Source of the DNA: Desulfatitalea tepidiphila
GTDB taxonomy: Bacteria > Desulfobacterota > Desulfobacteria > Desulfobacterales > Desulfosarcinaceae
Reading direction: 5' to 3'
Length of the DNA: 64,000 nt
Assembly: GCF_001293685.1 (NCBI RefSeq)
Contig: NZ_BCAG01000001.1
Coordinates: 372,001-436,000, forward strand
Made by a program: the position numbers and the translations under genes. The notes under the pieces were generated by a model that did no database searches, was not told the DNA's origin, and saw nothing but the letters and a program-made list of their open reading frames with translations. Positions within the stretch are counted from its first letter, which is position 1, and each line of letters begins with the position of its first letter. Positions 1 through 64,000 of the stretch are shown here, piece by piece.

Positions 1-487
1 GGGCATACCCGGAAAGAAAGACGCCCCACTCGTCCCGGTAGGGTTTGTCGTCCACCGAGGGGACGTGGAAGCCGGTCTGCAATAGGTCGGGTGGCTCGGG
101 ATATTCACGGCCGGGCATGGCCTGGTTTTCGGTTTCGTCGGAATCGATCACGAATGCGACGCGGTCGGCCTCCTTGCGCATGATAAAGAGGAAGGCGATG
201 TCCGGGTTGGCGCGTCGCGACCGGCGCAATTTTTCCAGGGTGGTGGTGTAAAGCGCCGATTCGATGTCGGCGGCAGTGCGGATGGTCTCCAGCTCCCGTG
301 CGTCAATGCTCTGGCTCAACAGGGCCGCGCTGTTTTGAAGGCGTGAGCGCAGACTCTGCATCAAACTCTCGATGGCGTTGAAATAAAAAAAGGTACCGAT
401 GCTGCCGGATACGAACAGCACGGCCAGAAAATGGCTGAGGAACAGCTTCGGGCCGAAGCGAAGACGGATTCGAGGAGCAATGGTCAT
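1..487 (-). CDS. N-terminal part of a membrane-anchored sensor protein (cut by window edge)
   Basis: The minus-strand frame opens with ATG at 487 behind GGAG and runs off the window, giving about 162 visible residues. Residues 1-12 are basic. Residues about 14-34 form one transmembrane helix (LFLSHFLAVLFVSGSIGTFF), followed by an extracytoplasmic helical region with a predicted amphipathic stretch (SLMQSLRSRLQNSAALLSQS) and a short alpha/beta segment containing FLFIMRKEADRVAFVIDSD. This is the usual start of a single-domain Cache-like sensor followed by a GGDEF, adenylate cyclase or kinase output. The output domain lies outside the window, so its activity cannot be named. It is transcribed in the same direction as the zinc transporter but is separated from it by 121 bases. 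Confidence 0.6.
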   Translation of the reverse strand, partial: MTIAPRIRLRFGPKLFLSHFLAVLFVSGSIGTFFYFNAIESLMQSLRSRLQNSAALLSQSIDARELETIRTAADIESALYTTTLEKLRRSRRANPDIAFLFIMRKEADRVAFVIDSDETENQAMPGREYPEPPDLLQTGFHVPSVDDKPYRDEWGVFLSGYA

Positions 488-608
488 GATTTTTTCTCCC
501 GGTGTCCGAATCAGGTTGGATGGGACCTGATTGGGACGAGACTAATATACCCATCCAGACATATGCGCAACTTCCAATCGGGCTCGACTATAGAACTCGT
601 GGCCGCCT

Positions 609-1448
609 TCAGCGGGTCGAATCGGGTTTTCGATTGGGCGCCATGCCGAGCTTCAGACGGTCGAAGATCAGCGAGATAAGAAAGGCGAGGCTCGACACCA
701 GGATGATTGCGGCCCCCGAGGTCAGGTCGTACCGATAGGAGAGCCAGAGACCGCAGACGGTGAACAGGGCGCCGAGAACGCTGGATGCGACCATCATCTG
801 GAGCAGGGATTTGGCGTATTTTTCCACGATGAACGGCGGGATGGTCAGCAGCGCGATGACCAGGATCAACCCCACGACCTGGATGACCAGCACGATGGTG
901 ACGGCCAGCAGCCCGATCATGCCGAAATAGAGCGTTTTGACAGGTACTCCCCGGATCTGGGCAAACTCTTCATCATAGCTGATGGCCAGCAAATCCTTGT
1001 AGTAATAAATCACCGCCAACGTGATGAATAGACCCATCCCGGTCATAATATAGAGGTCCGTAACCGGAACCGTGAGGATGCTGCCGAACAGATAGCTCAT
1101 CAGGTCCACATGGTAACCCGGCGTCAGATCGAGCAGGATGATGCCTACTGCCATGCCCAGAGCCCAAATGACGCCAATGATGGTGTCGGCGCGATGCCGG
1201 GCCCGAAGGGTCACGGCGGCCATGACCATGGCGGCGGCGAATGAAAATCCGATGGTGCCCACCAGGTAAGGCCAGCCGAAAAAAAAGGCCATGCCGATAC
1301 CGCCATAAGCGGCGTGGGCGATCCCGCCCGAGAGAAACACGATGCGGTTGACCACGACCAGGGTGCCCATGATGCCGCAGATGATGCTGGCCAGTAGCCC
1401 GGCCGCGAGGGCGTGGCGCATGAAGTCAAATTCGAGGGCCTCGATCAT
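609..1448 (-). CDS. znuB: Metal (Zn/Mn) ABC transporter permease, ZnuB type
   Basis: A 279-residue, very hydrophobic protein of the ABC-3 (ZnuB/MntB/TroC) permease family that forms the membrane channel of a Zn2+/Mn2+ importer. Family hallmarks are visible: an early LSGGIAHAAYGGIG segment and the conserved late VVGLILVIALLTIPP helix. I chose the ATG at 1448 (MIEALEFDF) rather than an upstream in-frame codon inside the ATPase gene, because the start then falls 5 bases past the ATPase stop and matches the family length. It is last of a three-gene minus-strand operon with znuA and znuC. Zinc as substrate is inferred from the His-rich binding protein. Confidence 0.9.
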   Translation of the reverse strand: MIEALEFDFMRHALAAGLLASIICGIMGTLVVVNRIVFLSGGIAHAAYGGIGMAFFFGWPYLVGTIGFSFAAAMVMAAVTLRARHRADTIIGVIWALGMAVGIILLDLTPGYHVDLMSYLFGSILTVPVTDLYIMTGMGLFITLAVIYYYKDLLAISYDEEFAQIRGVPVKTLYFGMIGLLAVTIVLVIQVVGLILVIALLTIPPFIVEKYAKSLLQMMVASSVLGALFTVCGLWLSYRYDLTSGAAIILVSSLAFLISLIFDRLKLGMAPNRKPDSTR

Positions 1449-1453
1449 CGCCG

Positions 1454-2230
1454 TTATTCCTTGTGCTCCATCAGAACCCGGTGGGGTAGGCCGTGGGCGA
1501 CCAGTTCCACTGGGCACACCTCTTCGGCTGTGCAGGGATACATGGTTTCCAGCATTTCGCCGGTGATCTCGGCCTGGTCATGGTAGTGCAGGCGGCGGTT
1601 CACGCAGGCGACCGATTTGACATAACGCGAGATGGCCAGCAGATCGTGGCTGACCACTACGATGGTCATGTCGCGATTCAATTCCTTGAGCAGTCGGTAG
1701 AAATCGGCCTGTCCCTTGGTGTCGATGCCGGCCGTGGGTTCATCGAGCAGCAGCAGCCGGGGTCGGGTCACCAAAGCCCGGGCGATGAAGACCCGCTGGC
1801 GTTGACCGCCGGACAACTCTCCGATTTTTTTGTCGGCATGGGCCGCCATCTCCATCTTTTCCAAAGTGGCGTGCGCTTCCTTGCGGTCGGCGGCCGATCG
1901 GCGCGCCCATCTCGTTTTTGGACCGAGTTTGGCCATCAACACGACATCCATGGCGGTAATGGGAAAACTGTTGTTGATGTGTACGTTCTGTGGAACGTAG
2001 CCCACCGACGAAGAAGCCTGCCGCGCGGATCGGCCCATGACACGAATGGTGCCACGGAGCGGATTCAGCAAACCCAGAATCAATCGCAGCAGGGTGGTTT
2101 TGCCGCCGCCGTTGGGACCGATCATGGCCATGAAGTCGCCTGATGGGATCGCCAGGTTCACCGAATCCAGAATCGTTTCGCCGTTGTAAGCGAAAGTGAC
2201 ATCGTGGATCTCGACAATCGGATCGTTCAC
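1454..2230 (-). CDS. znuC: Metal ABC transporter ATP-binding protein, ZnuC type
   Basis: A 258-residue cytoplasmic ATPase that powers the ZnuB channel. It carries a Walker A motif GPNGGGKTTL near residue 40, a Q-loop (GYVPQNVHINNSFPIT, the ZnuC/MntB signature near residue 85), the ABC signature LSGGQRQRV, Walker B LLLLDEPTAG and the switch His in VVVSHDLLAISRY. The C-terminus has a short Cys-containing stretch (YPCTAEEVCPVELVAHG). This tail occurs in several ZnuC-like proteins and may contact metal, though that is inference. It sits between znuA (10-base gap) and znuB (5-base gap), so the three are presumably cotranscribed and translationally coupled. Confidence 0.93.
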   Translation of the reverse strand: MNDPIVEIHDVTFAYNGETILDSVNLAIPSGDFMAMIGPNGGGKTTLLRLILGLLNPLRGTIRVMGRSARQASSSVGYVPQNVHINNSFPITAMDVVLMAKLGPKTRWARRSAADRKEAHATLEKMEMAAHADKKIGELSGGQRQRVFIARALVTRPRLLLLDEPTAGIDTKGQADFYRLLKELNRDMTIVVVSHDLLAISRYVKSVACVNRRLHYHDQAEITGEMLETMYPCTAEEVCPVELVAHGLPHRVLMEHKE

Positions 2231-2240
2231 GGTTGCATTC

Positions 2241-3167
2241 CTATCTTAGGGCCGCGTTGAAGGTGTCGGCCAGATCGCAAAGATTGGTCAGCCAATCTTC
2301 TGCCAGCGGGTCGGCGTAGGCGACACGGCCGCGAATCGAATCGGCCACGAGCGCGGCGCTTTTTGTGGAAAATTGAGGCTGAACAAAGATCACGCGTATC
2401 TCATCTCTCCTGGCTTCTTCGATCAGCATCTTCAATTGAGCGGGCTTGGGGTCTTTTCCTTCGATCTCGATGGCGATCTGTTCGAGTCCGTAGGCGTGCG
2501 CGAAGTAGCCCCAGGAGGGGTGAAACACCATGAATCGCAGACCTGCCTTGCCGGCGAAGGTGGTTTTAAGGTGGGCGTCGAGACGATCGATTTCGGCGGC
2601 AAAACGCCGAAACTGATCTTCGTAAAAATCCTTATGGACAGAATCGGCGGACTGCAGGACATCTGCGATCGTGCGGCTCTGGATTTTCACCAAGGGCGGC
2701 GAGAGCCAGATGTGTGGATCGGGGGCGGCATGGGCCTGCCGGTTGGCATCGTGTTCGCTTGGGAAATGCCCGTGTGCCCCAGCCGCTTCGTGATGATCTT
2801 CTTCTCCATGATGGTGCCCGGTCATAAATATCTTCTCGATGCCTTGATCGGTATGAACCACAGCCATTTCAGGATTGGCGGCGGCGAATTTTTTCAACCA
2901 GACGTTTTCAAACGGCACGCCCACGGCAAAGTAGATACTGGCTTTGGAAAGGGCCGCCATCTGGGTGGGTTTTGGCTCATAGGCATGCGGGCTGGCGCCG
3001 GGCTGCACCATGACCTGGACCTCGACCCGATCCTTTCCGATTTGTTCCACAAAATATTTCTGGGGCAGGATGCTGACAAAGACCGCAATCTTATCAGATG
3101 CATACCCGGCCTTTAATGTCATCAGTAGAATCACAGCGGCCCATAGTAAATTGATAGCTATACGCAT
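2241..3167 (-). CDS. znuA: Zinc-type ABC transporter substrate-binding protein (ZnuA-like)
   Basis: A 308-residue periplasmic cluster A-I binding protein. The N-terminus (MRIAINLLWAAVILLMTLKAGYA) is a signal peptide. Metal ligand positions expected for the family are present: His in GASPHAYEP, His in DPHIWLSP, a glutamate-bearing IEIEGKDPKPAQL segment and the late Asp in YADPLAEDW. Between the first two ligands is a His/Asp/Glu-rich loop (residues about 117-150, including HHHGEEDHHEAAGAHGH) typical of zinc-scavenging ZnuA rather than MntA/PsaA. It is first gene of the minus-strand operon. About 320 bases of upstream DNA contain no recognised Zur operator. Confidence 0.92.
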   Translation of the reverse strand: MRIAINLLWAAVILLMTLKAGYASDKIAVFVSILPQKYFVEQIGKDRVEVQVMVQPGASPHAYEPKPTQMAALSKASIYFAVGVPFENVWLKKFAAANPEMAVVHTDQGIEKIFMTGHHHGEEDHHEAAGAHGHFPSEHDANRQAHAAPDPHIWLSPPLVKIQSRTIADVLQSADSVHKDFYEDQFRRFAAEIDRLDAHLKTTFAGKAGLRFMVFHPSWGYFAHAYGLEQIAIEIEGKDPKPAQLKMLIEEARRDEIRVIFVQPQFSTKSAALVADSIRGRVAYADPLAEDWLTNLCDLADTFNAALR

Positions 3168-3354
3168 GAAGACAACCTTTTGTCCGAGGCCGGAAAGACC
3201 GGATTGCGGGGACGGTTCGATTCTGATGGTTTGTGTGATTCAAATCGGCAGATCACCTGTCCGCCAATGCACGCCGTGCAAATATAGGGCATTGGCCTCG
3301 AAGATGCAACCGATGGGCTTCAAAGTCAATGTCATTTACTTGGGCGGATATTGC

Positions 3355-3447
3355 GGGCGGGCATAAAGCCCGCCCCTACGAGATTTGAGTGGCAATACAG
3401 GCAGTTGTTCTAATCGTGCGGTGTAGGGGCGGGCTGTATGCCCGCCC
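3355..3447. repeat. Pair of inverted REP-like palindromes
   Basis: Two copies of an 8-bp perfect stem, GGGCGGGC/GCCCGCCC, around a 5-base loop lie at 3355-3375 (loop ATAAA) and 3427-3447 (loop TGTAT). The flanking CTAC/GTAG places them in opposite orientation, so together they resemble a bacterial interspersed mosaic element. A third copy is at 39527-39547. They sit between the divergent 5' end of znuA and the 3' end of the porin gene, so they may also protect or terminate the porin end of transcripts. No T-tract follows either stem. Confidence 0.7.
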
Positions 3448-3485
3448 GAAGGGAGGCCGAACGCATTAAGTCAACGGCATTGAGT

Positions 3486-4571
3486 TTAAAATTCGATGGC
3501 CAATTGGGCCGTGACCGTATCGGTCTCTTCCACATCGTCTTCGTATTCGTCGTGCAGATATTCCAGAGCCAGGTTGGTGCAGCTGAAGACGCCCCAGTTG
3601 ATCACCGCGCCGTATTGTTTTTCGGGCAGGAAGTCGGCCCCGTCGTCCGATCCGCCATAGCGCACGGCCAGTTCCAGATCCTCGACGATCATGACGCCGA
3701 ATTCCGCGTTCCAGGCTGCGGGCTTACGGTCATCAGGGTCGGTGTCGATATAGACTTCCCCTGCTTCGAATTCATCCAGGGCTGACACATACTCGCCGAT
3801 GAGCCGGAAGCGGTCGAGGAATTCGAAAGTGACGAAGGCGCTCCAGCCGCCGACAAAATCCTCGACCGGATCGATGTCGCCGTCTCCGTTCCGATCCGTG
3901 ATCACTTCGGAGAAAGCGTCCGAAGAGGCCAGGCTGGAGATATACGACGCCCCCAGCGTCAACCCCTCGAAGGGCTGGGCGGTCACGCCGGCCACGAAGC
4001 CGTCGACGTGGTTGTCTTCGCCCGCCTCCTCGATTTTCCCATTGAAGGCGCCCACCGAGAGATCGACCAGTTCGCCGCCGATGCGGCAGCCGGCCACCAG
4101 CGATCCCTCGTTGGTTTCCCCGAGGATCAGGGTATTGGGGTCGGTGATGAAGTGGGTGTCGAACCGGCCGAAGGGCAGGTACTGCCGCCCGGCGATCAGG
4201 TAGGCCGGAAAGGCGTCGGTACCGGTCAGGGTGATGAAGCCCTCGTCCACGAACAGATCATCGTCTTCCCACTTGAACAGCACATGGCCGTCTACATGGT
4301 CGATGATGCGGGCATCCACGGCCAGTTCCACGGTGGCCAGGTCCACGTCGCTGCTGTCATCTGCCGTGTCGGCGTCTTGGTAATAGGCCTCGACCTCCAC
4401 CAGGCCGCTGACCTGAATGCGGTCCCACCAAGAGTTGCCCGCTTCTGTCCCGCCAATGGCTTTTTCCAGAAGCCGGACACGCTCTTCGAGACTGGCGTTG
4501 TCCTGCGCCAGGGCCGCTGCCGTCAAACCCATCAACAGCGAACATGTCAACAACACTACCCATTTCTTCAT
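3486..4571 (-). CDS. LbtU-type outer-membrane porin
   Basis: A 361-residue exported beta-barrel protein. I chose the ATG at 4571 because it follows GGAGGAG and opens a clean signal peptide (MKKWVVLLTCSLLMGLTAAALAQ); the frame is open further upstream but without a ribosome site. Residues about 25-42 (SLEERVRLLEKAIGG) form a short coiled-coil region as in porins with periplasmic trimerisation helices. The rest is alternating strands with acidic turns, ending in the terminal aromatic signature LAIEF expected for BAM recognition. Segments such as SGLVEVEAYYQDADTADDSS are characteristic of the LbtU siderophore-porin family. Location beside metal importers fits a role in metal or metallophore passage across the outer membrane; the substrate is inferred. 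Confidence 0.75.
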   Translation of the reverse strand: MKKWVVLLTCSLLMGLTAAALAQDNASLEERVRLLEKAIGGTEAGNSWWDRIQVSGLVEVEAYYQDADTADDSSDVDLATVELAVDARIIDHVDGHVLFKWEDDDLFVDEGFITLTGTDAFPAYLIAGRQYLPFGRFDTHFITDPNTLILGETNEGSLVAGCRIGGELVDLSVGAFNGKIEEAGEDNHVDGFVAGVTAQPFEGLTLGASYISSLASSDAFSEVITDRNGDGDIDPVEDFVGGWSAFVTFEFLDRFRLIGEYVSALDEFEAGEVYIDTDPDDRKPAAWNAEFGVMIVEDLELAVRYGGSDDGADFLPEKQYGAVINWGVFSCTNLALEYLHDEYEDDVEETDTVTAQLAIEF

Positions 4572-4606
4572 CGTACACTCCTCCTTCTTCGATAAAAGCA
4601 ATGATG

Positions 4607-4624
4607 TTAGGTCCGGTAACCTTG
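4607..4624. promoter_or_regulatory. Possible DtxR-family operator upstream of the porin
   Basis: The sequence TTAGGTCCGGTAACCTTG contains the inverted repeat AGGT-N6-ACCT, with TTAGGT and TAACCT resembling the half-sites of DtxR/IdeR boxes, but with a spacer one base shorter than the classical box. It lies 36 bases upstream of the porin start, within its probable leader. A single weak match without a second copy elsewhere in the window, so confidence is low. Confidence 0.25.
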
Positions 4625-4995
4625 TGCGCTTATCAGTGGGACAAAAAAAAGGCGCAACGGCGCTCGTATCATGTATCTCAAGCGCCGCTGCACCTTCGCT
4701 TCCCATGCACCATTTTCAGGTCATCGGCCGCAAGGCTAACGCAACTGAGTTAGGCAATCCAAACTTAGGATGCACTATATTCCATGCACGGATTGCAGAG
4801 TCAAGTACTTTTTAAATACCGGCCCCGTTTGATTCCTCCTCATCGGTACTGCAAGAAGCAAAGAGATCCTCGGTTTTGACCGTCGCCGCATTGGCAACCG
4901 GATCCGGCGCAGGGTTTTCAATTGAGTTTTCATTCATTCTCCAATAGCCTGTTCCGCGCCAGATATTCGAATGAATGCTTTGCCCGGAGGTACTG
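4625..4995. other. Divergent intergenic region between porin and phosphoesterase
   Basis: About 370 bases with no supportable gene. It must carry the divergent promoters of the porin (minus) and the secreted phosphoesterase (plus). An AT-rich stretch around 4765-4820 is the best promoter candidate, but no clean -35/-10 pair is evident. Confidence 0.4.
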
Positions 4996-5976
4996 ATGAA
5001 ATTTTTCTATGCAACAGTTTTATGGTTTTGCGGATTGGTGGTGGTACATCCACTGCCGGGGGACACGGTTCCAACGCTCACCCTATGCACCTGGAACATC
5101 GAACACCTTGCAGCGCAAGATGACGCCGGCTGCAAGCCGCGAAAGAATCATGACTACCAGGCTCTCCACAAGTTCGCGGCCGATTTGAACGCCGATATCA
5201 TCGCTTTCCAGGAGGTTGAAAATCTATCAGCCGCAAGGCGCCTATTCACACCGTCCGAATACCATATCGAAATTTCCGGGCGACCCACCGTTGAACTCGG
5301 TCGATGCCGCGAAGGGGACCGGCGCCGCATGCAACGGACCGGTTTTGCCATCCGTAAGGACCTCCAGACCAGGCTCGGCCTCCGATACCAACGGCAGCCA
5401 GATGTTCGCTATCTGGCCACCCAACCCTCAGAAAGATGGGGCGTGCATATCATTGTGTTCTCGACCAATGAGCCGGGGAGACGCCTGCATCTTTTGGCCG
5501 TTCATTTAAAATCGGGTTGCTCCTATGGCGAGCCGAAGTATCGTGGTGATGAGTCGCCGTGCAGCCGGTTGGCCGAACAGGTGCCGCGCCTCGAGGCCTG
5601 GATGGATGCCCGGGCGGCGGCCGGTGAAGAGTTTATCATTCTGGGGGATGTGAATCGCCAGTTGGACGGATTGGGCGACCCGGTGTGGGAGGCCTGGGAC
5701 GACAGCGAATGCTGCACATGGGAGCAGCCGGCCACAGGATTGTGGCACTGCCGCGAAGGGACCGAACGATTCAATCCCATCGCCGATCTCGAACGGGCAC
5801 GATCCGGCAGGAAGCACCCTTATCCCCACAATGCAAAACACCCCTTTGCCATCGATCATATCATCATGAGCTCCGGAGCCGATCGTCTGGCGATCGAAAT
5901 CACAGCGCAGTTCATTCACGACCGGGACAAACTGTCCGACCATGCGCCTCTGATGATGAAGATCAATTGGAGATAG
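4996..5976 (+). CDS. Secreted endonuclease/exonuclease/phosphatase-family protein
   Basis: A 326-residue metal-dependent phosphoesterase of the EEP superfamily (DNase I-like fold). The ATG at 4996 is preferred over one 21 bases earlier because GGAGG lies 7 bases upstream and it opens a signal peptide (MKFFYATVLWFCGLVVVHPLPG). Catalytic landmarks occur in family order: Asn in LCTWNIEHL, Glu in IIAFQEVEN, His-Leu-Lys in LLAVHLKSGC, Asp-x-Asn in FIILGDVNRQLDG and the terminal Ser-Asp-His in KLSDHAPLMM. Export suggests a scavenging nuclease or phosphodiesterase acting outside the cytoplasm. The substrate (DNA, RNA, phospholipid headgroup) cannot be read from sequence. Confidence 0.85.
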   Translation: MKFFYATVLWFCGLVVVHPLPGDTVPTLTLCTWNIEHLAAQDDAGCKPRKNHDYQALHKFAADLNADIIAFQEVENLSAARRLFTPSEYHIEISGRPTVELGRCREGDRRRMQRTGFAIRKDLQTRLGLRYQRQPDVRYLATQPSERWGVHIIVFSTNEPGRRLHLLAVHLKSGCSYGEPKYRGDESPCSRLAEQVPRLEAWMDARAAAGEEFIILGDVNRQLDGLGDPVWEAWDDSECCTWEQPATGLWHCREGTERFNPIADLERARSGRKHPYPHNAKHPFAIDHIIMSSGADRLAIEITAQFIHDRDKLSDHAPLMMKINWR

Positions 5977-6193
5977 GAAAAGAGGCGGCGGAATATGAAT
6001 AGACAAATACAGGATAATCCATTAGGGATCTTCACAGTGTTTTATCCGACTACCCCAAAAAACACGCCTGCAGCCTTCGGCCCCATTGGTGTGAAGTGAT
6101 GTGAAGGGGTAACCAGGTGTGACAGAATACCTATAGTTACGACTCCACTTTTTTCGTGCTGGTGGTCGACCGAAAGACCGCAAGAGGGCCTCT

Positions 6194-6541
6194 CTATCTT
6201 AATGTTCGTTGCAACCGCAGGACATCCCTGCCGCCCTCGTTGTTTTCGATCAGCGTCTGGGGCAGTTTCTTGCGCAACGCCTCGAGGCGCTTGGATTTGA
6301 AGGCTTTGCGACTCTCTTCTATTTCTTCGATGGCTTCATGGATGACCTCTTCCAAGCGAAGCTCCCTGGAGCGCTTGGGACACAGATCGAACAGGGGTTT
6401 CAAATTACGGTCGTCGATCTGTCCTTCCAGAATGGACCTTACCAAACAGCGATGCATGTCGATGCCCTGCTGAAGCTCCTTGACGCTGGTCTCGATCGCG
6501 TTGATGATGTCCTTTTTATCCAGCCCCATATATTTTGCCAT
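6194..6541 (-). CDS. Small charged helical protein of unknown function
   Basis: 115 residues from the ATG at 6541 (MAKYMGLDKKDIINAIET); the frame stays open to a TTG at 6568, and neither start has a well-spaced ribosome site, so the N-terminus is uncertain. It is soluble and strongly charged, with predicted long helices: residues 8-40 and a Glu/Arg/Lys-rich stretch (LEEVIHEAIEEIEESRKAFK) that is probably coiled coil. There is a single CLVR and a single LCPK cysteine, with no metal motif. No family is recognised. It is in the same orientation as the downstream-lying DtxR regulator gene (121 bases apart), but an operon is not clear. Confidence 0.55.
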   Translation of the reverse strand: MAKYMGLDKKDIINAIETSVKELQQGIDMHRCLVRSILEGQIDDRNLKPLFDLCPKRSRELRLEEVIHEAIEEIEESRKAFKSKRLEALRKKLPQTLIENNEGGRDVLRLQRTLR

Positions 6542-6663
6542 CCTTTTAAAGTTTAATCCTTCTAACAACTATCTTACAAAAATGGCCGTCTTTAAAGGGT
6601 TGTTTCAAAGGCGGCGGATATTTTGCTTCTATGCCGCTAAGTTGCGTTGAGCAGTGTCGATTA

Positions 6664-7230
6664 CTATTTCTTCGGACCGCGTGATGACCTGTTTTTGATG
6701 GCATCGACTTTTTCTTTCAACGGTATCGAAAAGACGTCGCAACGTTCAATGCATTTTTCAGGTTTGTGGCCATGCCGGCGATACTCTTCGAAATGCTCAA
6801 GCCAGCTTTCCCCAGCCCGCGGGCATGTCTGAATGAACTCCATGAAGTCGGTCAGGCTGGCCAGGGTGCCTTCGCTGAGGGTATGCTCCATTTTACAGGC
6901 CTCTTCGTCGGCGACCTTGGATTTGATTTTCAGAATTTCGGTCAGGAATTTGAACAGCACCCCGTGCCGTCGCCTCATCTCCTTGCCGATATCTGCGCCA
7001 TCCTTGGTCAATTCCACATATTCGTACTTTTCGTAACTGACCAAACCCCGGCTTTTCAGGGTTTTGAGCATGCTGGAGACGGTTGGCATTTTAACGTCCA
7101 GCCGTTTGGCGATATCCTTTACGCGAACGACTTTTTTTTCCCTGTCCAGATCGAAAATCGCCTCAAGGTAATCCTCCATGACAGAGGTCAACGGCTTATC
7201 CGCGAGACTCTCTTTTTTGGTGGATACCAT
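6664..7230 (-). CDS. DtxR/MntR-family metal-dependent transcriptional regulator
   Basis: A 188-residue regulator that probably represses metal-uptake genes when Mn2+ or Fe2+ is bound. Residues about 15-80 form the winged helix (SVMEDYLEAIFDLDREKKVV then VKDIAKRLDVKMPTVSSMLK, the recognition helix), followed by the dimerisation domain with RRRHGVLFKFLTEIL (ancillary-site His) and EEACKMEHTLSEGTL (Cys/Glu/His of the primary site). The pattern C-x2-EH is closer to iron-type DtxR than to MntR, though metal choice is not certain. There is no C-terminal SH3 domain; instead there is a basic/Cys-containing tail (RHGHKPEKCIERCDVFS). It is divergent from the second metal importer, the likely regulatory target. 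Confidence 0.88.
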   Translation of the reverse strand: MVSTKKESLADKPLTSVMEDYLEAIFDLDREKKVVRVKDIAKRLDVKMPTVSSMLKTLKSRGLVSYEKYEYVELTKDGADIGKEMRRRHGVLFKFLTEILKIKSKVADEEACKMEHTLSEGTLASLTDFMEFIQTCPRAGESWLEHFEEYRRHGHKPEKCIERCDVFSIPLKEKVDAIKNRSSRGPKK

Positions 7231-7275
7231 CGTATCTCCTATTCCGAAAGGGTTTCAAAATAAAATTTTAAGGTT

Positions 7276-7340
7276 CTAATAATGGAAGGATGCACTCATT
7301 GTCAAGCCATCTTTTGACAAGGCCCGGTGACAAGGCCCGG
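7276..7340. promoter_or_regulatory. Divergent promoter/operator region between the DtxR-type regulator and metal importer
   Basis: On the minus strand TTGACA (7305-7300), an 18-base spacer and TATTAG (7281-7276) form a plausible sigma-70 promoter for the regulator. The same TTGACA is one arm of an inverted repeat TTGTCAA-N8-TTGACAA (7299-7320), whose other arm is a plus-strand TTGACA facing the importer. Directly following is an exact 13-bp tandem repeat TGACAAGGCCCGG (7315-7327 and 7328-7340). A 10-bp palindrome TAAAATTTTA at 7261-7270 lies between this promoter and the regulator start and could be an autoregulatory site. Confidence 0.45.
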
Positions 7341-7484
7341 GATGTTGCCACCGTTCAACTGAACGCATTCACCATGCCCCGTTTTAATACGTCTGCGGCT
7401 GTATCATTCCGCTATTTTCATTGCATGCGATCGATGGCTTGCTTTATGATGCGTTGGCAAAATTTCAGCCGGAGGAACTTGCGC

Positions 7485-8525
7485 ATGTCGAAGAGGTGGA
7501 GCGCACCCAGGGGGATGGATTTGCCTTTACGCCATCGATGCCGTTGGATCGTGTCAGCCGCCGCTGTTTTGATATTGGGTTGGGCCGCGGCGGCTTCAGG
7601 CAACGCATACAAGGGAAGCTACCCATACAAGGCATTGGCCACGGTGGGCATGGTGGCCGACATCGTGAGGCAGGTGGCCGGCGACAAGGCCGAGGTGACG
7701 CAGATCATCGGCGCCGGCGTCGATCCCCACTTATACAACCCCACGCGCGGCGACGTGGCGGCGCTGATCAAGTCGGACATCATTTTTTACGCCGGATTGT
7801 TGCTCGAAGGACAGATGACCGATATTCTGGTCAAGATCTCGCGCCGCCGGCCGGTGATTGCCGTGACCGAGCTGCTCCAGGTGGGCGACCTGATTCGTGA
7901 TGTCCAATCGGGTCATCACGACCCGCATGTCTGGATGGATGTGAGCCGGTGGAACCTTGCCGTGAAGGTGGTGGTGGACGCCCTGGTTGCATTCGACCCG
8001 GTGAATGACGATGTTTACAGGCGTAACGGCGAACGATACCAGATCCGGCTCCAGGAACTGGACGATTATGTGCGCCGGGTCATCGGTTCGATTCCCGAAC
8101 AACAGCGCATTCTGGTGACGGCCCACGATGCCTTCAACTATCTGGGGCGGGCATACGGCATAGAGGTGTTGGGCATCCAAGGCCTCTCCACGGAATCCGA
8201 GGCTGGCTTGAAAGACATCAACCGCATCGTGGACGTGCTGGTCAGCCGCCGCGTGCCGGCGGTATTCGTGGAGTCCAGCGTGTCCGACAAGAACGCCAGG
8301 GCGCTGATCGAAGGGGCCGCGTCGCGCGGCCATCAGGTCATCGTCGGCGGGGAGCTGTTTTCCGACGCCATGGGCGCGGCCGGCACTTACGAGGGCACCT
8401 ACATGGGGATGATCGATCACAACGCCACGGTGATTGCACGGGCACTGGGCGGCCGGGCACCGGCCGGGGGAATGCAGGGCAAACTCAGTCTTGCGCATCA
8501 AACTAAAGTATCCATCCGGAAATAG
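7485..8525 (+). CDS. Metal ABC transporter substrate-binding protein (MntA/TroA-like)
   Basis: A 346-residue cluster A-I periplasmic binding protein. The start at 7485 is fixed by GGAGGA eight bases upstream; the frame is open for 195 more bases upstream but that stretch looks non-coding. The N-terminus carries an extended basic region then a hydrophobic signal (WIVSAAAVLILGWAAAASG). The four expected metal ligands are in place: His in GVDPHLYNP, His in HHDPHVWMDV, Glu in GLSTESEAG and Asp in MGMIDHNA. There is no His-rich loop, in contrast to the ZnuA-like protein at 2241-3167, which suggests Mn2+ or Fe2+ as cargo. It is first gene of a plus-strand importer operon. Confidence 0.92.
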   Translation: MSKRWSAPRGMDLPLRHRCRWIVSAAAVLILGWAAAASGNAYKGSYPYKALATVGMVADIVRQVAGDKAEVTQIIGAGVDPHLYNPTRGDVAALIKSDIIFYAGLLLEGQMTDILVKISRRRPVIAVTELLQVGDLIRDVQSGHHDPHVWMDVSRWNLAVKVVVDALVAFDPVNDDVYRRNGERYQIRLQELDDYVRRVIGSIPEQQRILVTAHDAFNYLGRAYGIEVLGIQGLSTESEAGLKDINRIVDVLVSRRVPAVFVESSVSDKNARALIEGAASRGHQVIVGGELFSDAMGAAGTYEGTYMGMIDHNATVIARALGGRAPAGGMQGKLSLAHQTKVSIRK

Positions 8526-8540
8526 CGTCTGGAGGCTTTC

Positions 8541-9377
8541 ATGTCCAACTTATCCGAATTCGAAAACATAGCCGACGCGGGGCAGGAGACAGCCCCGATC
8601 TGGATCAACGACCTGACGGTGGCCTACCATCGAAAACCGGTGTTGTGGGATGTGAACCTGGTGCTGCCCGAGGGCAAGCTCGTGGCCGTCATAGGCCCCA
8701 ACGGCGCCGGCAAGAGCACCCTGATCAAGGCCATCCTGGGGCTGGTGCCCAAAGCAACCGGCGATATTCGCATCTACGGCCGTTCATATGAAGCCCAGCG
8801 GCGTCTGGTGGGTTATGTGCCCCAGCGCGAGAGTGTGGATTGGGATTTTCCGGTCAGCGCGACAGATGTTGTGGCCATGGGATTGTATGGGAAAATTGGC
8901 TGGCTGAAACCGGTGTCGCGGCGCCATCGCGAACAGGCGGTCGAGGAGCTGCGCAAGGTGGGTATGGAGGCCTATGCCGATCGACAGATCAGTCAGCTTT
9001 CCGGTGGCCAGCAACAGCGTGTCTTCCTGGCGCGCGCCCTGGCCCAGGATGCGCAGGTTTACTTCATGGATGAGCCGTTCGCCGGCGTGGACGTGGCCAC
9101 CGAAAAGGCGATCGTTGCCCTGCTCAAGGAGCTCAAGACGGCCGGTAAGACTTGCGTGGTGGTCCATCATGATTTGCAGACCGTGACCACTTACTTCGAT
9201 CACGTGGTGCTGCTCAACATGCGGGTGGTGGCTGCCGGGCCCGTCGAGGAGGTCTTCACCGAAGAGAATTTGAAGAAGACTTACGGCGGCAAGCTGACGC
9301 TGCTCAGCCAGGCGCTGCATAAGTACGCCCAGCAGCCGGGGATTGGAACGGGGGGTGCCAAAGGGGGGCACCGATAA
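8541..9377 (+). CDS. Metal ABC transporter ATP-binding protein
   Basis: A 278-residue ATPase of the manganese/zinc/iron importer family. Walker A is GPNGAGKSTLIKAIL (about residue 55), the Q-loop region is GYVPQRESVDWDFPVSATDV (the MntB/TroB-type variant), the ABC signature LSGGQQQRVFLARAL, Walker B VYFMDEPFAGVD and the switch His VVVHHDLQT. It starts 15 bases after the binding-protein gene, and its TAA stop overlaps the next ATG by one base, so the genes are translationally coupled. Residues 1-17 are an acidic extension ahead of the first strand. Confidence 0.93.
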   Translation: MSNLSEFENIADAGQETAPIWINDLTVAYHRKPVLWDVNLVLPEGKLVAVIGPNGAGKSTLIKAILGLVPKATGDIRIYGRSYEAQRRLVGYVPQRESVDWDFPVSATDVVAMGLYGKIGWLKPVSRRHREQAVEELRKVGMEAYADRQISQLSGGQQQRVFLARALAQDAQVYFMDEPFAGVDVATEKAIVALLKELKTAGKTCVVVHHDLQTVTTYFDHVVLLNMRVVAAGPVEEVFTEENLKKTYGGKLTLLSQALHKYAQQPGIGTGGAKGGHR

Positions 9378-10858
9378 TGCCGGGTTCATCCATTAAGAGA
9401 ATGGTCTCCCATGGCCTTGGTTGGATTGCGGCGGCCGCTTGGGTTTGGTTCTGGCCCGACCTGGCCCATGCCGGCGGCTTGGGCGACACCGGCCTGCAGT
9501 GGCCCGGTTGGCAAGAACTGCTGCGTGTGTTGACCTTGAGAGATTACAATACCCGCGTGGTCATCGTCGGCACCACCCTGCTGGGGCTGGCCGCCGGATT
9601 GAGCGGGACATTTTTGATTCTGCGCAAGAGGGCGTTGCTCAGCGACACCCTCAGCCATGCCACCCTGCCCGGGATCGCGCTGGCATTTATCCTGATGACC
9701 GTCTTTTTCGGCGACGGCAAATCCCTCATTGGACTCATCGCCGGTGCCGCCGTATTTGCGGTGCTGGGGACCGGCTCGGTGCTGGTGATCGAGCGCTACT
9801 CGCGGCTGAAGGACGATGCGGCATTAGGGGTCGTGCTGAGCGTCTATTTCGGCCTGGGCATCGCCATCATGGGCATCGCCACTCGCATGGAGACAGGCAA
9901 TTCGGCCGGACTCACCTCCTTCATCTACGGCAAAACCGCTTCCATGCTGTTATTTGACGCACTGCTCATTGCGGTGACGGCTTTTGTCGCGGCGCTGCTC
10001 TGCCTGCTGTTCTTCAAGGAGTTTTCCCTCGTCTGCTTCGATGCAGATTTTGCCCTTACCCAGGGATGGCCCGTGGCGCGCCTGGACTTCTTCATGATGT
10101 CCCTCGTGGTGGTGGTGACCGTGGTGGGGCTGCAGGCCGTGGGGCTCATCCTGGTGGTGGCCCTGTTGATCATACCGCCGTCGACGGCCCGTTTCTGGAG
10201 TCGTCGGCTCTCGGTCATGCTCGTTTTGTCGGCCGGCTTCGGCGCGTTGAGCAGCATGATCGGCGCAGCGGTCAGCGCCTTGATGGCCAATTTGCCGGCA
10301 GGCGCGGTGATTGTCATGACGGCCTCGTCCCTGTTTTTCTTCAGCCTGGTGTTTGGCACCAACGGCGGGTTGTTGCAAATGGCCCTTGACCGCTGGCGCC
10401 TCGGCAAAAAGGTGATGCACGAAAATTTGCTGCGCGAGCTGTATGAATGGCAGGAGATCGCGGCCCAACAGAGCGGCGCTATTGCGGACAAAACCCGCAT
10501 CGACGGTCCCCGCCTGGAAGAATTGCTGCCCAGACGGTCCTGGTCGGTCCACGGCCTGCAAAAAGGGTTGCGTCAGCTGATCCGAAAGGGGTGGCTTCGT
10601 TTGTCCCCGGAAGGACGGTATTTTTTCACGCCGGAAGGCGTTTTGCAGGCGCGCGCGGTGGTCCGCAAGCATCGGCTATGGGAAGCCTATCTGATCGCAT
10701 ACGCCGATACGGCGCCGGGCCAGGTGGATTGGGGGGCCGATGCCATCGAACACGTTATCGACGAGCGGATCATCGCCGAGTTGGAAGCCGGTTTGCCCGA
10801 TTGGACGCCCAAAGCCGTGCCGGAGAGTCCGCACGAGCTGATCCGCAGTGGGGTATAG
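9377..10858 (+). CDS. Metal ABC permease fused to a C-terminal DtxR-like domain (first copy)
   Basis: 493 residues, compared with about 280-300 for ordinary members. Residues about 55-335 are an ABC-3 permease (LSGTFLILRKRALLSDTLSHA and VVGLQAVGLILVVALLIIPP). From about residue 350 the chain becomes soluble and follows the DtxR layout: a winged helix (LRELYEWQEIAA, LQKGLRQLIRKGWLRLSPEG), then a dimerisation-type segment with VVRKHRLWEAYLI and VDWGADAIEHVID. His432, Glu436, Asp455, Glu458 and His459 align with DtxR metal ligands, with Asp where DtxR has Cys102. Known relatives include the chlamydial YtgCR fusion. The tail may gate transport, or act as a membrane-tethered or released repressor; which is not shown. 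Confidence 0.88.
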   Translation: MPGSSIKRMVSHGLGWIAAAAWVWFWPDLAHAGGLGDTGLQWPGWQELLRVLTLRDYNTRVVIVGTTLLGLAAGLSGTFLILRKRALLSDTLSHATLPGIALAFILMTVFFGDGKSLIGLIAGAAVFAVLGTGSVLVIERYSRLKDDAALGVVLSVYFGLGIAIMGIATRMETGNSAGLTSFIYGKTASMLLFDALLIAVTAFVAALLCLLFFKEFSLVCFDADFALTQGWPVARLDFFMMSLVVVVTVVGLQAVGLILVVALLIIPPSTARFWSRRLSVMLVLSAGFGALSSMIGAAVSALMANLPAGAVIVMTASSLFFFSLVFGTNGGLLQMALDRWRLGKKVMHENLLRELYEWQEIAAQQSGAIADKTRIDGPRLEELLPRRSWSVHGLQKGLRQLIRKGWLRLSPEGRYFFTPEGVLQARAVVRKHRLWEAYLIAYADTAPGQVDWGADAIEHVIDERIIAELEAGLPDWTPKAVPESPHELIRSGV

Positions 10859-10862
10859 GCAT

Positions 10863-12161
10863 ATGGAATGGACCTTTATCGACAGCTGGATTATCGTCAC
10901 CGGCATCCTCAGCGCCATGTCCTGCGCACTGCTGGGAAACTATCTCGTGCTGCGGCGCATGAGCATGATGGGCGATGCCATCAGCCATGCCGTGCTGCCC
11001 GGCCTGGCCATCGCATTTCTGGTCAGCGGCAGCCGGGACAGTTTGCCTATGCTCGTCGGCGCGGTGGGTGTGGGGGTCCTGACAGCGGTATTGATTCAAG
11101 CCATCGGCAAGCTCAGCGGATTGGACCAGGGGGCCTCCATGGGGGTGATTTTCACCACGCTTTTCGCTTTGGGATTGATTCTGATCCGCCAGGCCGCCGA
11201 TCATGTGGACCTCGATCCGGGCTGTGTGCTTTATGGCGCCATCGAGCTTACCCCGCTGGACGTCTACGCGCTATTCGGGTGGGAGATCCCCCGCGCGGCA
11301 GTGACCAACGGGATCATGCTGTTGGTCAATGTGCTTTTCGTGGTTTTCTTCTTCAAGGAATTGCGCATCACGTCCTTTGACCCCGCGCTGGCCACCACCA
11401 TGGGATTTAACGCGGGAGTGATGCATTACGTGCTGATGGCGCTCGTGGCCGCCACCACCATCGCCGCGTTCGAAAGCGTGGGCAGTATCCTGGTGATCGC
11501 CATGCTGATCGTGCCGGCCGCCACCGCCCACCTGCTGACCGATCGGCTGGTGGCCATGCTGGCGATCAGTCTCGTCGTCGCCGCCCTGTCGGCCGTCCTG
11601 GGTCATCTTGGCGCGATTACCATACCGACTTGGATCGGTTTCCGCGATACGAGCACCGCCGGGATGATGGCCGTGGCTGTCGGTGTCTTGTTTCTGGCGG
11701 TTTTTCTTTTCGCCCCCCGCCACGGCATCATCGGCCGGATGGTCGCCCAGGGTCTCCTGACATTGCGTGTCAACCGGGACGACATCCTGGGCATGCTCTA
11801 CCGGGTGCAGGAATTGTCCGGCCAACGGTCACCTGCCGTCAAAACGGATGATCTGCGCAAGGCCTTGTTGACCGGCGGCTGGGTGAACCTGGCCCTTGCC
11901 GACCTGCTGCGGACCCGAATGGTGCGGCGCACCCTGGAAGGTGTGGTGTTGACGGAAAGCGGCCTATCATCGGCCGCCAACCTAATCCGTTCCCATCGCC
12001 TCTGGGAGAGTTATCTGTGCGGCCAGATGGGGTTTTGCGACGCCGAGGCGCATTACAGCGCCCATCAACTGGAGCACGTGACCGACGAGGCCATGCAGGA
12101 GCGGTTGAAGCGTGCTGCCAACTATCCCACCCTGGACCCGCACCGGAAAGCGATTCCATGA
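10863..12161 (+). CDS. Metal ABC permease fused to a C-terminal DtxR-like domain (second copy)
   Basis: A 432-residue paralogue of the preceding permease, started at the ATG at 10863, five bases after the previous stop (an in-frame GTG lies 15 bases earlier). Residues 1-290 are the ABC-3 permease domain (MSMMGDAISHAVLPGLA; SVGSILVIAMLIVPAA). Residues about 300-432 are a DtxR-like module: ILGMLYRVQELSG and DLRKALLTGGWVNLALADLL as winged helix, then LIRSHRLWESYLC and AHYSAHQLEHVTDEA. Predicted ligands are His378, Glu382, His397, His401, Glu404 and His405, a more His-rich set than in the first copy. The two permeases presumably form a heterodimeric channel with paired sensor domains on the cytoplasmic face. 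Confidence 0.87.
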   Translation: MEWTFIDSWIIVTGILSAMSCALLGNYLVLRRMSMMGDAISHAVLPGLAIAFLVSGSRDSLPMLVGAVGVGVLTAVLIQAIGKLSGLDQGASMGVIFTTLFALGLILIRQAADHVDLDPGCVLYGAIELTPLDVYALFGWEIPRAAVTNGIMLLVNVLFVVFFFKELRITSFDPALATTMGFNAGVMHYVLMALVAATTIAAFESVGSILVIAMLIVPAATAHLLTDRLVAMLAISLVVAALSAVLGHLGAITIPTWIGFRDTSTAGMMAVAVGVLFLAVFLFAPRHGIIGRMVAQGLLTLRVNRDDILGMLYRVQELSGQRSPAVKTDDLRKALLTGGWVNLALADLLRTRMVRRTLEGVVLTESGLSSAANLIRSHRLWESYLCGQMGFCDAEAHYSAHQLEHVTDEAMQERLKRAANYPTLDPHRKAIP

Positions 12162-12186
12162 TCGATAGGGCACGAGGTGAATTGCT

Positions 12187-14532
12187 GTGACGCTTCAAGT
12201 GATAGTGCTGCTTGCGATCGTGGCCGTTGCGCTTGTCATTTTCATCGGGGGTTGGCTGTCGGTGGACCTGGTCGGCCTGCTCGTGCTGGCGGCCCTTGCC
12301 TTGGGCGGATTTGTCACAGCCGAGCAGGCGTTGGCCGGATTCAGCAGCCCGGCGGTGGTGACCGTCTGGGCGATGTTCATTCTCTCCGCGGGATTGAACC
12401 GCACCGGTGTCGCCCATCGTCTGGGGCAGCCGCTGCAGCGTTTCTCAAAAGGCAGCGAGGTGCTGCTCGTGGTGGTGCTGATGGCGGCCGCGAGCCTTTT
12501 GTCGGCCCTGATCAACACCGTGACGGTGGCCGCGATCCTGTTGCCCGCGACCATGGAACTGGCCCGGCGCAGCGGCCGTCCGCCCTCACGTTTACTGATG
12601 CCGCTGGCGCTCGGATGTCTGCTGGGCGGTCCGTTTACCGGCATCTCGACCCCGCCCAACATCCTGGCCACCGATGCCCTGCGCACCGCCGGGCTCGAGA
12701 CGTTTGCCATCTTCGACTTCACCCCCATCACGGCGGCCATCGTGGCGGCCGGTATCGTTTTTATGGTGGTGATCGGGCGTCGCCTGCTGCCTGCGCGGGC
12801 CAAGGAAGCTGCTGACGGCGGCCGATTGTCCAGGCAGGATCCCTACCAGCTCGGTACCCACATCTTCACCACCCATATTCGATCGGGATCGACCCTGGTC
12901 GGCCACTCGTTGGCCGAGAGCCGCCTTGGCTCGGCCCTCTTCCTGACCGTGGTGGCGCTTCAACGTCAAGGGGACTTGATCCTTGCACCTCGGCCCACGG
13001 AAATTCTGCAGGTGGACGACAGACTGATCGTGCACGGCCAACCCGATCATCTGCGACGCTTTCATGGCAGTCAGCATCTCCAGGTCGAATCTTCCGAGTC
13101 GGCAAGGGAGTTGATCCTCGAGAGGCTGGCGGCCGCCGAGGGACGGGTGGCCGACGACTCACCCCTCGTGGGGGCGACGCTGGCCGAGAGTGGCCTGCGG
13201 CCCAAATATCGGGTCCACGTGTTGATGCTTCGCGATGCGGCCGGCAACGTTGTTCTGGATCCAAGGCGCCATCGTTTCGCCGCGGGCGATCGTTTGCTGC
13301 TTCAGGGGGAAATGGAGGCCCTGGAAGCGCTGACCGGCCAAGGGTTCGTGGCTGAAGCGCGATTCGTGCCCCAGGATGAGGTGGATCGATTGACCAGCGG
13401 CCGTGCCAGGTTGTTGACCGTCCGGGTCCCGAGCGGATCGGTACTGGCCGATCGGGATCTGGTCGAGAGCCGCCTGGGAAATGCCTTCGGCCTTACCGTG
13501 GCGGGGATCGTTCGCGGTGAGACGTTGATCTGTTTGCCGTCGCCCCATGAGAAGGTGCAGGCCGGTGATCTCCTGGTGATGCAGGGGACGACGCAGGACC
13601 TGGAGATTCTCGAAGGACTTCAGGCCCTGGAAATCAGCGAACAGTCCGCCGATTTGCTGGCCGAATTGGAGTCCCAGCAAATCGGCGTGACCGAAGTGCT
13701 GCTGTCACCCCGGACCACGCTGGCGGGCCGGACCCTGGCCGACCTTCTCTTCCGGGATCATTACGGTGTCAGTGTGCTGGCCATCTGGAGAAACGGACAA
13801 GCATACCGTACCGGCCTGCAGGATATGCCGCTCAAGTTCGGGGACGCCCTTCTGGTCTACGGGCAGCGGCAAAAGCTGGAGGCCGTGGCGCGCGATCGCG
13901 ATTTTCTCGTGCTCGACCCGGCGGCCGTGCAGGCCCCCCGACTGGAGAAGGCCGGCATTGCCACGGTCATCATGCTGGCGGTGATCCTGGGTGCGATCCT
14001 CGGCCTGGTTCCCATCGCCATCGCCGCCGTCGCCGGGTCAGCGCTCATGGTCCTGGTCGGATGCCTGAGCATGGAAGAGGCCTACCGCGCCATCGAATGG
14101 AAGGTCATTTTTCTCATCGCCTGCATGTTGCCCCTGGGAGTGGCCATCGAGAATTCGGGTGCGGCCCAGATGGGCGCCCAGGTGCTGATCGGCGTGGTCG
14201 GGCAATACGGGCCCCGCTGGGTGGTGGCGGCGCTCTTCCTGGTCACCGTGATCGGCACCCAGGTGATCCCCACGGCGGCATTGGTGGTCTTGATGGCACC
14301 GGTGGCCCTCAGCGCCGCATCGACCCTGGGGATTTCGCCTCAGCTCTTGATGATGACGGTGGCGATCTCCGCTTCATCGAGTTTTGCCAGCCCGCTGTCG
14401 CATCCCGCCCACCTGCTGGTCATGGGGCCCGGCGGATATCGTTTCATCGACTATGTGAAGGTGGGAGTTCCGTTGACCGTGGTCACGTTCGGGGTCTCGG
14501 TGTGGCTCCTGCCGATCCTCTGGCCGGCTTGA
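12187..14532 (+). CDS. SLC13-family anion permease with four RCK_C (TrkA-C) repeats
   Basis: 781 residues starting at GTG 12187 behind a GAGGTGA site, 25 bases after the metal permease, so probably part of that operon. The membrane halves (about 1-205 and 590-781) are of the DASS/SLC13 permease family, with a GPFTGISTPPNILAT segment in the first half and IGTQVIPTAALVVLMAPVAL in the second. Between them lie four ligand-binding RCK_C-type repeats, each with a xSxLVGxxLAESRLG-like entry and an L..GD.LLVxG exit (about residues 220-290, 310-380, 410-480 and 505-575); most relatives have two. Substrates of the family include sulfate, di- and tricarboxylates. The cargo here is not determinable. Confidence 0.85.
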   Translation: MTLQVIVLLAIVAVALVIFIGGWLSVDLVGLLVLAALALGGFVTAEQALAGFSSPAVVTVWAMFILSAGLNRTGVAHRLGQPLQRFSKGSEVLLVVVLMAAASLLSALINTVTVAAILLPATMELARRSGRPPSRLLMPLALGCLLGGPFTGISTPPNILATDALRTAGLETFAIFDFTPITAAIVAAGIVFMVVIGRRLLPARAKEAADGGRLSRQDPYQLGTHIFTTHIRSGSTLVGHSLAESRLGSALFLTVVALQRQGDLILAPRPTEILQVDDRLIVHGQPDHLRRFHGSQHLQVESSESARELILERLAAAEGRVADDSPLVGATLAESGLRPKYRVHVLMLRDAAGNVVLDPRRHRFAAGDRLLLQGEMEALEALTGQGFVAEARFVPQDEVDRLTSGRARLLTVRVPSGSVLADRDLVESRLGNAFGLTVAGIVRGETLICLPSPHEKVQAGDLLVMQGTTQDLEILEGLQALEISEQSADLLAELESQQIGVTEVLLSPRTTLAGRTLADLLFRDHYGVSVLAIWRNGQAYRTGLQDMPLKFGDALLVYGQRQKLEAVARDRDFLVLDPAAVQAPRLEKAGIATVIMLAVILGAILGLVPIAIAAVAGSALMVLVGCLSMEEAYRAIEWKVIFLIACMLPLGVAIENSGAAQMGAQVLIGVVGQYGPRWVVAALFLVTVIGTQVIPTAALVVLMAPVALSAASTLGISPQLLMMTVAISASSSFASPLSHPAHLLVMGPGGYRFIDYVKVGVPLTVVTFGVSVWLLPILWPA

Positions 14533-14590
14533 TGGAGAATGTACTGAAAGCGATTCAAACCATGACGGTGTCGTCAACAATGGATGGCCG

Positions 14591-15502
14591 ATGAACGGGG
14601 AAAAGAGACGTTTTCTGATTCAAGATCGCGTGGCCGTCGACAGTCAAAGCGGGCTCGCATGGCCCATCGATGCGGCATTAGGAGAGTTTCCCATGACCTG
14701 GCACGAAGCATTGGCCTTTGTCGACGACCTCAATCGGCGGCGGTGGGCCGGTTTTGAGGATTGGCATCTGCCCAACCGGCGCGAGCTCTTCAGCCTGGTC
14801 AGCCATTCCCGGATCAATCCGTCGCTGCCGGCCGGGCATCCCTTTGTCAATGTCTTTTCCGGTTACTACTGGACCACTACCACCTGCAGCCGGTTGCCTG
14901 AGCAAGCCTGGTACGTGCACCTGGGCGGTGCGCGCGTCTTCAAAGGGATGAAACACGGTTTTTATATGGTGTGGCCGGTTCGAGCCGACGCGCCTTCCGA
15001 TGGGTGGCCCTATCGCACCGGCCAGCGCGCCTGTTACGACGAGGAACACATGCCGCTGACGTGCGCCGGCGGTGGGCAGGATGGCGCCCTGCGGGCGGGA
15101 CGTCCGTGGCCCGAGCCGCGTTTTGACGTGCGTGAAGATGGGGTTCTGGATCGATTGACCGGATTGATATGGGATCGGTCGGCCAGTAGCGCCCCAGCGC
15201 CGGTGGATTGGGAATCGGCTTGTGAGATGGCGGCCGCTGCCAATCGGAAAAGGTATCTGGGCCATGATAGCTGGCGCTTACCGACGGTCCGCGAAATGGA
15301 GAGCTTATGCGATCTGGGCACCCACAGCCCGGCGCTGCCCCTTGACCATCCGTTCGAAAATGTGCGTTCCGACTACTGGACCTCCACCACCAGCCGTTAC
15401 GAATCCTCTTATGCCTGGGTGCTTTATCTGCAGGACGGCGCCGTGGGCGTCGGCTTCAAGTCCGGTTCCGTATTCGATGTCTGGCTGGTCAGAAATAGAT
15501 GA
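14591..15502 (+). CDS. Protein with two tandem Lcl C-terminal (DUF1566) domains
   Basis: 303 residues with no signal peptide or membrane helix. It comprises two copies of the DUF1566/Lcl_C fold: residues about 8-140 (SGLAWPIDAA, DWHLPNRRELFSLVSHSR, SGYYWTTTTC, MVWPVRA) and about 180-302 (TGLIWDRSA, SWRLPTVREMESLCDLG, RSDYWTSTTSRY, VWLVRN). The W-LP-RE-L and YWT-T motifs are diagnostic of the family, known mainly from Legionella collagen-like proteins and many Desulfobacterota proteins, with no established activity. It lies 58 bases after the SLC13 gene and could be its last operon member. Confidence 0.8.
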   Translation: MNGEKRRFLIQDRVAVDSQSGLAWPIDAALGEFPMTWHEALAFVDDLNRRRWAGFEDWHLPNRRELFSLVSHSRINPSLPAGHPFVNVFSGYYWTTTTCSRLPEQAWYVHLGGARVFKGMKHGFYMVWPVRADAPSDGWPYRTGQRACYDEEHMPLTCAGGGQDGALRAGRPWPEPRFDVREDGVLDRLTGLIWDRSASSAPAPVDWESACEMAAAANRKRYLGHDSWRLPTVREMESLCDLGTHSPALPLDHPFENVRSDYWTSTTSRYESSYAWVLYLQDGAVGVGFKSGSVFDVWLVRNR

Positions 15503-15504
15503 AA

Positions 15505-15540
15505 ATAAGTTTGAAGTTCAAAGTGTTAAGTTTAAAGTGA
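15505..15540 (+). repeat. Degenerate AAGTTTAAAGT-type simple repeat
   Basis: A short stretch made of variations of AAGTTTGAAGTTC/AAGTTTAAAGTG immediately follows the DUF1566 stop codon. It may mark the end of the plus-strand operon at the convergence with livF. It has no clear terminator stem. Confidence 0.35.
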
Positions 15541-15621
15541 TGGTATTCTGTCTATTGTTGTTCATAGGATATGCTGCTTATCCGGTTCCCCCCCGTAATC
15601 TCCGCGCATCGATTCAATACC

Positions 15622-16365
15622 TCACATTCCCAGGTACGTTTTTCGCAACACTTCGTCTTTCAGCAGCTCATCGCCCTTGCCTTCCGCGATGATCTTGCCC
15701 GAAGACAGGACGTAGTTGCGGTCGGTCATGGTAAAGACCGTGCTCACCTCCTGCTCGACCAGCAGCACGGTGATGCCCAGATCTTTGATCTCCTGGATCT
15801 TGCGGAACACCTCGGTGCGCATGATGGGCGCCAGGCCGGTGGAGGGTTCGTCGATGCACAGCAGCTTGGGGCTGGACATCATGGCCCGGCCCACGGCGAG
15901 CATCTGTTGCTCGCCGCCGGACAGGGTGCCGGAGATCTGGTGGGATCGCTCCTTGAGCCGGGGAAAGAGCTGGTAGACATGGCGCAGGTTTTCATCGATT
16001 TCGTTTTTGTCGGTCAGCAAGTAGGCGCCGGCCTTTAGGTTTTCCAGAACGGACATCTCCTTGAACGGCCGCCGTCGCTCGGGGCAGTGGATCAGGCCCA
16101 TCTTGGCGATCTCGTGGGCCGGCGTTTTTTCGATGCGCTTGCCCATGAACTCCACCGTGCCTTGAAGGGTGATGTCGCCGTCGCCTCCGCGGTGGATGCT
16201 CTTTTCCCAGGCCACCAGGCCGGTGGCGGCCCGCAGGGTCGTGGATTTGCCGGCGCCGTTGGGGCCTACGAGGCTCACCAACTCTCCCTCTTCGACACGC
16301 AGACTGATGTCGTTGATGATCATCGCCTTGTCGTAACAGACCGTCAGATTGGTTATTTCCAGCAC
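15622..16365 (-). CDS. livF: Branched-chain amino acid-type ABC transporter ATPase LivF
   Basis: A 247-residue ATPase of the HAAT (LivF) family. I chose the GTG at 16365 (MLEITNLTVCYDKA) because GGAGA lies upstream and the preceding in-frame residues overlap livG. It shows Walker A GPNGAGKSTT, signature LSGGEQQMLAVGRAMMS, Walker B LLCIDEPSTGLAP and the LivF-typical ending ELLKDEVLRKTYLGM. An insert at about residues 56-72 (EKSIHRGGDGDITL) is slightly longer than usual. It is last of the six-gene minus-strand operon and works with LivG as the ATPase pair. Confidence 0.95.
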   Translation of the reverse strand: MLEITNLTVCYDKAMIINDISLRVEEGELVSLVGPNGAGKSTTLRAATGLVAWEKSIHRGGDGDITLQGTVEFMGKRIEKTPAHEIAKMGLIHCPERRRPFKEMSVLENLKAGAYLLTDKNEIDENLRHVYQLFPRLKERSHQISGTLSGGEQQMLAVGRAMMSSPKLLCIDEPSTGLAPIMRTEVFRKIQEIKDLGITVLLVEQEVSTVFTMTDRNYVLSSGKIIAEGKGDELLKDEVLRKTYLGM

Positions 16366-16367
16366 CG

Positions 16368-17135
16368 TTATATATCTCCTTTGCCAAGATAGCATTCGAT
16401 GACCGCGGGATGCTTCACCACTGCATCGGGTGAGCATTCGGCCACCAACTCGCCGTAATTGAGGACGATGACGCGGTCGACGATTTTCATCAGTGCCTGC
16501 AGCTTGTGCTCGATGATGATCATGGCCGGCCCTTCGCTGTGCAGGCGTCCGAAACGGCCCCCCTTGTGCAGCCGTTTGATCGACTTGGCCATCAGATCGG
16601 TCTCGGCCGGGCTCAAACCGCCGAACGGCTCGTCAAGCAACAACAGTTCCGGTTCGGTGGCGATGGCGCGCGCCACTTCCAGGCGCTTGAGGTCGCCCTG
16701 GGACAAGGTGGAGGCCTTTTCGAGGGCCATGTCGGAGATGCCGGCGAATTCGAGGGCATCCATGGCCTTGGCCTCGATGCGCTTGACCCATTCGCCGGTT
16801 TTCATGGAGCGGGGCGAAAGGCAAGAGACCATCACGTTTGCGATGATCGGCAGGCGCCGGAAGGGCCGCATGTTCTGAAAGGTGCCGGCGATGCCCATGT
16901 TGACGATGTCCCATACCTTGCGCCGGGTGATATCCTGCCCTTTGAAGCGAATCTTGCCGCTGTCGGGCTTGATGATGCCGGTGATCTGGCGCAGCAGGGT
17001 CGTTTTGCCGGCCCCGTTGGGTCCGATCAATCCCACGATCTCATCGCGGGCGATATTGAAACTGACGTTGCCGGTGGCCTTCAATCCGCCGAAACTCTTA
17101 TTCAGATTCGCTACTTCTAACAGGGGAACGGCCAT
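16368..17135 (-). CDS. livG: Branched-chain amino acid-type ABC transporter ATPase LivG
   Basis: A 255-residue ATPase, started at the ATG 17135 behind GGAGG, one base after the fadD stop. Walker A GPNGAGKTTLLRQITG, signature LSQGDLKRLEVARAIA (the LivG variant with SQGD), Walker B LLLLDEPFGGLSPAE and H-loop IIIEHKLQALMKI are all present, as is the LivG-specific AGTFQNMRPFRRLPIIANV segment. A short Gly/Arg-rich insertion between Walker B and the H-loop (RLHKGGRFGRLHSEG) is not typical and may alter the D-loop region. It overlaps neither neighbour. Confidence 0.95.
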   Translation of the reverse strand: MAVPLLEVANLNKSFGGLKATGNVSFNIARDEIVGLIGPNGAGKTTLLRQITGIIKPDSGKIRFKGQDITRRKVWDIVNMGIAGTFQNMRPFRRLPIIANVMVSCLSPRSMKTGEWVKRIEAKAMDALEFAGISDMALEKASTLSQGDLKRLEVARAIATEPELLLLDEPFGGLSPAETDLMAKSIKRLHKGGRFGRLHSEGPAMIIIEHKLQALMKIVDRVIVLNYGELVAECSPDAVVKHPAVIECYLGKGDI

Positions 17136-17136
17136 A

Positions 17137-18846
17137 TCATTTATCCTCCGCCTCGTCGCGCAGTTCCCGGCGGGACACTTTGCCCACATCGGTCTTGGGC
17201 AGCTCGCCCCTGAATTCGATGATACCCGGAACTTTGTAGTGGGCCAGGTTCTGCTTGCAGAATTCGATGATATCCTCTTCAGAGAGTTTACCCCGCGCTT
17301 CGCTCTGTAATACTACATAAGCCTTGATGATCTGACCGACCTTGGGGTCGGGTACGCCGACCACACCGGCCGCCTTGACCTGCGGATGCATGTAGAGCAC
17401 TTCTTCCACGTGGCGGGCAAAGACCGAATAGCCCTTGTGTTTGATCAAATCGCGCTTGCGGTCGAAGAAAAAGAAGTAGCCCTCCTCGTCCATGCGTACC
17501 AGGTCGCCGGTGCGCATCCAGCGTTTGCCGTCGATCTCGATGAAGGTCTCGGCGTTGGCGTCCGGGCGCTTCCAGTAACCGGCCATGACATTGGGCCCGC
17601 TGAGTATCAGCTCGCCCTCCTCGTTGATCGGCTTGAAGTCCAGGCTATCCATGTCGATGACAGCGGCATCCATGCCGGTGATGGGCACGCCGAACGATCC
17701 TTTCTTGGGGCGATCCTTGGGGTTGCTGTGGCTGATGGCCGTGCATTCGGTCATGCCGAAGCCTTCCAGGATTTGGCTGCCGGTGCGCCGTTCCCATCCC
17801 TCGCAGGTGGTGTCGTGCAGCGTGTCTGCGCCGCAGGCGATGATTTTGAGCCGCTTCCAGTCGACTCGGTCGGTTTTTTCGTGCTCCTTGAGGTACTCGT
17901 ACAGGGTGGGCACACCATAAAAGGCCGAGGCCTGGTAACGGTCCACGGCATTGAGGATCTCTTCCATGTCCGGGGTGGTGAAGAGCACCAGGGTCTGGCC
18001 CTGGGTCAGGCCCGAGAGCATCAGTACGGCCTGGCCGTAAATGTGAAACAGCGGCAAAAAGGCGATGATGGTCTCCTTGCCCTCTTCCACGAACGGCCAC
18101 CACGCCTTGCCCATGGCGTAGATGGCCACCAGATTGCGATGGGTTAGCATCGCGGCCTTGGGCAGGCCGGTGGTACCGCCCGTGTAGGGCAGGGCGGCGA
18201 TATCCTTTTCGGGGTCGAATTGGATCGCGGGCGGGTGGGGCGGATGGGCGTTGAGAAACTCTCTAAAAACCAAAAGCCCCATTTGCTTGATCTCTTCGGC
18301 CGTAGGTGGTTTCAGGTCGGCATAGGCCTTGCTGATGGCTTTCTTTGCAAATGCTTTCTTCAGCAGGGGTAGAAAATCGCCCAGGTTGGAAAGAATCACG
18401 TTGTCCAGGACGACACCCGAACGTTCGATGTTTGTATACAGCATGTCCTCGCAGATCACGGTCTTGGCTTCGCTGTCTTCGAGCTGGTGACGGACTTCCT
18501 TGCTGGTGTAGACCGGGCTGATCGGGGTCACCTTGGCGCCGGCCTTCAGGGCCCCGAAATAACTGATAATGAATTGGGGCGAATTGAGCAGGTAAATGGC
18601 CACCGTATCGCCCTTTTTGACGCCCAACTCGGCCAGGCCGGTGGCGCAGCGATCGATGAGTTCGATCAGCTCTTTGTAGCTGATTTTTTTGCCGTAAAAG
18701 ATCAGGGCGGTCTTTTTTTTGTACTTATCGGCAGTTTGATCCAACAACTCAGGGACCGCCAGATTCGGAATTTCCACGCTCGGGGGCACGTTGTCCGGAT
18801 AACATTGGAGCCATGGTCTGCTGGTGTAGAGCGTTTTTTGATCCAT
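17137..18846 (-). CDS. fadD: Acyl-CoA synthetase (FadD-type AMP-dependent ligase)
   Basis: A 569-residue adenylate-forming enzyme that activates a carboxylic acid to its acyl-CoA via an acyl-adenylate. Motifs: P-loop YTGGTTGLPKAAMLTHRN (about residue 215), A5 GFGMTECTAISH, A7/A8 MRTGDLVRMDEEGYFFFFDR then RDLIKHKGYSVFARHVEE, and the catalytic Lys near the end (PKTDVGKVSRRELRD). ATG 18846 has GGAGGA upstream. It is inserted between livM and livG, which points to import and immediate CoA activation of the same acid. Chain length or aromatic preference cannot be read; an aromatic or branched acid is as likely as a long-chain fatty acid. Confidence 0.88.
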   Translation of the reverse strand: MDQKTLYTSRPWLQCYPDNVPPSVEIPNLAVPELLDQTADKYKKKTALIFYGKKISYKELIELIDRCATGLAELGVKKGDTVAIYLLNSPQFIISYFGALKAGAKVTPISPVYTSKEVRHQLEDSEAKTVICEDMLYTNIERSGVVLDNVILSNLGDFLPLLKKAFAKKAISKAYADLKPPTAEEIKQMGLLVFREFLNAHPPHPPAIQFDPEKDIAALPYTGGTTGLPKAAMLTHRNLVAIYAMGKAWWPFVEEGKETIIAFLPLFHIYGQAVLMLSGLTQGQTLVLFTTPDMEEILNAVDRYQASAFYGVPTLYEYLKEHEKTDRVDWKRLKIIACGADTLHDTTCEGWERRTGSQILEGFGMTECTAISHSNPKDRPKKGSFGVPITGMDAAVIDMDSLDFKPINEEGELILSGPNVMAGYWKRPDANAETFIEIDGKRWMRTGDLVRMDEEGYFFFFDRKRDLIKHKGYSVFARHVEEVLYMHPQVKAAGVVGVPDPKVGQIIKAYVVLQSEARGKLSEEDIIEFCKQNLAHYKVPGIIEFRGELPKTDVGKVSRRELRDEAEDK

Positions 18847-18877
18847 CGTGCGATTTTCCTCCTAATTGGGATGAAGC

Positions 18878-19918
18878 CTAATGCATGTTCGCCGCACAGA
18901 CACGACACACCTTGCGAGTGGCAATGTTGCGGATTTTACAACGCGGGCATTCGTTTTCGATTTTACTGCGCAGCCAAGGGAGCAAACCACCCGGCATGTA
19001 GAGCAGTACGACCATGACCACTATGGCGAACATCAGTTGCCGCAGCTCAGGCCATATGCGGAAGAACTCCAAGAGGGGGAACAGAATGAAAACGGCGCCG
19101 ACCGGCCCCCAGATGGTGACCATGCCGCCGAACACGCTCCAGATGACCACCTGAAAGGACATGGAGATCTCCAGGGTGGAGGGGCCGGCGATGCGCATGA
19201 AGTGGGCGTAGAGGCCGCCGGATAGACCGGCGAAAAATCCGCTGAGGCTGAAGGCGATCAGTTTGTATTTGGTGGTATTGATGCCGGCCGCCTTGACGGC
19301 CAGTTCGTCCTCACGAATGGCGTGAAAGATGATCCCCATGTGGGAGTCGGTGATCTTCCACATGGTGGCGACCAGCACCAACATGGTGATGATGACGATG
19401 TAGTAATTGGCAATCCTGGAGCGTGCCAGACGACTCAAACCGGAAAGCCCCAGTTCTCCACCGGTCAACTCCGGCACCGAGAAGACAAAACCCATCAGGA
19501 TGATGGGAAAGGCCAGTGTGGTGAGCGCCAGGTAGGTGCCGCGCAGCCGCAGGCAGGGGAGGCCCACCAGCAATCCGGCCATGACCGCGATCAGGGCACC
19601 GACCGGGATGCTGGCCCATGGGGGAAAGCCGGCCTTCAGGTTCAATATGGCGGCACCATAAGCTCCTACCCCAAAGAACAGGGCATGCCCAAAATTGATT
19701 TGGCCGGTAAAGCCGGAGAGCAGATCCCAGCTGGCTGCGAAAATGGCAAAGATGCTGGCCAGAATCAGGATCCGCATCATATACGGGTCATCGTAGAGCA
19801 GCGGCAGCAGAAGCACCGTCAAAAAAAAGAGCAGTACGACGATCCGGCTGGGAAGGACGAACACTTCGTTTTTCAGTATCAAAAAAAGTTTCCGCAAGTG
19901 ATAGCGCAGCAGATTCAT
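18878..19918 (-). CDS. livM: Branched-chain amino acid-type ABC permease LivM with zinc-ribbon tail
   Basis: A 346-residue inner-membrane permease. The ATG at 19918 (MNLLRYHLRKLFL) is used rather than upstream in-frame codons lying inside livH. The core has the LivM signatures ASWDLLSGFTGQINFGHALF and LRLRGTYLALTTLAFPI plus about nine hydrophobic helices. After the last helix the chain ends in a soluble tail with Cys324, Cys327, Cys338 and Cys341 (CPRC ... CRVC), a two-knuckle zinc ribbon not usual for LivM. It starts two bases after the livH stop. The tail could be a regulatory or redox-sensing element on the cytoplasmic side. Confidence 0.9.
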   Translation of the reverse strand: MNLLRYHLRKLFLILKNEVFVLPSRIVVLLFFLTVLLLPLLYDDPYMMRILILASIFAIFAASWDLLSGFTGQINFGHALFFGVGAYGAAILNLKAGFPPWASIPVGALIAVMAGLLVGLPCLRLRGTYLALTTLAFPIILMGFVFSVPELTGGELGLSGLSRLARSRIANYYIVIITMLVLVATMWKITDSHMGIIFHAIREDELAVKAAGINTTKYKLIAFSLSGFFAGLSGGLYAHFMRIAGPSTLEISMSFQVVIWSVFGGMVTIWGPVGAVFILFPLLEFFRIWPELRQLMFAIVVMVVLLYMPGGLLPWLRSKIENECPRCKIRNIATRKVCRVCAANMH

Positions 19919-19920
19919 AA

Positions 19921-20790
19921 CTATCTCTCTTCTTCGAATTGTACACCGAAAAGGCCTGTCGGGCGGACTATGAGCACCAGAATCATGATGGACAGGGCCA
20001 CCGCGCCTTTGAGAAATGCGCCGGCGGGGATCAAAAAGACCACCATGGCTTCGGCGAATCCCAGTATGAAGGCAGCGTAAAAGCTGCCCTTGATACTGCC
20101 CATGCCGCCCAGCACCACCACGGCCATCATCATGATCAGCGGGTGGCTCCACATGAACGGCTCCACCGTGGTAAGCGGCACGATGATGGCGCCCGTGGCG
20201 CCGGCCAGTCCCACCGAGATGACGACCGCCATCATGGCCACGCGGCTTTCGTTCATGCCCATGAGATTGGCCACCTCCCGATCCTGAGCCGTGGCGCGGA
20301 TGGCCAGGCCGAGTTTGGTATGCATGAGAAAGAGCCGCATCAATCCCAGCACCACCAGCACAGAGGCGAAGGTGATCAGCTGTTGGTAGAAAACCTTTAC
20401 GCCCAGGATCGTGGCATATCCCTTGATCAGAGCCGGTACGCTCAGGTAATCGCCGGTGAAGATCAGCATCATGATCTCCTGCAGGGCGATGGCCAGGGCG
20501 ATGGTGCCGATCAGCACGGCCTGTTCGTGTTCACGGATGGGGGCGATGAAGATTTTGTAAACGATCAACCCGAGGATCGATACGAAGACGATCCCGGTGA
20601 TCATCGCCGAGAGCGGATTGAATCCCAGGCGGTAGGTCGTGAAATAGATACAGTAGGCCGCCACCATGTAAAAGGCCGTGTGAGCGATATTGACGATTCG
20701 GGCGACGCCGAAAATCAGGGAGAAACCGATCGCCAGCAGCGCGTATGTGCTTCCGTTGATCAGGCTGGTGATCAAGATATCGATTAGCAT
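19921..20790 (-). CDS. livH: Branched-chain amino acid-type ABC permease LivH
   Basis: A 289-residue permease with about eight helices, carrying the LivH hallmark GSTYALLAIGFSLIFGVARI at residues 13-32 and the EAA-like cytoplasmic loop (TKLGLAIRATAQDREVANLM). The C-terminal segment SIMILVLIVRPTGLFG is typical. It is partner of LivM in the transmembrane channel. It is separated from livK by an 86-base gap holding a strong hairpin, while livM follows almost without gap, consistent with a processed polycistron. Confidence 0.95.
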   Translation of the reverse strand: MLIDILITSLINGSTYALLAIGFSLIFGVARIVNIAHTAFYMVAAYCIYFTTYRLGFNPLSAMITGIVFVSILGLIVYKIFIAPIREHEQAVLIGTIALAIALQEIMMLIFTGDYLSVPALIKGYATILGVKVFYQQLITFASVLVVLGLMRLFLMHTKLGLAIRATAQDREVANLMGMNESRVAMMAVVISVGLAGATGAIIVPLTTVEPFMWSHPLIMMMAVVVLGGMGSIKGSFYAAFILGFAEAMVVFLIPAGAFLKGAVALSIMILVLIVRPTGLFGVQFEEER

Positions 20791-20812
20791 AACACCTCAC
20801 CGCATCACCTGG

Positions 20813-20851
20813 GCAAGCGCCCCCGGCGGAAGGACCGCCGGGGGCGCTTGC
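20813..20851. promoter_or_regulatory. Strong hairpin between livK and livH
   Basis: A perfect 17-bp stem (GCAAGCGCCCCCGGCGG on one side) with a 5-base loop. No U-tract follows it on the minus-strand transcript, and the operon continues, so it is more likely an attenuator or 3'-stabilising/processing element that leaves more livK than permease mRNA. Confidence 0.75.
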
Positions 20852-20876
20852 GTTCGTTCTTGAATTTGTTTCGTGG

Positions 20877-22193
20877 CTATTTTTTATAGGCTTGGATGAC
20901 CCAGGGCGGAATCTTGTATTCCTGGATGCCTTTGTAGGTGATTTCCGGTGCACCCGGAGCGGCGACCCACTTGTTGGGCCACACGCCAACCGGTTTGCCC
21001 TTTTGCCATTGAACGGCAAGACTGGTCAGGTAGCCCGGCCCCCAGGTCAGGTCGTGCAGGTGTCGACCCTGCTCGTCTTTCATGTATTTGACAAGCCCAC
21101 CGGGGGTTTTGTGCTCGGACGCTTCGATCACTTTGACCAGTTTGTCCGCATCCAGGCTGCCGATTTCTTCGATCGCTGAAACAAGTGTATGTTTGATGGC
21201 TGCATAGGTATCGGCCGTGTAGGTCGGGGTTTCGCCGAACTTGCTATAGAAGGTTTCGACAAAGGGGGCGGTGAGTTCGTTGTACTCCACCCCGCGGCAG
21301 TAGGTATTCATCGTAAGGATGTATTCTCCCATGCCTTGGGTGGCTTCCCAGAAACCATCTTTCTGGCCTTCCACGTTGATCCCCACCTGCACGGCCGGGA
21401 TTTTCAGCTCACCGCCCTGGCGAGCGAAGGGGATGCCCACCGATGAAGAGAAAATGGTGAAGATCATCTGGGCGCCGGCGCGCTGAATGGCGGAAAGCTC
21501 GGCGGTCACATCGGTGGCCACTGGAGAGGGACGCCACACGCCCACCGATTCCATGCCGATTTTTGGCAGAAAACCTTCGGTGGCGGCGACCATGGGATCG
21601 GCCCACATGGCTTTTTCGGCCACCACAGCTACCTTGATTTTCTCCAGGCCAAGCTCTTTCTTGAGTATGTCGCCGACGAATTTCAAATGCAAAAAGCTGG
21701 TGCGCACCAGAAATGCGGAATTAAATGGCGTGCCGCGGAAGAAGTATTTGTAGGTGTCGTAATCCTGGGCCACTCGTGTGCACAATTCCGGATGGGCCGC
21801 ACCGCAGCCGATGAAGATTTTTTGATACTCCATGGCGATATCCTGCATGGCCAAGACCGCTTCGGTGCGGAAACCGCCGACCACGAAATCCACCTTGTCG
21901 CGTGTCATGAGCAGTTCCATGGCATTGGTGGCATCGGTCACGTTGAGAAACTCGTTGGAGTCGGCCTTGACCAGCTCGATTTTCATCATTTTTTTGCCGA
22001 CCTTGACTCCGCCCCTGGCATTGATCTCTTCGGCGGCCATGGTGGCGCCATTCCAATGCCCTTTACCCTGCACAAACTGCATCGGGCCGATGACGCCGAT
22101 CTTGATGGTGTCGGCGCCCCATGCCGGAACGCCGATCGTCAAGGCCAACATCCCTACCAGCCCTGCGACCAAGAGAAGTCTAACCTTTTTCAT
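20877..22193 (-). CDS. livK: ABC transporter substrate-binding protein LivK type
   Basis: A 438-residue periplasmic Leu/Ile/Val-binding-type protein (peripla_BP_6). ATG 22193 with AAAGGAG upstream opens a signal peptide (MKKVRLLLVAGLVGMLALTIGVPAWG). The mature start IKIGVIGPMQFVQGKGHWNG and AAEEINARGGVKVGKKMMK are canonical for type I binding folds, and the downstream ATDVTAELSAIQRAGAQMIF region is the second-lobe signature. Mature length about 412 is longer than E. coli LivK, as in homologues that bind aromatic or short-chain carboxylates. With FadD in the same operon, an organic acid is a plausible ligand (inference). Confidence 0.9.
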   Translation of the reverse strand: MKKVRLLLVAGLVGMLALTIGVPAWGADTIKIGVIGPMQFVQGKGHWNGATMAAEEINARGGVKVGKKMMKIELVKADSNEFLNVTDATNAMELLMTRDKVDFVVGGFRTEAVLAMQDIAMEYQKIFIGCGAAHPELCTRVAQDYDTYKYFFRGTPFNSAFLVRTSFLHLKFVGDILKKELGLEKIKVAVVAEKAMWADPMVAATEGFLPKIGMESVGVWRPSPVATDVTAELSAIQRAGAQMIFTIFSSSVGIPFARQGGELKIPAVQVGINVEGQKDGFWEATQGMGEYILTMNTYCRGVEYNELTAPFVETFYSKFGETPTYTADTYAAIKHTLVSAIEEIGSLDADKLVKVIEASEHKTPGGLVKYMKDEQGRHLHDLTWGPGYLTSLAVQWQKGKPVGVWPNKWVAAPGAPEITYKGIQEYKIPPWVIQAYKK

Positions 22194-22455
22194 TGAGTTA
22201 CTCCTTTCCCTGTTTGTTTGCATGTGCCGCCTTAATCTCGGCAGATGGATCCTGTCGAGAGGGTTCGTCGATTGGGATTGCCGTCTGGAGGGTGGGAAAA
22301 GTTCGATGGTGTAAAAATGAAAAATGTTCGATCGGTTTCAGCGTGTCGCCCAATGTCATCTTCCTTTTCAGCGCAGCCGCATACCCCCGGCATGGCGCAG
22401 AGGTTGTGTCAGCCCATGTATTTCAATAAGAATATGAATTGAGTTCAATAACTTT

Positions 22456-22485
22456 CTTCTACGTTATTCCCTTTTGTTTTGTCAA
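22456..22485 (-). promoter_or_regulatory. Candidate sigma-70 promoter for the liv operon
   Basis: On the minus strand TTGACA (22485-22480), an 18-base spacer and TAGAAG, which matches four of six positions of the -10 consensus. It lies about 260 bases upstream of livK, implying a long leader. The leader has no recognised riboswitch. Confidence 0.35.
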
Positions 22486-22790
22486 TACCCAGATCGGGTC
22501 AGCTTGTATTTAAGCTTTGGACAGGCGGTCTTCGTGGAATGTAAAAGCAGGTCTTGAATGGATGGTAAACAGAACCCCAAACTGTTCTGTCAATCTGGAC
22601 CTCTCGGCTATTCTGGATGGATATGTGTCCACCACCCGCCGATAGGTCACGCGTCCCGAATCACACGGCGTAAACGCAATAAAAAACCCTTTCCCCCTTC
22701 GATTGAAACAGATCGGGGGACATGGCTAACCGGTTGGCGCCTCGCCGGTGCATGACGTTGTCGTCGCCTTGTTATATCAATGTGAATAAA
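22486..22790. other. Intergenic region without a supportable gene
   Basis: About 300 bases between the livK promoter candidate and the 3' end of the Usp gene. Short frames are present but have no ribosome site or family resemblance. I see no RNA gene or inverted repeat of note. Confidence 0.4.
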
Positions 22791-23717
22791 TCACACGATC
22801 CAGAGGGCATGATCGGTAAGTCGATCGGCCACATATCTGGAGGTGCTGCCAGAATAATAGGCCCGTCCGCTGCCACTGCGGCAGGTGACCACTGTATCGT
22901 AACCGCCGATTTCCGCCTCGTTGATGATCATTTTGCCGATTTTGGCCGTTTTCTTGGGCGTCAGCATTTGTATATGGCGTCCGTCGATCCCGGCCGCGAT
23001 CATCCGCTGGGTGGCCTCCTGACGAAACCGTTCACTCATCTCCTGTTCATGTCGTGCCAATTTGGCAGCCATGTCATAGGTTTCAGGGCTCATCGTCCCC
23101 AATTGCTCCACCCAGCTCTCCTGCACCACATGGTAGAAGGTCAGGTGAAGTCGGGACATTCCGGCCAGAAGCCTGGAGAGCCGATCGAGCAGGCGGCCCC
23201 ACGGAGCCATCACATCCACGGCAATCAGAAAATGTCTGGGGGTGATGTCGCCGTCAACGACCCAGACCGTCTGGCCGTCGCTGAATTCCACCAGCTTGGC
23301 GGTCACGCTGCCCATGAAGAGTTTCTGCGCCCGCGTCAGCCCCCTTCGACCGGTAACGATGGCGTCATAGTCGTTCTGGCGGCCATACTCGAGAATATCC
23401 TTTGCCAATCCCAGCACCCTTTCCTGGCTGACCAATTCGATGTCGGTTTTGTCGATACCCTGATTCAGGAGGATATCAAGGCCCTTATTTAGGGTTGCCA
23501 TGGATTCGGCCTGGTATTGCTCGCTCATCTTTTTAAGCGAGGTGCGCACCGCGGCATCGGTCTTGGCCTCTTCGACCAGGTATTGGGACATGATCGGCTG
23601 CACGTTGAACACGGTGCATTGCCATTCGGCCCCACCGGACATGAACGCCGCGGTATAGGTCAAGGCCTGTTTTGAGTGGATGGAACCATCCGTTGCGATC
23701 AGCAGTTTCTTTTTCAT
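22791..23717 (-). CDS. Tandem universal stress protein (two UspA domains)
   Basis: 308 residues made of two UspA-like alpha/beta domains. Domain 1 starts KKLLIATDGSIHSKQALTYT with the nucleotide-loop-like TGRRGLTRAQKLFMGSVTAKL (about residues 133-153). Domain 2 starts RHFLIAVDVMAPWGRLLDRL and ends with CRSGSGRAYYSGSTSRYVAD. Both loops resemble but do not exactly match the G-2x-G-9x-G(S/T) ATP motif. ATG 23717 has AAGGAAGG upstream. It is a monocistronic cytoplasmic stress protein; the partner process is unknown. Confidence 0.85.
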   Translation of the reverse strand: MKKKLLIATDGSIHSKQALTYTAAFMSGGAEWQCTVFNVQPIMSQYLVEEAKTDAAVRTSLKKMSEQYQAESMATLNKGLDILLNQGIDKTDIELVSQERVLGLAKDILEYGRQNDYDAIVTGRRGLTRAQKLFMGSVTAKLVEFSDGQTVWVVDGDITPRHFLIAVDVMAPWGRLLDRLSRLLAGMSRLHLTFYHVVQESWVEQLGTMSPETYDMAAKLARHEQEMSERFRQEATQRMIAAGIDGRHIQMLTPKKTAKIGKMIINEAEIGGYDTVVTCRSGSGRAYYSGSTSRYVADRLTDHALWIV

Positions 23718-24113
23718 GGCATCCTTCCTTTCTCTTGAGGCGATTGTTTCATCGCTTTGCAGCCCGTAATCGCAATTTAATCAGCAGAAAGCGTGCCAGA
23801 CACGCCTAAAGCGTAACCGGTCATCTTGCATCGCGGCCATCAATTTGATTTGATTGAAAATATAAAGAAAGCAAATAATTAGGCCGTGATCGCCATTAAG
23901 TTTCTCGAACGGCGGGCCGGGCGGCTATGGGGCCCAGGCCAGGTCAGGGGACCGACTGTGGCTGAATTTTTTACAACGTGTAAAGTTTCGGACATACACC
24001 TTGTCGATATTCTGCGCTTTAGTCCTGAAGAAAGCGGCCGATACACAAGATGGATCGGCAGTCGTACCTGCCCATGATAATTTGAAAATGCGGAGAAAGG
24101 GTGGAAAATTTCG
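23718..24113. other. Divergent intergenic region upstream of chemoreceptor genes
   Basis: Nearly 400 bases between the divergent usp and first chemoreceptor genes. The AT-rich section at 23845-23880 is the likeliest promoter area. I looked for a c-di-GMP riboswitch, common before chemotaxis genes in this group, and did not find its conserved core. Confidence 0.4.
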
Positions 24114-26048
24114 ATGAAAGCTTGGAAATTGAAGACTCAACTGGCGTTCGGGTTCGCGCTGGTGCTGATTTTTACAGGAGTGGTCGGACTATCCGGGCTG
24201 GTCTCCCTGCACAATGTGTCAAAAGTCATGGATACCTATCAGCAAGTGAACCTTGCCCAAACTGCCTTCAGCGATGCCAAGGAGCAGGTGGCCCTCTATT
24301 TTTTGAACAGCCATGAGCAGGGGCGGGCCCAACAGGCTCAGGCCGGTGAAGCCGCCACCCGTCAATTGAGCGAGATCACCGAACTATTGGAGGTCGCCAG
24401 TAAGCGACCGGGCCTTTCCGAAGAGGGGCGCCAGAGTTTGACGGCCCTGCTGGATGGCTATCGTCAATTCCATGGAAGTTTCGTCCGCTACGCTGAATAT
24501 GAAGCCGTCAAAATTGCCGAGGAACAAAAGGCCATGGATTGGCTGAACACATTCGGCGATCTGATCAAGCAGGGAATGTTTCGAACCGAGGATATGTTGG
24601 TGGCCCAAAGCTTTTTGCAATCCGGGACCATCGGCTATTTCGAGCGGCCCAGCGCCAGCCGTTGGCAGCAAATCGAGGCCTACGAAAAGCAGTTGAGCGA
24701 TGCCATGGCCAAATGGTTCGACCTTATCGAGAACAGCGACGAGCTCCGCGAGGTCCATGCCAAGATCAGCGCCCGTTACGATCTGATCTGTGAATCGTTG
24801 AAGCATCACTATGATCAGGTCATTGGTCAGCAGGAGATGCAGCAAAAGATGAGTGGCGCGGGCGAGCGCATCGGGCAGATTACCAACGGCCTGCTGGAAA
24901 AGGCCACCCAGGGTTTGGAACAGGTCCAGTCGCTTTCGTTGACCGTCATCGGGGTTGCGATGTTTGCCGCCGTGCTGTTGGGGGTTGTGTTTGCCTGGCT
25001 GACCACACGGTCGATTACCGGTCCCATCAAACAGGTGACGGCGGGATTGCAGGACGTCGCCGAAGGCGAAGGGGACCTGACCAAGCGGCTCAACATCGCT
25101 TTTAAAAACGAGGTCGGTGAATTGGCCAACTGGTTCAATGTCTTCATGGAAAAATTGAACCAGATGATCCGGGAAATCGCCGGCAACGCCGGCCAGTTAA
25201 GCCAGTCCGCCAGTCAGTTGTTCCAGGTGTCGGCCAAAATGTCCGAAGCGGCCGAGAATATGTCCGGTCGCGCGTCATCGGTGGCGGGTGCCGCTGAAGA
25301 GATGAGCACCACCATGGCTTCGGTGGCCGCTTCGAGTGAGCAGGCCTCCACCAGTGCCAATCTGGTGGCTGCGGCCGTCGAACAGATGAATGCATCGGTC
25401 GGTGAAATTGCCGCCAATTCAGAGAAGGCCAGGGGCGTGACCGAAACGGCCGTGGACAAGACCAGCAAGACCTCGGAGCGGGTGCATCAACTGGGCACCG
25501 CGGCGGCGGCCATCAGCAAGGTCACCGAGGTGATAACCGAAATCTCCGAACAGACCAATCTGCTCGCCCTCAACGCCACCATAGAAGCGGCCCGGGCCGG
25601 CGAAGCCGGCAAGGGTTTCGCGGTTGTGGCCAATGAAATCAAGGAACTGGCTGCCCAGACCGCCAGGGCCACCCAGGACATCAAGGCCAAAATCGATGAC
25701 ATCCAGCATTCCACCGGTCTCACGGTGTCTGAGATCGGTGAGATTTCAGAGGTCATCAACCATGTCAACGAAACCGTGACCATCATCGCTTCGGCCGTGG
25801 AGGAGCAGGCCGTTACCACCCGGGATATCGCCGGCAATATCGGCCAGACCTCGCTCGGCATCCAGGAAGTCAGCGCCAGCGTGGCTCAAAGTTCGGCTGT
25901 CTCCGCCGACATCGCCGAAGATATCGGCAAGGTCAACGGCGATGCCAGTGAGATGTCCGCGAGCAGCGCCACCGTAAAGTTGAGCGCCGAGGAGCTGTCC
26001 ACCCTATCCGGTCAACTCAATGCCGTGGTGGGGCGATTTAAATTTTAG
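24114..26048 (+). CDS. Methyl-accepting chemotaxis protein (helical-bundle sensor)
   Basis: A 644-residue chemoreceptor. Residues 8-30 form the first membrane helix ([20 protein letters not shown]). Residues 31-270 are an all-helical periplasmic domain of the four-helix/HBM type. Residues about 276-298 form the second membrane helix, followed by HAMP ([20 protein letters not shown]) and the cytoplasmic methylation helices. The invariant hairpin [20 protein letters not shown], contacting CheA/CheW, is near residue 480. The bundle is rich in Gln/Glu pairs suitable for methylation, but no C-terminal CheR-docking pentapeptide exists (ends AVVGRFKF). The ligand is unknown. Confidence 0.93.
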
Positions 26049-26134
26049 GCAGGAAAACTGAGATGTTGGTAGGGCTTGGCCACGCGACGGGGCGGGATTC
26101 GTGCGCCTGCGAATGTTTCGACTTGGGGGGATAA

Positions 26135-28138
26135 ATGAGAATCAATTTGAAATCGATCTCTTCAAAGCTCATTATCGGAGGCGTTTGCGCCGTTGTGTTG
26201 CCTTTGATGGTCGTCGGATTTCTTTCCTTTTCCAAGGCGCGCGTGGCCATGCAGGATCTGTCGAGGCAACAGGCCGAAGGTGTCGCTGCCGATTTGGCCA
26301 AGCAGACCGCCATGGGGATCAAATCGGAGATCGCACTGGCTCAGGTGATTTCCGGCCAGAAGATGATCGTCAATCTGCTGCTTACTATCGATAAGCTGGG
26401 CTATGGCAACATTCATGACTACACCTATGAAATTTACGCGGATTTGAGAAGCCAGTTCGCCAACATGTCCGACTACTATCAGGCGGTGTTCGTGGCGGAT
26501 AAATCCGGTCTGGTGCTGACCGGTATCTTGGAGAACGGCGAGAGTTACGAAGGCGTCTCCGTCTCCGACCAGGACTATTTTCAGGAGGCCTTGAAAACGG
26601 GCCGTGCGATCATGAGTGATGTCGCCCCCTCCAAAAGCAACGACCAGCCGATCATCGTGGCCTGTGCTCCGGTTCTCAATAAGGAGGGCGATGTTATCGG
26701 CGCCGTCGGTACGGAGATCAAAATCCGCTTTTTTTCGGATCTGGTTGCTGCCCGCAAAATTGGACAATCGGGTTATGGATACATGATCGACAGCAAAGGT
26801 CTCATCCTTGCCCATCCGAACCCGGAGCATGTGTTGCGTCTCGATGTGACCACCGTAAAAGAGATGTCTTCGATCAACCAACGCATGATGGCCGGTGAAA
26901 CCGGTGTTGAGAATTACATTTTCCAGGGCATTCGAAAAACCGCCGCATTTGCGCCCGTGGGATTTAACGGCTGGTCGATCAGCGCCACCCAGAACGAAGA
27001 AGAGTTTCTTGCCGCCTCGGTATCCATTCGCAATACCAATGTCCTGGTTGCCATTCTGGCAGGCCTGATCATGGCGGTGCTGGTGATGCTGGCGGCTCGT
27101 AGCATCGTCCGACCGATCAATGCCGCCGTTGCCGGGCTGAAGGACATCGCCCAGGGAGAAGGTGATCTCACCATGCGGCTGGAGGTCGCCAGCAGGGACG
27201 AAGTCGGCGACCTGGCCCGGTGGTTCAACGTCTTTATCCAAAAGCTGCAAGGTATCATTCGGGACATCGCGTCGGGTGTTCAAACGCTCTCCTCTTCATC
27301 CACCGAATTGTCCGCCATATCCGAACAGATCACCCAGGGAATCCAGAACGTCTCCGAGAAGAGCAATACTGTGTCCGCGGCTTCCGAGGAGATGAGCGCC
27401 AATATGAATAATGTCGCCGCAGCCATGGAGCAGTCCGCCACCAATACCAATATGGTGGCCTCCGCATCGGAAGAGATGTCCAACACCATCGGCGGACTGG
27501 CGACGAATGCTGAAAAAGCGAGGCACATATCCGATGAGGCCGCGCTGAAGGCGTCCGACGCATCGGCCAACATGGATCAGTTGGGCGCGGCAGCCCGGGA
27601 TATTGGCAACGTCGTTGAAACGATCACCGACATCTCGGAGCAGGTGAATCTGCTCGCCCTCAACGCCACCATCGAGGCGGCCCGCGCGGGCGAGGCAGGC
27701 AAGGGTTTTGCTGTTGTTGCAAACGAAATCAAGGAGCTGGCCAAACAGACGGCAGAGGCCACCCTAGAGATCAAAGCCAAGATTGCGGGCATTCAAGGCA
27801 CCACCCAGGTCACGGTCGATCAAATCGGCGACATCGCCCGCGTGATTGCCCGGGTCAACGACCTGGTGGTGACCATTGCGACGTCAGTGGAAGAGCAATC
27901 CTCGGCCACCAAAAATATCGCCAACAATGTGGCCCAAGCCTCCCAAGGCATCCAGGAGGTGAATGAGAACGTCAACCAGAGCTCGCTGGTTTCATCGCAG
28001 ATTGCCGGCGACATCGCCGGTATCAGCAGCGCCATGAATGAGATGACCGACGGCAGCGCCCAGGTCAATATCAGTGCCCAGGACCTTTCCAAACTGGCCG
28101 AGCAACTCGAACAAATGGTCCACCAATTCAAGATTTAG
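26135..28138 (+). CDS. Methyl-accepting chemotaxis protein (dCache sensor)
   Basis: A 667-residue chemoreceptor following the first by 86 bases. A membrane helix at about residues 12-32 is followed by a periplasmic double-Cache domain ([77 protein letters not shown]), a second helix near 300-325 ([18 protein letters not shown]), HAMP and a signalling hairpin [20 protein letters not shown] near residue 505. dCache domains of this type commonly bind amino acids or carboxylates. The C-terminal halves of the two receptors are close paralogues while the sensors differ, suggesting duplication with sensor exchange. Confidence 0.93.
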
Positions 28139-28252
28139 AGTGCCATCCACAAATGGTCGATTGGTCCGATGTCGGCCGTGGGATCAAATCGCCTGATTCA
28201 ATAGAATGGCCAGCCGGTGCCAATCCCCGAGGGTTTATCGGTGAAGTTTTTG

Positions 28253-28281
28253 TTGACAGGGTAGGAACAGGTCGACATATT
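28253..28281 (+). promoter_or_regulatory. Candidate sigma-70 promoter for the alcohol dehydrogenase
   Basis: TTGACA at 28253-28258, a 17-base spacer and CATATT at 28276-28281 (four of six -10 matches), 89 bases before the dehydrogenase start. Downstream, the leader holds two short tandem repeats: TTGGTTTCAT at 28301 and 28316, and TTGGCCTC at 28327 and 28338. Confidence 0.5.
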
Positions 28282-28369
28282 GTCTCATTTATCTATTTGG
28301 TTGGTTTCATTTTAGTTGGTTTCATCTTGGCCTCAACTTGGCCTCGTAACGCGGATATAGGGAGTCACC

Positions 28370-29545
28370 ATGTCGAACAGTTACAGATTCCATTGCCCGG
28401 TCAAAATCGTCTCCGGAGAGAACTCGCTGGATAAACTCCCCGGAGAGTTCAAACAACTCGGCGGCAAGCGGATCCTTATCGTCACGGATCAGGGGGTGGC
28501 CAAGGCCGGCCTGCTCGACCTGATACAGGGTGCCGTAGCCGAATCCGACCTGGTCATCGGTGCGGTTTACGATCGGGTACCCCCGGATTCACCGGTATCG
28601 GCGGTGTTGGAGATCGTTGAGCTATACAAGCAGCACGATTGTGACGCTATCCTGGCAGTGGGCGGCGGATCGGCCATCGACACGGCCAAGGGCGTCAAGA
28701 TCAAACTGGCCGACGATGACATCGATTTAATGAATTTCAAGGCGGTCCTTCGGATGGTCAAACCGACCCGTCCCCTGGTCGTCATTCCCACCACAGCCGG
28801 CACAGGTTCCGAAGTGACATCGGCGGCCGTCATCTCCGACCCGGACAAAGGCATCAAGCTCTCCTTGATTTCGCCGTCGATGCCGCCCAATACCGCGGTG
28901 ATCGATCCCCGTATGACCGCCACCCTGCCACCGCGGCTGACCGCATCCACCGGCATGGATGCCCTGACACACGCCGTGGAAGCTTGCCTGGGTATTCAAA
29001 AGAATCCGATCAGCGATGCGGTGGCCGCGTCGGCCATCCGTTTGATATTCAACAACCTGGTCGAAGCGGTCCGCAATGGGAAGAATCTGCAAGCCCGCCT
29101 TGGCATGGCCAATGCCGCAACTCTGGCCGGCATCGCCTTTTCCAATTCCATGGTCACCATGGTGCATGCCATCGGGCACTCCCTGGGTGCCGTGTGCCAT
29201 TTGCCGCATGGCGATGCCATGGCGATTTGCCTGCCCGACGTGCTCGAATTTAATCTGGATGCCATTGGCCGAGATCTCGGTGAGCTTCTGCTGCCCATGG
29301 CCGGCGCCACCGAGTATGTCCAGACACCCGAGTCGCAGCGCGGCGTGCGGGTGATCGAAAAGATCCGGGAGCTGCGCAAGACCCTGCATGAACTTTCCGG
29401 CCTGCCGATTACATTGAAAGACGCCGGCGTGTCCGAGGAAAAACTGTCGGCCGTGGCGGATGTATCTCCCAAGGATGGGGCGGCGTTTTACAATCGCAAG
29501 AAATTCACAGCCGAGGATGCTTTGGCGGTGCTGAAGAGAATGTAG
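28370..29545 (+). CDS. Iron-containing alcohol dehydrogenase
   Basis: A 391-residue type III NAD(P)-dependent alcohol dehydrogenase. The nucleotide motif GGGSAID and the following PTTAGTGSEVTSAAVI segment (about residues 98-150) are canonical, as are the metal ligands in GMDALTHAVEACLG and in HAIGHSLGAVCHLPHGDAM. It would interconvert a primary alcohol and aldehyde in the cytoplasm. The gene stands alone with its own candidate promoter and is followed by a strong hairpin. In the context of the Mo-aldehyde oxidoreductase at the other end of the window, an alcohol-aldehyde-acid path is conceivable but not linked by position. Confidence 0.93.
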   Translation: MSNSYRFHCPVKIVSGENSLDKLPGEFKQLGGKRILIVTDQGVAKAGLLDLIQGAVAESDLVIGAVYDRVPPDSPVSAVLEIVELYKQHDCDAILAVGGGSAIDTAKGVKIKLADDDIDLMNFKAVLRMVKPTRPLVVIPTTAGTGSEVTSAAVISDPDKGIKLSLISPSMPPNTAVIDPRMTATLPPRLTASTGMDALTHAVEACLGIQKNPISDAVAASAIRLIFNNLVEAVRNGKNLQARLGMANAATLAGIAFSNSMVTMVHAIGHSLGAVCHLPHGDAMAICLPDVLEFNLDAIGRDLGELLLPMAGATEYVQTPESQRGVRVIEKIRELRKTLHELSGLPITLKDAGVSEEKLSAVADVSPKDGAAFYNRKKFTAEDALAVLKRM

Positions 29546-29565
29546 GCAGTATCTTGCGGATGGGT

Positions 29566-29592
29566 GCGGGGCTGGTGGCATCACCACCCCGC
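29566..29592. terminator. Hairpin between convergent adh and FnIII genes
   Basis: Stem GCGGGG-CT-GGTG pairs with CACC-A-CCCCGC around a GCAT loop. No T-run follows on either strand, so it is a probable 3'-end stabiliser or factor-assisted terminator shared by the convergent genes. Confidence 0.55.
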
Positions 29593-29647
29593 CAGGCGGA
29601 CCTTAAGACTTTCGGCTTTTCTCTCCCTTTGGCCTGCAGGGATGGTT

Positions 29648-30061
29648 TTATTGTCCGGATAGGGATGAGATGAAGCAGCCGCCGCCCCCACCTCCACCGC
29701 CGCCCGATGACCCCCCATCGTTGTCCAGGCTGTTGCTGTTCGAGTCGTCCCCCAATACCGAAGCGAGGTACACCTCGTTGGAATTGCCGCTTTCGTTTCC
29801 GTCGTTGTCATAGGCCCTTACGACGAAGTAGTAGGATTCATATTCGTCAAAACCGGTGACTGTGCATTGGTTGGCGGTGCCTTGCCATTCAGGATATCTG
29901 TAGTCATAGGCTTCGCCGCGTTCCCGGGCATACAATCGGTAGCCGGCAAGGTTATCATCTGTGTTGGTATCCCACGCCAGAGTAACTTCTCTAGCGATGC
30001 CAATGGCGGGATATAAAAAAAGAAGAAGTGTTAGGAGTCCAAGACGTTTGAGAAAAAGCAT
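29648..30061 (-). CDS. Small exported fibronectin type III protein with poly-Gly/CFI-like tail
   Basis: 137 residues from ATG 30061 with AAGGGA upstream. The signal peptide (MLFLKRLGLLTLLLFLYPAIGIA) is followed by one FnIII-like domain (VTLAWDTNTDDNLAGYRLYA ... YYFVVRAYDNDGNESGNSNE, residues 25-95), an Asp/Asn/Ser linker, nine consecutive glycines and the ending CFISSLSGQ. The Gly-run plus CFI resembles the start of the CFI-box C-terminal anchoring or processing domain, whose usual longer continuation is absent. Either the domain is truncated or this short form is a variant; reading the other frames past the stop gives no continuation. Confidence 0.75.
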   Translation of the reverse strand: MLFLKRLGLLTLLLFLYPAIGIAREVTLAWDTNTDDNLAGYRLYARERGEAYDYRYPEWQGTANQCTVTGFDEYESYYFVVRAYDNDGNESGNSNEVYLASVLGDDSNSNSLDNDGGSSGGGGGGGGGCFISSLSGQ

Positions 30062-30435
30062 AAAGTCCCTTCAGATTCTATTGGATTTGGCGTTCTCGGT
30101 GAGCCGCGCCCGCCAAGGCCGAAGCAAAACCAATGCCATGTTTATCATTGCGGGATCGAGCATGCTTTATCTGGGCTATAACTTTTTGAAACTAAAGTGG
30201 TTTAATTATTTTGCGGTTGGGTGAAGTCGGCTTCTTGGCGTCATCAATGGGTTGCCTCGAAACGATGTTGGTTGGCGCATGTCGATTTTCTAAATCGCCT
30301 GGGATGCGGTATTGAAGGTCTCTGGGGATATTTTCAGATGTTAACAATGCAGAGAACGGAGCCGATTCGGCTCAGAACGATTTTTTCACGCCGGTTGGCA
30401 TGTTTCGTAACCCGTGTGGGTCGAGAACTGTCAAG
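30062..30435. other. Intergenic region with a possible plus-strand terminator
   Basis: No gene is supported. At 30359-30373 a perfect stem GAGCCGA-T-TCGGCTC is followed nine bases later by TTTTTT, which could act as a plus-strand terminator, though no plus-strand gene precedes it closely. Confidence 0.35.
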
Positions 30436-30834
30436 CTATATTTTTATCCGATAGCACATCTTGGCCGGTATCGCCCCTCGGACGCCGCCGGTCGGATCCG
30501 GGGTGTCGCCCTCCCGACGGGGGATGAGGTGGATGTGAGCGTGAAAGATCGTCTGCCCGGCGGATCTGCCGCAGTTCATGCCGATATTGAAACCCGTTAT
30601 GGTGGGGTCGGCGGCACTGAGTTTTTCCTTTAGAAGATGCACCAGGTGGTCTGCGTCCCGGCATTCCGTTTCGGTCATGGCGAACCAGTCGGATGCATGC
30701 CGTTTGGGGATGACCAGGTGGTGGCCCGGGGAGACTGGGAATCGATCCTCGATGGCCCAGACCGATTGGTATTCCGCCACAATCCGGTCTTTAATCCGTT
30801 CCGGGCAGAAGCGGCAGTCGACTTCGGAACGCAA
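30436..30834 (-). CDS. HIT-family protein (histidine triad nucleotide hydrolase)
   Basis: 132 residues. The start is TTG at 30834, with GGGGG upstream and an in-frame stop just before it, so no longer form exists. The Cys pair in DCRFCPERIK is the zinc site common in Hint/HIT proteins, and the histidine triad is HAHIHLIP near residue 100. GFNIGMNCGRSAGQTIFHAH is the full HIT core. It would hydrolyse a nucleotide phosphoramidate or dinucleotide polyphosphate in the cytoplasm. It stands alone, divergent from the TRAP operon. Confidence 0.9.
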   Translation of the reverse strand: MRSEVDCRFCPERIKDRIVAEYQSVWAIEDRFPVSPGHHLVIPKRHASDWFAMTETECRDADHLVHLLKEKLSAADPTITGFNIGMNCGRSAGQTIFHAHIHLIPRREGDTPDPTGGVRGAIPAKMCYRIKI

Positions 30835-31110
30835 TGTCTACCCCCTGTTCAAGCGATGGGTCGTGGTTCCCACAAACACTTCCATTTGCGACAAGCGGCT
30901 TTGAATGTCTACGTTTTTATCATATTTCCAATCCCGAAGCCATTGATCCAGCATGCGGTCGCCTCCATTGTTGACAACCTGGTCGCTTGCACGGTAACTT
31001 GCTGCGCTTGTTTGGCGGATTTTAGAGCCGATCGTTCCATTGAATCCTTGGTCCGAAATTTCAATTTTTCACTTTACGCTTCCGGCAACGCCGGGAGAGG
31101 AGGATCTCCC

Positions 31111-32139
31111 ATGAAAAAGAGCTTCCAACTGATCGCCTTGAGTCTGTCTTTTCTGTGCGTCTGGGGTGTGCTTGGTTCAATCGGATTGGCCACATCCTGG
31201 GCGGGTACGATCCAATTGACCTACAGCAATTTTTTCCCCCCCACCCATATTCAGAGTCAGCTGGCCGAAGGCTGGTGCCAGGAGGTGGCGCGGCGCACGG
31301 AAGGCCGAGTGAAAGTTCAGTATTTTGCAGGCCAGACCTTGACCCAGGCCAATCAGACCTATGACAGCGTACTTGACGGCATCGCCGACATCGGCTTTTC
31401 GGCCTTTGCCTACACCCGCGGCCGTTTTCCGGTCATGGGGGCCATTGATTTGCCCATGGGGTATCCGGACGGCGTCACGGCAACGCGGGTGGCCAATTCG
31501 ATCTACGAGCAATTTTTGCCCAAAGAGTTGGAAAATACCCAATTGATGTACATTCACGCGCACGGTGCGGGGCTGATTCACACCCGCGGCCGGGCGGTGC
31601 GTACGTTGGAGGATTTGAAGGGGCTCAAGATCCGCTCGACGGGCATCAGTGCCCAGATGGTCAAGGCATTGGGGGCCACGCCGGTGCCCATGCCCATGCC
31701 GGAATCATACCAGAGCCTTCAAAAGGGGGTGGTGGACGGCTCCGCCAATCCCATTGAAACCAACAAGGGCTGGAAGCTGGGCGAGGTGCTCGACTACGTG
31801 ACCCTGGCCTATCCGGTGGCCTATACCACCTCGTTTTTTGTGGTGATGAACAAAGCCAAGTGGGAGAGTATAGACCCCAAGGATCAGGCGGTGATCCGGG
31901 AGATCAACAAAGAGTGGGCCGTCAAACATGGCGAAGCCTGGGATACCAGTGACAAAGAGGGGTTGCAATTCTTCCTCGATCAGGGCAATACGACCGTCGA
32001 GATCGATCCCAAGGAGGCTGCCCGTTGGCAGGCGGCCGTGGCGCCGATGATCGACGAATATGCCAAGTCTCTGGATGAAAAGGGGTTGAGAGGGACCGAT
32101 GTGATCGCGGCCATTCGTCAAGAGCTGAGCAAAAAATAG
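31111..32139 (+). CDS. dctP: TRAP transporter solute-binding protein DctP
   Basis: A 342-residue periplasmic binding protein. The ATG at 31111 sits behind GGAGAGGAGG; the open frame upstream is not coding. The signal peptide (MKKSFQLIALSLSFLCVWGVLGS ... ATSWAG) precedes the mature start IQLTYSNFFPPTHIQSQLAE. The DctP core has the conserved LKGLKIRSTGISAQMVKALG with the ligand-pairing Arg and PMPMPESYQSLQKGVVDGSA. It probably binds a carboxylate through that Arg. First gene of the dctPQM operon. Confidence 0.93.
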   Translation: MKKSFQLIALSLSFLCVWGVLGSIGLATSWAGTIQLTYSNFFPPTHIQSQLAEGWCQEVARRTEGRVKVQYFAGQTLTQANQTYDSVLDGIADIGFSAFAYTRGRFPVMGAIDLPMGYPDGVTATRVANSIYEQFLPKELENTQLMYIHAHGAGLIHTRGRAVRTLEDLKGLKIRSTGISAQMVKALGATPVPMPMPESYQSLQKGVVDGSANPIETNKGWKLGEVLDYVTLAYPVAYTTSFFVVMNKAKWESIDPKDQAVIREINKEWAVKHGEAWDTSDKEGLQFFLDQGNTTVEIDPKEAARWQAAVAPMIDEYAKSLDEKGLRGTDVIAAIRQELSKK

Positions 32140-32148
32140 AGAGATCCG

Positions 32149-32709
32149 ATGCCAAACGAGAGCGGTCCCGGTGGGTCGGCCGACCACCGGGCCGATGCTT
32201 TTTGGAACCAGAGGTGTGACGCCATGCAGGTTTTGGGTAAAATCATCGACTTCTTGTCCGATAAATTGAAAATCTGCGGTGCCGCCTGCCTGGTGGGAAT
32301 GAGCCTGCTGACGTGCGTCGACGTCATCGGGCGTTTTTTTAAACAACCCGTTTTCGGGTCGGTGGAGCTGGTCAGTTTCATGGGGGTCCTGGCCGCCGCT
32401 GCCGCCCTTCCGTTTACCCACCAGACCCGGGGCCATATCGGGGTGGAGATCTTCGTGCGCCGCATGCCTGAAAAGCGGCGCCTGTTGGTCGATGTGTGCA
32501 CCGGCATCGTAAGCTTTGCTTTCTTCGTGGTGGTGACCTGGCGCATGGTGGTCTATGCCCTGAGTTTAAAATCGTCGGGAGAGGTCTCCATGAACCTGGA
32601 GCTGCCCGAGTACCTGATCATCGTTGCCGTGGCCGGCTGTTTTCTGGTGCTTTCCGCCGTGATCGTCAAGGGAGTGATCGAAACCTGGAGTGAGTTGCTG
32701 CGTAAATGA
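32149..32709 (+). CDS. dctQ: TRAP transporter small permease DctQ
   Basis: 186 residues from ATG 32149, nine bases after dctP. An alternative ATG at 32224 (MQVLGKIIDF) with AGAGGTG upstream gives 161 residues and is equally plausible, since the extra N-terminal 25 residues are polar and unlike the family. Four membrane helices are visible (about 45-65, 75-95, 115-140, 155-180 of the longer form), with the family motif VDVIGRFFKQPVFGSVELV. The stop overlaps the dctM start by four bases (ATGA). Confidence 0.9.
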   Translation: MPNESGPGGSADHRADAFWNQRCDAMQVLGKIIDFLSDKLKICGAACLVGMSLLTCVDVIGRFFKQPVFGSVELVSFMGVLAAAAALPFTHQTRGHIGVEIFVRRMPEKRRLLVDVCTGIVSFAFFVVVTWRMVVYALSLKSSGEVSMNLELPEYLIIVAVAGCFLVLSAVIVKGVIETWSELLRK

Positions 32710-34019
32710 GTCCCACGGTCATCGGTATTATCGGCATCGTCTTGATGGTATTGGTCTTCTTGACCCGGATGCCTGTCTCCTACGTCATGGCGACGGTCGG
32801 TTTCCTGGGGTTCAGCACCATGGTCTCGGTGCAGGGCGCCCTCAACCTGCTGGCCAAGGAGTTTTATTCTGTTTTTTCATCATATGGTTTGACGACCGTA
32901 CCTCTTTTTATTCTCATGGGCCAATTGGCCTTCAACAGCGGTATCAGCCGACGACTCTACAATACGGCTTATACGTTTCTGGGGGGGACCCGGGGTGGTT
33001 TGGCCGTGGCCACGGTTTCGGCCTGTACGGCCTTCGGTGCCGTGTGCGGATCGAGTCCGGCGACCGCGGCCACCATGGCCACCGTCGGGCTACCGGAGAT
33101 GAAGCGGTACCGATACGCCGATGAGCTGGCTGCAGGGGCGGTTGCCTCGGGCGGCGGCCTGGGCATGATCATGCCGCCCAGTGTCGTGCTCATCGTTTAC
33201 GGCGTGCTGACCGAGCAATCCATCGGCAAGCTGTTTGTGGCCGGTATCGTGCCGGCTTTCCTCATTACCGCCTTGTTTTGTGCGGCCATCATGATCTGGT
33301 GCGCCATTGCCCCGGACCAGGGTCCCCGGGGGCAATCCTTTTCCTGGACAGCCCGGTTGAAATCAATGCGGGATTTGAGTGAAACCGTCGCCGTCTTTGC
33401 GCTCGTCATGGGGGGGCTTTTTTTCGGATGGTTCACCCCCACCGAGGCGGCCGCGGTGGGCGTCGTCGGAGTGGTGTTGGTGTCGGGCATCCGGCGCCAG
33501 TTGAGCTGGGGCGGATTCAAAAACGCCTTGTACGAAACCCTCAAGACCTCCTGTATGGTGATGATGCTCATCGCCGGGGCCGTGGTGTTCGGCAAATTCA
33601 TGGCCGTGACGCGTATCCCGTTCAATATCGCATCCTGGATCGAACATCTCGACCTGCCGCCCATCCTCATCCTGTCGCTGATTGTCCTGGTCTACTTCCT
33701 GGGCGGCTGTTTCATGGATTCCCTGGCCCTGGTCATGCTGACCGTGCCGATTTTTTATCCGCTGGTCCTCCAGTTGGGCTACGATCCCATCTGGTTCGGC
33801 ATCGTGATCGTGATGGTGACCGAGATGGGTGTCATCACGCCGCCGGTGGGTATCAACGTCTATGTGGTCTATGGCGTGGCCATGGGAATGAAGGAGTCGA
33901 TCACTCTCGAATCCATCTTCAAGGGCATTCTGCCGTTTCTCCTGGCCATACTGGTCGGTATCGCCATCATCGCCGTTTTTCCCCGGTTGGTTCTATTTTT
34001 GCCGAATTTGATGTATTGA
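32706..34019 (+). CDS. dctM: TRAP transporter large permease DctM
   Basis: A 437-residue transport subunit with about 12 membrane segments. DctM signatures: MGQLAFNSGISRRLYNTAY, AVCGSSPATAATMATVGLPE, the GGGLGMIMPPSVVLIVYGVL discontinuous helix, and EMGVITPPVGINVYVVYGVA near the end. It carries Na+-coupled substrate movement with DctQ. It is translationally coupled to dctQ. No terminator with a T-run is obvious after the stop. Confidence 0.95.
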   Translation: MSPTVIGIIGIVLMVLVFLTRMPVSYVMATVGFLGFSTMVSVQGALNLLAKEFYSVFSSYGLTTVPLFILMGQLAFNSGISRRLYNTAYTFLGGTRGGLAVATVSACTAFGAVCGSSPATAATMATVGLPEMKRYRYADELAAGAVASGGGLGMIMPPSVVLIVYGVLTEQSIGKLFVAGIVPAFLITALFCAAIMIWCAIAPDQGPRGQSFSWTARLKSMRDLSETVAVFALVMGGLFFGWFTPTEAAAVGVVGVVLVSGIRRQLSWGGFKNALYETLKTSCMVMMLIAGAVVFGKFMAVTRIPFNIASWIEHLDLPPILILSLIVLVYFLGGCFMDSLALVMLTVPIFYPLVLQLGYDPIWFGIVIVMVTEMGVITPPVGINVYVVYGVAMGMKESITLESIFKGILPFLLAILVGIAIIAVFPRLVLFLPNLMY

Positions 34020-34379
34020 CCCCTCTTTCTACCTTTTTTTCAACGGTTCTGCTCTTCCCGTGGTTCGATGAAATTTACATACTGTCAGCTATTTTGCCAG
34101 CCATTGCGCCTATCCCCGGCTGCGGGTCGCGCCTCGATGATGACCAATTCAAATGATTTCAGAAGATTAATTCGAGTGCCGACAAAGGCCCGTCTGGCAT
34201 GAAGATTGCGGATTCACGATAAATCATAGGGTGCGCTGTTTATTGATCCGTTCTTTAAAAAGTGACCGGACCGCCATGCACGAGGCCTGTGCCTTGACAT
34301 CGGCGCCATATTTTTGTTGGGGCCGCAAGGCCCCGTGCGGACGGCCGGGTCGCATCGCGCGCGGGGGAGGCGCCAGGTC
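34020..34379. other. Intergenic region upstream of phosphofructokinase, with a GNRA hairpin
   Basis: No gene. A compact hairpin GGGGCC-GCAA-GGCCCC at 34319-34334 has a GNRA tetraloop, 45 bases before the pfk start, within its likely leader. TTGACA at 34294 is a possible -35 element without a good partner. Confidence 0.35.
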
Positions 34380-35549
34380 ATGAGCAATACAAACATTCGG
34401 ACCATTGGCATCTTGACGGGTGGTGGTGATGTGCCCGGTCTCAACCCATGCATCAAACAGCTCGTGGTGCGGGCGTCCCAACTGGGGATCCGGGTGCTGG
34501 GCATTCGCAGGGGATGGGCCGGTCTCTTGGAATATTCGCCCGACACACCCGAGGCTGGAACGGAATTTGTTCGGCCGCTGGACCCATCCAACGTCAGGAC
34601 CATCGATCGGTCGGGCGGCACTATTCTGCACACTTCACGGACCAACCCGAGTGCCGTGACATACAAAGATGCGCCTGCATTCCTTCAGGACTCCTTCGCC
34701 GATCCCTCCAAAAAAGTGGATTTCACCGCTCATGTGCTGAAAAACCTCACCCACCTGGGCATCGATCTGCTGGTGCCCATCGGCGGTGACGACACGCTCT
34801 CGTTCGCCGCCCGTCTCCATCAGGAGGGGTTTCCGGTGATCGCCATTCCCAAGACCATGGATAACGATGTGATCGGCACCGACTATTGCATCGGGTTTTC
34901 CACGGCCGTGACGCGCAGCGTGAATTTCATTCATGCCCTGCGGACCTCTTCGGGGTCCCATGAACGCATCGCCGTCGTCGAACTTTTCGGCCGCTATTGC
35001 GGTGAAACCTCCCTGGTTTCCGGCTACCTGGCCGGCGCGGACCGGGTCCTCATCTCGGAAGTGCCGTTCGATATCGATCGCCTGGCCCGTTTTCTGGTCG
35101 ATGACCGGCGGGCCAATCCCAGCCGCTACGCCATGCTGACCATCAGCGAAGGGGCCAGTATGGTTGGGGGGGACATGGTGTTGCGCGGCGAAGCCGATGC
35201 CTTCGGCCATCGAAAGCTGGGCGGGATCGGGGCGGTGACGGCCGAAGCAATCAAAAAGCTAACGGGACTTGGCATCATTTTCCAGCCGCTGTTTTACCTC
35301 ATGCGCAGCGGCTCGCCCGATTCGTTGGACCTGATGGTGGCCATGAACTACGCCAACCTGACCATCGAGTTGATCGGCCAGGGACAAAGCGGCCGAATGG
35401 TGGCCCTGGTTCAGGGCCGCTATACGGCGCTTCGTCTGGATGACCTTAAGGGCGGTGCCAAACGGGTGGATGTGGAAAGCCTATACGATGCCGAAGCCTA
35501 TCGTCCGATCATTCGCAAGGCCGAGGGCATGCCCATGTTCCTCTATTGA
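34380..35549 (+). CDS. 6-phosphofructokinase, sequence signature of the PPi-dependent type
   Basis: A 389-residue PFK. ATG 34380 has GGAGG eight bases before it. The donor-binding start is [16 protein letters not shown]. The residues that separate donors are visible: [10 protein letters not shown] has Asp where E. coli ATP-PFK has Gly104, and IPKTMDND has Lys where it has Gly124. This Asp/Lys pair is the known signature of pyrophosphate-dependent enzymes. The substrate segment [20 protein letters not shown] is intact. It would reversibly convert fructose-6-P and fructose-1,6-P2. It lies just upstream of an FBP aldolase/phosphatase gene, suggesting both act on the same node. Confidence 0.87.
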
Positions 35550-35620
35550 TCGCATCGACGGTGGGTTCATTACTCCCGCAGGACCGGGCAGGGCCTGCGG
35601 ATGGGAAAGGAGAGGGTGAC

Positions 35621-36733
35621 ATGCAAACCACGATCGTCGCCATGCGGGCGGATATCGGCAGCATCGGCGGCCACCTGCAACCCAGTACGGAAGTTGTGAA
35701 CTCGGTGCGTGAGGCGCTCGAAGCGCATCGAGGCCAGCTCATCGCGGATTTCGATCTTCACTTCACCGGCGATGACATCACCGCGGTGTGCACCTATCAG
35801 GGCGATCCGGGCCAGACGGCCGTGCAGGATATGATCTGGGAGGCGTTCGCCCAGGGCGCCCGGGTGGCAGTGGAGCAGGGACTCTATGGCGCCGGTCAGG
35901 ATATTTTCGACAAGGGCATTTCGGGTGCCTCCAAGGGGTTCGGCCCCTCGCTGGCCCAGATCACTTTCCAAGAGCGCTCCAATGAAGCCTTTCTGGTCTT
36001 TTCCATCGACAAGAGCGTGCCGGGCGCCTTCAACCTGCCGCTTTACCAGGCCTTTGCCGATCCCATGCACGCTTCCGGGCTGATATTGTCGCCCCGCATG
36101 CGCAAAGGATTTCGTTTCGAAGTCATGGACGTGGTCTATCGGGAGTACGATCGGGTGATCACTCTCGAGGCGCCGGAGGATCTTTACAACCTGGCGGCTC
36201 TGCTGAGAGACGACGAACGCTTTGCCATTCGGTCCGTCCATTCGCGCACCACCGAAGAGCAGAGCGTGGCGGTCAGCACGACCCGGTTGCACTATGTCGC
36301 CGGTATCATGCTGGGCCGGGATGATCCGGTGGCCATCGTGCGGGTGCAGGACGCCTTTCCCGCCGCCGGCGAGGTGCTGGCGCCCTTTGCCCTCTGCGCC
36401 CATGTCAGCGGCTTTCAGCGCGGCAGTCACCACGGTCCGCTGATGCCCGTGAGACGCAACAGCGGCGTCTCCTATTTCGACGGCCCGCCGAGCGTTTCAT
36501 GCGCGGCCTATTGCGTTCGGGACGGCCATTTGACCGAAGCCATTGATCCGTTCGACCACCCCTTCTGGGATCAGGTGCGTGCGCATGCCACTTCCAAGAC
36601 CCTGGACATCCGGCAGCAGGGATTTTTCGGAACCGCCATGCAGCCGTTCGAAACCCTATCCTATGGTGGCATCATGGGTATTCTCAAGGAGCTCGACGAG
36701 CGTTTCGTGATCGAAAAACCTTTTTCTTCCTGA
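35621..36733 (+). CDS. fbp: Bifunctional fructose-1,6-bisphosphate aldolase/phosphatase
   Basis: A 370-residue class V FBPase/aldolase. The start at ATG 35621 follows AAAGGAGAGG; an in-frame ATG at 35600 would add seven residues. Diagnostic segments are DFDLHFTGDDITAVCTYQGD, GLYGAGQDIFDKGISGASKG, KSVPGAFNLPLYQAFADPMH and RKGFRFEVMDV, containing the multiple Asp ligands for Mg2+, plus APEDLYNLAALLRDDERFAI bearing the Schiff-base-site tyrosine region. Known members, from archaea and deep bacteria, form F6P directly from triose phosphates, making gluconeogenesis unidirectional. Here it is paired with a reversible PPi-PFK. Confidence 0.92.
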   Translation: MQTTIVAMRADIGSIGGHLQPSTEVVNSVREALEAHRGQLIADFDLHFTGDDITAVCTYQGDPGQTAVQDMIWEAFAQGARVAVEQGLYGAGQDIFDKGISGASKGFGPSLAQITFQERSNEAFLVFSIDKSVPGAFNLPLYQAFADPMHASGLILSPRMRKGFRFEVMDVVYREYDRVITLEAPEDLYNLAALLRDDERFAIRSVHSRTTEEQSVAVSTTRLHYVAGIMLGRDDPVAIVRVQDAFPAAGEVLAPFALCAHVSGFQRGSHHGPLMPVRRNSGVSYFDGPPSVSCAAYCVRDGHLTEAIDPFDHPFWDQVRAHATSKTLDIRQQGFFGTAMQPFETLSYGGIMGILKELDERFVIEKPFSS

Positions 36734-36791
36734 TGCATTGAAATCGTCGGTGCAGGCACAGGGTGGATTCGGTGCAGATCGGCGGAAACAC

Positions 36792-36836
36792 AACGGCGAC
36801 CCGGGGTCACTCACCTGGATCGCCGTTTGATTTTTA
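36792..36836 (+). terminator. Rho-independent-like terminator after fbp
   Basis: Stem AACGGCGA/TCGCCGTT at 36792-36799 and 36820-36827, with a 20-base loop, is followed by TGATTTTTAT. It closes the pfk-fbp unit ahead of the convergent enoyl-CoA hydratase. Confidence 0.6.
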
Positions 36837-36877
36837 TAGGATATTCTTTTCGCGTCTGGCCGTCAGGCAGGCGAAGC

Positions 36878-37645
36878 TTATTCCCCTTTGAACACCGGCT
36901 CCCGTTTTTCCAGAAATGCCGTCATGCCCTCCACGGCATCGTGGCTCCGGCCTAGCTTGGTGGCCCATTCGCGGTCCACCGCCAGTCCGGCTTCCAGGCC
37001 TTTTTCGAGCCCGGTGGACATGCCTTCCAGAACCGCCCGGACCGCCAGAGGCGGCCGTTTGGTCAACGTCACGGCCAGGGTCATGGCTTCCTTCATCAGG
37101 TCCGCCGCCGGTACGACGCGATCGACCAGGCCGATCTCCAGCGCTTCCTGAGGCGCCAGCCGCTTGCTGAACAGGATCATCTCCAGGGCCTTGGATTTAC
37201 CGACGGTCCTCGGCAGCCGCTGGATGCCGCCCCACCCGGGGGTAATGCCCAGGTTCACCTCCGGCAGCCCCATGATGGCCCGGGATGCATCGGAAATCAG
37301 TCTGAAATGGCACACCAATGCCAGTTCACAGCCTCCACCGAGGGCATAGCCGTTGATGGCGGCGATCACCGGTTTCGGCATGCGCTCGATCCGGTTGAAG
37401 ATATCGTTGCCATTGGGGCCCTTGGCGATGTTGGCGATATCGGAGACGTCCATGCCGGCACAGAATCCTTTTTCACCCGCGCCGGTGATGATGATCGCCC
37501 GGGTTTCCTTGCTCTCTTCGAGCGCTTTGACGGCGTGATCCAACTCCTCACGGATGCCTAAATTCACCGAGTTTGTCGGCGGCCGATTCAAGGTGATGGT
37601 GGTCACGTAGTTCTGGGTCGTCACGATGATGTTGCTGTACTCCAT
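36878..37645 (-). CDS. Enoyl-CoA hydratase/isomerase (crotonase family)
   Basis: A 255-residue crotonase. The oxyanion-hole regions are GAGEKGFCAGMDVSDI and NGYALGGGCELALVCHFRLI. The two glutamates expected for hydratase activity are present, in GGCELAL and in LPEVNLGITPGWGG, with the family's PRTVGKSKALEMIL following. It therefore probably hydrates enoyl-CoA in beta-oxidation of acids such as those activated by FadD, rather than being an isomerase-only member. Monocistronic, convergent with fbp. Confidence 0.9.
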   Translation of the reverse strand: MEYSNIIVTTQNYVTTITLNRPPTNSVNLGIREELDHAVKALEESKETRAIIITGAGEKGFCAGMDVSDIANIAKGPNGNDIFNRIERMPKPVIAAINGYALGGGCELALVCHFRLISDASRAIMGLPEVNLGITPGWGGIQRLPRTVGKSKALEMILFSKRLAPQEALEIGLVDRVVPAADLMKEAMTLAVTLTKRPPLAVRAVLEGMSTGLEKGLEAGLAVDREWATKLGRSHDAVEGMTAFLEKREPVFKGE

Positions 37646-37889
37646 ACCATACCTCCAGTTATGTGAATGTGTGTGGGATTAAACCCGGAGAATCTCATTG
37701 GCTGGCGGGTTCAAAGCGCAAAGCGGACGTACTATTTCATGGGCCGGATGCGGATGTCAAGCCTTGTAAAGGCCTTGCAGTGGGTGCGTTCAACCCCCTG
37801 GGCGATAGCCGCCATACGTTGAAAACCCTCTTGCCTCGATCGCCACGTTCGGGCAAGATGCGCATCATTTCACTTTTTTCAGGAACCTG

Positions 37890-39464
37890 ATGGGAAATCG
37901 TATGTATCGGAAGATGGGCGTCGCCGCACTGATCATGATGGCCTCGATCCTCCTGAGCCGCATCCTGGGCATTCTGCGCGAATCGATCCTCTCCGCCATG
38001 ATCGGTGCCAATATTGCCACGGATGCCTATAAAGTGGCCTTCATCCTGCCAGAGATTCTGAATCATGTGCTGGCCAGCGGTTTCTTTTCCGTCACATTCA
38101 TTCCCATTTTTGCACGTTACCTGGCCGCGGACGACGAAGCCGGCGGTTGGGAGATTTTTTCCATTCTTCTTACGGTGCTCGGTGCGTTTTTAGTGGTGCT
38201 GATCGTACTCTGCATGGTGGCAGCGCCGCAGCTGCTGACCTGGCTGGCACCCGGCAGATCCGATCCGGTTTTTATGCAAATGGCGGTGCGCATGACACGC
38301 ATCATCCTGCCGGCCCAGTTTTTTTTCTTTGCCGGCGGCATGCTCATGGCCGTGCAATTTGCCAAGGAGCGTTTTTTTGTGCCGGCCCTGTCGGGGCTCG
38401 TTTATAACTTGGGCATTATCGGCGGCGGTATCCTGATGGGGTCCCGGCTGGGTGTCGAAGGATTTGCCTGGGGGGCATTGGCCGGCGCCGCCGGGGGCGG
38501 TTTTTTGATCCAATGGATCGGCGCCCGAAAAGCGGGCTTGCAGTTCCGAATCAATTTCAATTGGCGTCATCCCGATGTGAAGCGCTACATTGTTTTGACC
38601 CTGCCCTTGATGTTGGGGCTCACCATGACTTTTTCGACGGAAATCTTTTCAAAATTCTTCGGCAGCTATCTCGATGCCGGCGCCATCACCCATGTCGATT
38701 TTGCCTGGCGGGTGATCCTGGCCATGGTGGGGTTTTTCGGCCAGGCGGTCGGCGTGGCCGCCTTTCCTTTTCTGGCTAGAATGGCGGCCCAGCGGCAATG
38801 GGATGACATGAACAGGATGTTTAACAATACCTTGCGTTATCTGGCGCTGGTGCTTCCTGTCTCCGTGCTGGTCTATGTCGTGCGTTACGAAATCATCCGC
38901 GTGTTGTACGAACGTGGGTCGTTCACCTCGGCGGATGCTCACGCCACCGCCTGGGCGCTCACGGGCATGCTGATCGGTGCCGTCGCTTTTGCGGCCCAGA
39001 CGGTGGTGAACCGCGGATTTTACGCCATGCAAAACACGCTGCTGCCGGCCGTTTACGGCACCATGGCCGTTCTTTTAAGCCTGCCGCTATACTGGATCGG
39101 CTTGAAATATTGGGGGGTGTTCGGAATCGGACTGGCCATTTCCGGATCGGTCCTGCTTCAGGTGGCCGTGCTCTACGCTGTCTGGAACCACCGCACTCAC
39201 AACACCGGGAGCGAGTCGGTATATGCGTTTTACGGCAAATGCCTGGCCATTTGTGCACCAGTGGCAGGTGGCCTGGTGTTGAGTCAGAAGATCATGTACC
39301 GGTGGGTGGACGCCTCCACCCTGTCCGGCAGCGTTGGCCTAATTGTCGTCCAAAGCCTGGTTTTTTTACTGCTGATGGGTGGGATCTCCTGGGCCTTCAA
39401 GATAGAAGAGGCCCGTGTCGTGTGGCACAAGCTGACCGCAAGGTTGCTCAGAAGGGATCGGTGA
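37890..39464 (+). CDS. murJ: Lipid II flippase MurJ
   Basis: A 524-residue polytopic protein of the MOP exporter superfamily with 13-14 membrane segments. The N-terminus is diagnostic (SILLSRILGILRESILSAMI, then FILPEILNHVLASGFFSVTF with the conserved charged/aromatic residues). It moves lipid-linked peptidoglycan precursor across the inner membrane. A weak AGGAA lies five bases before ATG 37890. A second in-frame ATG four codons later (MYRKMGV) is possible. Confidence 0.92.
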   Translation: MGNRMYRKMGVAALIMMASILLSRILGILRESILSAMIGANIATDAYKVAFILPEILNHVLASGFFSVTFIPIFARYLAADDEAGGWEIFSILLTVLGAFLVVLIVLCMVAAPQLLTWLAPGRSDPVFMQMAVRMTRIILPAQFFFFAGGMLMAVQFAKERFFVPALSGLVYNLGIIGGGILMGSRLGVEGFAWGALAGAAGGGFLIQWIGARKAGLQFRINFNWRHPDVKRYIVLTLPLMLGLTMTFSTEIFSKFFGSYLDAGAITHVDFAWRVILAMVGFFGQAVGVAAFPFLARMAAQRQWDDMNRMFNNTLRYLALVLPVSVLVYVVRYEIIRVLYERGSFTSADAHATAWALTGMLIGAVAFAAQTVVNRGFYAMQNTLLPAVYGTMAVLLSLPLYWIGLKYWGVFGIGLAISGSVLLQVAVLYAVWNHRTHNTGSESVYAFYGKCLAICAPVAGGLVLSQKIMYRWVDASTLSGSVGLIVVQSLVFLLLMGGISWAFKIEEARVVWHKLTARLLRRDR

Positions 39465-39525
39465 TGTCGTTTCCGCCACGACACAAATCAATACAATTAT
39501 CTGAATTTGATTCCCCCTGAAAGCA

Positions 39526-39547
39526 GGGGCGGGCTTTATGCCCGCCC
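39526..39547. repeat. REP-like palindrome (third copy)
   Basis: GGGCGGGC-TTTAT-GCCCGCCC, same stem as the pair at 3355-3447, here between the convergent murJ and disulfide-reductase genes, where it may terminate or stabilise both transcripts. Confidence 0.7.
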
Positions 39548-39575
39548 TCAGCGTTAATCTTCCGACACAGCCGGC

Positions 39576-41246
39576 TCAAGATAAAAACTTCGCCGTCTCA
39601 TGCATGGAAAAGGTTTTAAATCCCCCACTGATGTTTTTCACGTTGTAACCATGCTGGGTTAAGGTCCGGGCCGCAAAATAGGAGCGCTGACCGACGAAAC
39701 AGTAAGTCCAGATCTCGCGATCCTTGGGGATTTCCTGCATGCGTCGGCGCAGCTCGTCGATGGGTATGTTGACGGCTTCGTCGACGTGGTCCTGTTTGTA
39801 CTCCATGACATCGCGCACGTCCAGCATCAGGGCACTGCTCTCTTCCACCTCCTCCCAGTGGGCCAGGCGGGCATCTCCCCTGAGCACATTGGCGGCGATC
39901 ATCCCGGCCATGTTCACCGGGTCTTTGGCCGAACCGAACTGGGGCGCGTAACACAATTCGGCCTCTTCCAGGTCAAACACCGTCGCCCCCATCTGGATCG
40001 CCATGGCGACCACATCGATGCGCTTTTCGACGCCTTTCTGCCCAACGGCCTGGGCACCGATGATGCGTCCATCCTCTTTTTTGAAGATGAATTTGAGACT
40101 GATCGGCTCGGCGCCGGGATAGTAGTTGGCATGATGGCCGGGATGCAGGTAAATTTTTTCCATCTGATCCCACATGCCGAGCTTTTGGAGCGTCTTTTCA
40201 CTGGCGCCGGTGAAGGCCACCACATGGTCGAGGATGCCGACCACCGAGGTGCCCTGCACCCCCCGGAATGTGCTGCTGCGTCCCATGATCGCATCGGCGG
40301 CAATCCGTCCCTGGCGATTGGCCGGACCGGCCAGGGGAACCACGCCGGTCTGGCCGGTGACCACGTCCCTGACCTCAACGGCATCACCCACGGCCCAGAT
40401 GTGCGGATCGCTGGTGCGCATTTGGCCGTCGACCTCGATGCCGCCCCCGGGGCCGATATCCAATCCGGCCTTTTCGGCCAGGGAGGTGTGAGGGCGAACG
40501 CCGATACATAAAATGACCAGGTCGGTTTCCATCTGGTGACCGCTTTGGAGGGTCAGTTTGATGCGGTGCCCTTCTCCCTTTTCAAATTGGGCGACCCCAT
40601 CATTGAGGTAGAGCGAAATGCCGTGTTTGATGAGCGTATCGTGGATGGGAGCCACCATCTCCTGATCGAGCAGGGGCATGACCTGGTTAAGTCGTTCCAC
40701 AACGGTGACTTTGAGACCCCGGGTGTGGAGGTTTTCGGTCATCTCCATGCCGATGTAACCGCCGCCGACTACAACGGCCTGGGTGGCTTCGAATTGTTCG
40801 ATCCACTGGACGATCTGTCGGCTGTCAGGGATGGTGCGCAACGAGAAGATCCCCGGAAGATCGATGCCCGGTAAATTCGGTCGAATAGGGCGGGCGCCGG
40901 GAGACAGGACCAGGTAATCGTAATCCTCACCATAGGTGGTCCCGCGTTCCAGGTCCGTGACCTCTATGCGCCGGTTGGCACGGTCGATGGCGGCCACATT
41001 GGATCGCAGGCGCACTTCGATATTGAAGCGCTCCTTGAAGAGTTGAGGGGTGGCCACCAGCAGGTCCTCTTCGTTTTGGATGACGTTGCCTACATAATAG
41101 GGCAGGCCGCAGTTGGCGAAAGAGACGTGGGTGCCGCGGTCGAACATGACGATTTCGGCGGTTTCCGAGAGCCGGCGGGCGCGGGCCGCGCACGATGCAC
41201 CGCCGGCCACCCCACCCACGATCAGGATGCGTGGTTTTTTGGACAT
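39576..41246 (-). CDS. CoA-disulfide reductase-like flavoprotein with C-terminal rhodanese domain
   Basis: A 556-residue fusion. Residues 1-450 form a pyridine-nucleotide disulfide oxidoreductase: FAD motif ILIVGGVAGGASCAARARRL, redox Cys in SFANCGLPYYVG (single Cys, CoADR type), NAD motif AVVVGGGYIGMEMTENL, second FAD motif IWAVGDAVEV. Residues about 465-556 form a rhodanese domain with a catalytic Cys in WTYCFVGQRSYFAARTL. Relatives (CoADR-RHD/Npsr) reduce CoA-persulfide or polysulfide with NAD(P)H, fitting sulfur metabolism in a sulfate reducer. It is monocistronic, ATG 41246 (MSKKPRILIVGG). Confidence 0.93.
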   Translation of the reverse strand: MSKKPRILIVGGVAGGASCAARARRLSETAEIVMFDRGTHVSFANCGLPYYVGNVIQNEEDLLVATPQLFKERFNIEVRLRSNVAAIDRANRRIEVTDLERGTTYGEDYDYLVLSPGARPIRPNLPGIDLPGIFSLRTIPDSRQIVQWIEQFEATQAVVVGGGYIGMEMTENLHTRGLKVTVVERLNQVMPLLDQEMVAPIHDTLIKHGISLYLNDGVAQFEKGEGHRIKLTLQSGHQMETDLVILCIGVRPHTSLAEKAGLDIGPGGGIEVDGQMRTSDPHIWAVGDAVEVRDVVTGQTGVVPLAGPANRQGRIAADAIMGRSSTFRGVQGTSVVGILDHVVAFTGASEKTLQKLGMWDQMEKIYLHPGHHANYYPGAEPISLKFIFKKEDGRIIGAQAVGQKGVEKRIDVVAMAIQMGATVFDLEEAELCYAPQFGSAKDPVNMAGMIAANVLRGDARLAHWEEVEESSALMLDVRDVMEYKQDHVDEAVNIPIDELRRRMQEIPKDREIWTYCFVGQRSYFAARTLTQHGYNVKNISGGFKTFSMHETAKFLS

Positions 41247-41491
41247 GATCGCTGATTCTCCTATTCCATGGTTTTAATTGTAAACGGTCCGGCAGACAAG
41301 GCCGGTATCCATTCGGTTGATCCCGAAGCACACGGTCGTTTCGAGGGGATCTCCGGCGTGGTCGAGCCGCATTCAGCTTGATTTCGGGGGGCCTATCCTA
41401 CTCATCCATTTCGAGCAGGTCAATACCCCCCTTCGATTTCGACCGGGATCGCCCGCCGTGCATCTTACCGGCACTTGACCGTTTGGTGTGT

Positions 41492-41550
41492 GGCATCGGC
41501 CTCCTGTTCTACCCACCCCGGGTGTAATGCATAGCATTCAGTTGGAATCC
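41492..41550 (+). repeat. Solo end of the MITE-like repeat family
   Basis: About 59 bases starting GGCATCGGCCTCCTG and ending CATTCAGTTGGAATCC closely match copies at 50464-50523 (same orientation) and 49219-49278 (inverted). It lies in the 418-base gap between the disulfide reductase and the acetyltransferase, which otherwise holds no gene I can support. Confidence 0.7.
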
Positions 41551-41664
41551 TGTGAACGGAGACGCCGGCTTGCGACCTCAAATCCTTTTATGTTACCCTC
41601 GGCGTGATAGAAAGGGCAGCGATGCCGATCCAAACGCACCTCATGGAGGGCACTACAAGAGACC

Positions 41665-42666
41665 ATGCCGCGGCTATATATCGAAGAGTACACCCATTCC
41701 CTGGAAGGCAAGAGCGTTTGCATCGCCTGCAGGGAAGGGATATTGCGCGACAATCTCAATGCCGTGATTTCCGATCTGAAGTTGCTCAGCCGCCTGAAGA
41801 TCAAAACCGCCCTTTATCACAACATCGCCAACCGATTTGCCAATCAGAAATATTTCCGGCTCTTGGCCGACCGCCTGTCCGAGACCCGTATCGTCAGAGT
41901 GCCGCCTGATGTCGATTTCTACAGTTATGTGCTCGACCATGAAGAGAATGTCCATAAATTGATATTTCTGGAGCGCAAGGCCCTGGTCGATCATCTGGGC
42001 AACAGGATCAACAGCGTCACCACCCAAGGCGTGCGCCAAAGCATCAACGCATGGGGAGACCTGATTGCCAACACCAATTTCAAGGGAGTGCTCGATCGCA
42101 TCTGCAGCCGTATCGATAGCGGCCACTACGATCGGGTGCATATCCTCCCGGCCGGTAAAGATGCCATCAAATACGAACTGTTCACCATAGAAGGGTGGGG
42201 GACCCTGATCGCCAATAACTTTGTCGAGCGATTCCAACCCGTGGCGACCGAGAATGAGGTGCGCCTGATCGATGGCATCCTCAAACTTTACAAAAGTGAA
42301 GGATATCTCAAGCCAAGGACCAAGGAATATTTGATCCTGAACCGCAACAATTTTTACGTGACCACCATCGACGACATCGTTGTGGGATGCGTGGAAAAAA
42401 AGACCATCGATGCGCAGACCGCTGAAATCGCGGCCCTCGCGATATCCACACGGTTCCGTAATCAACGGGTGGGGGTGTTCACCGTTCAGGCCTTTATCGA
42501 CGAATTGAAAAGAAAAGGATTTAAACGCTTTATATCTCTCACCAACAATCCCAACCTCAAACGGTTGTATCTGAGCATGGGGTTTGAGCCGTGTCAGGGA
42601 CCCGAGTATAGCGAGCGCCAGGCCGCCTCGCCGGGGGTGGCCATGTACTACTTGGAGATTGCCTGA
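41665..42666 (+). CDS. ArgA-like N-acetyltransferase with degenerate amino-acid-kinase domain
   Basis: 333 residues from ATG 41665. Residues about 1-165 have the alpha/beta pattern of an amino-acid-kinase domain (IKTALYHNIANRFANQKYFR) but lack a clear Gly-rich phosphate loop. At 155-190, HYDRVHILPAGKDAIKYELF then TIEGWGTLIANNF match the region joining the kinase and acetyltransferase parts of ArgA-like synthases. Residues 195-333 are a GNAT fold, with acetyl-CoA motif RFRNQRVGVFTVQAFIDELK and terminal LTNNPNLKRLYLSMGFEP. N-acetylglutamate synthesis is the analogous reaction but not proven. The gene stands alone, with no arg genes beside it. Confidence 0.7.
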   Translation: MPRLYIEEYTHSLEGKSVCIACREGILRDNLNAVISDLKLLSRLKIKTALYHNIANRFANQKYFRLLADRLSETRIVRVPPDVDFYSYVLDHEENVHKLIFLERKALVDHLGNRINSVTTQGVRQSINAWGDLIANTNFKGVLDRICSRIDSGHYDRVHILPAGKDAIKYELFTIEGWGTLIANNFVERFQPVATENEVRLIDGILKLYKSEGYLKPRTKEYLILNRNNFYVTTIDDIVVGCVEKKTIDAQTAEIAALAISTRFRNQRVGVFTVQAFIDELKRKGFKRFISLTNNPNLKRLYLSMGFEPCQGPEYSERQAASPGVAMYYLEIA

Positions 42667-42753
42667 AAAATAGGTTCAGTTCCGGGATAGTCATCGGTTA
42701 AGGGTTTCGGCGACTGCACTCCCGTGAAATAAATTACTAATTAAAACATATTG

Positions 42754-43275
42754 TTAAAAATTCAACTGCAATACATAGTCGATGTATGCCGCCACGTTGA
42801 CGGCCACATGGCGCACATTGCAGCGAACCGCCATCTCGGGCTCATATTTGAATGCCGGTCCGCCAGCGACGATACGCGTTTGAGAGGGGACTCGCTGTCC
42901 GATCAGCGAAAGGGTTTCCTCGCTGTCGATCTGCAGAACGGTCAACCCCAGAAACGCCGGTCGATCTTTCAGGCACGCCGCGACAATCCGTTCGGCCGGC
43001 TGAAGCAGTCCGAGTGGTTTGACCTTCATCCCGACTATATCGGAAAAAATATTTATGATATCAATCCCTTGACCAATTCCATCATCCAGGGTGGCGGTGA
43101 TCATAAGCGGCGCGGCGGGCCAGATGCCGGGGACTTTGTGTTGAATTTTCCATCTGTTGAGTTGTTCGGCGGTTTGGAGCAATGCGTCACGGGAAGGCAA
43201 CCCGGTCGAGAGCCACTGGTCGCACAAGCGCTGCAATTGATTGCGAAGCTGTATCATTTGGATTATCTCAACCAT
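42754..43275 (-). CDS. Uncharacterised protein with B12-binding-like Rossmann fold
   Basis: 173 residues from ATG 43275 (MVEIIQMIQLRNQLQR); the frame is open 31 codons further, without a ribosome site. The N-terminal 60 residues are helical. From about residue 70 the strand-helix pattern (LMITATLDDGIGQGIDIINI, KPLGLLQPAERIVAACLKDR, AFLGLTVLQIDSEETLSLIG, TRIVAGGPAFKYEPEMA) resembles corrinoid-binding domains of methyltransferases, but the cobalt-ligand motif D-x-H-x-x-G is replaced by D-D-G-I-G-Q-G with no His. It is thus either a cofactor-free relative or an unrelated Rossmann protein. Confidence 0.55.
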   Translation of the reverse strand: MVEIIQMIQLRNQLQRLCDQWLSTGLPSRDALLQTAEQLNRWKIQHKVPGIWPAAPLMITATLDDGIGQGIDIINIFSDIVGMKVKPLGLLQPAERIVAACLKDRPAFLGLTVLQIDSEETLSLIGQRVPSQTRIVAGGPAFKYEPEMAVRCNVRHVAVNVAAYIDYVLQLNF

Positions 43276-43617
43276 GTTTAAGGAACCTGTCTGCGTGTCA
43301 TCCCTTGCCCAAAGAATTCGGAATGACCGGCATTTGCCGTCTCTATTCGGCCTTTTTCCTTCTGTCAAAGCATTTGGGCTTGTATATTTTGTTCAGCCCA
43401 GGTAAATGAAGGCACCCTTCACCCGATGCGATGAATGGTTATTATCCTTTTCATTGCGCCCGGCAAGCGCACACTTCATCTATCCGGAACTATGGCATGC
43501 ACCCGATGGCTCCCATAAAAAGAGCATGGGGCAGCCGAAACGCCGCGGCTGGCCATTGCCGACGGCCACGGCGCAAATAAGCATTACAATTTGAAACCAG
43601 ACAGAGGAGGAGATTCC
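43276..43617. other. Divergent intergenic region upstream of HU
   Basis: About 340 bases without a supportable gene, presumably holding the HU promoter. An AT-rich section lies near 43370-43460. No operator or RNA was recognised. Confidence 0.4.
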
Positions 43618-43887
43618 ATGAACAAAGCGGATTTAATTGCTAAAGTAGCTGAAATCGTTGGTACTCAGAAACAAGCCAAGGAAACGGTGGACTGTGTTCT
43701 TGATGCCATCTCTGACGCCTTGGCTAAAAAGGACTCGGTCCAGATTTCAGGATTCGGCACCTTTAAAGTGAGCGAGCGCAAAGCCCGCACCGGCCGTAAC
43801 CCTCAAAGTGGCGCGGAGATCAAGATCTCGGCGCGGAATGTGCCTAAATTCGTGCCTGGTAAGGCGCTCAAGGATGCAGTGAACTAG
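43618..43887 (+). CDS. HU-family DNA-binding protein
   Basis: An 89-residue histone-like protein with AGAGGAGGAG just before ATG 43618. The whole family pattern is present: NKADLIAKVAEIVGTQKQAK, the beta-arm signature GFGTFKVSERKARTGRNPQS with the intercalating Pro in RNPQSG, and ARNVPKFVPGKALKDAVN. It compacts and bends DNA as a homodimer or with other HU copies. Monocistronic, with a perfect hairpin after it. Codon use is more AT-tolerant than its neighbours, as expected for a highly expressed gene. Confidence 0.96.
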   Translation: MNKADLIAKVAEIVGTQKQAKETVDCVLDAISDALAKKDSVQISGFGTFKVSERKARTGRNPQSGAEIKISARNVPKFVPGKALKDAVN

Positions 43888-43923
43888 TTGCCCCTTTTTA
43901 AGTCGTTTGTTTGGGCCAGTCAT

Positions 43924-43952
43924 CAGGCAGGGATTTCATAAATCCCTGCCTG
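43924..43952. terminator. Bidirectional hairpin between HU and tautomerase genes
   Basis: A perfect 13-bp stem (CAGGCAGGGATTT / AAATCCCTGCCTG) closes a three-base CAT loop. It sits between the convergent HU and tautomerase genes, ten bases before the latter's stop, and probably ends both transcripts, although only a short pyrimidine run follows on the plus strand. Confidence 0.65.
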
Positions 43953-43962
43953 CTCTCTTCGT

Positions 43963-44163
43963 TCATCCCTTTTTTCTCAGTTCCGAGACCGTCCTGCCGC
44001 CGATTCCCCAGTTGTCTGTATCGATCTCTTCGATAACCACCACCGTGGTTTGAGGATTCTTGCCCAGTACCGACACCAGCAGATCGGTGACCCCCTGGAT
44101 CAGTTGGGCCTTCTTTTCCGACGTAGCCCCCTCCTTCGTGATTTTGATATTGACATAGGGCAT
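43963..44163 (-). CDS. 4-oxalocrotonate tautomerase-family protein
   Basis: 66 residues. After Met removal the catalytic Pro1 is exposed (MPYVNIKITKEGATSEKKAQ), and the family's Arg/Gly turn GIGGRTVSELRKK is near the end. GAGGTCAACCC precedes ATG 44163. Such small enzymes form hexamers and catalyse keto-enol tautomerisation or dehalogenation; the physiological substrate is unknown. Monocistronic, convergent with HU. Confidence 0.93.
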   Translation of the reverse strand: MPYVNIKITKEGATSEKKAQLIQGVTDLLVSVLGKNPQTTVVVIEEIDTDNWGIGGRTVSELRKKG

Positions 44164-44336
44164 GGGTTGACCTCCTTTGCATTGATTTGGCCGGTCCTGC
44201 GGTTTCAGGTTTGCATTGTTTTAGAGCATTGCCCATGTTATGCACAACTGTTTAAAAAACGAAATGCCATTCGGTTCAACGCCATTCAATGGGGTGCCCC
44301 CTGCCCGATCGATACGATGAGGTGAAACCGCGAGCG

Positions 44337-45401
44337 ATGAGATTGGAAGAGATCCGTCATAAGATAGACAAAATTGATCGTGAATTGTTGGTCCTGTTGC
44401 AAGAGCGCATGGGGCTGGCCATTATGGCGAAGAAATTCAAGTCCGAGGTGGTGGACGTCAAACGGGAGGAAACCGTACTGTCCAGACCCGAGCGGATGAA
44501 TTTGGATCTCGTCGAGCGATCGTTTGCCCGTCAACTCCTGCGTACCATCATCCAGGAGAGCAAGCGGCTGCAACAAGAGGAGCGCAAGCTGGTTGCGTTC
44601 CAGGGCGAGGCCGGCGCTTACGGCGAGGTGGCGTGCCGCAAGCTGGTGCCGGGCGGGGCCTATATCCCCTGCATGGAGTTCGTCGATGTGTTTCAGGGGG
44701 TGCAGGAGGGCTATTTCGATCTGGGTGTGGTACCGGTGGAAAATTCGCTGGAAGGGGCCGTCACCCAGGTGAATGATCTGCTGACCACCACCGATTTAAA
44801 GGTGACCGGAGAAGCGAGAGTGGCCGTGAACCACTGCCTGCTGGCCACGGCGCCCGTGGCGCTTGGTGAAATCCGGGTGGTCTATTCCCACCCCCAGGCC
44901 CTGGCCCAGTGCCAGCGATTTTTGCTCAAGAACAAATTGGAAGCGCGGCCATTTTATGACACGGCCGGGGCGGCCAAGATGTTGGCCCGTGAGAATCCCA
45001 GGGCCGCGGCGGCCATTGCCAGCAGTCTGTGCTCGGAATTGTACGATCTTGCGATCATCGCCAGCGGCATTGCCGATGGCATCTCGAACTCGACCCGCTT
45101 TTTGCTGTTGGCCCGCGCCCCCTTCGAAGGCCCGGGCGAAAAGACATCGATCATCTTTGCCACGGCGCACGAAGCCGGTCAGTTGTTCAATGTGCTGCGG
45201 CTGTTTGCCGAAGAACACATCAACCTCACGCGCATCGCCTCCATGCCGTTGCGCTCGGATCCGGGCAACTACAGTTTTTTCCTCGATTTCGAGGGCGGCA
45301 TGCAAGACGCTCACGTCCAGCGCGTCTTCGAACAGCTCGATCGCATGTCCATTCATGTCAAACGTCTTGGCAGCTACCCGATGGATCGATCGGAGTGCTA
45401 A
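44337..45401 (+). CDS. pheA: Bifunctional chorismate mutase/prephenate dehydratase (P-protein)
   Basis: A 354-residue enzyme of phenylalanine synthesis. Residues 1-80 form an AroQ-type chorismate mutase (LEEIRHKIDKIDRELLVLLQ). Residues 88-265 form prephenate dehydratase (VAFQGEAGAYGEVACRK, VVPVENSLEGAVTQV, YSHPQALAQCQRFL, YDTAGAAKML, NSTRFLLLAR with the catalytic Thr-Arg-Phe). Residues 275-350 form an ACT domain (KTSIIFATAHEAGQLFNVLR). The regulatory motif usually read ESRP appears here as ASMP (LTRIASMPLR), which may weaken or alter feedback by phenylalanine. ATG 44337 is preceded by GAGGTGA; an in-frame start 16 codons earlier is less likely. Confidence 0.92.
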   Translation: MRLEEIRHKIDKIDRELLVLLQERMGLAIMAKKFKSEVVDVKREETVLSRPERMNLDLVERSFARQLLRTIIQESKRLQQEERKLVAFQGEAGAYGEVACRKLVPGGAYIPCMEFVDVFQGVQEGYFDLGVVPVENSLEGAVTQVNDLLTTTDLKVTGEARVAVNHCLLATAPVALGEIRVVYSHPQALAQCQRFLLKNKLEARPFYDTAGAAKMLARENPRAAAAIASSLCSELYDLAIIASGIADGISNSTRFLLLARAPFEGPGEKTSIIFATAHEAGQLFNVLRLFAEEHINLTRIASMPLRSDPGNYSFFLDFEGGMQDAHVQRVFEQLDRMSIHVKRLGSYPMDRSEC

Positions 45402-45822
45402 TAAGGCTGAATAAACAGCCGGCTAATTCAGAAGCAGACAGAGGTCCATTTGGACGGACCGATACAGCAACGTCGCGCGTTCCCCTATTTACATCGTATG
45501 TTGTGACTACTTGCTCGTAGAATGCTTATGGCAAGGGGTCTTAGGGGGCGATCAATTTTTCTATCAATCCCTTAGACCATTTTGTATCTCATCCGACATG
45601 AAACCACTCAGAATCAAGCTTCTATAAAGCTCATTTCCTCTGAAATCATGCTGGTGGCCTCTCTGCAGGGACAAAATTCACGACTGGGTTGACAAGCCCA
45701 TCTCGTTGTATTACGTTGGCGTCGCCCTTGATCGGGACCGCTTCATCATCCGGTCGCGTTCCTACAAAACGGACTTTCTCCGTTTATTCAATGAAAACAA
45801 ACCGCTAACGAAAGGAGATCCT
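45402..45822. other. Intergenic region after pheA
   Basis: No supportable gene. A short stem GGCTG-AATAAA-CAGCC just after the pheA stop (around 45404-45421) may be its terminator, and GGTCC/GGACC repeats near 45443-45462 can form a second. A possible promoter for the zinc-ribbon gene includes TTGACA at 45690. Confidence 0.35.
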
Positions 45823-46008
45823 GTGGGAAGTCGCTGTAGAATTTGCGGGACACCGGTAAGTCATGTAACAATTTGTAATCATTGTAGAAATGTGCGTGAA
45901 GAGCGGCGTTTTTTCAAGATGGTCAACCACGAGGAGCTCAAGGCGACCCAGGAAATCGCCGGCGGGCGGGACGTGGCGCCGCCCACCAGGGATATCACAT
46001 CGAGATAA
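45823..46008 (+). CDS. Zinc-ribbon miniprotein
   Basis: 61 residues if begun at GTG 45823, which has AAAGGAG five bases upstream; the open frame extends 39 codons further upstream without a ribosome site. It has a two-knuckle ribbon, CRICGTPVSHVTICNHC (CxxC-x11-CxxC), followed by a charged helix (REERRFFKMVNHEELKATQE). No family beyond the ribbon is recognised. Such proteins often bind nucleic acid or ribosomes, but there is no direct evidence here. Confidence 0.6.
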   Translation: MGSRCRICGTPVSHVTICNHCRNVREERRFFKMVNHEELKATQEIAGGRDVAPPTRDITSR

Positions 46009-46071
46009 CGCCGGCGTTTGGAAGTTGCCATCCACGTCAGCGATCATTCAAACGCGTGCCCCTTCCTTTCC

Positions 46072-46113
46072 CGGTGCCTGCGAAAACAAGAAATTTGCCA
46101 TACGCAGGCACCG
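46072..46113. terminator. Inverted repeat between convergent zinc-ribbon and ppdK genes
   Basis: CGGTGCCTGCG at 46072-46082 pairs perfectly with CGCAGGCACCG at 46103-46113 around a 20-base loop. No T-tract follows. The likely role is shared 3'-end formation for the two convergent genes. Confidence 0.5.
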
Positions 46114-46212
46114 AGGGGTTTCGTGCACGCCTCATGACCTCCCCCATTAAACCGCCCTCTTTTTTGCTTGCCAAACTTGATCTCCACATGATGATCGGCG
46201 CGGTGCGTCAAC

Positions 46213-48951
46213 CTATTTCGCTTTCTTGCTCTTCAGAGCCGCATGCGCGGCCGCCAATCTGGCGATGGGCACCCGAAACGGCGAGCAAGAAACGTAGGTG
46301 AGCCCCAATTCGTGGCAAATGGCGATGGAGTCGGGATCGCCGCCATGTTCGCCGCAAATGCCGCACTCCATGTCCTTGCGGGTTGTGCGCCCTTTCTTGA
46401 TGGCGATGCGCATCAATTCACCGACGCCGTCCCGGTCCAGGGTGGCAAATGGGTTCTCTGGCAAGATGCCGCGGTTCAGGTAACCGATGAGAAAGCCCGC
46501 TTCGGCGTCGTCGCGGGAAATGCCATAGGTGGTCTGGGTCAGGTCATTGGTCCCGAACGAGAAAAATTGGGCATGCTCGGCGATCCGGTCGGCCGTCAGG
46601 GCGGCTCTCGGCAACTCGATCATGGTCCCGAATTTATATTCGATCTCAATCCCCTGCTCGGCCATTACCTTGCGCGCCTCGTTCTCGAGCACCTCGCGCT
46701 GCACCTTGAGCTCATTGGCGTGGCTGGTCAGCGGGATCATCACCTTGGGGAGCACCTTGACGCCTTCGCGGGTCACTTCACAGGCCGCCTCGAAGACGGC
46801 CCTGACCTGCATGGTGGTCAGTTCGGGAATCTGAATGCCCAATCGCACCCCGCGGAGGCCGAGCATGGGGTTTTGTTCGTGCAGATGTTCAGCCTGTTTT
46901 CGAATTGTCTCCTTGCGTTGAATCTGCTGCAACAAACTGTCGATTTCGGCAAGGGTGGGGGCATGCTTGACCCGCATCTTGAGATCGGCCAATTCATTGA
47001 TCAGTTGGACCAGATCGGGCAGGAATTCGTGCAAGGGCGGATCGATGAGCCGGATGATGACCGGCAACCCGTCCATGACGCGAAACAATCCGGCAAAATC
47101 CTCCCTCTGGAAGGGGAGCAACGTGTTGAGGGCTTCGCGCCGATCGAACGGCAGCTGGGCCATGATCATTTTCTGGATGTAGGGCAGGCGCTCGCTTTCA
47201 AAAAACATGTGCTCGGACCGGCACAGGCCGATTCCCTCGGCCCCGTATTCTCTCGCCCGTTGGGCATCCACGGGGTAATCGACATTGGCCCAGACGCCCA
47301 GGGTGCGGATCTCGTCGGCCCAGGCGAGCAGTTTGATGAGCCAGGGATCCTTGATATCGGGCACCATGGTTGTCAACTGGCCGATAAAGATCTCTCCTGT
47401 ATTGCCATCCAGCGACAACCAATCGCCCTCTTGAATCACCCGATCGCCGACGCTCATGCGTCGTTTGTTCAGGTCGATCTGCAGGGCCGATACGCCGACA
47501 ATGGCCGGTTTGCCGAATTGGCGGGCCACCAGCGCCGCATGACTGGTCCGGCCGCCCCGGCTGGTCAAAATACCCTTGGCGGCCAGCATGCCATGGACGT
47601 CGTCGGGTTTGGTTTCCGGGCGCACCATCAAGACCTTGCGGCCCTGCTCCTTGGCCCAGGATTCGGCCAGGTCGGCATCGAACACCACCTTGCCCACGGC
47701 GGCGCCGGGTGAGACATTGAGTCCGCGGGCCAGCACCATACCCTGGGACCGGGCCTCGGCGATGGCCTGGGTGTCGAACTGGGGGTGGAGGAAAAAGTCG
47801 ATCTGGCTGGGAGATACGCGCGTCACGGCCTCTTCGTGGGTGATCAGCCCCTCTTCGGCCATGTCTACGGCGATGCGCACCGCGGCCTGGGCGGTGCGTT
47901 TGCCGTCCCGGGTCTGCAACATCCAGAGTTTACCCTTTTCAATGGTGAACTCGATGTCCTGCATGTCGCGGTAGTGTTTTTCGAGGACCTTGGCAATCTG
48001 CTGCAACTCCGCATAGGCCTCGGGCATGTCATCGGCCAATTGATCGATATCCTTGGTCATGCGGATACCTGCGACCACATCCTCACCCTGGGCATTGATC
48101 AGGTAATCCCCTTCCAGCTTGGGTGCGCCGGTGGCTCCGTTGCGGGTCATGGCCACACCGGTGGCGCAATCGTCGCCCATGTTGCCGAACACCATGGTGA
48201 CGATATTGACGGCCGTGCCCAGATCATGGGCAATTCCGGCCGCATTCCGATAATCGACGGCCCGCTTGCCGTTCCAGCTTTTGAACACCGCTTCGGTGGC
48301 CATCTTGAGTTGCTCGACGGGGTCCTGGGGAAAATCGACCTGGGTGTGACTGCGGAATATGGTTTTGAACCGCGCGGTGAGATATTGCCACTGTGCTCCG
48401 GTCAGATCGGCGTCGCTGGCCGCGCCGACCTCGCGTTTCATTTGTTCGATGGCGCTTTCAAAGGCTTCGTCCGGGATGTTCATGACCACCGATCCGAACA
48501 TCTGGATCAATCGACGATAAGCGTCATACACAAACCGGGGATCCTTGGTGTGCCGGATCATGCCCTTGGCGGTTTCATCGTTGAGACCGATGTTCAATAC
48601 GGTATCCATCATTCCAGGCATGGAGAATTTCGCTCCGGAACGACAGGACACCAGCAAGGGATGATCGGCATCGCCGAATGTTTTGCCTGTCTTCTTTTCA
48701 ATGGCCATCAGGGCTTGAAGTTCCTGGTCCCACATGCCGTCCGGGAAAACGCCGCCGCCCGCCAAGTAGCCATTGCATGCTTCGGTGGTGACTGTAAATC
48801 CGGGCGGCACCGGCACGCCGATTCGCTGCATGTCGGCGAGATTGGCGCCTTTGCCGCCGAAGAGGCCACGCAGTCCGTCCCATTCATCGTTGACGTATTG
48901 CATCGCTTGATCGAGTTCATCGAAAAGGTAAACCCATTTTTTTGTGCTCAT
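46213..48951 (-). CDS. ppdK: Pyruvate, phosphate dikinase
   Basis: A 912-residue enzyme interconverting pyruvate + ATP + Pi with PEP + AMP + PPi. ATG 48951 (MSTKKWVYLF) follows GGAG; six codons further upstream another ATG is in frame. The nucleotide domain includes LFGGKGANLADMQRIGVPVP and SCRSGAKFSMPGMMDTVLNI. The swivelling phosphohistidine domain has GGRTSHAALVARQFGKPAIV with the catalytic His. The TIM barrel has RSEHMFFESERLPYIQKMIM and the catalytic Cys in CGICGEHGGDP. In this window it would both yield PEP for gluconeogenesis and set the PPi level used by the PPi-type PFK. Confidence 0.96.
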   Translation of the reverse strand: MSTKKWVYLFDELDQAMQYVNDEWDGLRGLFGGKGANLADMQRIGVPVPPGFTVTTEACNGYLAGGGVFPDGMWDQELQALMAIEKKTGKTFGDADHPLLVSCRSGAKFSMPGMMDTVLNIGLNDETAKGMIRHTKDPRFVYDAYRRLIQMFGSVVMNIPDEAFESAIEQMKREVGAASDADLTGAQWQYLTARFKTIFRSHTQVDFPQDPVEQLKMATEAVFKSWNGKRAVDYRNAAGIAHDLGTAVNIVTMVFGNMGDDCATGVAMTRNGATGAPKLEGDYLINAQGEDVVAGIRMTKDIDQLADDMPEAYAELQQIAKVLEKHYRDMQDIEFTIEKGKLWMLQTRDGKRTAQAAVRIAVDMAEEGLITHEEAVTRVSPSQIDFFLHPQFDTQAIAEARSQGMVLARGLNVSPGAAVGKVVFDADLAESWAKEQGRKVLMVRPETKPDDVHGMLAAKGILTSRGGRTSHAALVARQFGKPAIVGVSALQIDLNKRRMSVGDRVIQEGDWLSLDGNTGEIFIGQLTTMVPDIKDPWLIKLLAWADEIRTLGVWANVDYPVDAQRAREYGAEGIGLCRSEHMFFESERLPYIQKMIMAQLPFDRREALNTLLPFQREDFAGLFRVMDGLPVIIRLIDPPLHEFLPDLVQLINELADLKMRVKHAPTLAEIDSLLQQIQRKETIRKQAEHLHEQNPMLGLRGVRLGIQIPELTTMQVRAVFEAACEVTREGVKVLPKVMIPLTSHANELKVQREVLENEARKVMAEQGIEIEYKFGTMIELPRAALTADRIAEHAQFFSFGTNDLTQTTYGISRDDAEAGFLIGYLNRGILPENPFATLDRDGVGELMRIAIKKGRTTRKDMECGICGEHGGDPDSIAICHELGLTYVSCSPFRVPIARLAAAHAALKSKKAK

Positions 48952-48969
48952 CGTTTTCTCCTCGGCCAT

Positions 48970-49218
48970 GTTTGGGGAAATGATTCAAATTGTCTGCGCA
49001 ACAAATACCCGGTTGGACAAAGAAGACAATAACATGTCCCTGTTTGTCAGATTCGGGGGAAACCTCGATCCATCTTGCTAATGCTGTTGTTTGAATAGAA
49101 TCTGTTCCGGAGGTCGATTTCCGGGTTTTCTGTCCTGCGGGAGGTGCTGCTATGCGCATTGTGGAGAAAAACTATAACGCAATTTGATATCGAAAAAAAG
49201 GGTAACCTTGATGCGCCA
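48970..49218. other. Upstream region of ppdK
   Basis: About 250 bases with the ppdK promoter; no gene, strong palindrome or RNA was recognised. The repeat nest begins immediately to the right. Confidence 0.35.
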
Positions 49219-49518
49219 GGGATTCTAACTGAACGCTATTCATTAACCTCGGCATGGGTGGAACAGGTGGCCGATGCCACACGCCAAGCGGTCAAGAGCC
49301 AGTAAAATGCACGGCGGGCGGCCCAGAAACTCGCTGCGCTCAAACAAGTCTGGGCCACTTGTCCGCCGTCTGCATTCAACTGGCTCTAAGACCGCAGGCT
49401 CACGTGGCCCTGGCCACCTGCCCCACCCATGCCTGCCATGTCCGTTGCGATGCGAATTTTTATATCAAAAAAACTTTTGGAAGGCGCACTCTTCAAGGTG
49501 AATCACATTCAGTTGGAA
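49219..49518. repeat. MITE-like element A with nested long hairpin
   Basis: A non-coding, about 300-base unit. Its left end (GGATTCTAACTGAACGC ... GGCATGGGTGGAACAGGTGGCC) is repeated in inverted form at its right (GGCCACCTGCCCCACCCATGCC at 49413-49434, then ATTCAGTTGGAATT at 49505-49518). Inside, 49290-49393 forms a long imperfect hairpin: the arm beginning GGTCAAGAGCCAGT pairs with ACTGGCTCTAAGACC, and both arms continue through CGGCGG and GGCCCAGA motifs, with loop AACTCGCTGCGCTCAAACAAG-like sequence. There is no transposase. The left 60 bases are a full copy of the family also at 41492 and 50464. Confidence 0.65.
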
Positions 49519-49738
49519 TTGCTCTTGTTGCGCTAAATGGCTGGGCAAATCTGAAAGATAGCCTCGAGAGCGACGGCAGGTGTGTGGGGCCTGAGACGTT
49601 CATCAGACGAACATTCGGAGTTCGGAAATGTCTGAACGTAAAAAAGGCAGCAGGAGCGGGCGTCGGACGGTGCCCCGCCATCCGGGACCACTGGGTGGCA
49701 GGGCTTTTATTTATTTTTATAATTTTTTCTAAGCGATA

Positions 49739-50146
49739 CTACCGATACGGAACCCACACCTTTCTTTCGACCCAGTACCCTGGTTCGACCTCAATCTGGA
49801 TCCATTCCCCGGGTACCCATCGCCCCCGGCGATTGTAGTGGCCTGGATTCCACTCTTTGCGGGTGACGGGTTCAACCCATGCCTTTTCGATGGTCCAGTG
49901 CCCCCTCGGCGCCGGCCTTCTTTCATAATCGGGATGGTAAGCGGTTGCCGGGGCCGGCTCGGCATAGGCACTGGATTGGTGTAAGGAGTTGATCAGGGCA
50001 CTTCCGATGATGGCCGCACCGACGCCGATGGCCACCCCCTCCCATCGATGTCTCTGGGGCGAACCGGCCCAGCTGGGGTTGGGAATCATGGCGAGCGAAG
50101 CAAACACGACTAAAGATGCAGCGGTCAAAATGGCTTTGGCTTTCAT
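49739..50146 (-). CDS. Small exported Trp/Tyr-rich protein
   Basis: 135 residues from ATG 50146 behind AAAGGAGA. A signal peptide (MKAKAILTAASLVVFASLAMIPNPSWAG) and a short second hydrophobic patch (GVAIGVGAAIIGSALINSLH, residues 37-56, glycine-zipper-like) precede a basic/aromatic C-terminal domain with repeated W-x-GxY/W motifs (KEWNPGHYNRRGRWVPGEW, then EPGYWVERKVWVPYR). It resembles YXWGXW-repeat envelope proteins, for which no function is established. It lies alone between two non-coding MITE-like elements. Confidence 0.75.
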   Translation of the reverse strand: MKAKAILTAASLVVFASLAMIPNPSWAGSPQRHRWEGVAIGVGAAIIGSALINSLHQSSAYAEPAPATAYHPDYERRPAPRGHWTIEKAWVEPVTRKEWNPGHYNRRGRWVPGEWIQIEVEPGYWVERKVWVPYR

Positions 50147-50248
50147 GACACATCTCCTTTCATGCCGTTTTGACACCCTATGACGCGGCTGCTGCTGCAA
50201 TTGTTTACACGGTGGACCGCTATTTTTTCCGCTGGGTGGATCTGAGTA

Positions 50249-50523
50249 ATTCTAACTGGTGTCCGTCCACAAATAGGCAAATTGGGTCGAGATCAAGGCG
50301 CACGAAAAATTTAACCGCAGGCATATGGCCGATATTCCGAGGATTACATTTTTCGCGCAACACCGATATCGGGCCAATTGGCCATTTGTGCATGGGCACT
50401 AACTGAATGTGATTCTCCTTGAAGGGCAGCATTACAAAAGGCATCTGATAAAAAAATAGGCATGGCATCGGCCACCTGCTCCATCCAAGCCGGGTTGAAT
50501 GAATGGCATTCAGTTGGAATCCC
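50249..50523. repeat. MITE-like element B with cruciform core
   Basis: A non-coding, about 275-base unit bounded by AATTCTAACTGG on the left and ATTCAGTTGGAATCC on the right. The core 50261-50397 is a long imperfect inverted repeat: GTCCGTCCACAAATAGGC on the left faces GCCATTTGTGCATGGGC on the right, with an inner stem GCGCACGAAAAAT/ATTTTTCGCGC. To its right, 50401-50424 matches 49491-49514 of element A in inverted orientation with one mismatch in 24. The last 60 bases (50464-50523) are an inverted copy of the left end of element A, so the outer ends of A and B form terminal inverted repeats around the exported-protein gene. Confidence 0.65.
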
Positions 50524-50640
50524 CTGGTTGGTTTGGGTGGGATTGACCCATCCATCGTTTCCATTATACGAAAAGAAGCCGCCCGTTTCCGGATGGGCGG
50601 CGATCCATGGCCAACCAAGGCTGTATGAAAGGAAAAACGC

Positions 50641-52152
50641 ATGGGGAATTCGTCTATAACCGACTCGACTGACGGCTCACCGGACCACGAACTGGTCGCG
50701 GCGGTGCTGCCTTTCGGCGAGGCACAGCACTGTACCCAGGGTGCCGACCTGATTTCCATGGGTGAGGCCTCCCAATGTTTTTATTATGTGGAGCAGGGAA
50801 CGCTGGAGGTCTCCTATACGGCGCAGCGAACCCCCATCGTGGTGGCATTGATCGGGCCGGGTTCTTTTTTCGGAGAGATTGGTTTCTTCGATCAAATGAC
50901 ACGTACCCGTAACATCAAGGCCGTGGAAGAGGTGCGCCTGCGGGTGTTCGACCGCGCGGCCATGATGCGCCTGCAGAGAGACGACGTGTCGTTGTATGCG
51001 CGTTTTCTGGAGTATCTGTTGCGGTCGGTGTGCGTGCGTTTCCGGCAGGTGTTGTCGGACCGGGGGCCGTTGACCGCTTACGCAGCATCATTGTCCACCG
51101 GCAGGGAACACTTCAGAGGGTTGCAGCAGTTGCCGGTGGATCTGCTGGGATCATCGGCATGGCAACGGGTCAACCAGGAGCTCGAAGATTTCAAGGCGCG
51201 CATGTTCGATGTGGGCTATCGATTGCAGGGTGAACCCGGCGCCGGTGTTTCTCCTGAACTCAAGAGAGAAGGAGAAGCCATCTTGAACGCCTTTTTCGAG
51301 AAAATGAGGGCGGCTGCGGCCCTGTTGCCGGAAACCGATAGCGCCGATTTCATCTGGGGCTATATGTTCAAGGAGGTGTTTCCCTATCTGGTGCGCAGCC
51401 GCTTTTTCGAGCGAGCCTATTACAAGCCCAAGGGATATGCGGGTGATTTTTATATGATCGAACTGATCTACCGCAATCAGCCCGAAGGAGATGGCAAACT
51501 GGGTAATTTAATCGACGGCTGGCTGCTCAAACAGGTGCCTGCCCGAGCGGTACGCGGCCGTCGCCGGTTGCTCCACGATCTGCTCGATCGCTTGTGCCGG
51601 GAACGGCTTGAGACCTCCCGTTCCATCGACATCATGAACCTGGCCTGCGGCCCTTGCCGTGAGCTGTTCGATTTGATCGCCCAAGGCGGCTACAGTGAAA
51701 AAATCAATGCCCTCTGCATCGATATCGACCCCGAGGCCCTGCAATTCGCCAACCAGCAGGTCAACACCTTCGATCATCGGGCGGCGATCCGTTTCATGCA
51801 TGAAAATGTGATCAAATGGGCATTAGGGCGGGTCAAACAGGATTTCGGACGCCAGGACATCATCTACTCATCCGGCTTGTGCGACTATCTGGATCATCGT
51901 CTGGTGTCGGCCCTGATCCGCCGTTGCCATGAGCATCTCAAGCCGGGCGGTGTCATGATCATCGGCAATTTCGCACCGGCCAATCCAGACCGGTTGTTGA
52001 TGGATCAGTTGATGTACTGGCGACTGATCTACCGGGACGAAGAGGAGTTGCGCCACCTCTTTGCCGATTCGCCGTTTGGCGGTCAAGTGCAGATCGTGGC
52101 CGAACCCGAGGGCGTCAATCTGTTTGCGGTGGCCCGGCGGGCCGTTGATTGA
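50641..52152 (+). CDS. Cyclic-nucleotide-binding domain fused to class I SAM methyltransferase
   Basis: 503 residues. Residues about 15-135 form a cNMP-binding fold (LISMGEASQCFYYVEQGTLE, GPGSFFGEIGFFDQMTRTRN with the phosphate-cassette-like FGEIGFF). Residues 140-310 are helical, with YYKPKGYAGDFYMIELIYRN. Residues 320-503 are a methyltransferase with motif I IMNLACGPCRELFDLIA, acidic motif II ALCIDIDPEALQFANQQ and DIIYSSGLCDYLDHRLVSAL. The architecture recalls proteins making methyl esters of hydroxy fatty acids as extracellular signals (PhcB-like), so a role in lipid or quorum signalling is possible. The 3' end overlaps the convergent kinase gene by 38 bases. Confidence 0.8.
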   Translation: MGNSSITDSTDGSPDHELVAAVLPFGEAQHCTQGADLISMGEASQCFYYVEQGTLEVSYTAQRTPIVVALIGPGSFFGEIGFFDQMTRTRNIKAVEEVRLRVFDRAAMMRLQRDDVSLYARFLEYLLRSVCVRFRQVLSDRGPLTAYAASLSTGREHFRGLQQLPVDLLGSSAWQRVNQELEDFKARMFDVGYRLQGEPGAGVSPELKREGEAILNAFFEKMRAAAALLPETDSADFIWGYMFKEVFPYLVRSRFFERAYYKPKGYAGDFYMIELIYRNQPEGDGKLGNLIDGWLLKQVPARAVRGRRRLLHDLLDRLCRERLETSRSIDIMNLACGPCRELFDLIAQGGYSEKINALCIDIDPEALQFANQQVNTFDHRAAIRFMHENVIKWALGRVKQDFGRQDIIYSSGLCDYLDHRLVSALIRRCHEHLKPGGVMIIGNFAPANPDRLLMDQLMYWRLIYRDEEELRHLFADSPFGGQVQIVAEPEGVNLFAVARRAVD

Positions 52153-54106
52153 GGACCTTCTGGATCGCCTGGGATAGGCCATAAATGGTGATCGGCTTTC
52201 GTAACACGGCCTTGATGCCCAGCCGCCGGATTTTTTCGGCGGCCATCATATTGGTATATCCGGTATAGATGATGATCGGCATGTCCGATCTTAAAGACAA
52301 GATCTTCTGGACCAGTTCCTCCCCGCTCATTTTAGGCATGATCATGTCGGTGATCACCAGATCGAATCCCTGGATGTCATCGCGAAAAGCGGCCAACGCG
52401 CTTTCCGGTTCGGTGTAGGCGGCCACCCGATAGCCGAGGGTCGTCAGCAATTTGGCCCCCAATTCGGCCAAACCCTCCTCGTCGTCGACCAGCAGGATTT
52501 TTTCATTGCCCTGGCGCAGAAGCCGAAACTGTTGCAGCTCGGGGACCTCCTGGCCCTCGGCACGAGGCAGGTAGACCTTGAATCGCGTGCCCTGGTGCAG
52601 CGCGCTCTCCACATGGACGACGCCGCCATGATTCTGGACGATGCCGCTGACCACCGCCAATCCCAAACCGGTCCCGACGCCCTTGGCCTTGGTGGTAAAA
52701 TAGGGGTCGAAGATCCGTTCCATGAGATGCTCGGGGATGCCATGGCCCGTATCGCCGATGGTCAGGCAGACGTACGATCCTTTTTCCAGCTGGCCGGGAT
52801 GATCGGACGCATCCGGCAGGGAGGGGTGCTGGATTTCCACATCCTCCAAAGAGACCGTCAAGATCCCGCCCCGGGGTTCCATGGCATGGGCCGCGTTGGT
52901 GCATAAATTGATGAGGATCTGGTGGATTTGGGTGGCATCGGCCACCACGGTGCTGTCCGGTGCGTGAATATGCTGTTCGATGACCACATTGGCCGGCAGG
53001 GTCGCCTTGAGCAGCCGCAGGGCCTCTTTGATGACGAGGCTGATCTTCAGGGGCTTGAGTTCGCTTTCGCTCTGTCGGCTGAAGGATAGAATCTGGCCGA
53101 CCAGGTCCTTTGCGCGGTGGCTGGCATTGAGCACCTCGGTCAGGCAGATTTCAGCTTCCTTTCGATTGGAAAGCTGAATCATGGCCAGTTCGCAGTGGCC
53201 CATGATGGCGGCCAGCATGTTATTGAAATCGTGGGCAATACCGCCGGCCAGAGTGCCGATGGCCTCCATCTTCTGGGCATGGCGCAGCTGACCTTCGAGC
53301 ACGTGCTTTTCCCAGTCGAGGCGTTGGTGTGCTTCGATCTCGCGGCGCAATTCCTCATTGGTTTTCGCGAGCATGCGGGTGCGTTCCTCGACGCGTTCTT
53401 CGAGCACATTCTTGGCCGCTTCCACGGCTTCATGCTGTTCTTTGACCAGGCAGCGCATGTAATAATCACGACGATTGTAATACTCGAAGGCATAGCAGAC
53501 CACCATGCCGAGGATATTGGCGCTGATGCAAAAGAAGGCATTGTTGGCTACCACCCCCACTGACAGCTCGGGGTTCCATGCGGCCGCGGCCACGTAAGCG
53601 GCGATGAGGATGGCGCCGCAGGCGCTCGCCCATACGAAGCGCGCCCAGATCATGCTGTAGGCCAGCATCAACACCAGCATCAAGCCGGCATAATAGGTGC
53701 CGGCAATGAGCGAATTGCCGATGACGGTCATGTAGACGATGCCCAATCCGCCGATGATCACACACGCCGCGATGGTCGGTTGCATGTACTTGGGGAAGTG
53801 GTGCGAATAGGTGAAGACGAAGACCCCCAGGATGCACAGGGCGACAACGCAACGGACGAGCCAGAGCTCATGTTTGAGTTCCGGGGCGACGATGGCGTCC
53901 AGGACTGCGAAAAGCAGGTAAAAAAAGGTGCTCAGCAGGGTGGCCAGGCGCAACTGGGTCAGTGACCGTTGGACATAATCCGCCATGAACCCTTTTTCCA
54001 AGGGGGCGCACGCTCCCACAAAGGTCAGGGTCAGGGGATGGACTTCCATCGCCAGTTCCCTGTTTTCTGGTCGAGTGCCCGACACGATGGATTCGAGCGA
54101 TGGCAT
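52115..54106 (-). CDS. Hybrid histidine kinase (membrane sensor, HisKA, HATPase, receiver)
   Basis: 663 residues, ATG 54106 with AAGGAG eight bases upstream. Residues about 50-215 contain six to seven membrane helices ([56 protein letters not shown]). A coiled coil with the linker [20 protein letters not shown] leads to HisKA ([20 protein letters not shown], His near 290), HATPase ([45 protein letters not shown]) and a C-terminal receiver ([18 protein letters not shown], acceptor Asp in [13 protein letters not shown] near residue 587). No cognate output gene is adjacent; the receiver tail implies phosphorelay to an unlinked protein. Confidence 0.93.
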
Positions 54107-54161
54107 GCCTGTTACTCCTTGGTCCCGGTGAAACGGGCAACGTGTTCCAATTCAGATCGTA

Positions 54162-55286
54162 CTATCGAACCGGTACGACACGATAACCCTGGTTGCGGAG
54201 CAGATGTATCAGACCTTTTGGCCCGGTCAGGTGCAGGGCGCCGACGGCAATGAAACTGTTGCCCTGATCGAGAAACGTAAGCATCCGTCGTGCCATTCGC
54301 TCGTTGCGTTCGTCGTTGAGTCGCAGCATGAACCGTTGGGTGGCCGCCGGGTTGCCGGAGCGTTTATAGTCGGCCGCCAATGCCGCAATGCGCCCCAGAT
54401 CATCGGCAACATAGGCTTCTATGAGCTGTTCGAACATGCGCGGCAGTTCGGGTAGCTGGGCCAGGGCCATTTTCAACAGTTCGATCTGATCGGGCATGGA
54501 GAGCGCTTCGAAGACCGAGAGTTGTTCGTCGGCACTCTCCAGGCCGAAGGTGGGTTTCCCGGCCGCACCGGCGCGCTGTTGCAGCACCATGTCGAGGAAG
54601 GGTTCCCCGGTGGGCGCCGGCATGCTGAGGAGCGCCATGACGACCCAGGGTTTGAGGGTGCGCACCACCATTTCGGGCATGCCCAGATCGGCCATGGCCG
54701 CGACCACCTGAGCATACAAAGCGGCCCCGATCAACCCTTCCAGATCGCTTCCGTCGGTCAGCATCATGTTGCTTCCGAAAGCCGTCAGGACCGAAGCGTC
54801 CATCTCCATTTCCATGACAAATCGTTCGCAACGATCCAGCGCGTGTGACACCGCCGGCCGCAACTGCACGACACGCGGATCGGCGCTGTGGATCGTGCCG
54901 AGAAGGTGGCTGTCGTCGCCTTCAGGAGAGGTGATGCGCCAAAGTAAACCGCCGAGGTCGGCCGTTGCTTCCTCGGACAAGGGGCCTGATGCCGAGGATG
55001 ATGTCGGGTTTTCGATGAGTGCAGGGTGAATGGACCCAGTGGATTCATGAGAAAGGTCATTTTCAGCAGGCCGATCCGGTTTGGCATTCGGCTGCTCCAC
55101 CGATGGAACCGGAGCCTGACGGATGGGTGCCTCTGAAGTTGGGCTGTCTGAAAAATGCCAGGTGCCATTATCGTCCTGCCAGCGGTAAATGTCCGCCTGG
55201 CCATTCGGCGCCGTCAGGCACAGGCTTACGGCCATCAGCACGAGGCAGATCCAGAGTCCGGCAAGGTTCAAGCGTTTTTTCATCAT
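54162..55286 (-). CDS. TraB/GumN-family protein with N-terminal DUF4124 domain
   Basis: 374 residues from ATG 55286 (a second ATG follows directly; GGGGAAAA upstream). The signal peptide (MMKKRLNLAGLWICLVLMAV ... GQA) leads into a DUF4124 motif (DIYRWQDDNGTWHFSDSP), then a Pro/Ser-rich linker to about residue 105, then the TraB/GumN hydrolase-like domain: LLWRITSPEGDDSHLLGTIH with the conserved G-T-x-H, RCERFVMEMEMDASV, and the closing GNSFIAVGALHLTGPKGLIH plus a last Arg-rich strand. Family members are proposed metal-dependent proteases, known from bacterial TiKI/GumN. Activity is not shown here. Confidence 0.87.
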   Translation of the reverse strand: MMKKRLNLAGLWICLVLMAVSLCLTAPNGQADIYRWQDDNGTWHFSDSPTSEAPIRQAPVPSVEQPNAKPDRPAENDLSHESTGSIHPALIENPTSSSASGPLSEEATADLGGLLWRITSPEGDDSHLLGTIHSADPRVVQLRPAVSHALDRCERFVMEMEMDASVLTAFGSNMMLTDGSDLEGLIGAALYAQVVAAMADLGMPEMVVRTLKPWVVMALLSMPAPTGEPFLDMVLQQRAGAAGKPTFGLESADEQLSVFEALSMPDQIELLKMALAQLPELPRMFEQLIEAYVADDLGRIAALAADYKRSGNPAATQRFMLRLNDERNERMARRMLTFLDQGNSFIAVGALHLTGPKGLIHLLRNQGYRVVPVR

Positions 55287-55801
55287 TTTTCCCCATTTAC
55301 TTGAGGATTGGCTCTCTTTGTTCGACATTCGGGCAAGCCTGTGTTATTTTAATTGCAAAATTTCTCGGCGCTGGCGCAGATCCGTAATCTGATCCCCCGT
55401 ACGGACCTGACCCAGCCGCATGGCGACACACAAGGCCCCCGCCACTATCCGTGTCATTGGCTGTGCAAGCCGATCGAAGCCGTTTCGGGCTTTGAAGGAA
55501 GAACGACCGGCCAAAAGGAAGATATGTGATGACTGCCAGCGCGGATACACTTTATCTGCCAATCCTGGCACCTGCGAAGGTCGCGGTACCCGACTTCTCC
55601 CTGCGCCAACCGCCGGGCGCGCCTCATCGCCGGCAACCCCGTCTTTATCGTATCCCATCCCCGCATGTCATCGAGGGGATGACATATGGCATGGACGGCA
55701 AGGTGGCTGTCGAGCGCACCATCGGAAGCCAGATCGACATCTTTGCCTGAGCTCTGGCACTGGATCGGGCCTGCCTGAAGCATTGCCTGACAATACACCA
55801 T
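55287..55801. other. Region without a supportable gene between TraB-like and Mo-cluster genes
   Basis: About 515 bases. Frames of 100-157 codons exist on both strands (for example 55420-55890 plus, 55454-55801 minus), but they overlap one another, lack ribosome sites and show no family signature. Decayed coding sequence is possible, since a run reading NPVFIVSHPRM on the plus strand ends in a stop and another frame continues IEGMTYGMDGKVAVERTIG; I cannot assign it. Confidence 0.3.
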
Positions 55802-55984
55802 TTATTGCCCATCATTGGAACTTCGTTCTTGGCCGGGGTGCTTGTCCCGGCAATGGCAATCGCCGGCTTGACCACAAGCATGCAATCTGAGGGGCTCTTC
55901 CGAGTGACGCCCTTTAAGTAAAAAGACGGCAAAGCAGATGGCAAACACGATGCTCGCCAGTATGATCACGATGATGAATTCCAT
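55802..55984 (-). CDS. Small membrane protein with Cys/His-rich tail
   Basis: 60 residues from ATG 55984: one membrane helix (FIIVIILASIVFAICFAVFL, residues 3-22), a basic stop-transfer KGRHSE, then a cytoplasmic tail with His and Cys (LRLHACGQAGDCHCRDKH, three Cys and two His). It lies 31 bases after the winged-helix regulator gene, in the same direction, at the edge of the molybdenum hydroxylase locus. A helical anchor with a possible metal-binding tail is all the sequence shows. Confidence 0.5.
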   Translation of the reverse strand: MEFIIVIILASIVFAICFAVFLLKGRHSEEPLRLHACGQAGDCHCRDKHPGQERSSNDGQ

Positions 55985-56015
55985 AGCATCCTTTGGGTGA
56001 AGATGGCGGTCGGTA

Positions 56016-56375
56016 CTAATCCGACGCCGTGAAGCTTTCGGCCATGGTGTGCGCGAAATGAGCGTCGGAATCTTTGTTGACTCGGTTTTGAAGTTGCTGA
56101 AACTGGGTCATCAGCTGCTGGGCAAAGGGGGTCAGACGCGATCCATTGCCATCTCTTTCCACCAAAGCCTTGCCAAGACGCTCTTCTGACATGCGAATTC
56201 GCATCCACACGGCACGATAGCTCATCTTCAACTCTTTTGCAGCCGCATTCAAGGAACCGGTTTTTCGGATGGTATCCAGCATTCGATAGCGACCCAATCC
56301 AAAAACCACATGTCCCTCTCCGTCTTCGATCCATACCTTGGATCGAATGCCAAATGGCATGTGTTCCGTTGCCAT
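56016..56375 (-). CDS. ModE-type winged helix-turn-helix regulator lacking the molybdate-binding domain
   Basis: 119 residues from ATG 56375 with AAGGA upstream (an earlier in-frame ATG at 56420 has no ribosome site). The N-terminal half is the LysR/ModE DNA-binding pattern: GLGRYRMLDTIRKTGSLNAA, AAKELKMSYRAVWMRIRMSE as recognition helix, and LVERDGNGSRLTPFAQQLMT as wing. Full ModE has a C-terminal Mop-like molybdate domain; here only about 25 residues follow. It is divergent from the MoeA-like/mop operon, and is the likely regulator of it. The inducer is unknown. Confidence 0.85.
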   Translation of the reverse strand: MATEHMPFGIRSKVWIEDGEGHVVFGLGRYRMLDTIRKTGSLNAAAKELKMSYRAVWMRIRMSEERLGKALVERDGNGSRLTPFAQQLMTQFQQLQNRVNKDSDAHFAHTMAESFTASD

Positions 56376-56470
56376 GACCCATCCTTTCAAAGGGGTACCC
56401 GCCCCATCTGGTTTATCCACTTATCAATTTTTCGGCGCTTTTAAAACTACTCTTACAGTAGGGTTCGACA

Positions 56471-56536
56471 GTCATAAAAATCAAGAAGGTTATTCTTGGT
56501 CGGTAATTGTCATATAGTGTTCATTATGAAGTCATA
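56471..56536. promoter_or_regulatory. GTCATA repeats in the divergent mop regulatory region
   Basis: Three GTCATA motifs occur at 56471, 56509 and 56531; the first and third extend to GTCATAAAA. The third forms TATGA-AG-TCATA (56525-56536), a small inverted repeat. These are candidate sites for the neighbouring winged-helix regulator. The DNA from 56461 to 56610 is markedly AT-rich for this genome and should contain both divergent promoters. Confidence 0.4.
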
Positions 56537-56605
56537 AAATCCGAAGCGGTCAGAAAAGCATGTGATAGTTACTATATCAATATTGACATAATTCCTTTCA
56601 ATTTA

Positions 56606-56700
56606 TAGGAGAGCCTAAATGGTTTAGGTGCCACTCGACAGCGGAAACCCAACACATTTAATCCGTACTTGCTGACACGGATAGAAATTGGAGCCAATCG
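56606..56700 (+). promoter_or_regulatory. Structured 5' leader of the MoeA-like gene
   Basis: Two perfect six-base stems lie in the leader: CCTAAA-TGG-TTTAGG (56614-56628) and ATCCGT/ACGGAT (56661-56666 with 56677-56682, ten-base loop), the second ending eight bases before the GGAG ribosome site. Between them lies GCCACTCGACAGCGGAAACC. I did not recognise a known riboswitch core, including the molybdenum cofactor one. Confidence 0.35.
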
Positions 56701-56701
56701 C

Positions 56702-57724
56702 ATGAAAGCAGTACCGGTTGAATCTGCGGTGGGCATGGTGCTCGGCCACGATGTCACACGCATCATCCCAGGCGCAATGAAAGGGCCGGCGTTCAAGCGC
56801 GGGCACATCATCCAATCAGAGGATGTGCCCGCGCTGCTCGATATCGGCAAACAGCACGTTTACGTGGAGGTGCTCGGACCTGGAAGGCTGCATGAAGACG
56901 AAGCGGCCCTGCGCTTGGCCAAGGCGGCCGCCGGGGAAGGTCTCACCATGACGGCGCCGTCGGAAGGACGGGTCAACCTCATCGCGGCACGAAGCGGCCT
57001 GCTGAAAATCGATGTGGGTGCCCTGCATCGGATCAACGCCATTGAGCAAATCGTTGTGGCCACGGTCCACACCCACCACCCGGTCACAGCCGGCCGGGCG
57101 GTGGCCGGCATGCGGGTCGTTCCCCTCACCATCGTAACCGCTAAAATAGAAGCGGTCGAGGCGGTCTGCCGGGAGACATTTCCGCTGGTCTGCGTCAAGG
57201 CTTTCCGGTCGTTGCAGGTAGGAATGGTGACGACGGGCAGCGAGGTCTACCATGGCCGCATCGAGGATAAGTTCGGGCCGGTGGTACGAAAGAAATTTGA
57301 GGACATGGGCTGCCGAATCATTCGCCAGATCCTGGTTTCAGATGATGTGGCCGCCACGGCCGACGCCATCGGTGCGTTGATCGATGAAGGCGCCCAGATG
57401 GTCGTGGTGACCGGCGGCATGTCCGTGGATCCGGATGATTGCACCCCGGCCGCCATTCGTGCGGCGGGCGCCGAGGTAGTGACCTATGGTGCCCCGGTTT
57501 TCCCAGGCGCCATGTTCATGCTGGCCCATATCGGCGAGATTCCGGTGCTCGGGCTGCCGGGCTGCGTCATGTACTACCGGGCCAGCATATTCGATCTGGT
57601 GGTACCGCGCATCGTGGCCGGCGAGAAGGTCCTCAGGGAAGATATCACCGCCCTGGGACATGGCGGCTATTGTTCCGGATGCGCCGAATGCCGCTACCCG
57701 ATCTGTGGTTTCGGATGCGGATAA
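56702..57724 (+). CDS. MoeA-like molybdopterin-binding protein with C-terminal Cys cluster
   Basis: 340 residues from ATG 56702 with GGAG nine bases before. It begins with a MoeA-like MKAVPVESAVGMVLGHDVTR and PGAMKGPAFKRGHIIQSEDV, and contains the MoCF/MogA-type binding domain (QVGMVTTGSEVYHGRIEDKF, VVVTGGMSVDPDD, VFPGAMFMLAHIGEIPVLGL). The C-terminus has CSGCAECRYPICGFGCG, a CxxCxxCx4Cx3C arrangement absent from ordinary MoeA. It probably inserts Mo or hands the cofactor to the Mop hydroxylase, whose gene follows by 84 bases; the Cys cluster could hold metal or Fe-S. Confidence 0.88.
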   Translation: MKAVPVESAVGMVLGHDVTRIIPGAMKGPAFKRGHIIQSEDVPALLDIGKQHVYVEVLGPGRLHEDEAALRLAKAAAGEGLTMTAPSEGRVNLIAARSGLLKIDVGALHRINAIEQIVVATVHTHHPVTAGRAVAGMRVVPLTIVTAKIEAVEAVCRETFPLVCVKAFRSLQVGMVTTGSEVYHGRIEDKFGPVVRKKFEDMGCRIIRQILVSDDVAATADAIGALIDEGAQMVVVTGGMSVDPDDCTPAAIRAAGAEVVTYGAPVFPGAMFMLAHIGEIPVLGLPGCVMYYRASIFDLVVPRIVAGEKVLREDITALGHGGYCSGCAECRYPICGFGCG

Positions 57725-57808
57725 CATCCTGACTTCAATAGTTGTCTGTTTTTTGGAGGGCGCTGCGACAGAAGAAACAACCCCCCTTTTTGAAAAGGAG
57801 AAAACGAC

Positions 57809-60532
57809 ATGATGAAACGGACCTTACACGTCAACGGCGTTCCGCGGACAGTGATCGTCGAGGCCGACCAGAGCCTGGCCAATGTGCTGCGCGAGCAGTT
57901 GGGATTGACCGGCACCAAAATCGGCTGCGGGCAGGCTCAGTGTGGATGTTGCAACGTGATCCTGGACGACAAGCTGGTGCGTTCCTGCGTGACCAAGATG
58001 TCCAAGGTCGCCGACGGTTCCACGGTGATTACCGTGGAAGGCATCGGCAACCGCGATAACCTGCATCCCATCCAGCTCTCCTGGATCGTTCACGGCGGCG
58101 CCCAGTGTGGTTTCTGCACCCCCGGATTCATCGTGTCGGTCAAGGCCCTGCTCGACCAGAACCCCAACCCCACCCGGGAGGATGTGCGCGAGTGGTTCCA
58201 GACCCATCGCAACGCTTGCCGCTGCACGGGTTACAAACAATTGGTGGACGCCGTCATGGATGCCGCCAAGGTGATGCGTGGAGAGATGAAGGCCGAGGAT
58301 CTGCTTTTCCGCATACCCCCCGACGGCCATATCTGGGGGACCAACCATCCCAGGCCCTCGGCGGTGGCCAAAGTGACCGGCACCCTGGATTACGGTGCCG
58401 ATCTGGGCTTGAAGATGCCGGCCGACACCCTCTACCTGGCCCTGGTGCAGGCCAAGGTTTCCCACGCCAATATCAAGGGGATCGATACCTCCGAGGCCGA
58501 AAAGATGCCGGGGGTCTTCAAGGTGGTGACCGCCAAGGATGTCACGGGCAAAAACCGCATCACCGGCCTGATTACATTCCCCACCAACAAGGGGGATGGG
58601 TGGGACCGGCCGATTCTTTGTGACCAGAAGGTGTTTCAATACGGAGACGCCATTGCCATCGTCTGCGCCGACAACGAATACCAGGCCCGCCGGGCGGCCG
58701 AGAAGGTCAAAGTCGACCTCGAAGAGCTGCCGGCCTACATGAGTGCCCCGGCGGCCATGGCCGAAGACGCCATGGAGATCCATCCGGGCACGCCCAATGT
58801 CTATTTCGAACTGCCGGTGGTCAAGGGCGGCGAGACCGCCCCCCTGATGCAGTCGGCGGCATATACGGCGGAAGGCGATTACTACTTACAGCGCCAGCCC
58901 CACCTGACCATGGAAACCGATGTGGGCTGCGCCTACTTCGACGACGAGGAGCGTTTGACCATCCACTCCAAGAGCATCGCCATCCATCTGCATTCGGCCA
59001 TGATCGCGGCCGGCGTCGGCATCTCTCCCAATAAGCTGCGCCTGGTTCAGAACCCGGCCGGCGGCACCTTCGGCTACAAGTTCAGCCCCACCATGGAGGC
59101 GCTGCTGGGCGTGGCCTGCATGGCCACCGGCCGGCCGGTTTTCCTGCGCTACGATTACCAGCAGCACATCACCTACACCGGCAAACGGTCGCCCTTCTGG
59201 ATGAAGGTGAAGTACGGCGCGGACAAAGAGGGCAAGATCGTGGCCATGGAGAGCGACTGGAGCGTGGATCACGGTCCTTACTCGGAGTTCGGCGATCTGC
59301 TCACCCTGCGCGGCGCCCAGTTCATCGGGGCCGGATACGGTATTCCCAATATCCGTGGCATGGGACGCACCGTCTGCACCAACCATGCCTGGGGATCGGC
59401 TTTCCGCGCCTACGGCTCGCCCCAGAGTTTTCTGGCCAGTGAAAGCCTGATCGACGAACTGGCCGAGAAGATGGGCATCGACCCGCTGGAACTGCGCGCC
59501 CGAAATGTCTACCGGCCGGGCGACACCACGCCCACCGGGCAGGTCCCGGAAGTGTTCTGCTTCCAGGAGATGATCGAGAAGCTGCGGCCGATCTATACAT
59601 CGGCGTTGGAAAAGGCCGGGCAGAACTCCACCGCCGATGTCAAGCGGGGAGTGGGTATCTCCCTGGGCATTTATGGATGCGGCCTCGACGGCGCGGACAG
59701 CTCCGAAATCCGGGTGGCGCTCAACCCCGACAACACCATCACGGTTTTCAGCAGCTGGGAGGATCACGGCCAGGGCGCCGACATGGGAGCCCTGGGGACC
59801 GCGCACAAGGCTTTCGAACCGATGGGAGTCCAACCCGATCGAATCCGGCTGGTGATGAACGATACCGCCATCACCCCCAACAGCGGACCGGCCGGCGGCA
59901 GCCGCAGCCAGGTGGTGACCGGCAATGCCATCAAGAACGGCTGCGAGATGCTGATGGCCGCCATGCGCAAACCTGATGGCACCTATCGGACCTTTGCCGA
60001 AATGGAGGCCGAAAATCTACCGGTGAGCTACTCAGGTCAATGGACCGCCTCTATGTGTACCAACTGCGATCTGAAAACATCCCAGGGAGAACCCTTCTCG
60101 GTCTATATGTATGGCATGTTCATGGCCGAGGTGGCCGTGGAGACAGCGACCGGCAAGACCACGGTCGAAGGATTCACCGCCATTTCCGATGTGGGCAGCA
60201 TCAACAACAAGCTGGTGGTGGACGGTCAGATGTACGGCGGCATCGCCCAGGGCATCGGCCTGGCCCTCAGCGAGGATTTCGAGGACTTGAGCAAGCACAA
60301 CAACCTGCGCGCCTGCGGTTTGCCCTATGCCAAGATGATACCGGACAAGATGGATCTCCACTACATCGAATCTCCCCGTGAAAACGGTCCTTTCGGTGCG
60401 GCCGGCGTGGGTGAGTTGCCCCTGACCTCATCTCATGTGGCCGTGATCAATGCCATCCACAACGCCTGTGGTGTGCGTATCCGCCATTTGCCGGCCCTTC
60501 CGGAAAAGGTGTTGGCTGCCTTGAAAAAGTAA
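57809..60532 (+). CDS. mop: Molybdopterin-dependent aldehyde oxidoreductase (Mop/xanthine oxidase family)
   Basis: 907 residues, the same length as D. gigas Mop. ATG 57809 has AAGGAG upstream. Residues 1-80 hold the plant-type [2Fe-2S] ligands (GCGQAQCGCCNVILDD, then the fourth Cys in LVRSCVTK). Residues 85-160 hold the second cluster (CGFCTPGFIVSVKALL and HRNACRCTGYKQLVDA). From 180 onward comes the Mo domain, including GGTFGYKFSPTMEALLGVAC and the catalytic Glu in GPFGAAGVGELPLTSSH. There is no FAD domain, as in Mop, so electrons leave through Fe-S. It would hydroxylate an aldehyde to acid with water. Confidence 0.95.
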   Translation: MMKRTLHVNGVPRTVIVEADQSLANVLREQLGLTGTKIGCGQAQCGCCNVILDDKLVRSCVTKMSKVADGSTVITVEGIGNRDNLHPIQLSWIVHGGAQCGFCTPGFIVSVKALLDQNPNPTREDVREWFQTHRNACRCTGYKQLVDAVMDAAKVMRGEMKAEDLLFRIPPDGHIWGTNHPRPSAVAKVTGTLDYGADLGLKMPADTLYLALVQAKVSHANIKGIDTSEAEKMPGVFKVVTAKDVTGKNRITGLITFPTNKGDGWDRPILCDQKVFQYGDAIAIVCADNEYQARRAAEKVKVDLEELPAYMSAPAAMAEDAMEIHPGTPNVYFELPVVKGGETAPLMQSAAYTAEGDYYLQRQPHLTMETDVGCAYFDDEERLTIHSKSIAIHLHSAMIAAGVGISPNKLRLVQNPAGGTFGYKFSPTMEALLGVACMATGRPVFLRYDYQQHITYTGKRSPFWMKVKYGADKEGKIVAMESDWSVDHGPYSEFGDLLTLRGAQFIGAGYGIPNIRGMGRTVCTNHAWGSAFRAYGSPQSFLASESLIDELAEKMGIDPLELRARNVYRPGDTTPTGQVPEVFCFQEMIEKLRPIYTSALEKAGQNSTADVKRGVGISLGIYGCGLDGADSSEIRVALNPDNTITVFSSWEDHGQGADMGALGTAHKAFEPMGVQPDRIRLVMNDTAITPNSGPAGGSRSQVVTGNAIKNGCEMLMAAMRKPDGTYRTFAEMEAENLPVSYSGQWTASMCTNCDLKTSQGEPFSVYMYGMFMAEVAVETATGKTTVEGFTAISDVGSINNKLVVDGQMYGGIAQGIGLALSEDFEDLSKHNNLRACGLPYAKMIPDKMDLHYIESPRENGPFGAAGVGELPLTSSHVAVINAIHNACGVRIRHLPALPEKVLAALKK

Positions 60533-60582
60533 TACCGTATCCATCTCGTTTCGGCGTGGGGTGCCTGCGCCCCGCGCCGAAA

Positions 60583-60637
60583 ATTCAGTTGGCGTCGGTC
60601 CACAAACGGCCAATTGGCCGTTTGTGGATGGGCACAG
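60583..60637. repeat. Core-deleted copy of the MITE-like palindrome
   Basis: ATTCAGTTGGCGTCGGTC leads into a perfect 28-bp palindrome at 60600-60627 (half CCACAAACGGCCAA), followed by ATGGGCAC. The arms match those of the cruciform core at 50261-50397 but the interior is missing. It lies in the 111-base gap between mop and the next gene, ending just before the ribosome site, and can form a hairpin in the polycistronic mRNA. Confidence 0.7.
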
Positions 60638-60643
60638 GGTAAC

Positions 60644-62944
60644 ATGGATCAGAACGAACTCAGACAATGGGAGCGGCGCTGCATCCAGGAGGAGCCGCCG
60701 GCCTGCACCGCCGCCTGCCCGATTCACGTGGATGTCCGCTCCTTCGTCGGCCATTTGCAGAAGGGCCGATGGGATCAGGGTTGGCAGACATTGGCGCGGA
60801 CCATGCCCCTGGCCGGCTTGGTGGGGCGCATCTGCGATGGGCCTTGTGAAGCGCGCTGCAAACGTGGCGAAGCCGGCGACGCCATCCGTATCGCCGCCCT
60901 CGAGCAGGCCTGCGTCCGTCTGGCGAGAAGCGAATACCGGGTGACGCGGCTGCCGGGCCGGCCGAAGCGGATCGCCTTGCTGGGCTCCGGATTGAGCAGT
61001 CTGACCGTGGCTTGGGACCTGGTTCGAAAAGGTTACGGCGTCACCCTGTTCGAGCCGGGGGATGTGCCGGGGGCCGTGCTGTGCGATGCTCATCCGGTCC
61101 TGACGCCGGCGATCGTCGCCGCGGAGCTCGCCAGTCTCGAAACCCTGGGGGTCGCTTTCGAAACCGGGACGGCCGTTCATGGCCAGGCCTTTTTCGAAGA
61201 CCGGCGTGATCGGTTCGATGCCTTCTACATCGGGTTGGATGCGGTGGCATCGCTGCAGTGGCCCTTGGACAGAGGCGCCGGGGGAGAGGTCCGGATCGAC
61301 ACCGGCACCCAGGCCACCAGCCGGCCGGAGGTCTTTGCCGGCGGCGATGTCTTGTCGACCATCTGGCGGGTCGCCCAGGGCCGCTGGGCTGCCACCTCCA
61401 TCGATCGCTTCCTGCAGAAGGTTTCCATGACCGCCGGACGCGAACGTGAAGGACCCTACGACACCCGCCTGTACACCAGTCTGACCGATGTGGTCGCCCA
61501 ACCGGCCGTGCCCATGGCCGATGCCAAGGCCGGCTACAGCGAATCCGAGGCCATGGCCGAAGCCGCGCGCTGCCTGATCTGCCAATGCCTGGAATGCGTC
61601 AAGGTATGCCCCTATCTGGAGAATTTCGGTGCCTATCCCCGAAAATATGTCCGGGAGATCTACAACAACGAATCGATCGTGATGGGCAGTCGATCGGCCA
61701 ATCTGTTGATCAATTCGTGCAGCTTGTGCGGCCTGTGCGAGGCGGTATGCCCGGAAGACTTCGCCATGCAGGATCTTTGCCTGCAGGCGCGGCGCAGCAT
61801 GGTGCAGCGCGGCAAGATGCCGCCTACGGCCCATGAGTTCGCCTTGGAGGACATGGCCTTCAGTCTCGGGGAGGATTTCTTCCTGGCCCGTCACGCCCCG
61901 GGTGCGGGAGAGAGCAGCCATCTGTTCTTTCCGGGCTGCCAGCTCAGCGCGTCTGCGCCCGGCCAGGTGGATGCGCTGTACGCCCATCTCAACCATGCCC
62001 TGGGGGGTCGGGTCGGCCTGATGCTCGCCTGCTGCGGCGCACCGGCCTTCTGGGCCGGGCGCGAGGCCGATTTCGATCGTGCCCTGGCGCAATGGCAACA
62101 CCATTGGGAGGCGTTGGGCAGGCCGAAGCTGATCGTGGCCTGCGCCACTTGTCATGTGGTGTTCCAAGATCACCGGCCGGAGGTGCCGGTCCAGTCGGTC
62201 TGGGAGACCTTGGCGGAGGTGGGGTTGCCGCCTATCGACACCGATTCGGCGGCCGGCCCTCTGGCGATCCACGATCCTTGCACCACCCGGGAGATGCCGC
62301 ACGTTCAGGTCGCGGTGCGCCGCCTGCTCGATCAGCTCGGGGTATCCATTGCGGAACTCCCTTTGAGTGGTGAGAAGACCGAGTGCTGCGGTTTCGGCGG
62401 GTTGATGCAAAACGCCAACCCCGACTTGGCCCGGGAGGTGATCCGCCGCCGGGCCGACTTGAGCGGCTACGACTATGTGGCTTACTGTGCCATGTGTCGG
62501 GACAGCTTGGCGGCGGTGGGCAAGCGAACCTTGCACCTGCTGGATCTCATCTTTCCCGACCGGCGGATTCCGGACCCGGCGACCCGGCCGAGGCCCGGCT
62601 GGTCCGCGCGACGGGAACATCGCGCCCGGTTGAGAACCGACCTTTTGGACCGGTGGTGGGGTGAGACACCATCCGGCGGCCCGGAGTATCGCGCGCTCGT
62701 CCTGAGGATGGCGCCTGACGTAAGGGAGACCCTCGATGCGCGGCACATTCTCGTCGAGGATGTGCAGCAGGTCATTGCCCGGGCCGAGGCCGGCAGCCCC
62801 AAATTCCGCCATCCGGGTACCGGTCGCGTCAAAGCCGCCGGCCGTCCCCGCCACGTGACCTTCTGGGTGGAATACGCCCCTTGCGAGGCCGGATTCGAGG
62901 TTTTCAACGCCTATTCCCATCGAATGGAGGTGCACGGCCCATGA
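60644..62944 (+). CDS. Large Fe-S oxidoreductase: shortened GltD-like module, two [4Fe-4S], CCG domains (DVU_1558-like)
   Basis: 766 residues from ATG 60644. Residues 1-110 are a GltD-type Fe-S entry domain (PACTAACPIHVDVRSFVGHL, RICDGPCEARCKRGEAGDAI). Residues 115-270 have a flavin motif (RIALLGSGLSSLTVAWDL) but are much shorter than GltD, with most of the NADPH-binding domain missing. Next are two [4Fe-4S] motifs (CLICQCLECVKVCP, CSLCGLCEAVCP, about 305-370) and heterodisulfide reductase-type CCG regions (FFPGCQLSASA ... CCGAPAFWAG, then DPCTTREMPHVQ and ECCGFGGLM). A gene of this architecture follows mop in Desulfovibrio vulgaris (DVU_1558). It is a likely electron partner of Mop; the acceptor is unknown. 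Confidence 0.85.
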   Translation: MDQNELRQWERRCIQEEPPACTAACPIHVDVRSFVGHLQKGRWDQGWQTLARTMPLAGLVGRICDGPCEARCKRGEAGDAIRIAALEQACVRLARSEYRVTRLPGRPKRIALLGSGLSSLTVAWDLVRKGYGVTLFEPGDVPGAVLCDAHPVLTPAIVAAELASLETLGVAFETGTAVHGQAFFEDRRDRFDAFYIGLDAVASLQWPLDRGAGGEVRIDTGTQATSRPEVFAGGDVLSTIWRVAQGRWAATSIDRFLQKVSMTAGREREGPYDTRLYTSLTDVVAQPAVPMADAKAGYSESEAMAEAARCLICQCLECVKVCPYLENFGAYPRKYVREIYNNESIVMGSRSANLLINSCSLCGLCEAVCPEDFAMQDLCLQARRSMVQRGKMPPTAHEFALEDMAFSLGEDFFLARHAPGAGESSHLFFPGCQLSASAPGQVDALYAHLNHALGGRVGLMLACCGAPAFWAGREADFDRALAQWQHHWEALGRPKLIVACATCHVVFQDHRPEVPVQSVWETLAEVGLPPIDTDSAAGPLAIHDPCTTREMPHVQVAVRRLLDQLGVSIAELPLSGEKTECCGFGGLMQNANPDLAREVIRRRADLSGYDYVAYCAMCRDSLAAVGKRTLHLLDLIFPDRRIPDPATRPRPGWSARREHRARLRTDLLDRWWGETPSGGPEYRALVLRMAPDVRETLDARHILVEDVQQVIARAEAGSPKFRHPGTGRVKAAGRPRHVTFWVEYAPCEAGFEVFNAYSHRMEVHGP

Positions 62945-63153
62945 AGAGCGACAAGGATTGGGGCGATGAATTGGCCTGGCACTGTGCGGCCTGCGACCGG
63001 CCGCTGGAACTCGGTCAGGTCACCGTCACCTATATGAACAACAGCTTTACCACCGACATGCCCCGCTGTCCCGGATGCGGCCGGGTGCTTGTGCCCGAGG
63101 CGCTGGCCCTGGGCAAGATGGCCGAGGTGGAGAAGATCCTGGAAGATAAATAG
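62941..63153 (+). CDS. Small four-cysteine redox protein (DVU_1557-like)
   Basis: 70 residues; its ATG overlaps the previous stop (ATGA). Two Cys pairs are spaced far apart, CAACDRPLELG at residues 15-25 and RCPGCGRVLVPEAL near 43-55, giving a rubredoxin- or zinc-ribbon-like knuckle pair, and a charged helix closes the chain. It matches the small redox protein that occupies this place in the DVU_1555-1559-type clusters. Rubredoxin-like iron or structural zinc are both possible; function is not established. Confidence 0.85.
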   Translation: MKSDKDWGDELAWHCAACDRPLELGQVTVTYMNNSFTTDMPRCPGCGRVLVPEALALGKMAEVEKILEDK

Positions 63154-63164
63154 AGGCGTTTGAA

Positions 63165-63890
63165 GTGCCAGAAGAGGTGAAGTTGTATGAGACCCCGGCG
63201 CTGAGGACCGTCACCGGGCCGACCATCCGTCCGGGGGGATTGGCGTTGACCGAGAGGGCGTTGGCCTATTGCACGCTCCCGACAGAGGCCGCGGTTCTGG
63301 ACGTGGGCTGCGGCAACGGCGCCACCGTGGCCCACTTGCGCCGCAAGCATGGTTTGAAAGCCTTCGGGTTGGATGCGTCCGGCCGTTTGCTGGGCACAGG
63401 GCGAAACGCGACCGACGGTTTGCCGTTGATCCGGGGCAGGGCCGAGGCACTGCCTTTTGCGGACAGTTGCCTGGCGGCCATCTTTTGTGAATGTGTCCTT
63501 TCCCTGTTGTCCGCACCGCAGGTGGCCTTGGGCGAGTGGCACCGCGTCCTGGCGCCGCGGGGCTATCTGGTCGTTTCCGATCTGTACGCCCGAAACGGCG
63601 AACGGGAGGAGAGGCCGGCATCGGGAGCGTTGATGTCCTGCCTGGCGGGCGTCACCGGCTGCCGGACCTTGCATGAACGCATGCGCACTGCGAATTTCGA
63701 AGTGCTGCTGTTCGAGGACCACACGCCGCTGTTGAAGCGACTGGCCGCTCAATTGGTATGGGCCTACGGCTCCATGGCGGCCTTCTGGAAGGCTGCGGGG
63801 GGTGGTTGCGGCGACGGCTTCCAGGGCCCCATCGGGCGATCTGGATATTATTTGATGGTGGCACGCAGAGGAGCTGAGGAACATGGATGA
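63165..63890 (+). CDS. Class I SAM-dependent methyltransferase (DVU_1556-like)
   Basis: 241 residues, GTG start at 63165 with GAGG eight bases before. Motif I is AVLDVGCGNGATVAHLRR, the acidic motif FGLDASGRLLG, motif post-II ALPFADSCLAAIFCECVLSL with the Cys-rich SLLSAPQ, and motif III HRVLAPRGYLVVSDLYARNG. It is an ordinary Rossmann methyltransferase of the UbiE/11 type. It belongs to the conserved mop accessory group; the target (a cofactor or small molecule) is unknown. Its last eight bases overlap the next gene. Confidence 0.87.
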   Translation: MPEEVKLYETPALRTVTGPTIRPGGLALTERALAYCTLPTEAAVLDVGCGNGATVAHLRRKHGLKAFGLDASGRLLGTGRNATDGLPLIRGRAEALPFADSCLAAIFCECVLSLLSAPQVALGEWHRVLAPRGYLVVSDLYARNGEREERPASGALMSCLAGVTGCRTLHERMRTANFEVLLFEDHTPLLKRLAAQLVWAYGSMAAFWKAAGGGCGDGFQGPIGRSGYYLMVARRGAEEHG

Positions 63891-64000
63891 TCTGCTGATC
63901 CGCATGATGCGCTGGGGCCAGCAGGGTTACAGCTGCAGCCAGATTCTCCTGCTGCTGGGTATGGAGGCTTGCGGGCAGACCAATGACGATTTGGTGCGGT
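63883..64000 (+). CDS. C-GCAxxG-C-C family protein, N-terminal part (DVU_1555-like)
   Basis: 39 residues are visible before the window ends: MDDLLIRMMRWGQQGYSCSQ, then LLLLGMEACGQTNDDLVR. The start overlaps the methyltransferase stop by eight bases. Helix pattern, SCSQ and the following ACG motif match the DVU_1555-type C-GCAxxG-C-C proteins that follow the methyltransferase in such clusters. Redox or metal handling is inferred from the family's Cys residues; the rest of the cluster lies beyond the edge. Confidence 0.75.
   Translation, partial: MDDLLIRMMRWGQQGYSCSQILLLLGMEACGQTNDDLVR

What the first reader, a model, noticed from the sequence alone, without database searches (positions are those of the whole stretch)
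9377..12161. Both permeases of a metal ABC importer carry full DtxR-like sensor domains
Seen in sequence: each permease is extended by about 130-145 residues with a winged-helix-like stretch and the His-x3-Glu plus Glu-His ligand pattern of DtxR. Known: Chlamydia has one such fusion (YtgCR), where the repressor part is released. Here both subunits carry it, in a free-living sulfate reducer that also has a separate DtxR-family regulator next door. The pair might sense cytosolic metal and gate the channel, sequester DNA at the membrane, or be processed.
Basis: partly seen in the sequence, partly recalled or inferred. Interest (0 to 1): 0.8.

Follow-up and report, generated by a model that had tools for sequence, protein, structure and literature searches.

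The report
Metal importer with built-in metal sensors
Both membrane halves of a bacterial metal importer carry the metal-sensing and pairing part of a gene repressor whose DNA-reading face looks worn away, which suggests that the importer may sense the metal it brings in and throttle itself.

Summary
Both ABC-3 permeases (9377-10858, 10848-12161) end in a DtxR-type tail: Pfam Fe_dep_repr_C above its cut-off in both, DtxR-like in predicted structures. It is not unique. Permease-repressor fusions are reported from 11 phyla (quoted in PMC5599777). The two-tailed pair is in 9 of 60 genomes, own included, and at least 21 of 195 Planctomycetota. The tree makes P1 the counterpart of chlamydial YtgC and P2 of YtgD, so Chlamydia's one-tailed system probably lost a tail.

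Of 108 tails, picked by their metal part, the DtxR DNA-binding Pfam domain is found in 1 (33 of 35 free DtxRs). Best reading, unproven: a metal sensor on both importer halves that throttles transport, with transcription left to the DtxR next door. Against it: chlamydial tails lack the same Pfam domain, yet YtgR is reported to bind DNA; the tails' winged helices are positively charged; five Desulfobacterota genomes keep only the winged helix on both permeases. New variant of a known kind.

The parts
9377..10858 (+). P1: first permease, ABC-3 membrane domain plus C-terminal DtxR-type tail (493 aa)
   Evidence: AF2 mean pLDDT 85.6; PsaC-like, TMt 0.84-0.90
9551..10354 (+). P1 ABC-3 permease domain (residues 59-326)
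   Evidence: PF00950 195.4 bits
10421..10627 (+). P1 tail, winged-helix part (about residues 349-417); no PF01325 match
10628..10789 (+). P1 tail, metal-binding and dimerisation part (residues 418-471); H432, E436, D451, D455, E458, H459
   Evidence: PF02742 39.7 bits, cut-off 27; ligand columns
10848..12161 (+). P2: second permease, ABC-3 membrane domain plus C-terminal DtxR-type tail (437 aa from GTG; ATG alternative at 10863); overlaps the end of P1
   Evidence: AF2 mean pLDDT 90.6; PsaC-like, TMt 0.81-0.86
10890..11711 (+). P2 ABC-3 permease domain (residues 15-288)
   Evidence: PF00950 148.9 bits
11772..11951 (+). P2 tail, winged-helix part (about residues 309-368); no PF01325 match
11952..12158 (+). 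P2 tail, metal-binding and dimerisation part (residues 369-437); H383, E387, H402, H406, E409, H410, plus D312 in the first tail helix
   Evidence: PF02742 62.8 bits
8541..9377 (+). ATP-binding subunit of the importer; its stop overlaps the P1 start
   Evidence: PF00005; nearest NCBIfam model is a manganese/iron ABC ATPase, below its cut-off
7290..8525 (+). ZnuA-type substrate-binding protein; the true start may be the ATG at 7515, ahead of a signal-peptide-like stretch (in one search homology begins at residue 81-91 in five of the eight loci with a match, at 100 in one, at 41-42 in two)
   Evidence: PF01297 251 bits; sequence
6664..7230 (-). separate free-standing DtxR-family regulator, divergent from the operon
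   Evidence: PF01325 72.6 bits and PF02742 69.6 bits

Best explanation
P1 and P2 form the heterodimeric membrane channel of a divalent-metal ABC importer (manganese, iron or zinc; not resolved). Each half carries a cytosolic DtxR-type tail joined to its last membrane segment by one continuous helix. DtxR-type domains work as metal-dependent dimers, so the two tails of one transporter can pair beneath it. When cytosolic metal is sufficient, metal binding changes or locks the tail pair and slows the transport cycle: direct feedback at the protein level, in the manner of the transinhibited importers MetNI and ModABC. Transcriptional control is left to the separate DtxR next door. Shown here: tail architecture, ligand conservation, DtxR fold in the models, drift of the recognition helix, grouping with YtgC/YtgD. 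Inferred: cytosolic side, P1-P2 pairing, tail-tail contact, metal binding. Not shown: any effect on transport.
For: (1) The DtxR DNA-binding Pfam domain is found in 1 of 108 tails, against 33 of 35 free DtxR rows; the metal domain in 108 of 108, but the tails were picked by it. (2) In single-permease relatives the metal-site columns are more conserved than in free DtxRs (0.21 against 0.90 bits; 0.29 against 0.74 when the two columns fixed by the scan pattern are left out) and the recognition-helix columns far less (3.21 against 1.72 bits). (3) Between the window and 7 relatives the winged helix is less conserved than the other two domains: 33-58% identity, metal part 51-79%, permease 70-87%. 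(4) In both models the helix after the last membrane segment runs unbroken into the first DtxR helix (P1 332-366; P2 289-319 of the modelled 432 residues). (5) Two tails per transporter look like the common state: 53 of 80 loci have a lone tailed permease with more than 1.5 kb on both sides and 6 have two tailed permeases; in G062, G064 and G068 the tailed permease is the only ABC-3 match found, so it would have to pair with itself. (6) The own genome has two free DtxRs; in Chlamydiota, where the tail is a reported repressor, 54 of the 61 genomes with a tail have no other PF02742 match. (7) Transinhibition through dimerising cytosolic domains is described for MetNI and ModABC (PMC10710835, passages).
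Against: Chlamydial tails also lack PF01325 (0 of 7) and YtgR is nevertheless reported to bind DNA (PMC5599777, passages), so loss of the Pfam match does not prove loss of DNA binding. In P1 and in Chlamydiota the recognition-helix entropy (1.95 and 1.86 bits) is little above that of free DtxRs (1.72) (few sequences). The winged-helix part of the fused tails is more positively charged than that of free DtxRs (mean net charge P2 +2.1, P1 +1.6, single +0.7, Chlamydiota +4.1, free DtxR -0.4). In five Desulfobacterota genomes both permeases keep a winged helix and lack the metal domain, so the winged helix has a use of its own and metal sensing can be given up. The connecting stretch varies in sequence (23-69% identity). 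P1's ligand set is unusual, so its metal binding is uncertain. No complex model, metal binding or transport measurement was available.
Confidence: 0.42

Rival explanations
1. YtgR-like repressor: one or both tails are clipped off (or act while tethered) and bind DNA to repress metal genes.
For: P1 groups with chlamydial YtgC (100/100); YtgR is reported to be cleaved and to bind DNA (PMC5599777, PMC6504234 and PMC7755916, passages); both models match DtxR-family chains over winged helix and metal part; winged-helix parts are positively charged.
Against: Recognition helix highly variable in single-permease and P2 tails and no PF01325 match; a separate DtxR with both domains is adjacent; unbroken helix in the models instead of a loose linker; no internal start with a Shine-Dalgarno-like site ahead of either tail.
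Confidence: 0.22
2. The tails are an assembly, gating or metal-handling platform not tuned to metal feedback: the winged helix contacts the ATPase, the partner tail or the membrane, and the metal part buffers or hands on the imported ion.
For: Winged-helix-only tails on both permeases in five genomes; group-specific invariant winged-helix residues (P1 R42 and W44, P2 L42 and R57 in the reference numbering); OpuA is an ABC importer whose membrane-proximal helix-turn-helix motif modulates its sensitivity to osmotic change (PMC10710835, passages).
Against: Near-invariance of the metal ligands across phyla (the first two are fixed by the scan pattern in the loci) suggests selected metal binding rather than a bare scaffold.
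Confidence: 0.22
3. The tails recruit the free DtxR through their shared dimerisation fold and so couple transporter state to transcription.
For: Tails share the dimerisation domain with the adjacent DtxR; a free DtxR lies in the fetched locus in 5 of 9 two-tailed systems of the window and its relatives.
Against: The neighbouring free DtxRs are not one close group: 89% identity to the window's in G007 but 32%, 28% and 37% in G015, G029 and G011. None was found in the fetched locus in 4 of 9, two of them limited by contig ends.
Confidence: 0.08
4. Decaying fusion without present function.
For: Patchy occurrence in the genus (3 of 11); shortened forms exist; YtgD has no tail.
Against: dN below dS in every metal-part and winged-helix comparison where dS could be computed (dS is high, so rough); conserved ligands; tails kept on both permeases in two phyla.
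Confidence: 0.06

Closest known systems
YtgCR / YtgD of Chlamydia (ytgABCD; permease-repressor fusion)
   Same: ABC-3 permease with C-terminal DtxR-type domain in a metal importer operon with two permeases; P1 groups with YtgC and P2 with YtgD
   Different: Chlamydia: tail on YtgC only, and in 54 of 61 genomes the only PF02742 match. Here: tail on both permeases, changed ligands in P1, separate DtxR next door
DtxR/MntR/SloR/IdeR metalloregulators
   Same: Two-domain fold and metal ligand positions
   Different: Fused to a membrane permease; DNA-binding Pfam domain not recognisable; recognition helix drifted
PsaBC importer of Streptococcus pneumoniae (7kyp, 7kyo; manganese, recalled)
   Same: Permease fold: best structural match of both models
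   Different: The matched chains are 258-290 residues, too short for such a tail
MetNI and ModABC, transinhibited ABC importers
   Same: Proposed logic: a dimerising cytosolic domain senses the imported substrate and stops the cycle (PMC10710835, passages)
   Different: Their sensor domains sit on the ATPase subunit and have other folds; here on the membrane subunit with DtxR fold; inhibition unproven
OpuA
   Same: ABC importer with a regulatory helix-turn-helix near the membrane (PMC10710835, passages)
   Different: That motif lies in the ATPase subunit and responds to osmotic change; not DtxR-type

Membership tests
ABC-3 divalent-metal importer permease | PF00950 over its cut-off with ATPase and ZnuA-type binding protein in the operon | tested here: met
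   PsaC-like fold
DtxR-family metalloregulator | Metal-binding and dimerisation domain PF02742 | tested here: met
   both tails over cut-off
DtxR-family metalloregulator | N-terminal DNA-binding domain PF01325 | tested here: not met
   no match at E up to 1; the winged-helix fold is seen only by structure and profile comparison
DtxR-family metalloregulator | Metal-dependent DNA binding | not testable with these tools
   needs protein
YtgCR-type permease-repressor fusion | ABC-3 permease with C-terminal DtxR-type domain, orthologous to YtgC | tested here: met
   P1 with YtgC 100/100, P2 with YtgD 100/99; YtgD outside all fused permeases rejected, p-AU 0.009
YtgCR-type permease-repressor fusion | Repressor part released by cleavage and active on DNA | not testable with these tools
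   no protein data; no internal start found
YtgCR-type permease-repressor fusion | One tailed and one tail-less permease, as in Chlamydia | tested here: not met
   both tailed
Transinhibited ABC importer (MetNI, ModABC kind) | Regulatory domain on the ATPase subunit | tested here: not met
   the domain is on the permeases; the ATPase ORF is 278 aa and, of the 25 best families shown, only P-loop ATPase models reach their cut-off
Transinhibited ABC importer (MetNI, ModABC kind) | Substrate in the cytosol stops transport | not testable with these tools
   needs a transport assay

The most novel reading that the evidence does not exclude
A metalloregulator core has been turned into a permanent, two-part (P1:P2) metal valve on an ABC importer: DNA reading was given up, metal sensing kept on both halves, and P1 and P2 specialised into different ligand sets. 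Chlamydia's single YtgR repressor would then be a derived remnant of a two-tailed transporter rather than the origin of the design.
Probability: 0.33. Interest if true: 0.75.

Novelty: new variant of a known kind. Interest (0 to 1): 0.52.

Why it matters
If the tails gate transport, this would be direct metal feedback on an ABC-3 importer, a transporter class that includes well-studied manganese, zinc and iron systems, through a fold known from transcription factors. It would also turn round the picture of YtgCR: the free-living two-tailed transporter as the older form and the chlamydial one-tailed system as derived. The series two full tails, two winged-helix-only tails, one tail, no tail offers natural controls for testing what each part does.

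Tried and rejected
Considered and rejected: that the tail is a generic permease extension (ligands conserved, DtxR fold in both models); that the two-tailed state is unique to this genome; that a free tail is made from an internal start (no Shine-Dalgarno-like site ahead of a start before either tail; the only hit lies at P2 residue 420). An operator for DtxR upstream of the binding protein was sought with inverted repeats only; five pairs were listed and none struck me as DtxR-like; inconclusive. The metal could not be named: the NCBIfam models listed for binding protein, ATPase and permeases are all below their cut-offs and point to Mn/Fe and Zn alike. Literature: searches (search 69 was on transinhibition) showed no listed title or abstract start that describes tails on both permeases; I read passages of three Chlamydia papers and one transport review. 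The primary paper on YtgCR cleavage is not held and was seen only as cited. Names and numbering of DtxR/MntR ligand positions (8 or 10, 11, 79, 83, 98, 102, 105, 106) are recalled; titles of PDB entries (C102D, H79A, M10A, E9A) agree with some of them.

Selection and dropped rows. The tails were found through their metal part (PF02742, or the pattern [VIL]RxHRLWE[SAT]Y), so '108 of 108 with PF02742' is not independent evidence, and two of the seven metal columns are fixed by the pattern; one search repeats the entropy without them. Tree: two permeases cut by locus ends were dropped and single-permease rows thinned (81 to 50). Tree: also three identical copies, four other long or odd rows and more single-permease rows. 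Tree: single tails thinned (73 to 34). Tree: eight more near-copies left out. In the tail sets the window is represented by its near-identical copy in G007 (P1 100%, P2 99.8%); six short duplicate loci and L106 and L114 were left out. The 35 free DtxR rows hold 33 distinct sequences and lean to the window's phylum. Tree cautions: only 15 permeases outside the fused-plus-YtgD set were sampled, the test was named after seeing the tree, fused plus YtgD as one clade is merely not rejected (p-AU 0.37), and in the tail tree P1 plus YtgC is not a clade, though not rejected either (p-AU 0.44).
Full report
What is there. The window holds a complete metal ABC importer operon: ZnuA-type binding protein (7290-8525, real start perhaps 7515), ATPase (8541-9377), permease P1 (9377-10858) and permease P2 (10848-12161), with a free-standing DtxR-family regulator divergent from it (6664-7230). 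Both permeases match PF00950 and, beyond it, PF02742, the metal-binding and dimerisation domain of DtxR, over the curated cut-off (39.7 and 62.8 bits, cut-off 27). Neither tail matches PF01325, the DtxR DNA-binding domain, at E up to 1, whereas the neighbouring DtxR matches it at 72.6 bits. The genome has four PF02742 matches: these two and two free DtxRs.

Structure. AlphaFold2 models from alignments of 34 and 31 sequences are good (P2 mean pLDDT 90.6, P1 85.6). Foldseek matches each model to the pneumococcal permease PsaC (7kyp and 7kyo, TMt 0.81-0.86 for P2 and 0.84-0.90 for P1) and, through the tail, to DtxR-family repressors (8pvt: TMt 0.81 for P2, 0.78 for P1; alignments of about 125-156 columns, so the winged helix is included). 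In both models one unbroken helix leads from the last membrane segment into the first DtxR helix, although the sequence of this stretch varies (23-69% identity between relatives). These are single-chain models; the pair and the ATPase were not modelled.

Ligands. The positions equal to DtxR 79, 83, 105 and 106 are His, Glu, Glu, His almost without exception in P1, P2, single-permease and Chlamydiota tails (one Gln at 105 among 73 single tails; the first two are fixed by the scan pattern in the loci). P2 adds Asp in the first tail helix (13 of 13), His at 98 (13 of 13) and His at 102 (9 of 13; the others E, E, S, N). P1 instead has Asn in the first helix (9 of 13), Asp at 98 and Asp at 102 (13 of 13 each) and Arg at the place of MntR Glu11 (13 of 13). 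These counts leave out the divergent L120 pair, whose tails carry Asn, His and Glu. So P1 and P2 have diverged into two ligand sets; whether P1 still binds metal is open, though DtxR C102D has been crystallised with nickel (entry titles).

Distribution. Of the 80 loci kept, 53 hold one tailed permease alone with more than 1.5 kb on both sides, 18 the same with less flank, 6 two tailed permeases (five Planctomycetota, one Desulfococcus), 1 a tailed and an untailed pair (Chlamydiia), 2 no complete fused frame. Among 60 genomes, own included, the two-tailed pair is linked in 8 and split over two contigs in 1; in the genus, 3 of 11. In an even sample of the phylum, P1 at 62% identity or more is in 2 of 296, own included; a further tail-length match at 31% identity (G598) looks like the single type. 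In Planctomycetota, joining by eye the rows gives 20 of 195 genomes with linked P1 and P2, and reading the DNA of G139 adds one, so at least 21; in one more (G087) they are unlinked. In Chlamydiota 61 of 63 genomes have a PF02742 match inside a frame of 413-474 aa, and 54 of these 61 have no other match. The seven chlamydial loci read each have an untailed second permease.

Descent. In the careful tree (78 rows) P1 groups with chlamydial YtgC (100/100) and P2, with one single-type permease, groups with YtgD (100/99), while SitC and SitD pair with each other. Placing YtgD outside all fused permeases is rejected (p-AU 0.009); fused permeases plus YtgD as one group is not rejected (p-AU 0.37). 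Tails of fused permeases fall on one side of free DtxRs (81/100). The simplest reading is that a tailed permease duplicated into P1 and P2 and that YtgD later lost its tail; sampling of unfused permeases is thin.

What is conserved. PF02742 is found in 28 of 28 two-tailed, 7 of 7 Chlamydiota and 73 of 73 single tails, which were picked by that part; PF01325 in 0, 0 and 1 of these, but in 33 of 35 free DtxR rows (E up to 0.01). Sequence-weighted entropy in single-permease tails is 0.21 bits at metal columns and 3.21 at recognition-helix columns; in free DtxRs 0.90 and 1.72. Leaving out the columns fixed by the scan pattern gives 0.29 against 0.74. P2 shows the same trend (0.26 and 2.43); in P1 (0.12 and 1.95) and the seven Chlamydiota tails (0.0 and 1.86) the recognition helix is little more variable than in free DtxRs. 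The winged helix is nevertheless homologous to that of DtxR (hhalign probability 96-98% for P1, P2, Chlamydiota and single tails).

Results that pull the other way. Chlamydial tails share the missing Pfam match, yet YtgR is reported to bind DNA in an iron-dependent way and to be cleaved from YtgC (PMC5599777, PMC6504234, PMC7755916; passages). The winged helices of the fused tails are more positive than those of free DtxRs. Five Desulfobacterota genomes of one family (G411, G458, G517, G576, G626) have a P1/P2-type pair in which both permeases end just before the metal helix, keeping only the winged helix; the P1-type member has a conserved GHGGVD motif there; Pfam finds no PF02742 in the three pairs scanned. 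Their P1 falls in the P1-YtgC clade (99) and their P2 next to YtgD (96) in a quick tree. So the winged helix does something by itself, and metal sensing can be lost.

Mechanism. Because ABC importers have two membrane halves and DtxR-type domains work as dimers (established knowledge), two tails per transporter, either by a homodimer of one tailed permease or by P1 plus P2, give each transporter its own potential DtxR-like pair. With metal ligands kept, the DNA face drifting, and a separate DtxR at hand, the most likely role is metal feedback on transport, as MetNI and ModABC do with other domains on their ATPases (PMC10710835, passages). I give this 0.42. The YtgR-like repressor and a platform role not tuned to feedback follow at 0.22 each; recruitment of the free DtxR and decay are less likely. 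No step from metal binding to transport has been shown.

Novelty. The fusion as such is known, in 11 phyla according to work quoted in PMC5599777. I found no paper on both permeases being tailed, on the P1/P2 to YtgC/YtgD correspondence or on winged-helix-only tails in searches, which cover open-licence papers only. I file it as a new variant of a known kind.

Noticed in passing
window 7409 to about 15408 against L037: An 8-kb block with the importer operon and the downstream CitMHS gene is 98.4-100% identical (250-base steps) to another genome of the genus (G007), while the flanks are 78-97% identical, with an edge between the DtxR gene and the binding-protein gene. Recent exchange between species, or a mis-assembled or mis-binned draft.
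   Followed up: partly
L170, L171, L172, L177, L179: P1/P2-type permease pairs in which both members end after a winged helix, without the metal-binding domain.
   Followed up: partly
between SBP and ABC genes of single-permease operons, e.g. L071:4822-5340, L074:4849-5355, L052:4836-5351: A conserved gene for a protein of about 170 aa with an N-terminal hydrophobic stretch; the L071 copy matches ORFs in 38 other loci. No Pfam family over its cut-off in the three copies scanned.
   Followed up: partly
L044:6092-7657 and L045:36-1589: Single tailed permeases of 517-521 aa have further residues (up to about 90) after the DtxR part that look like the FeoA/SH3-type third domain of DtxR; not tested.
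   Followed up: no
window 663-1430, minus strand: A second, untailed ABC-3 permease with an ATPase beside it lies in the same window.
   Followed up: no
window 12187-14532: A CitMHS transporter with TrkA_C domains follows P2 after 25 bases and may be co-transcribed.
   Followed up: no
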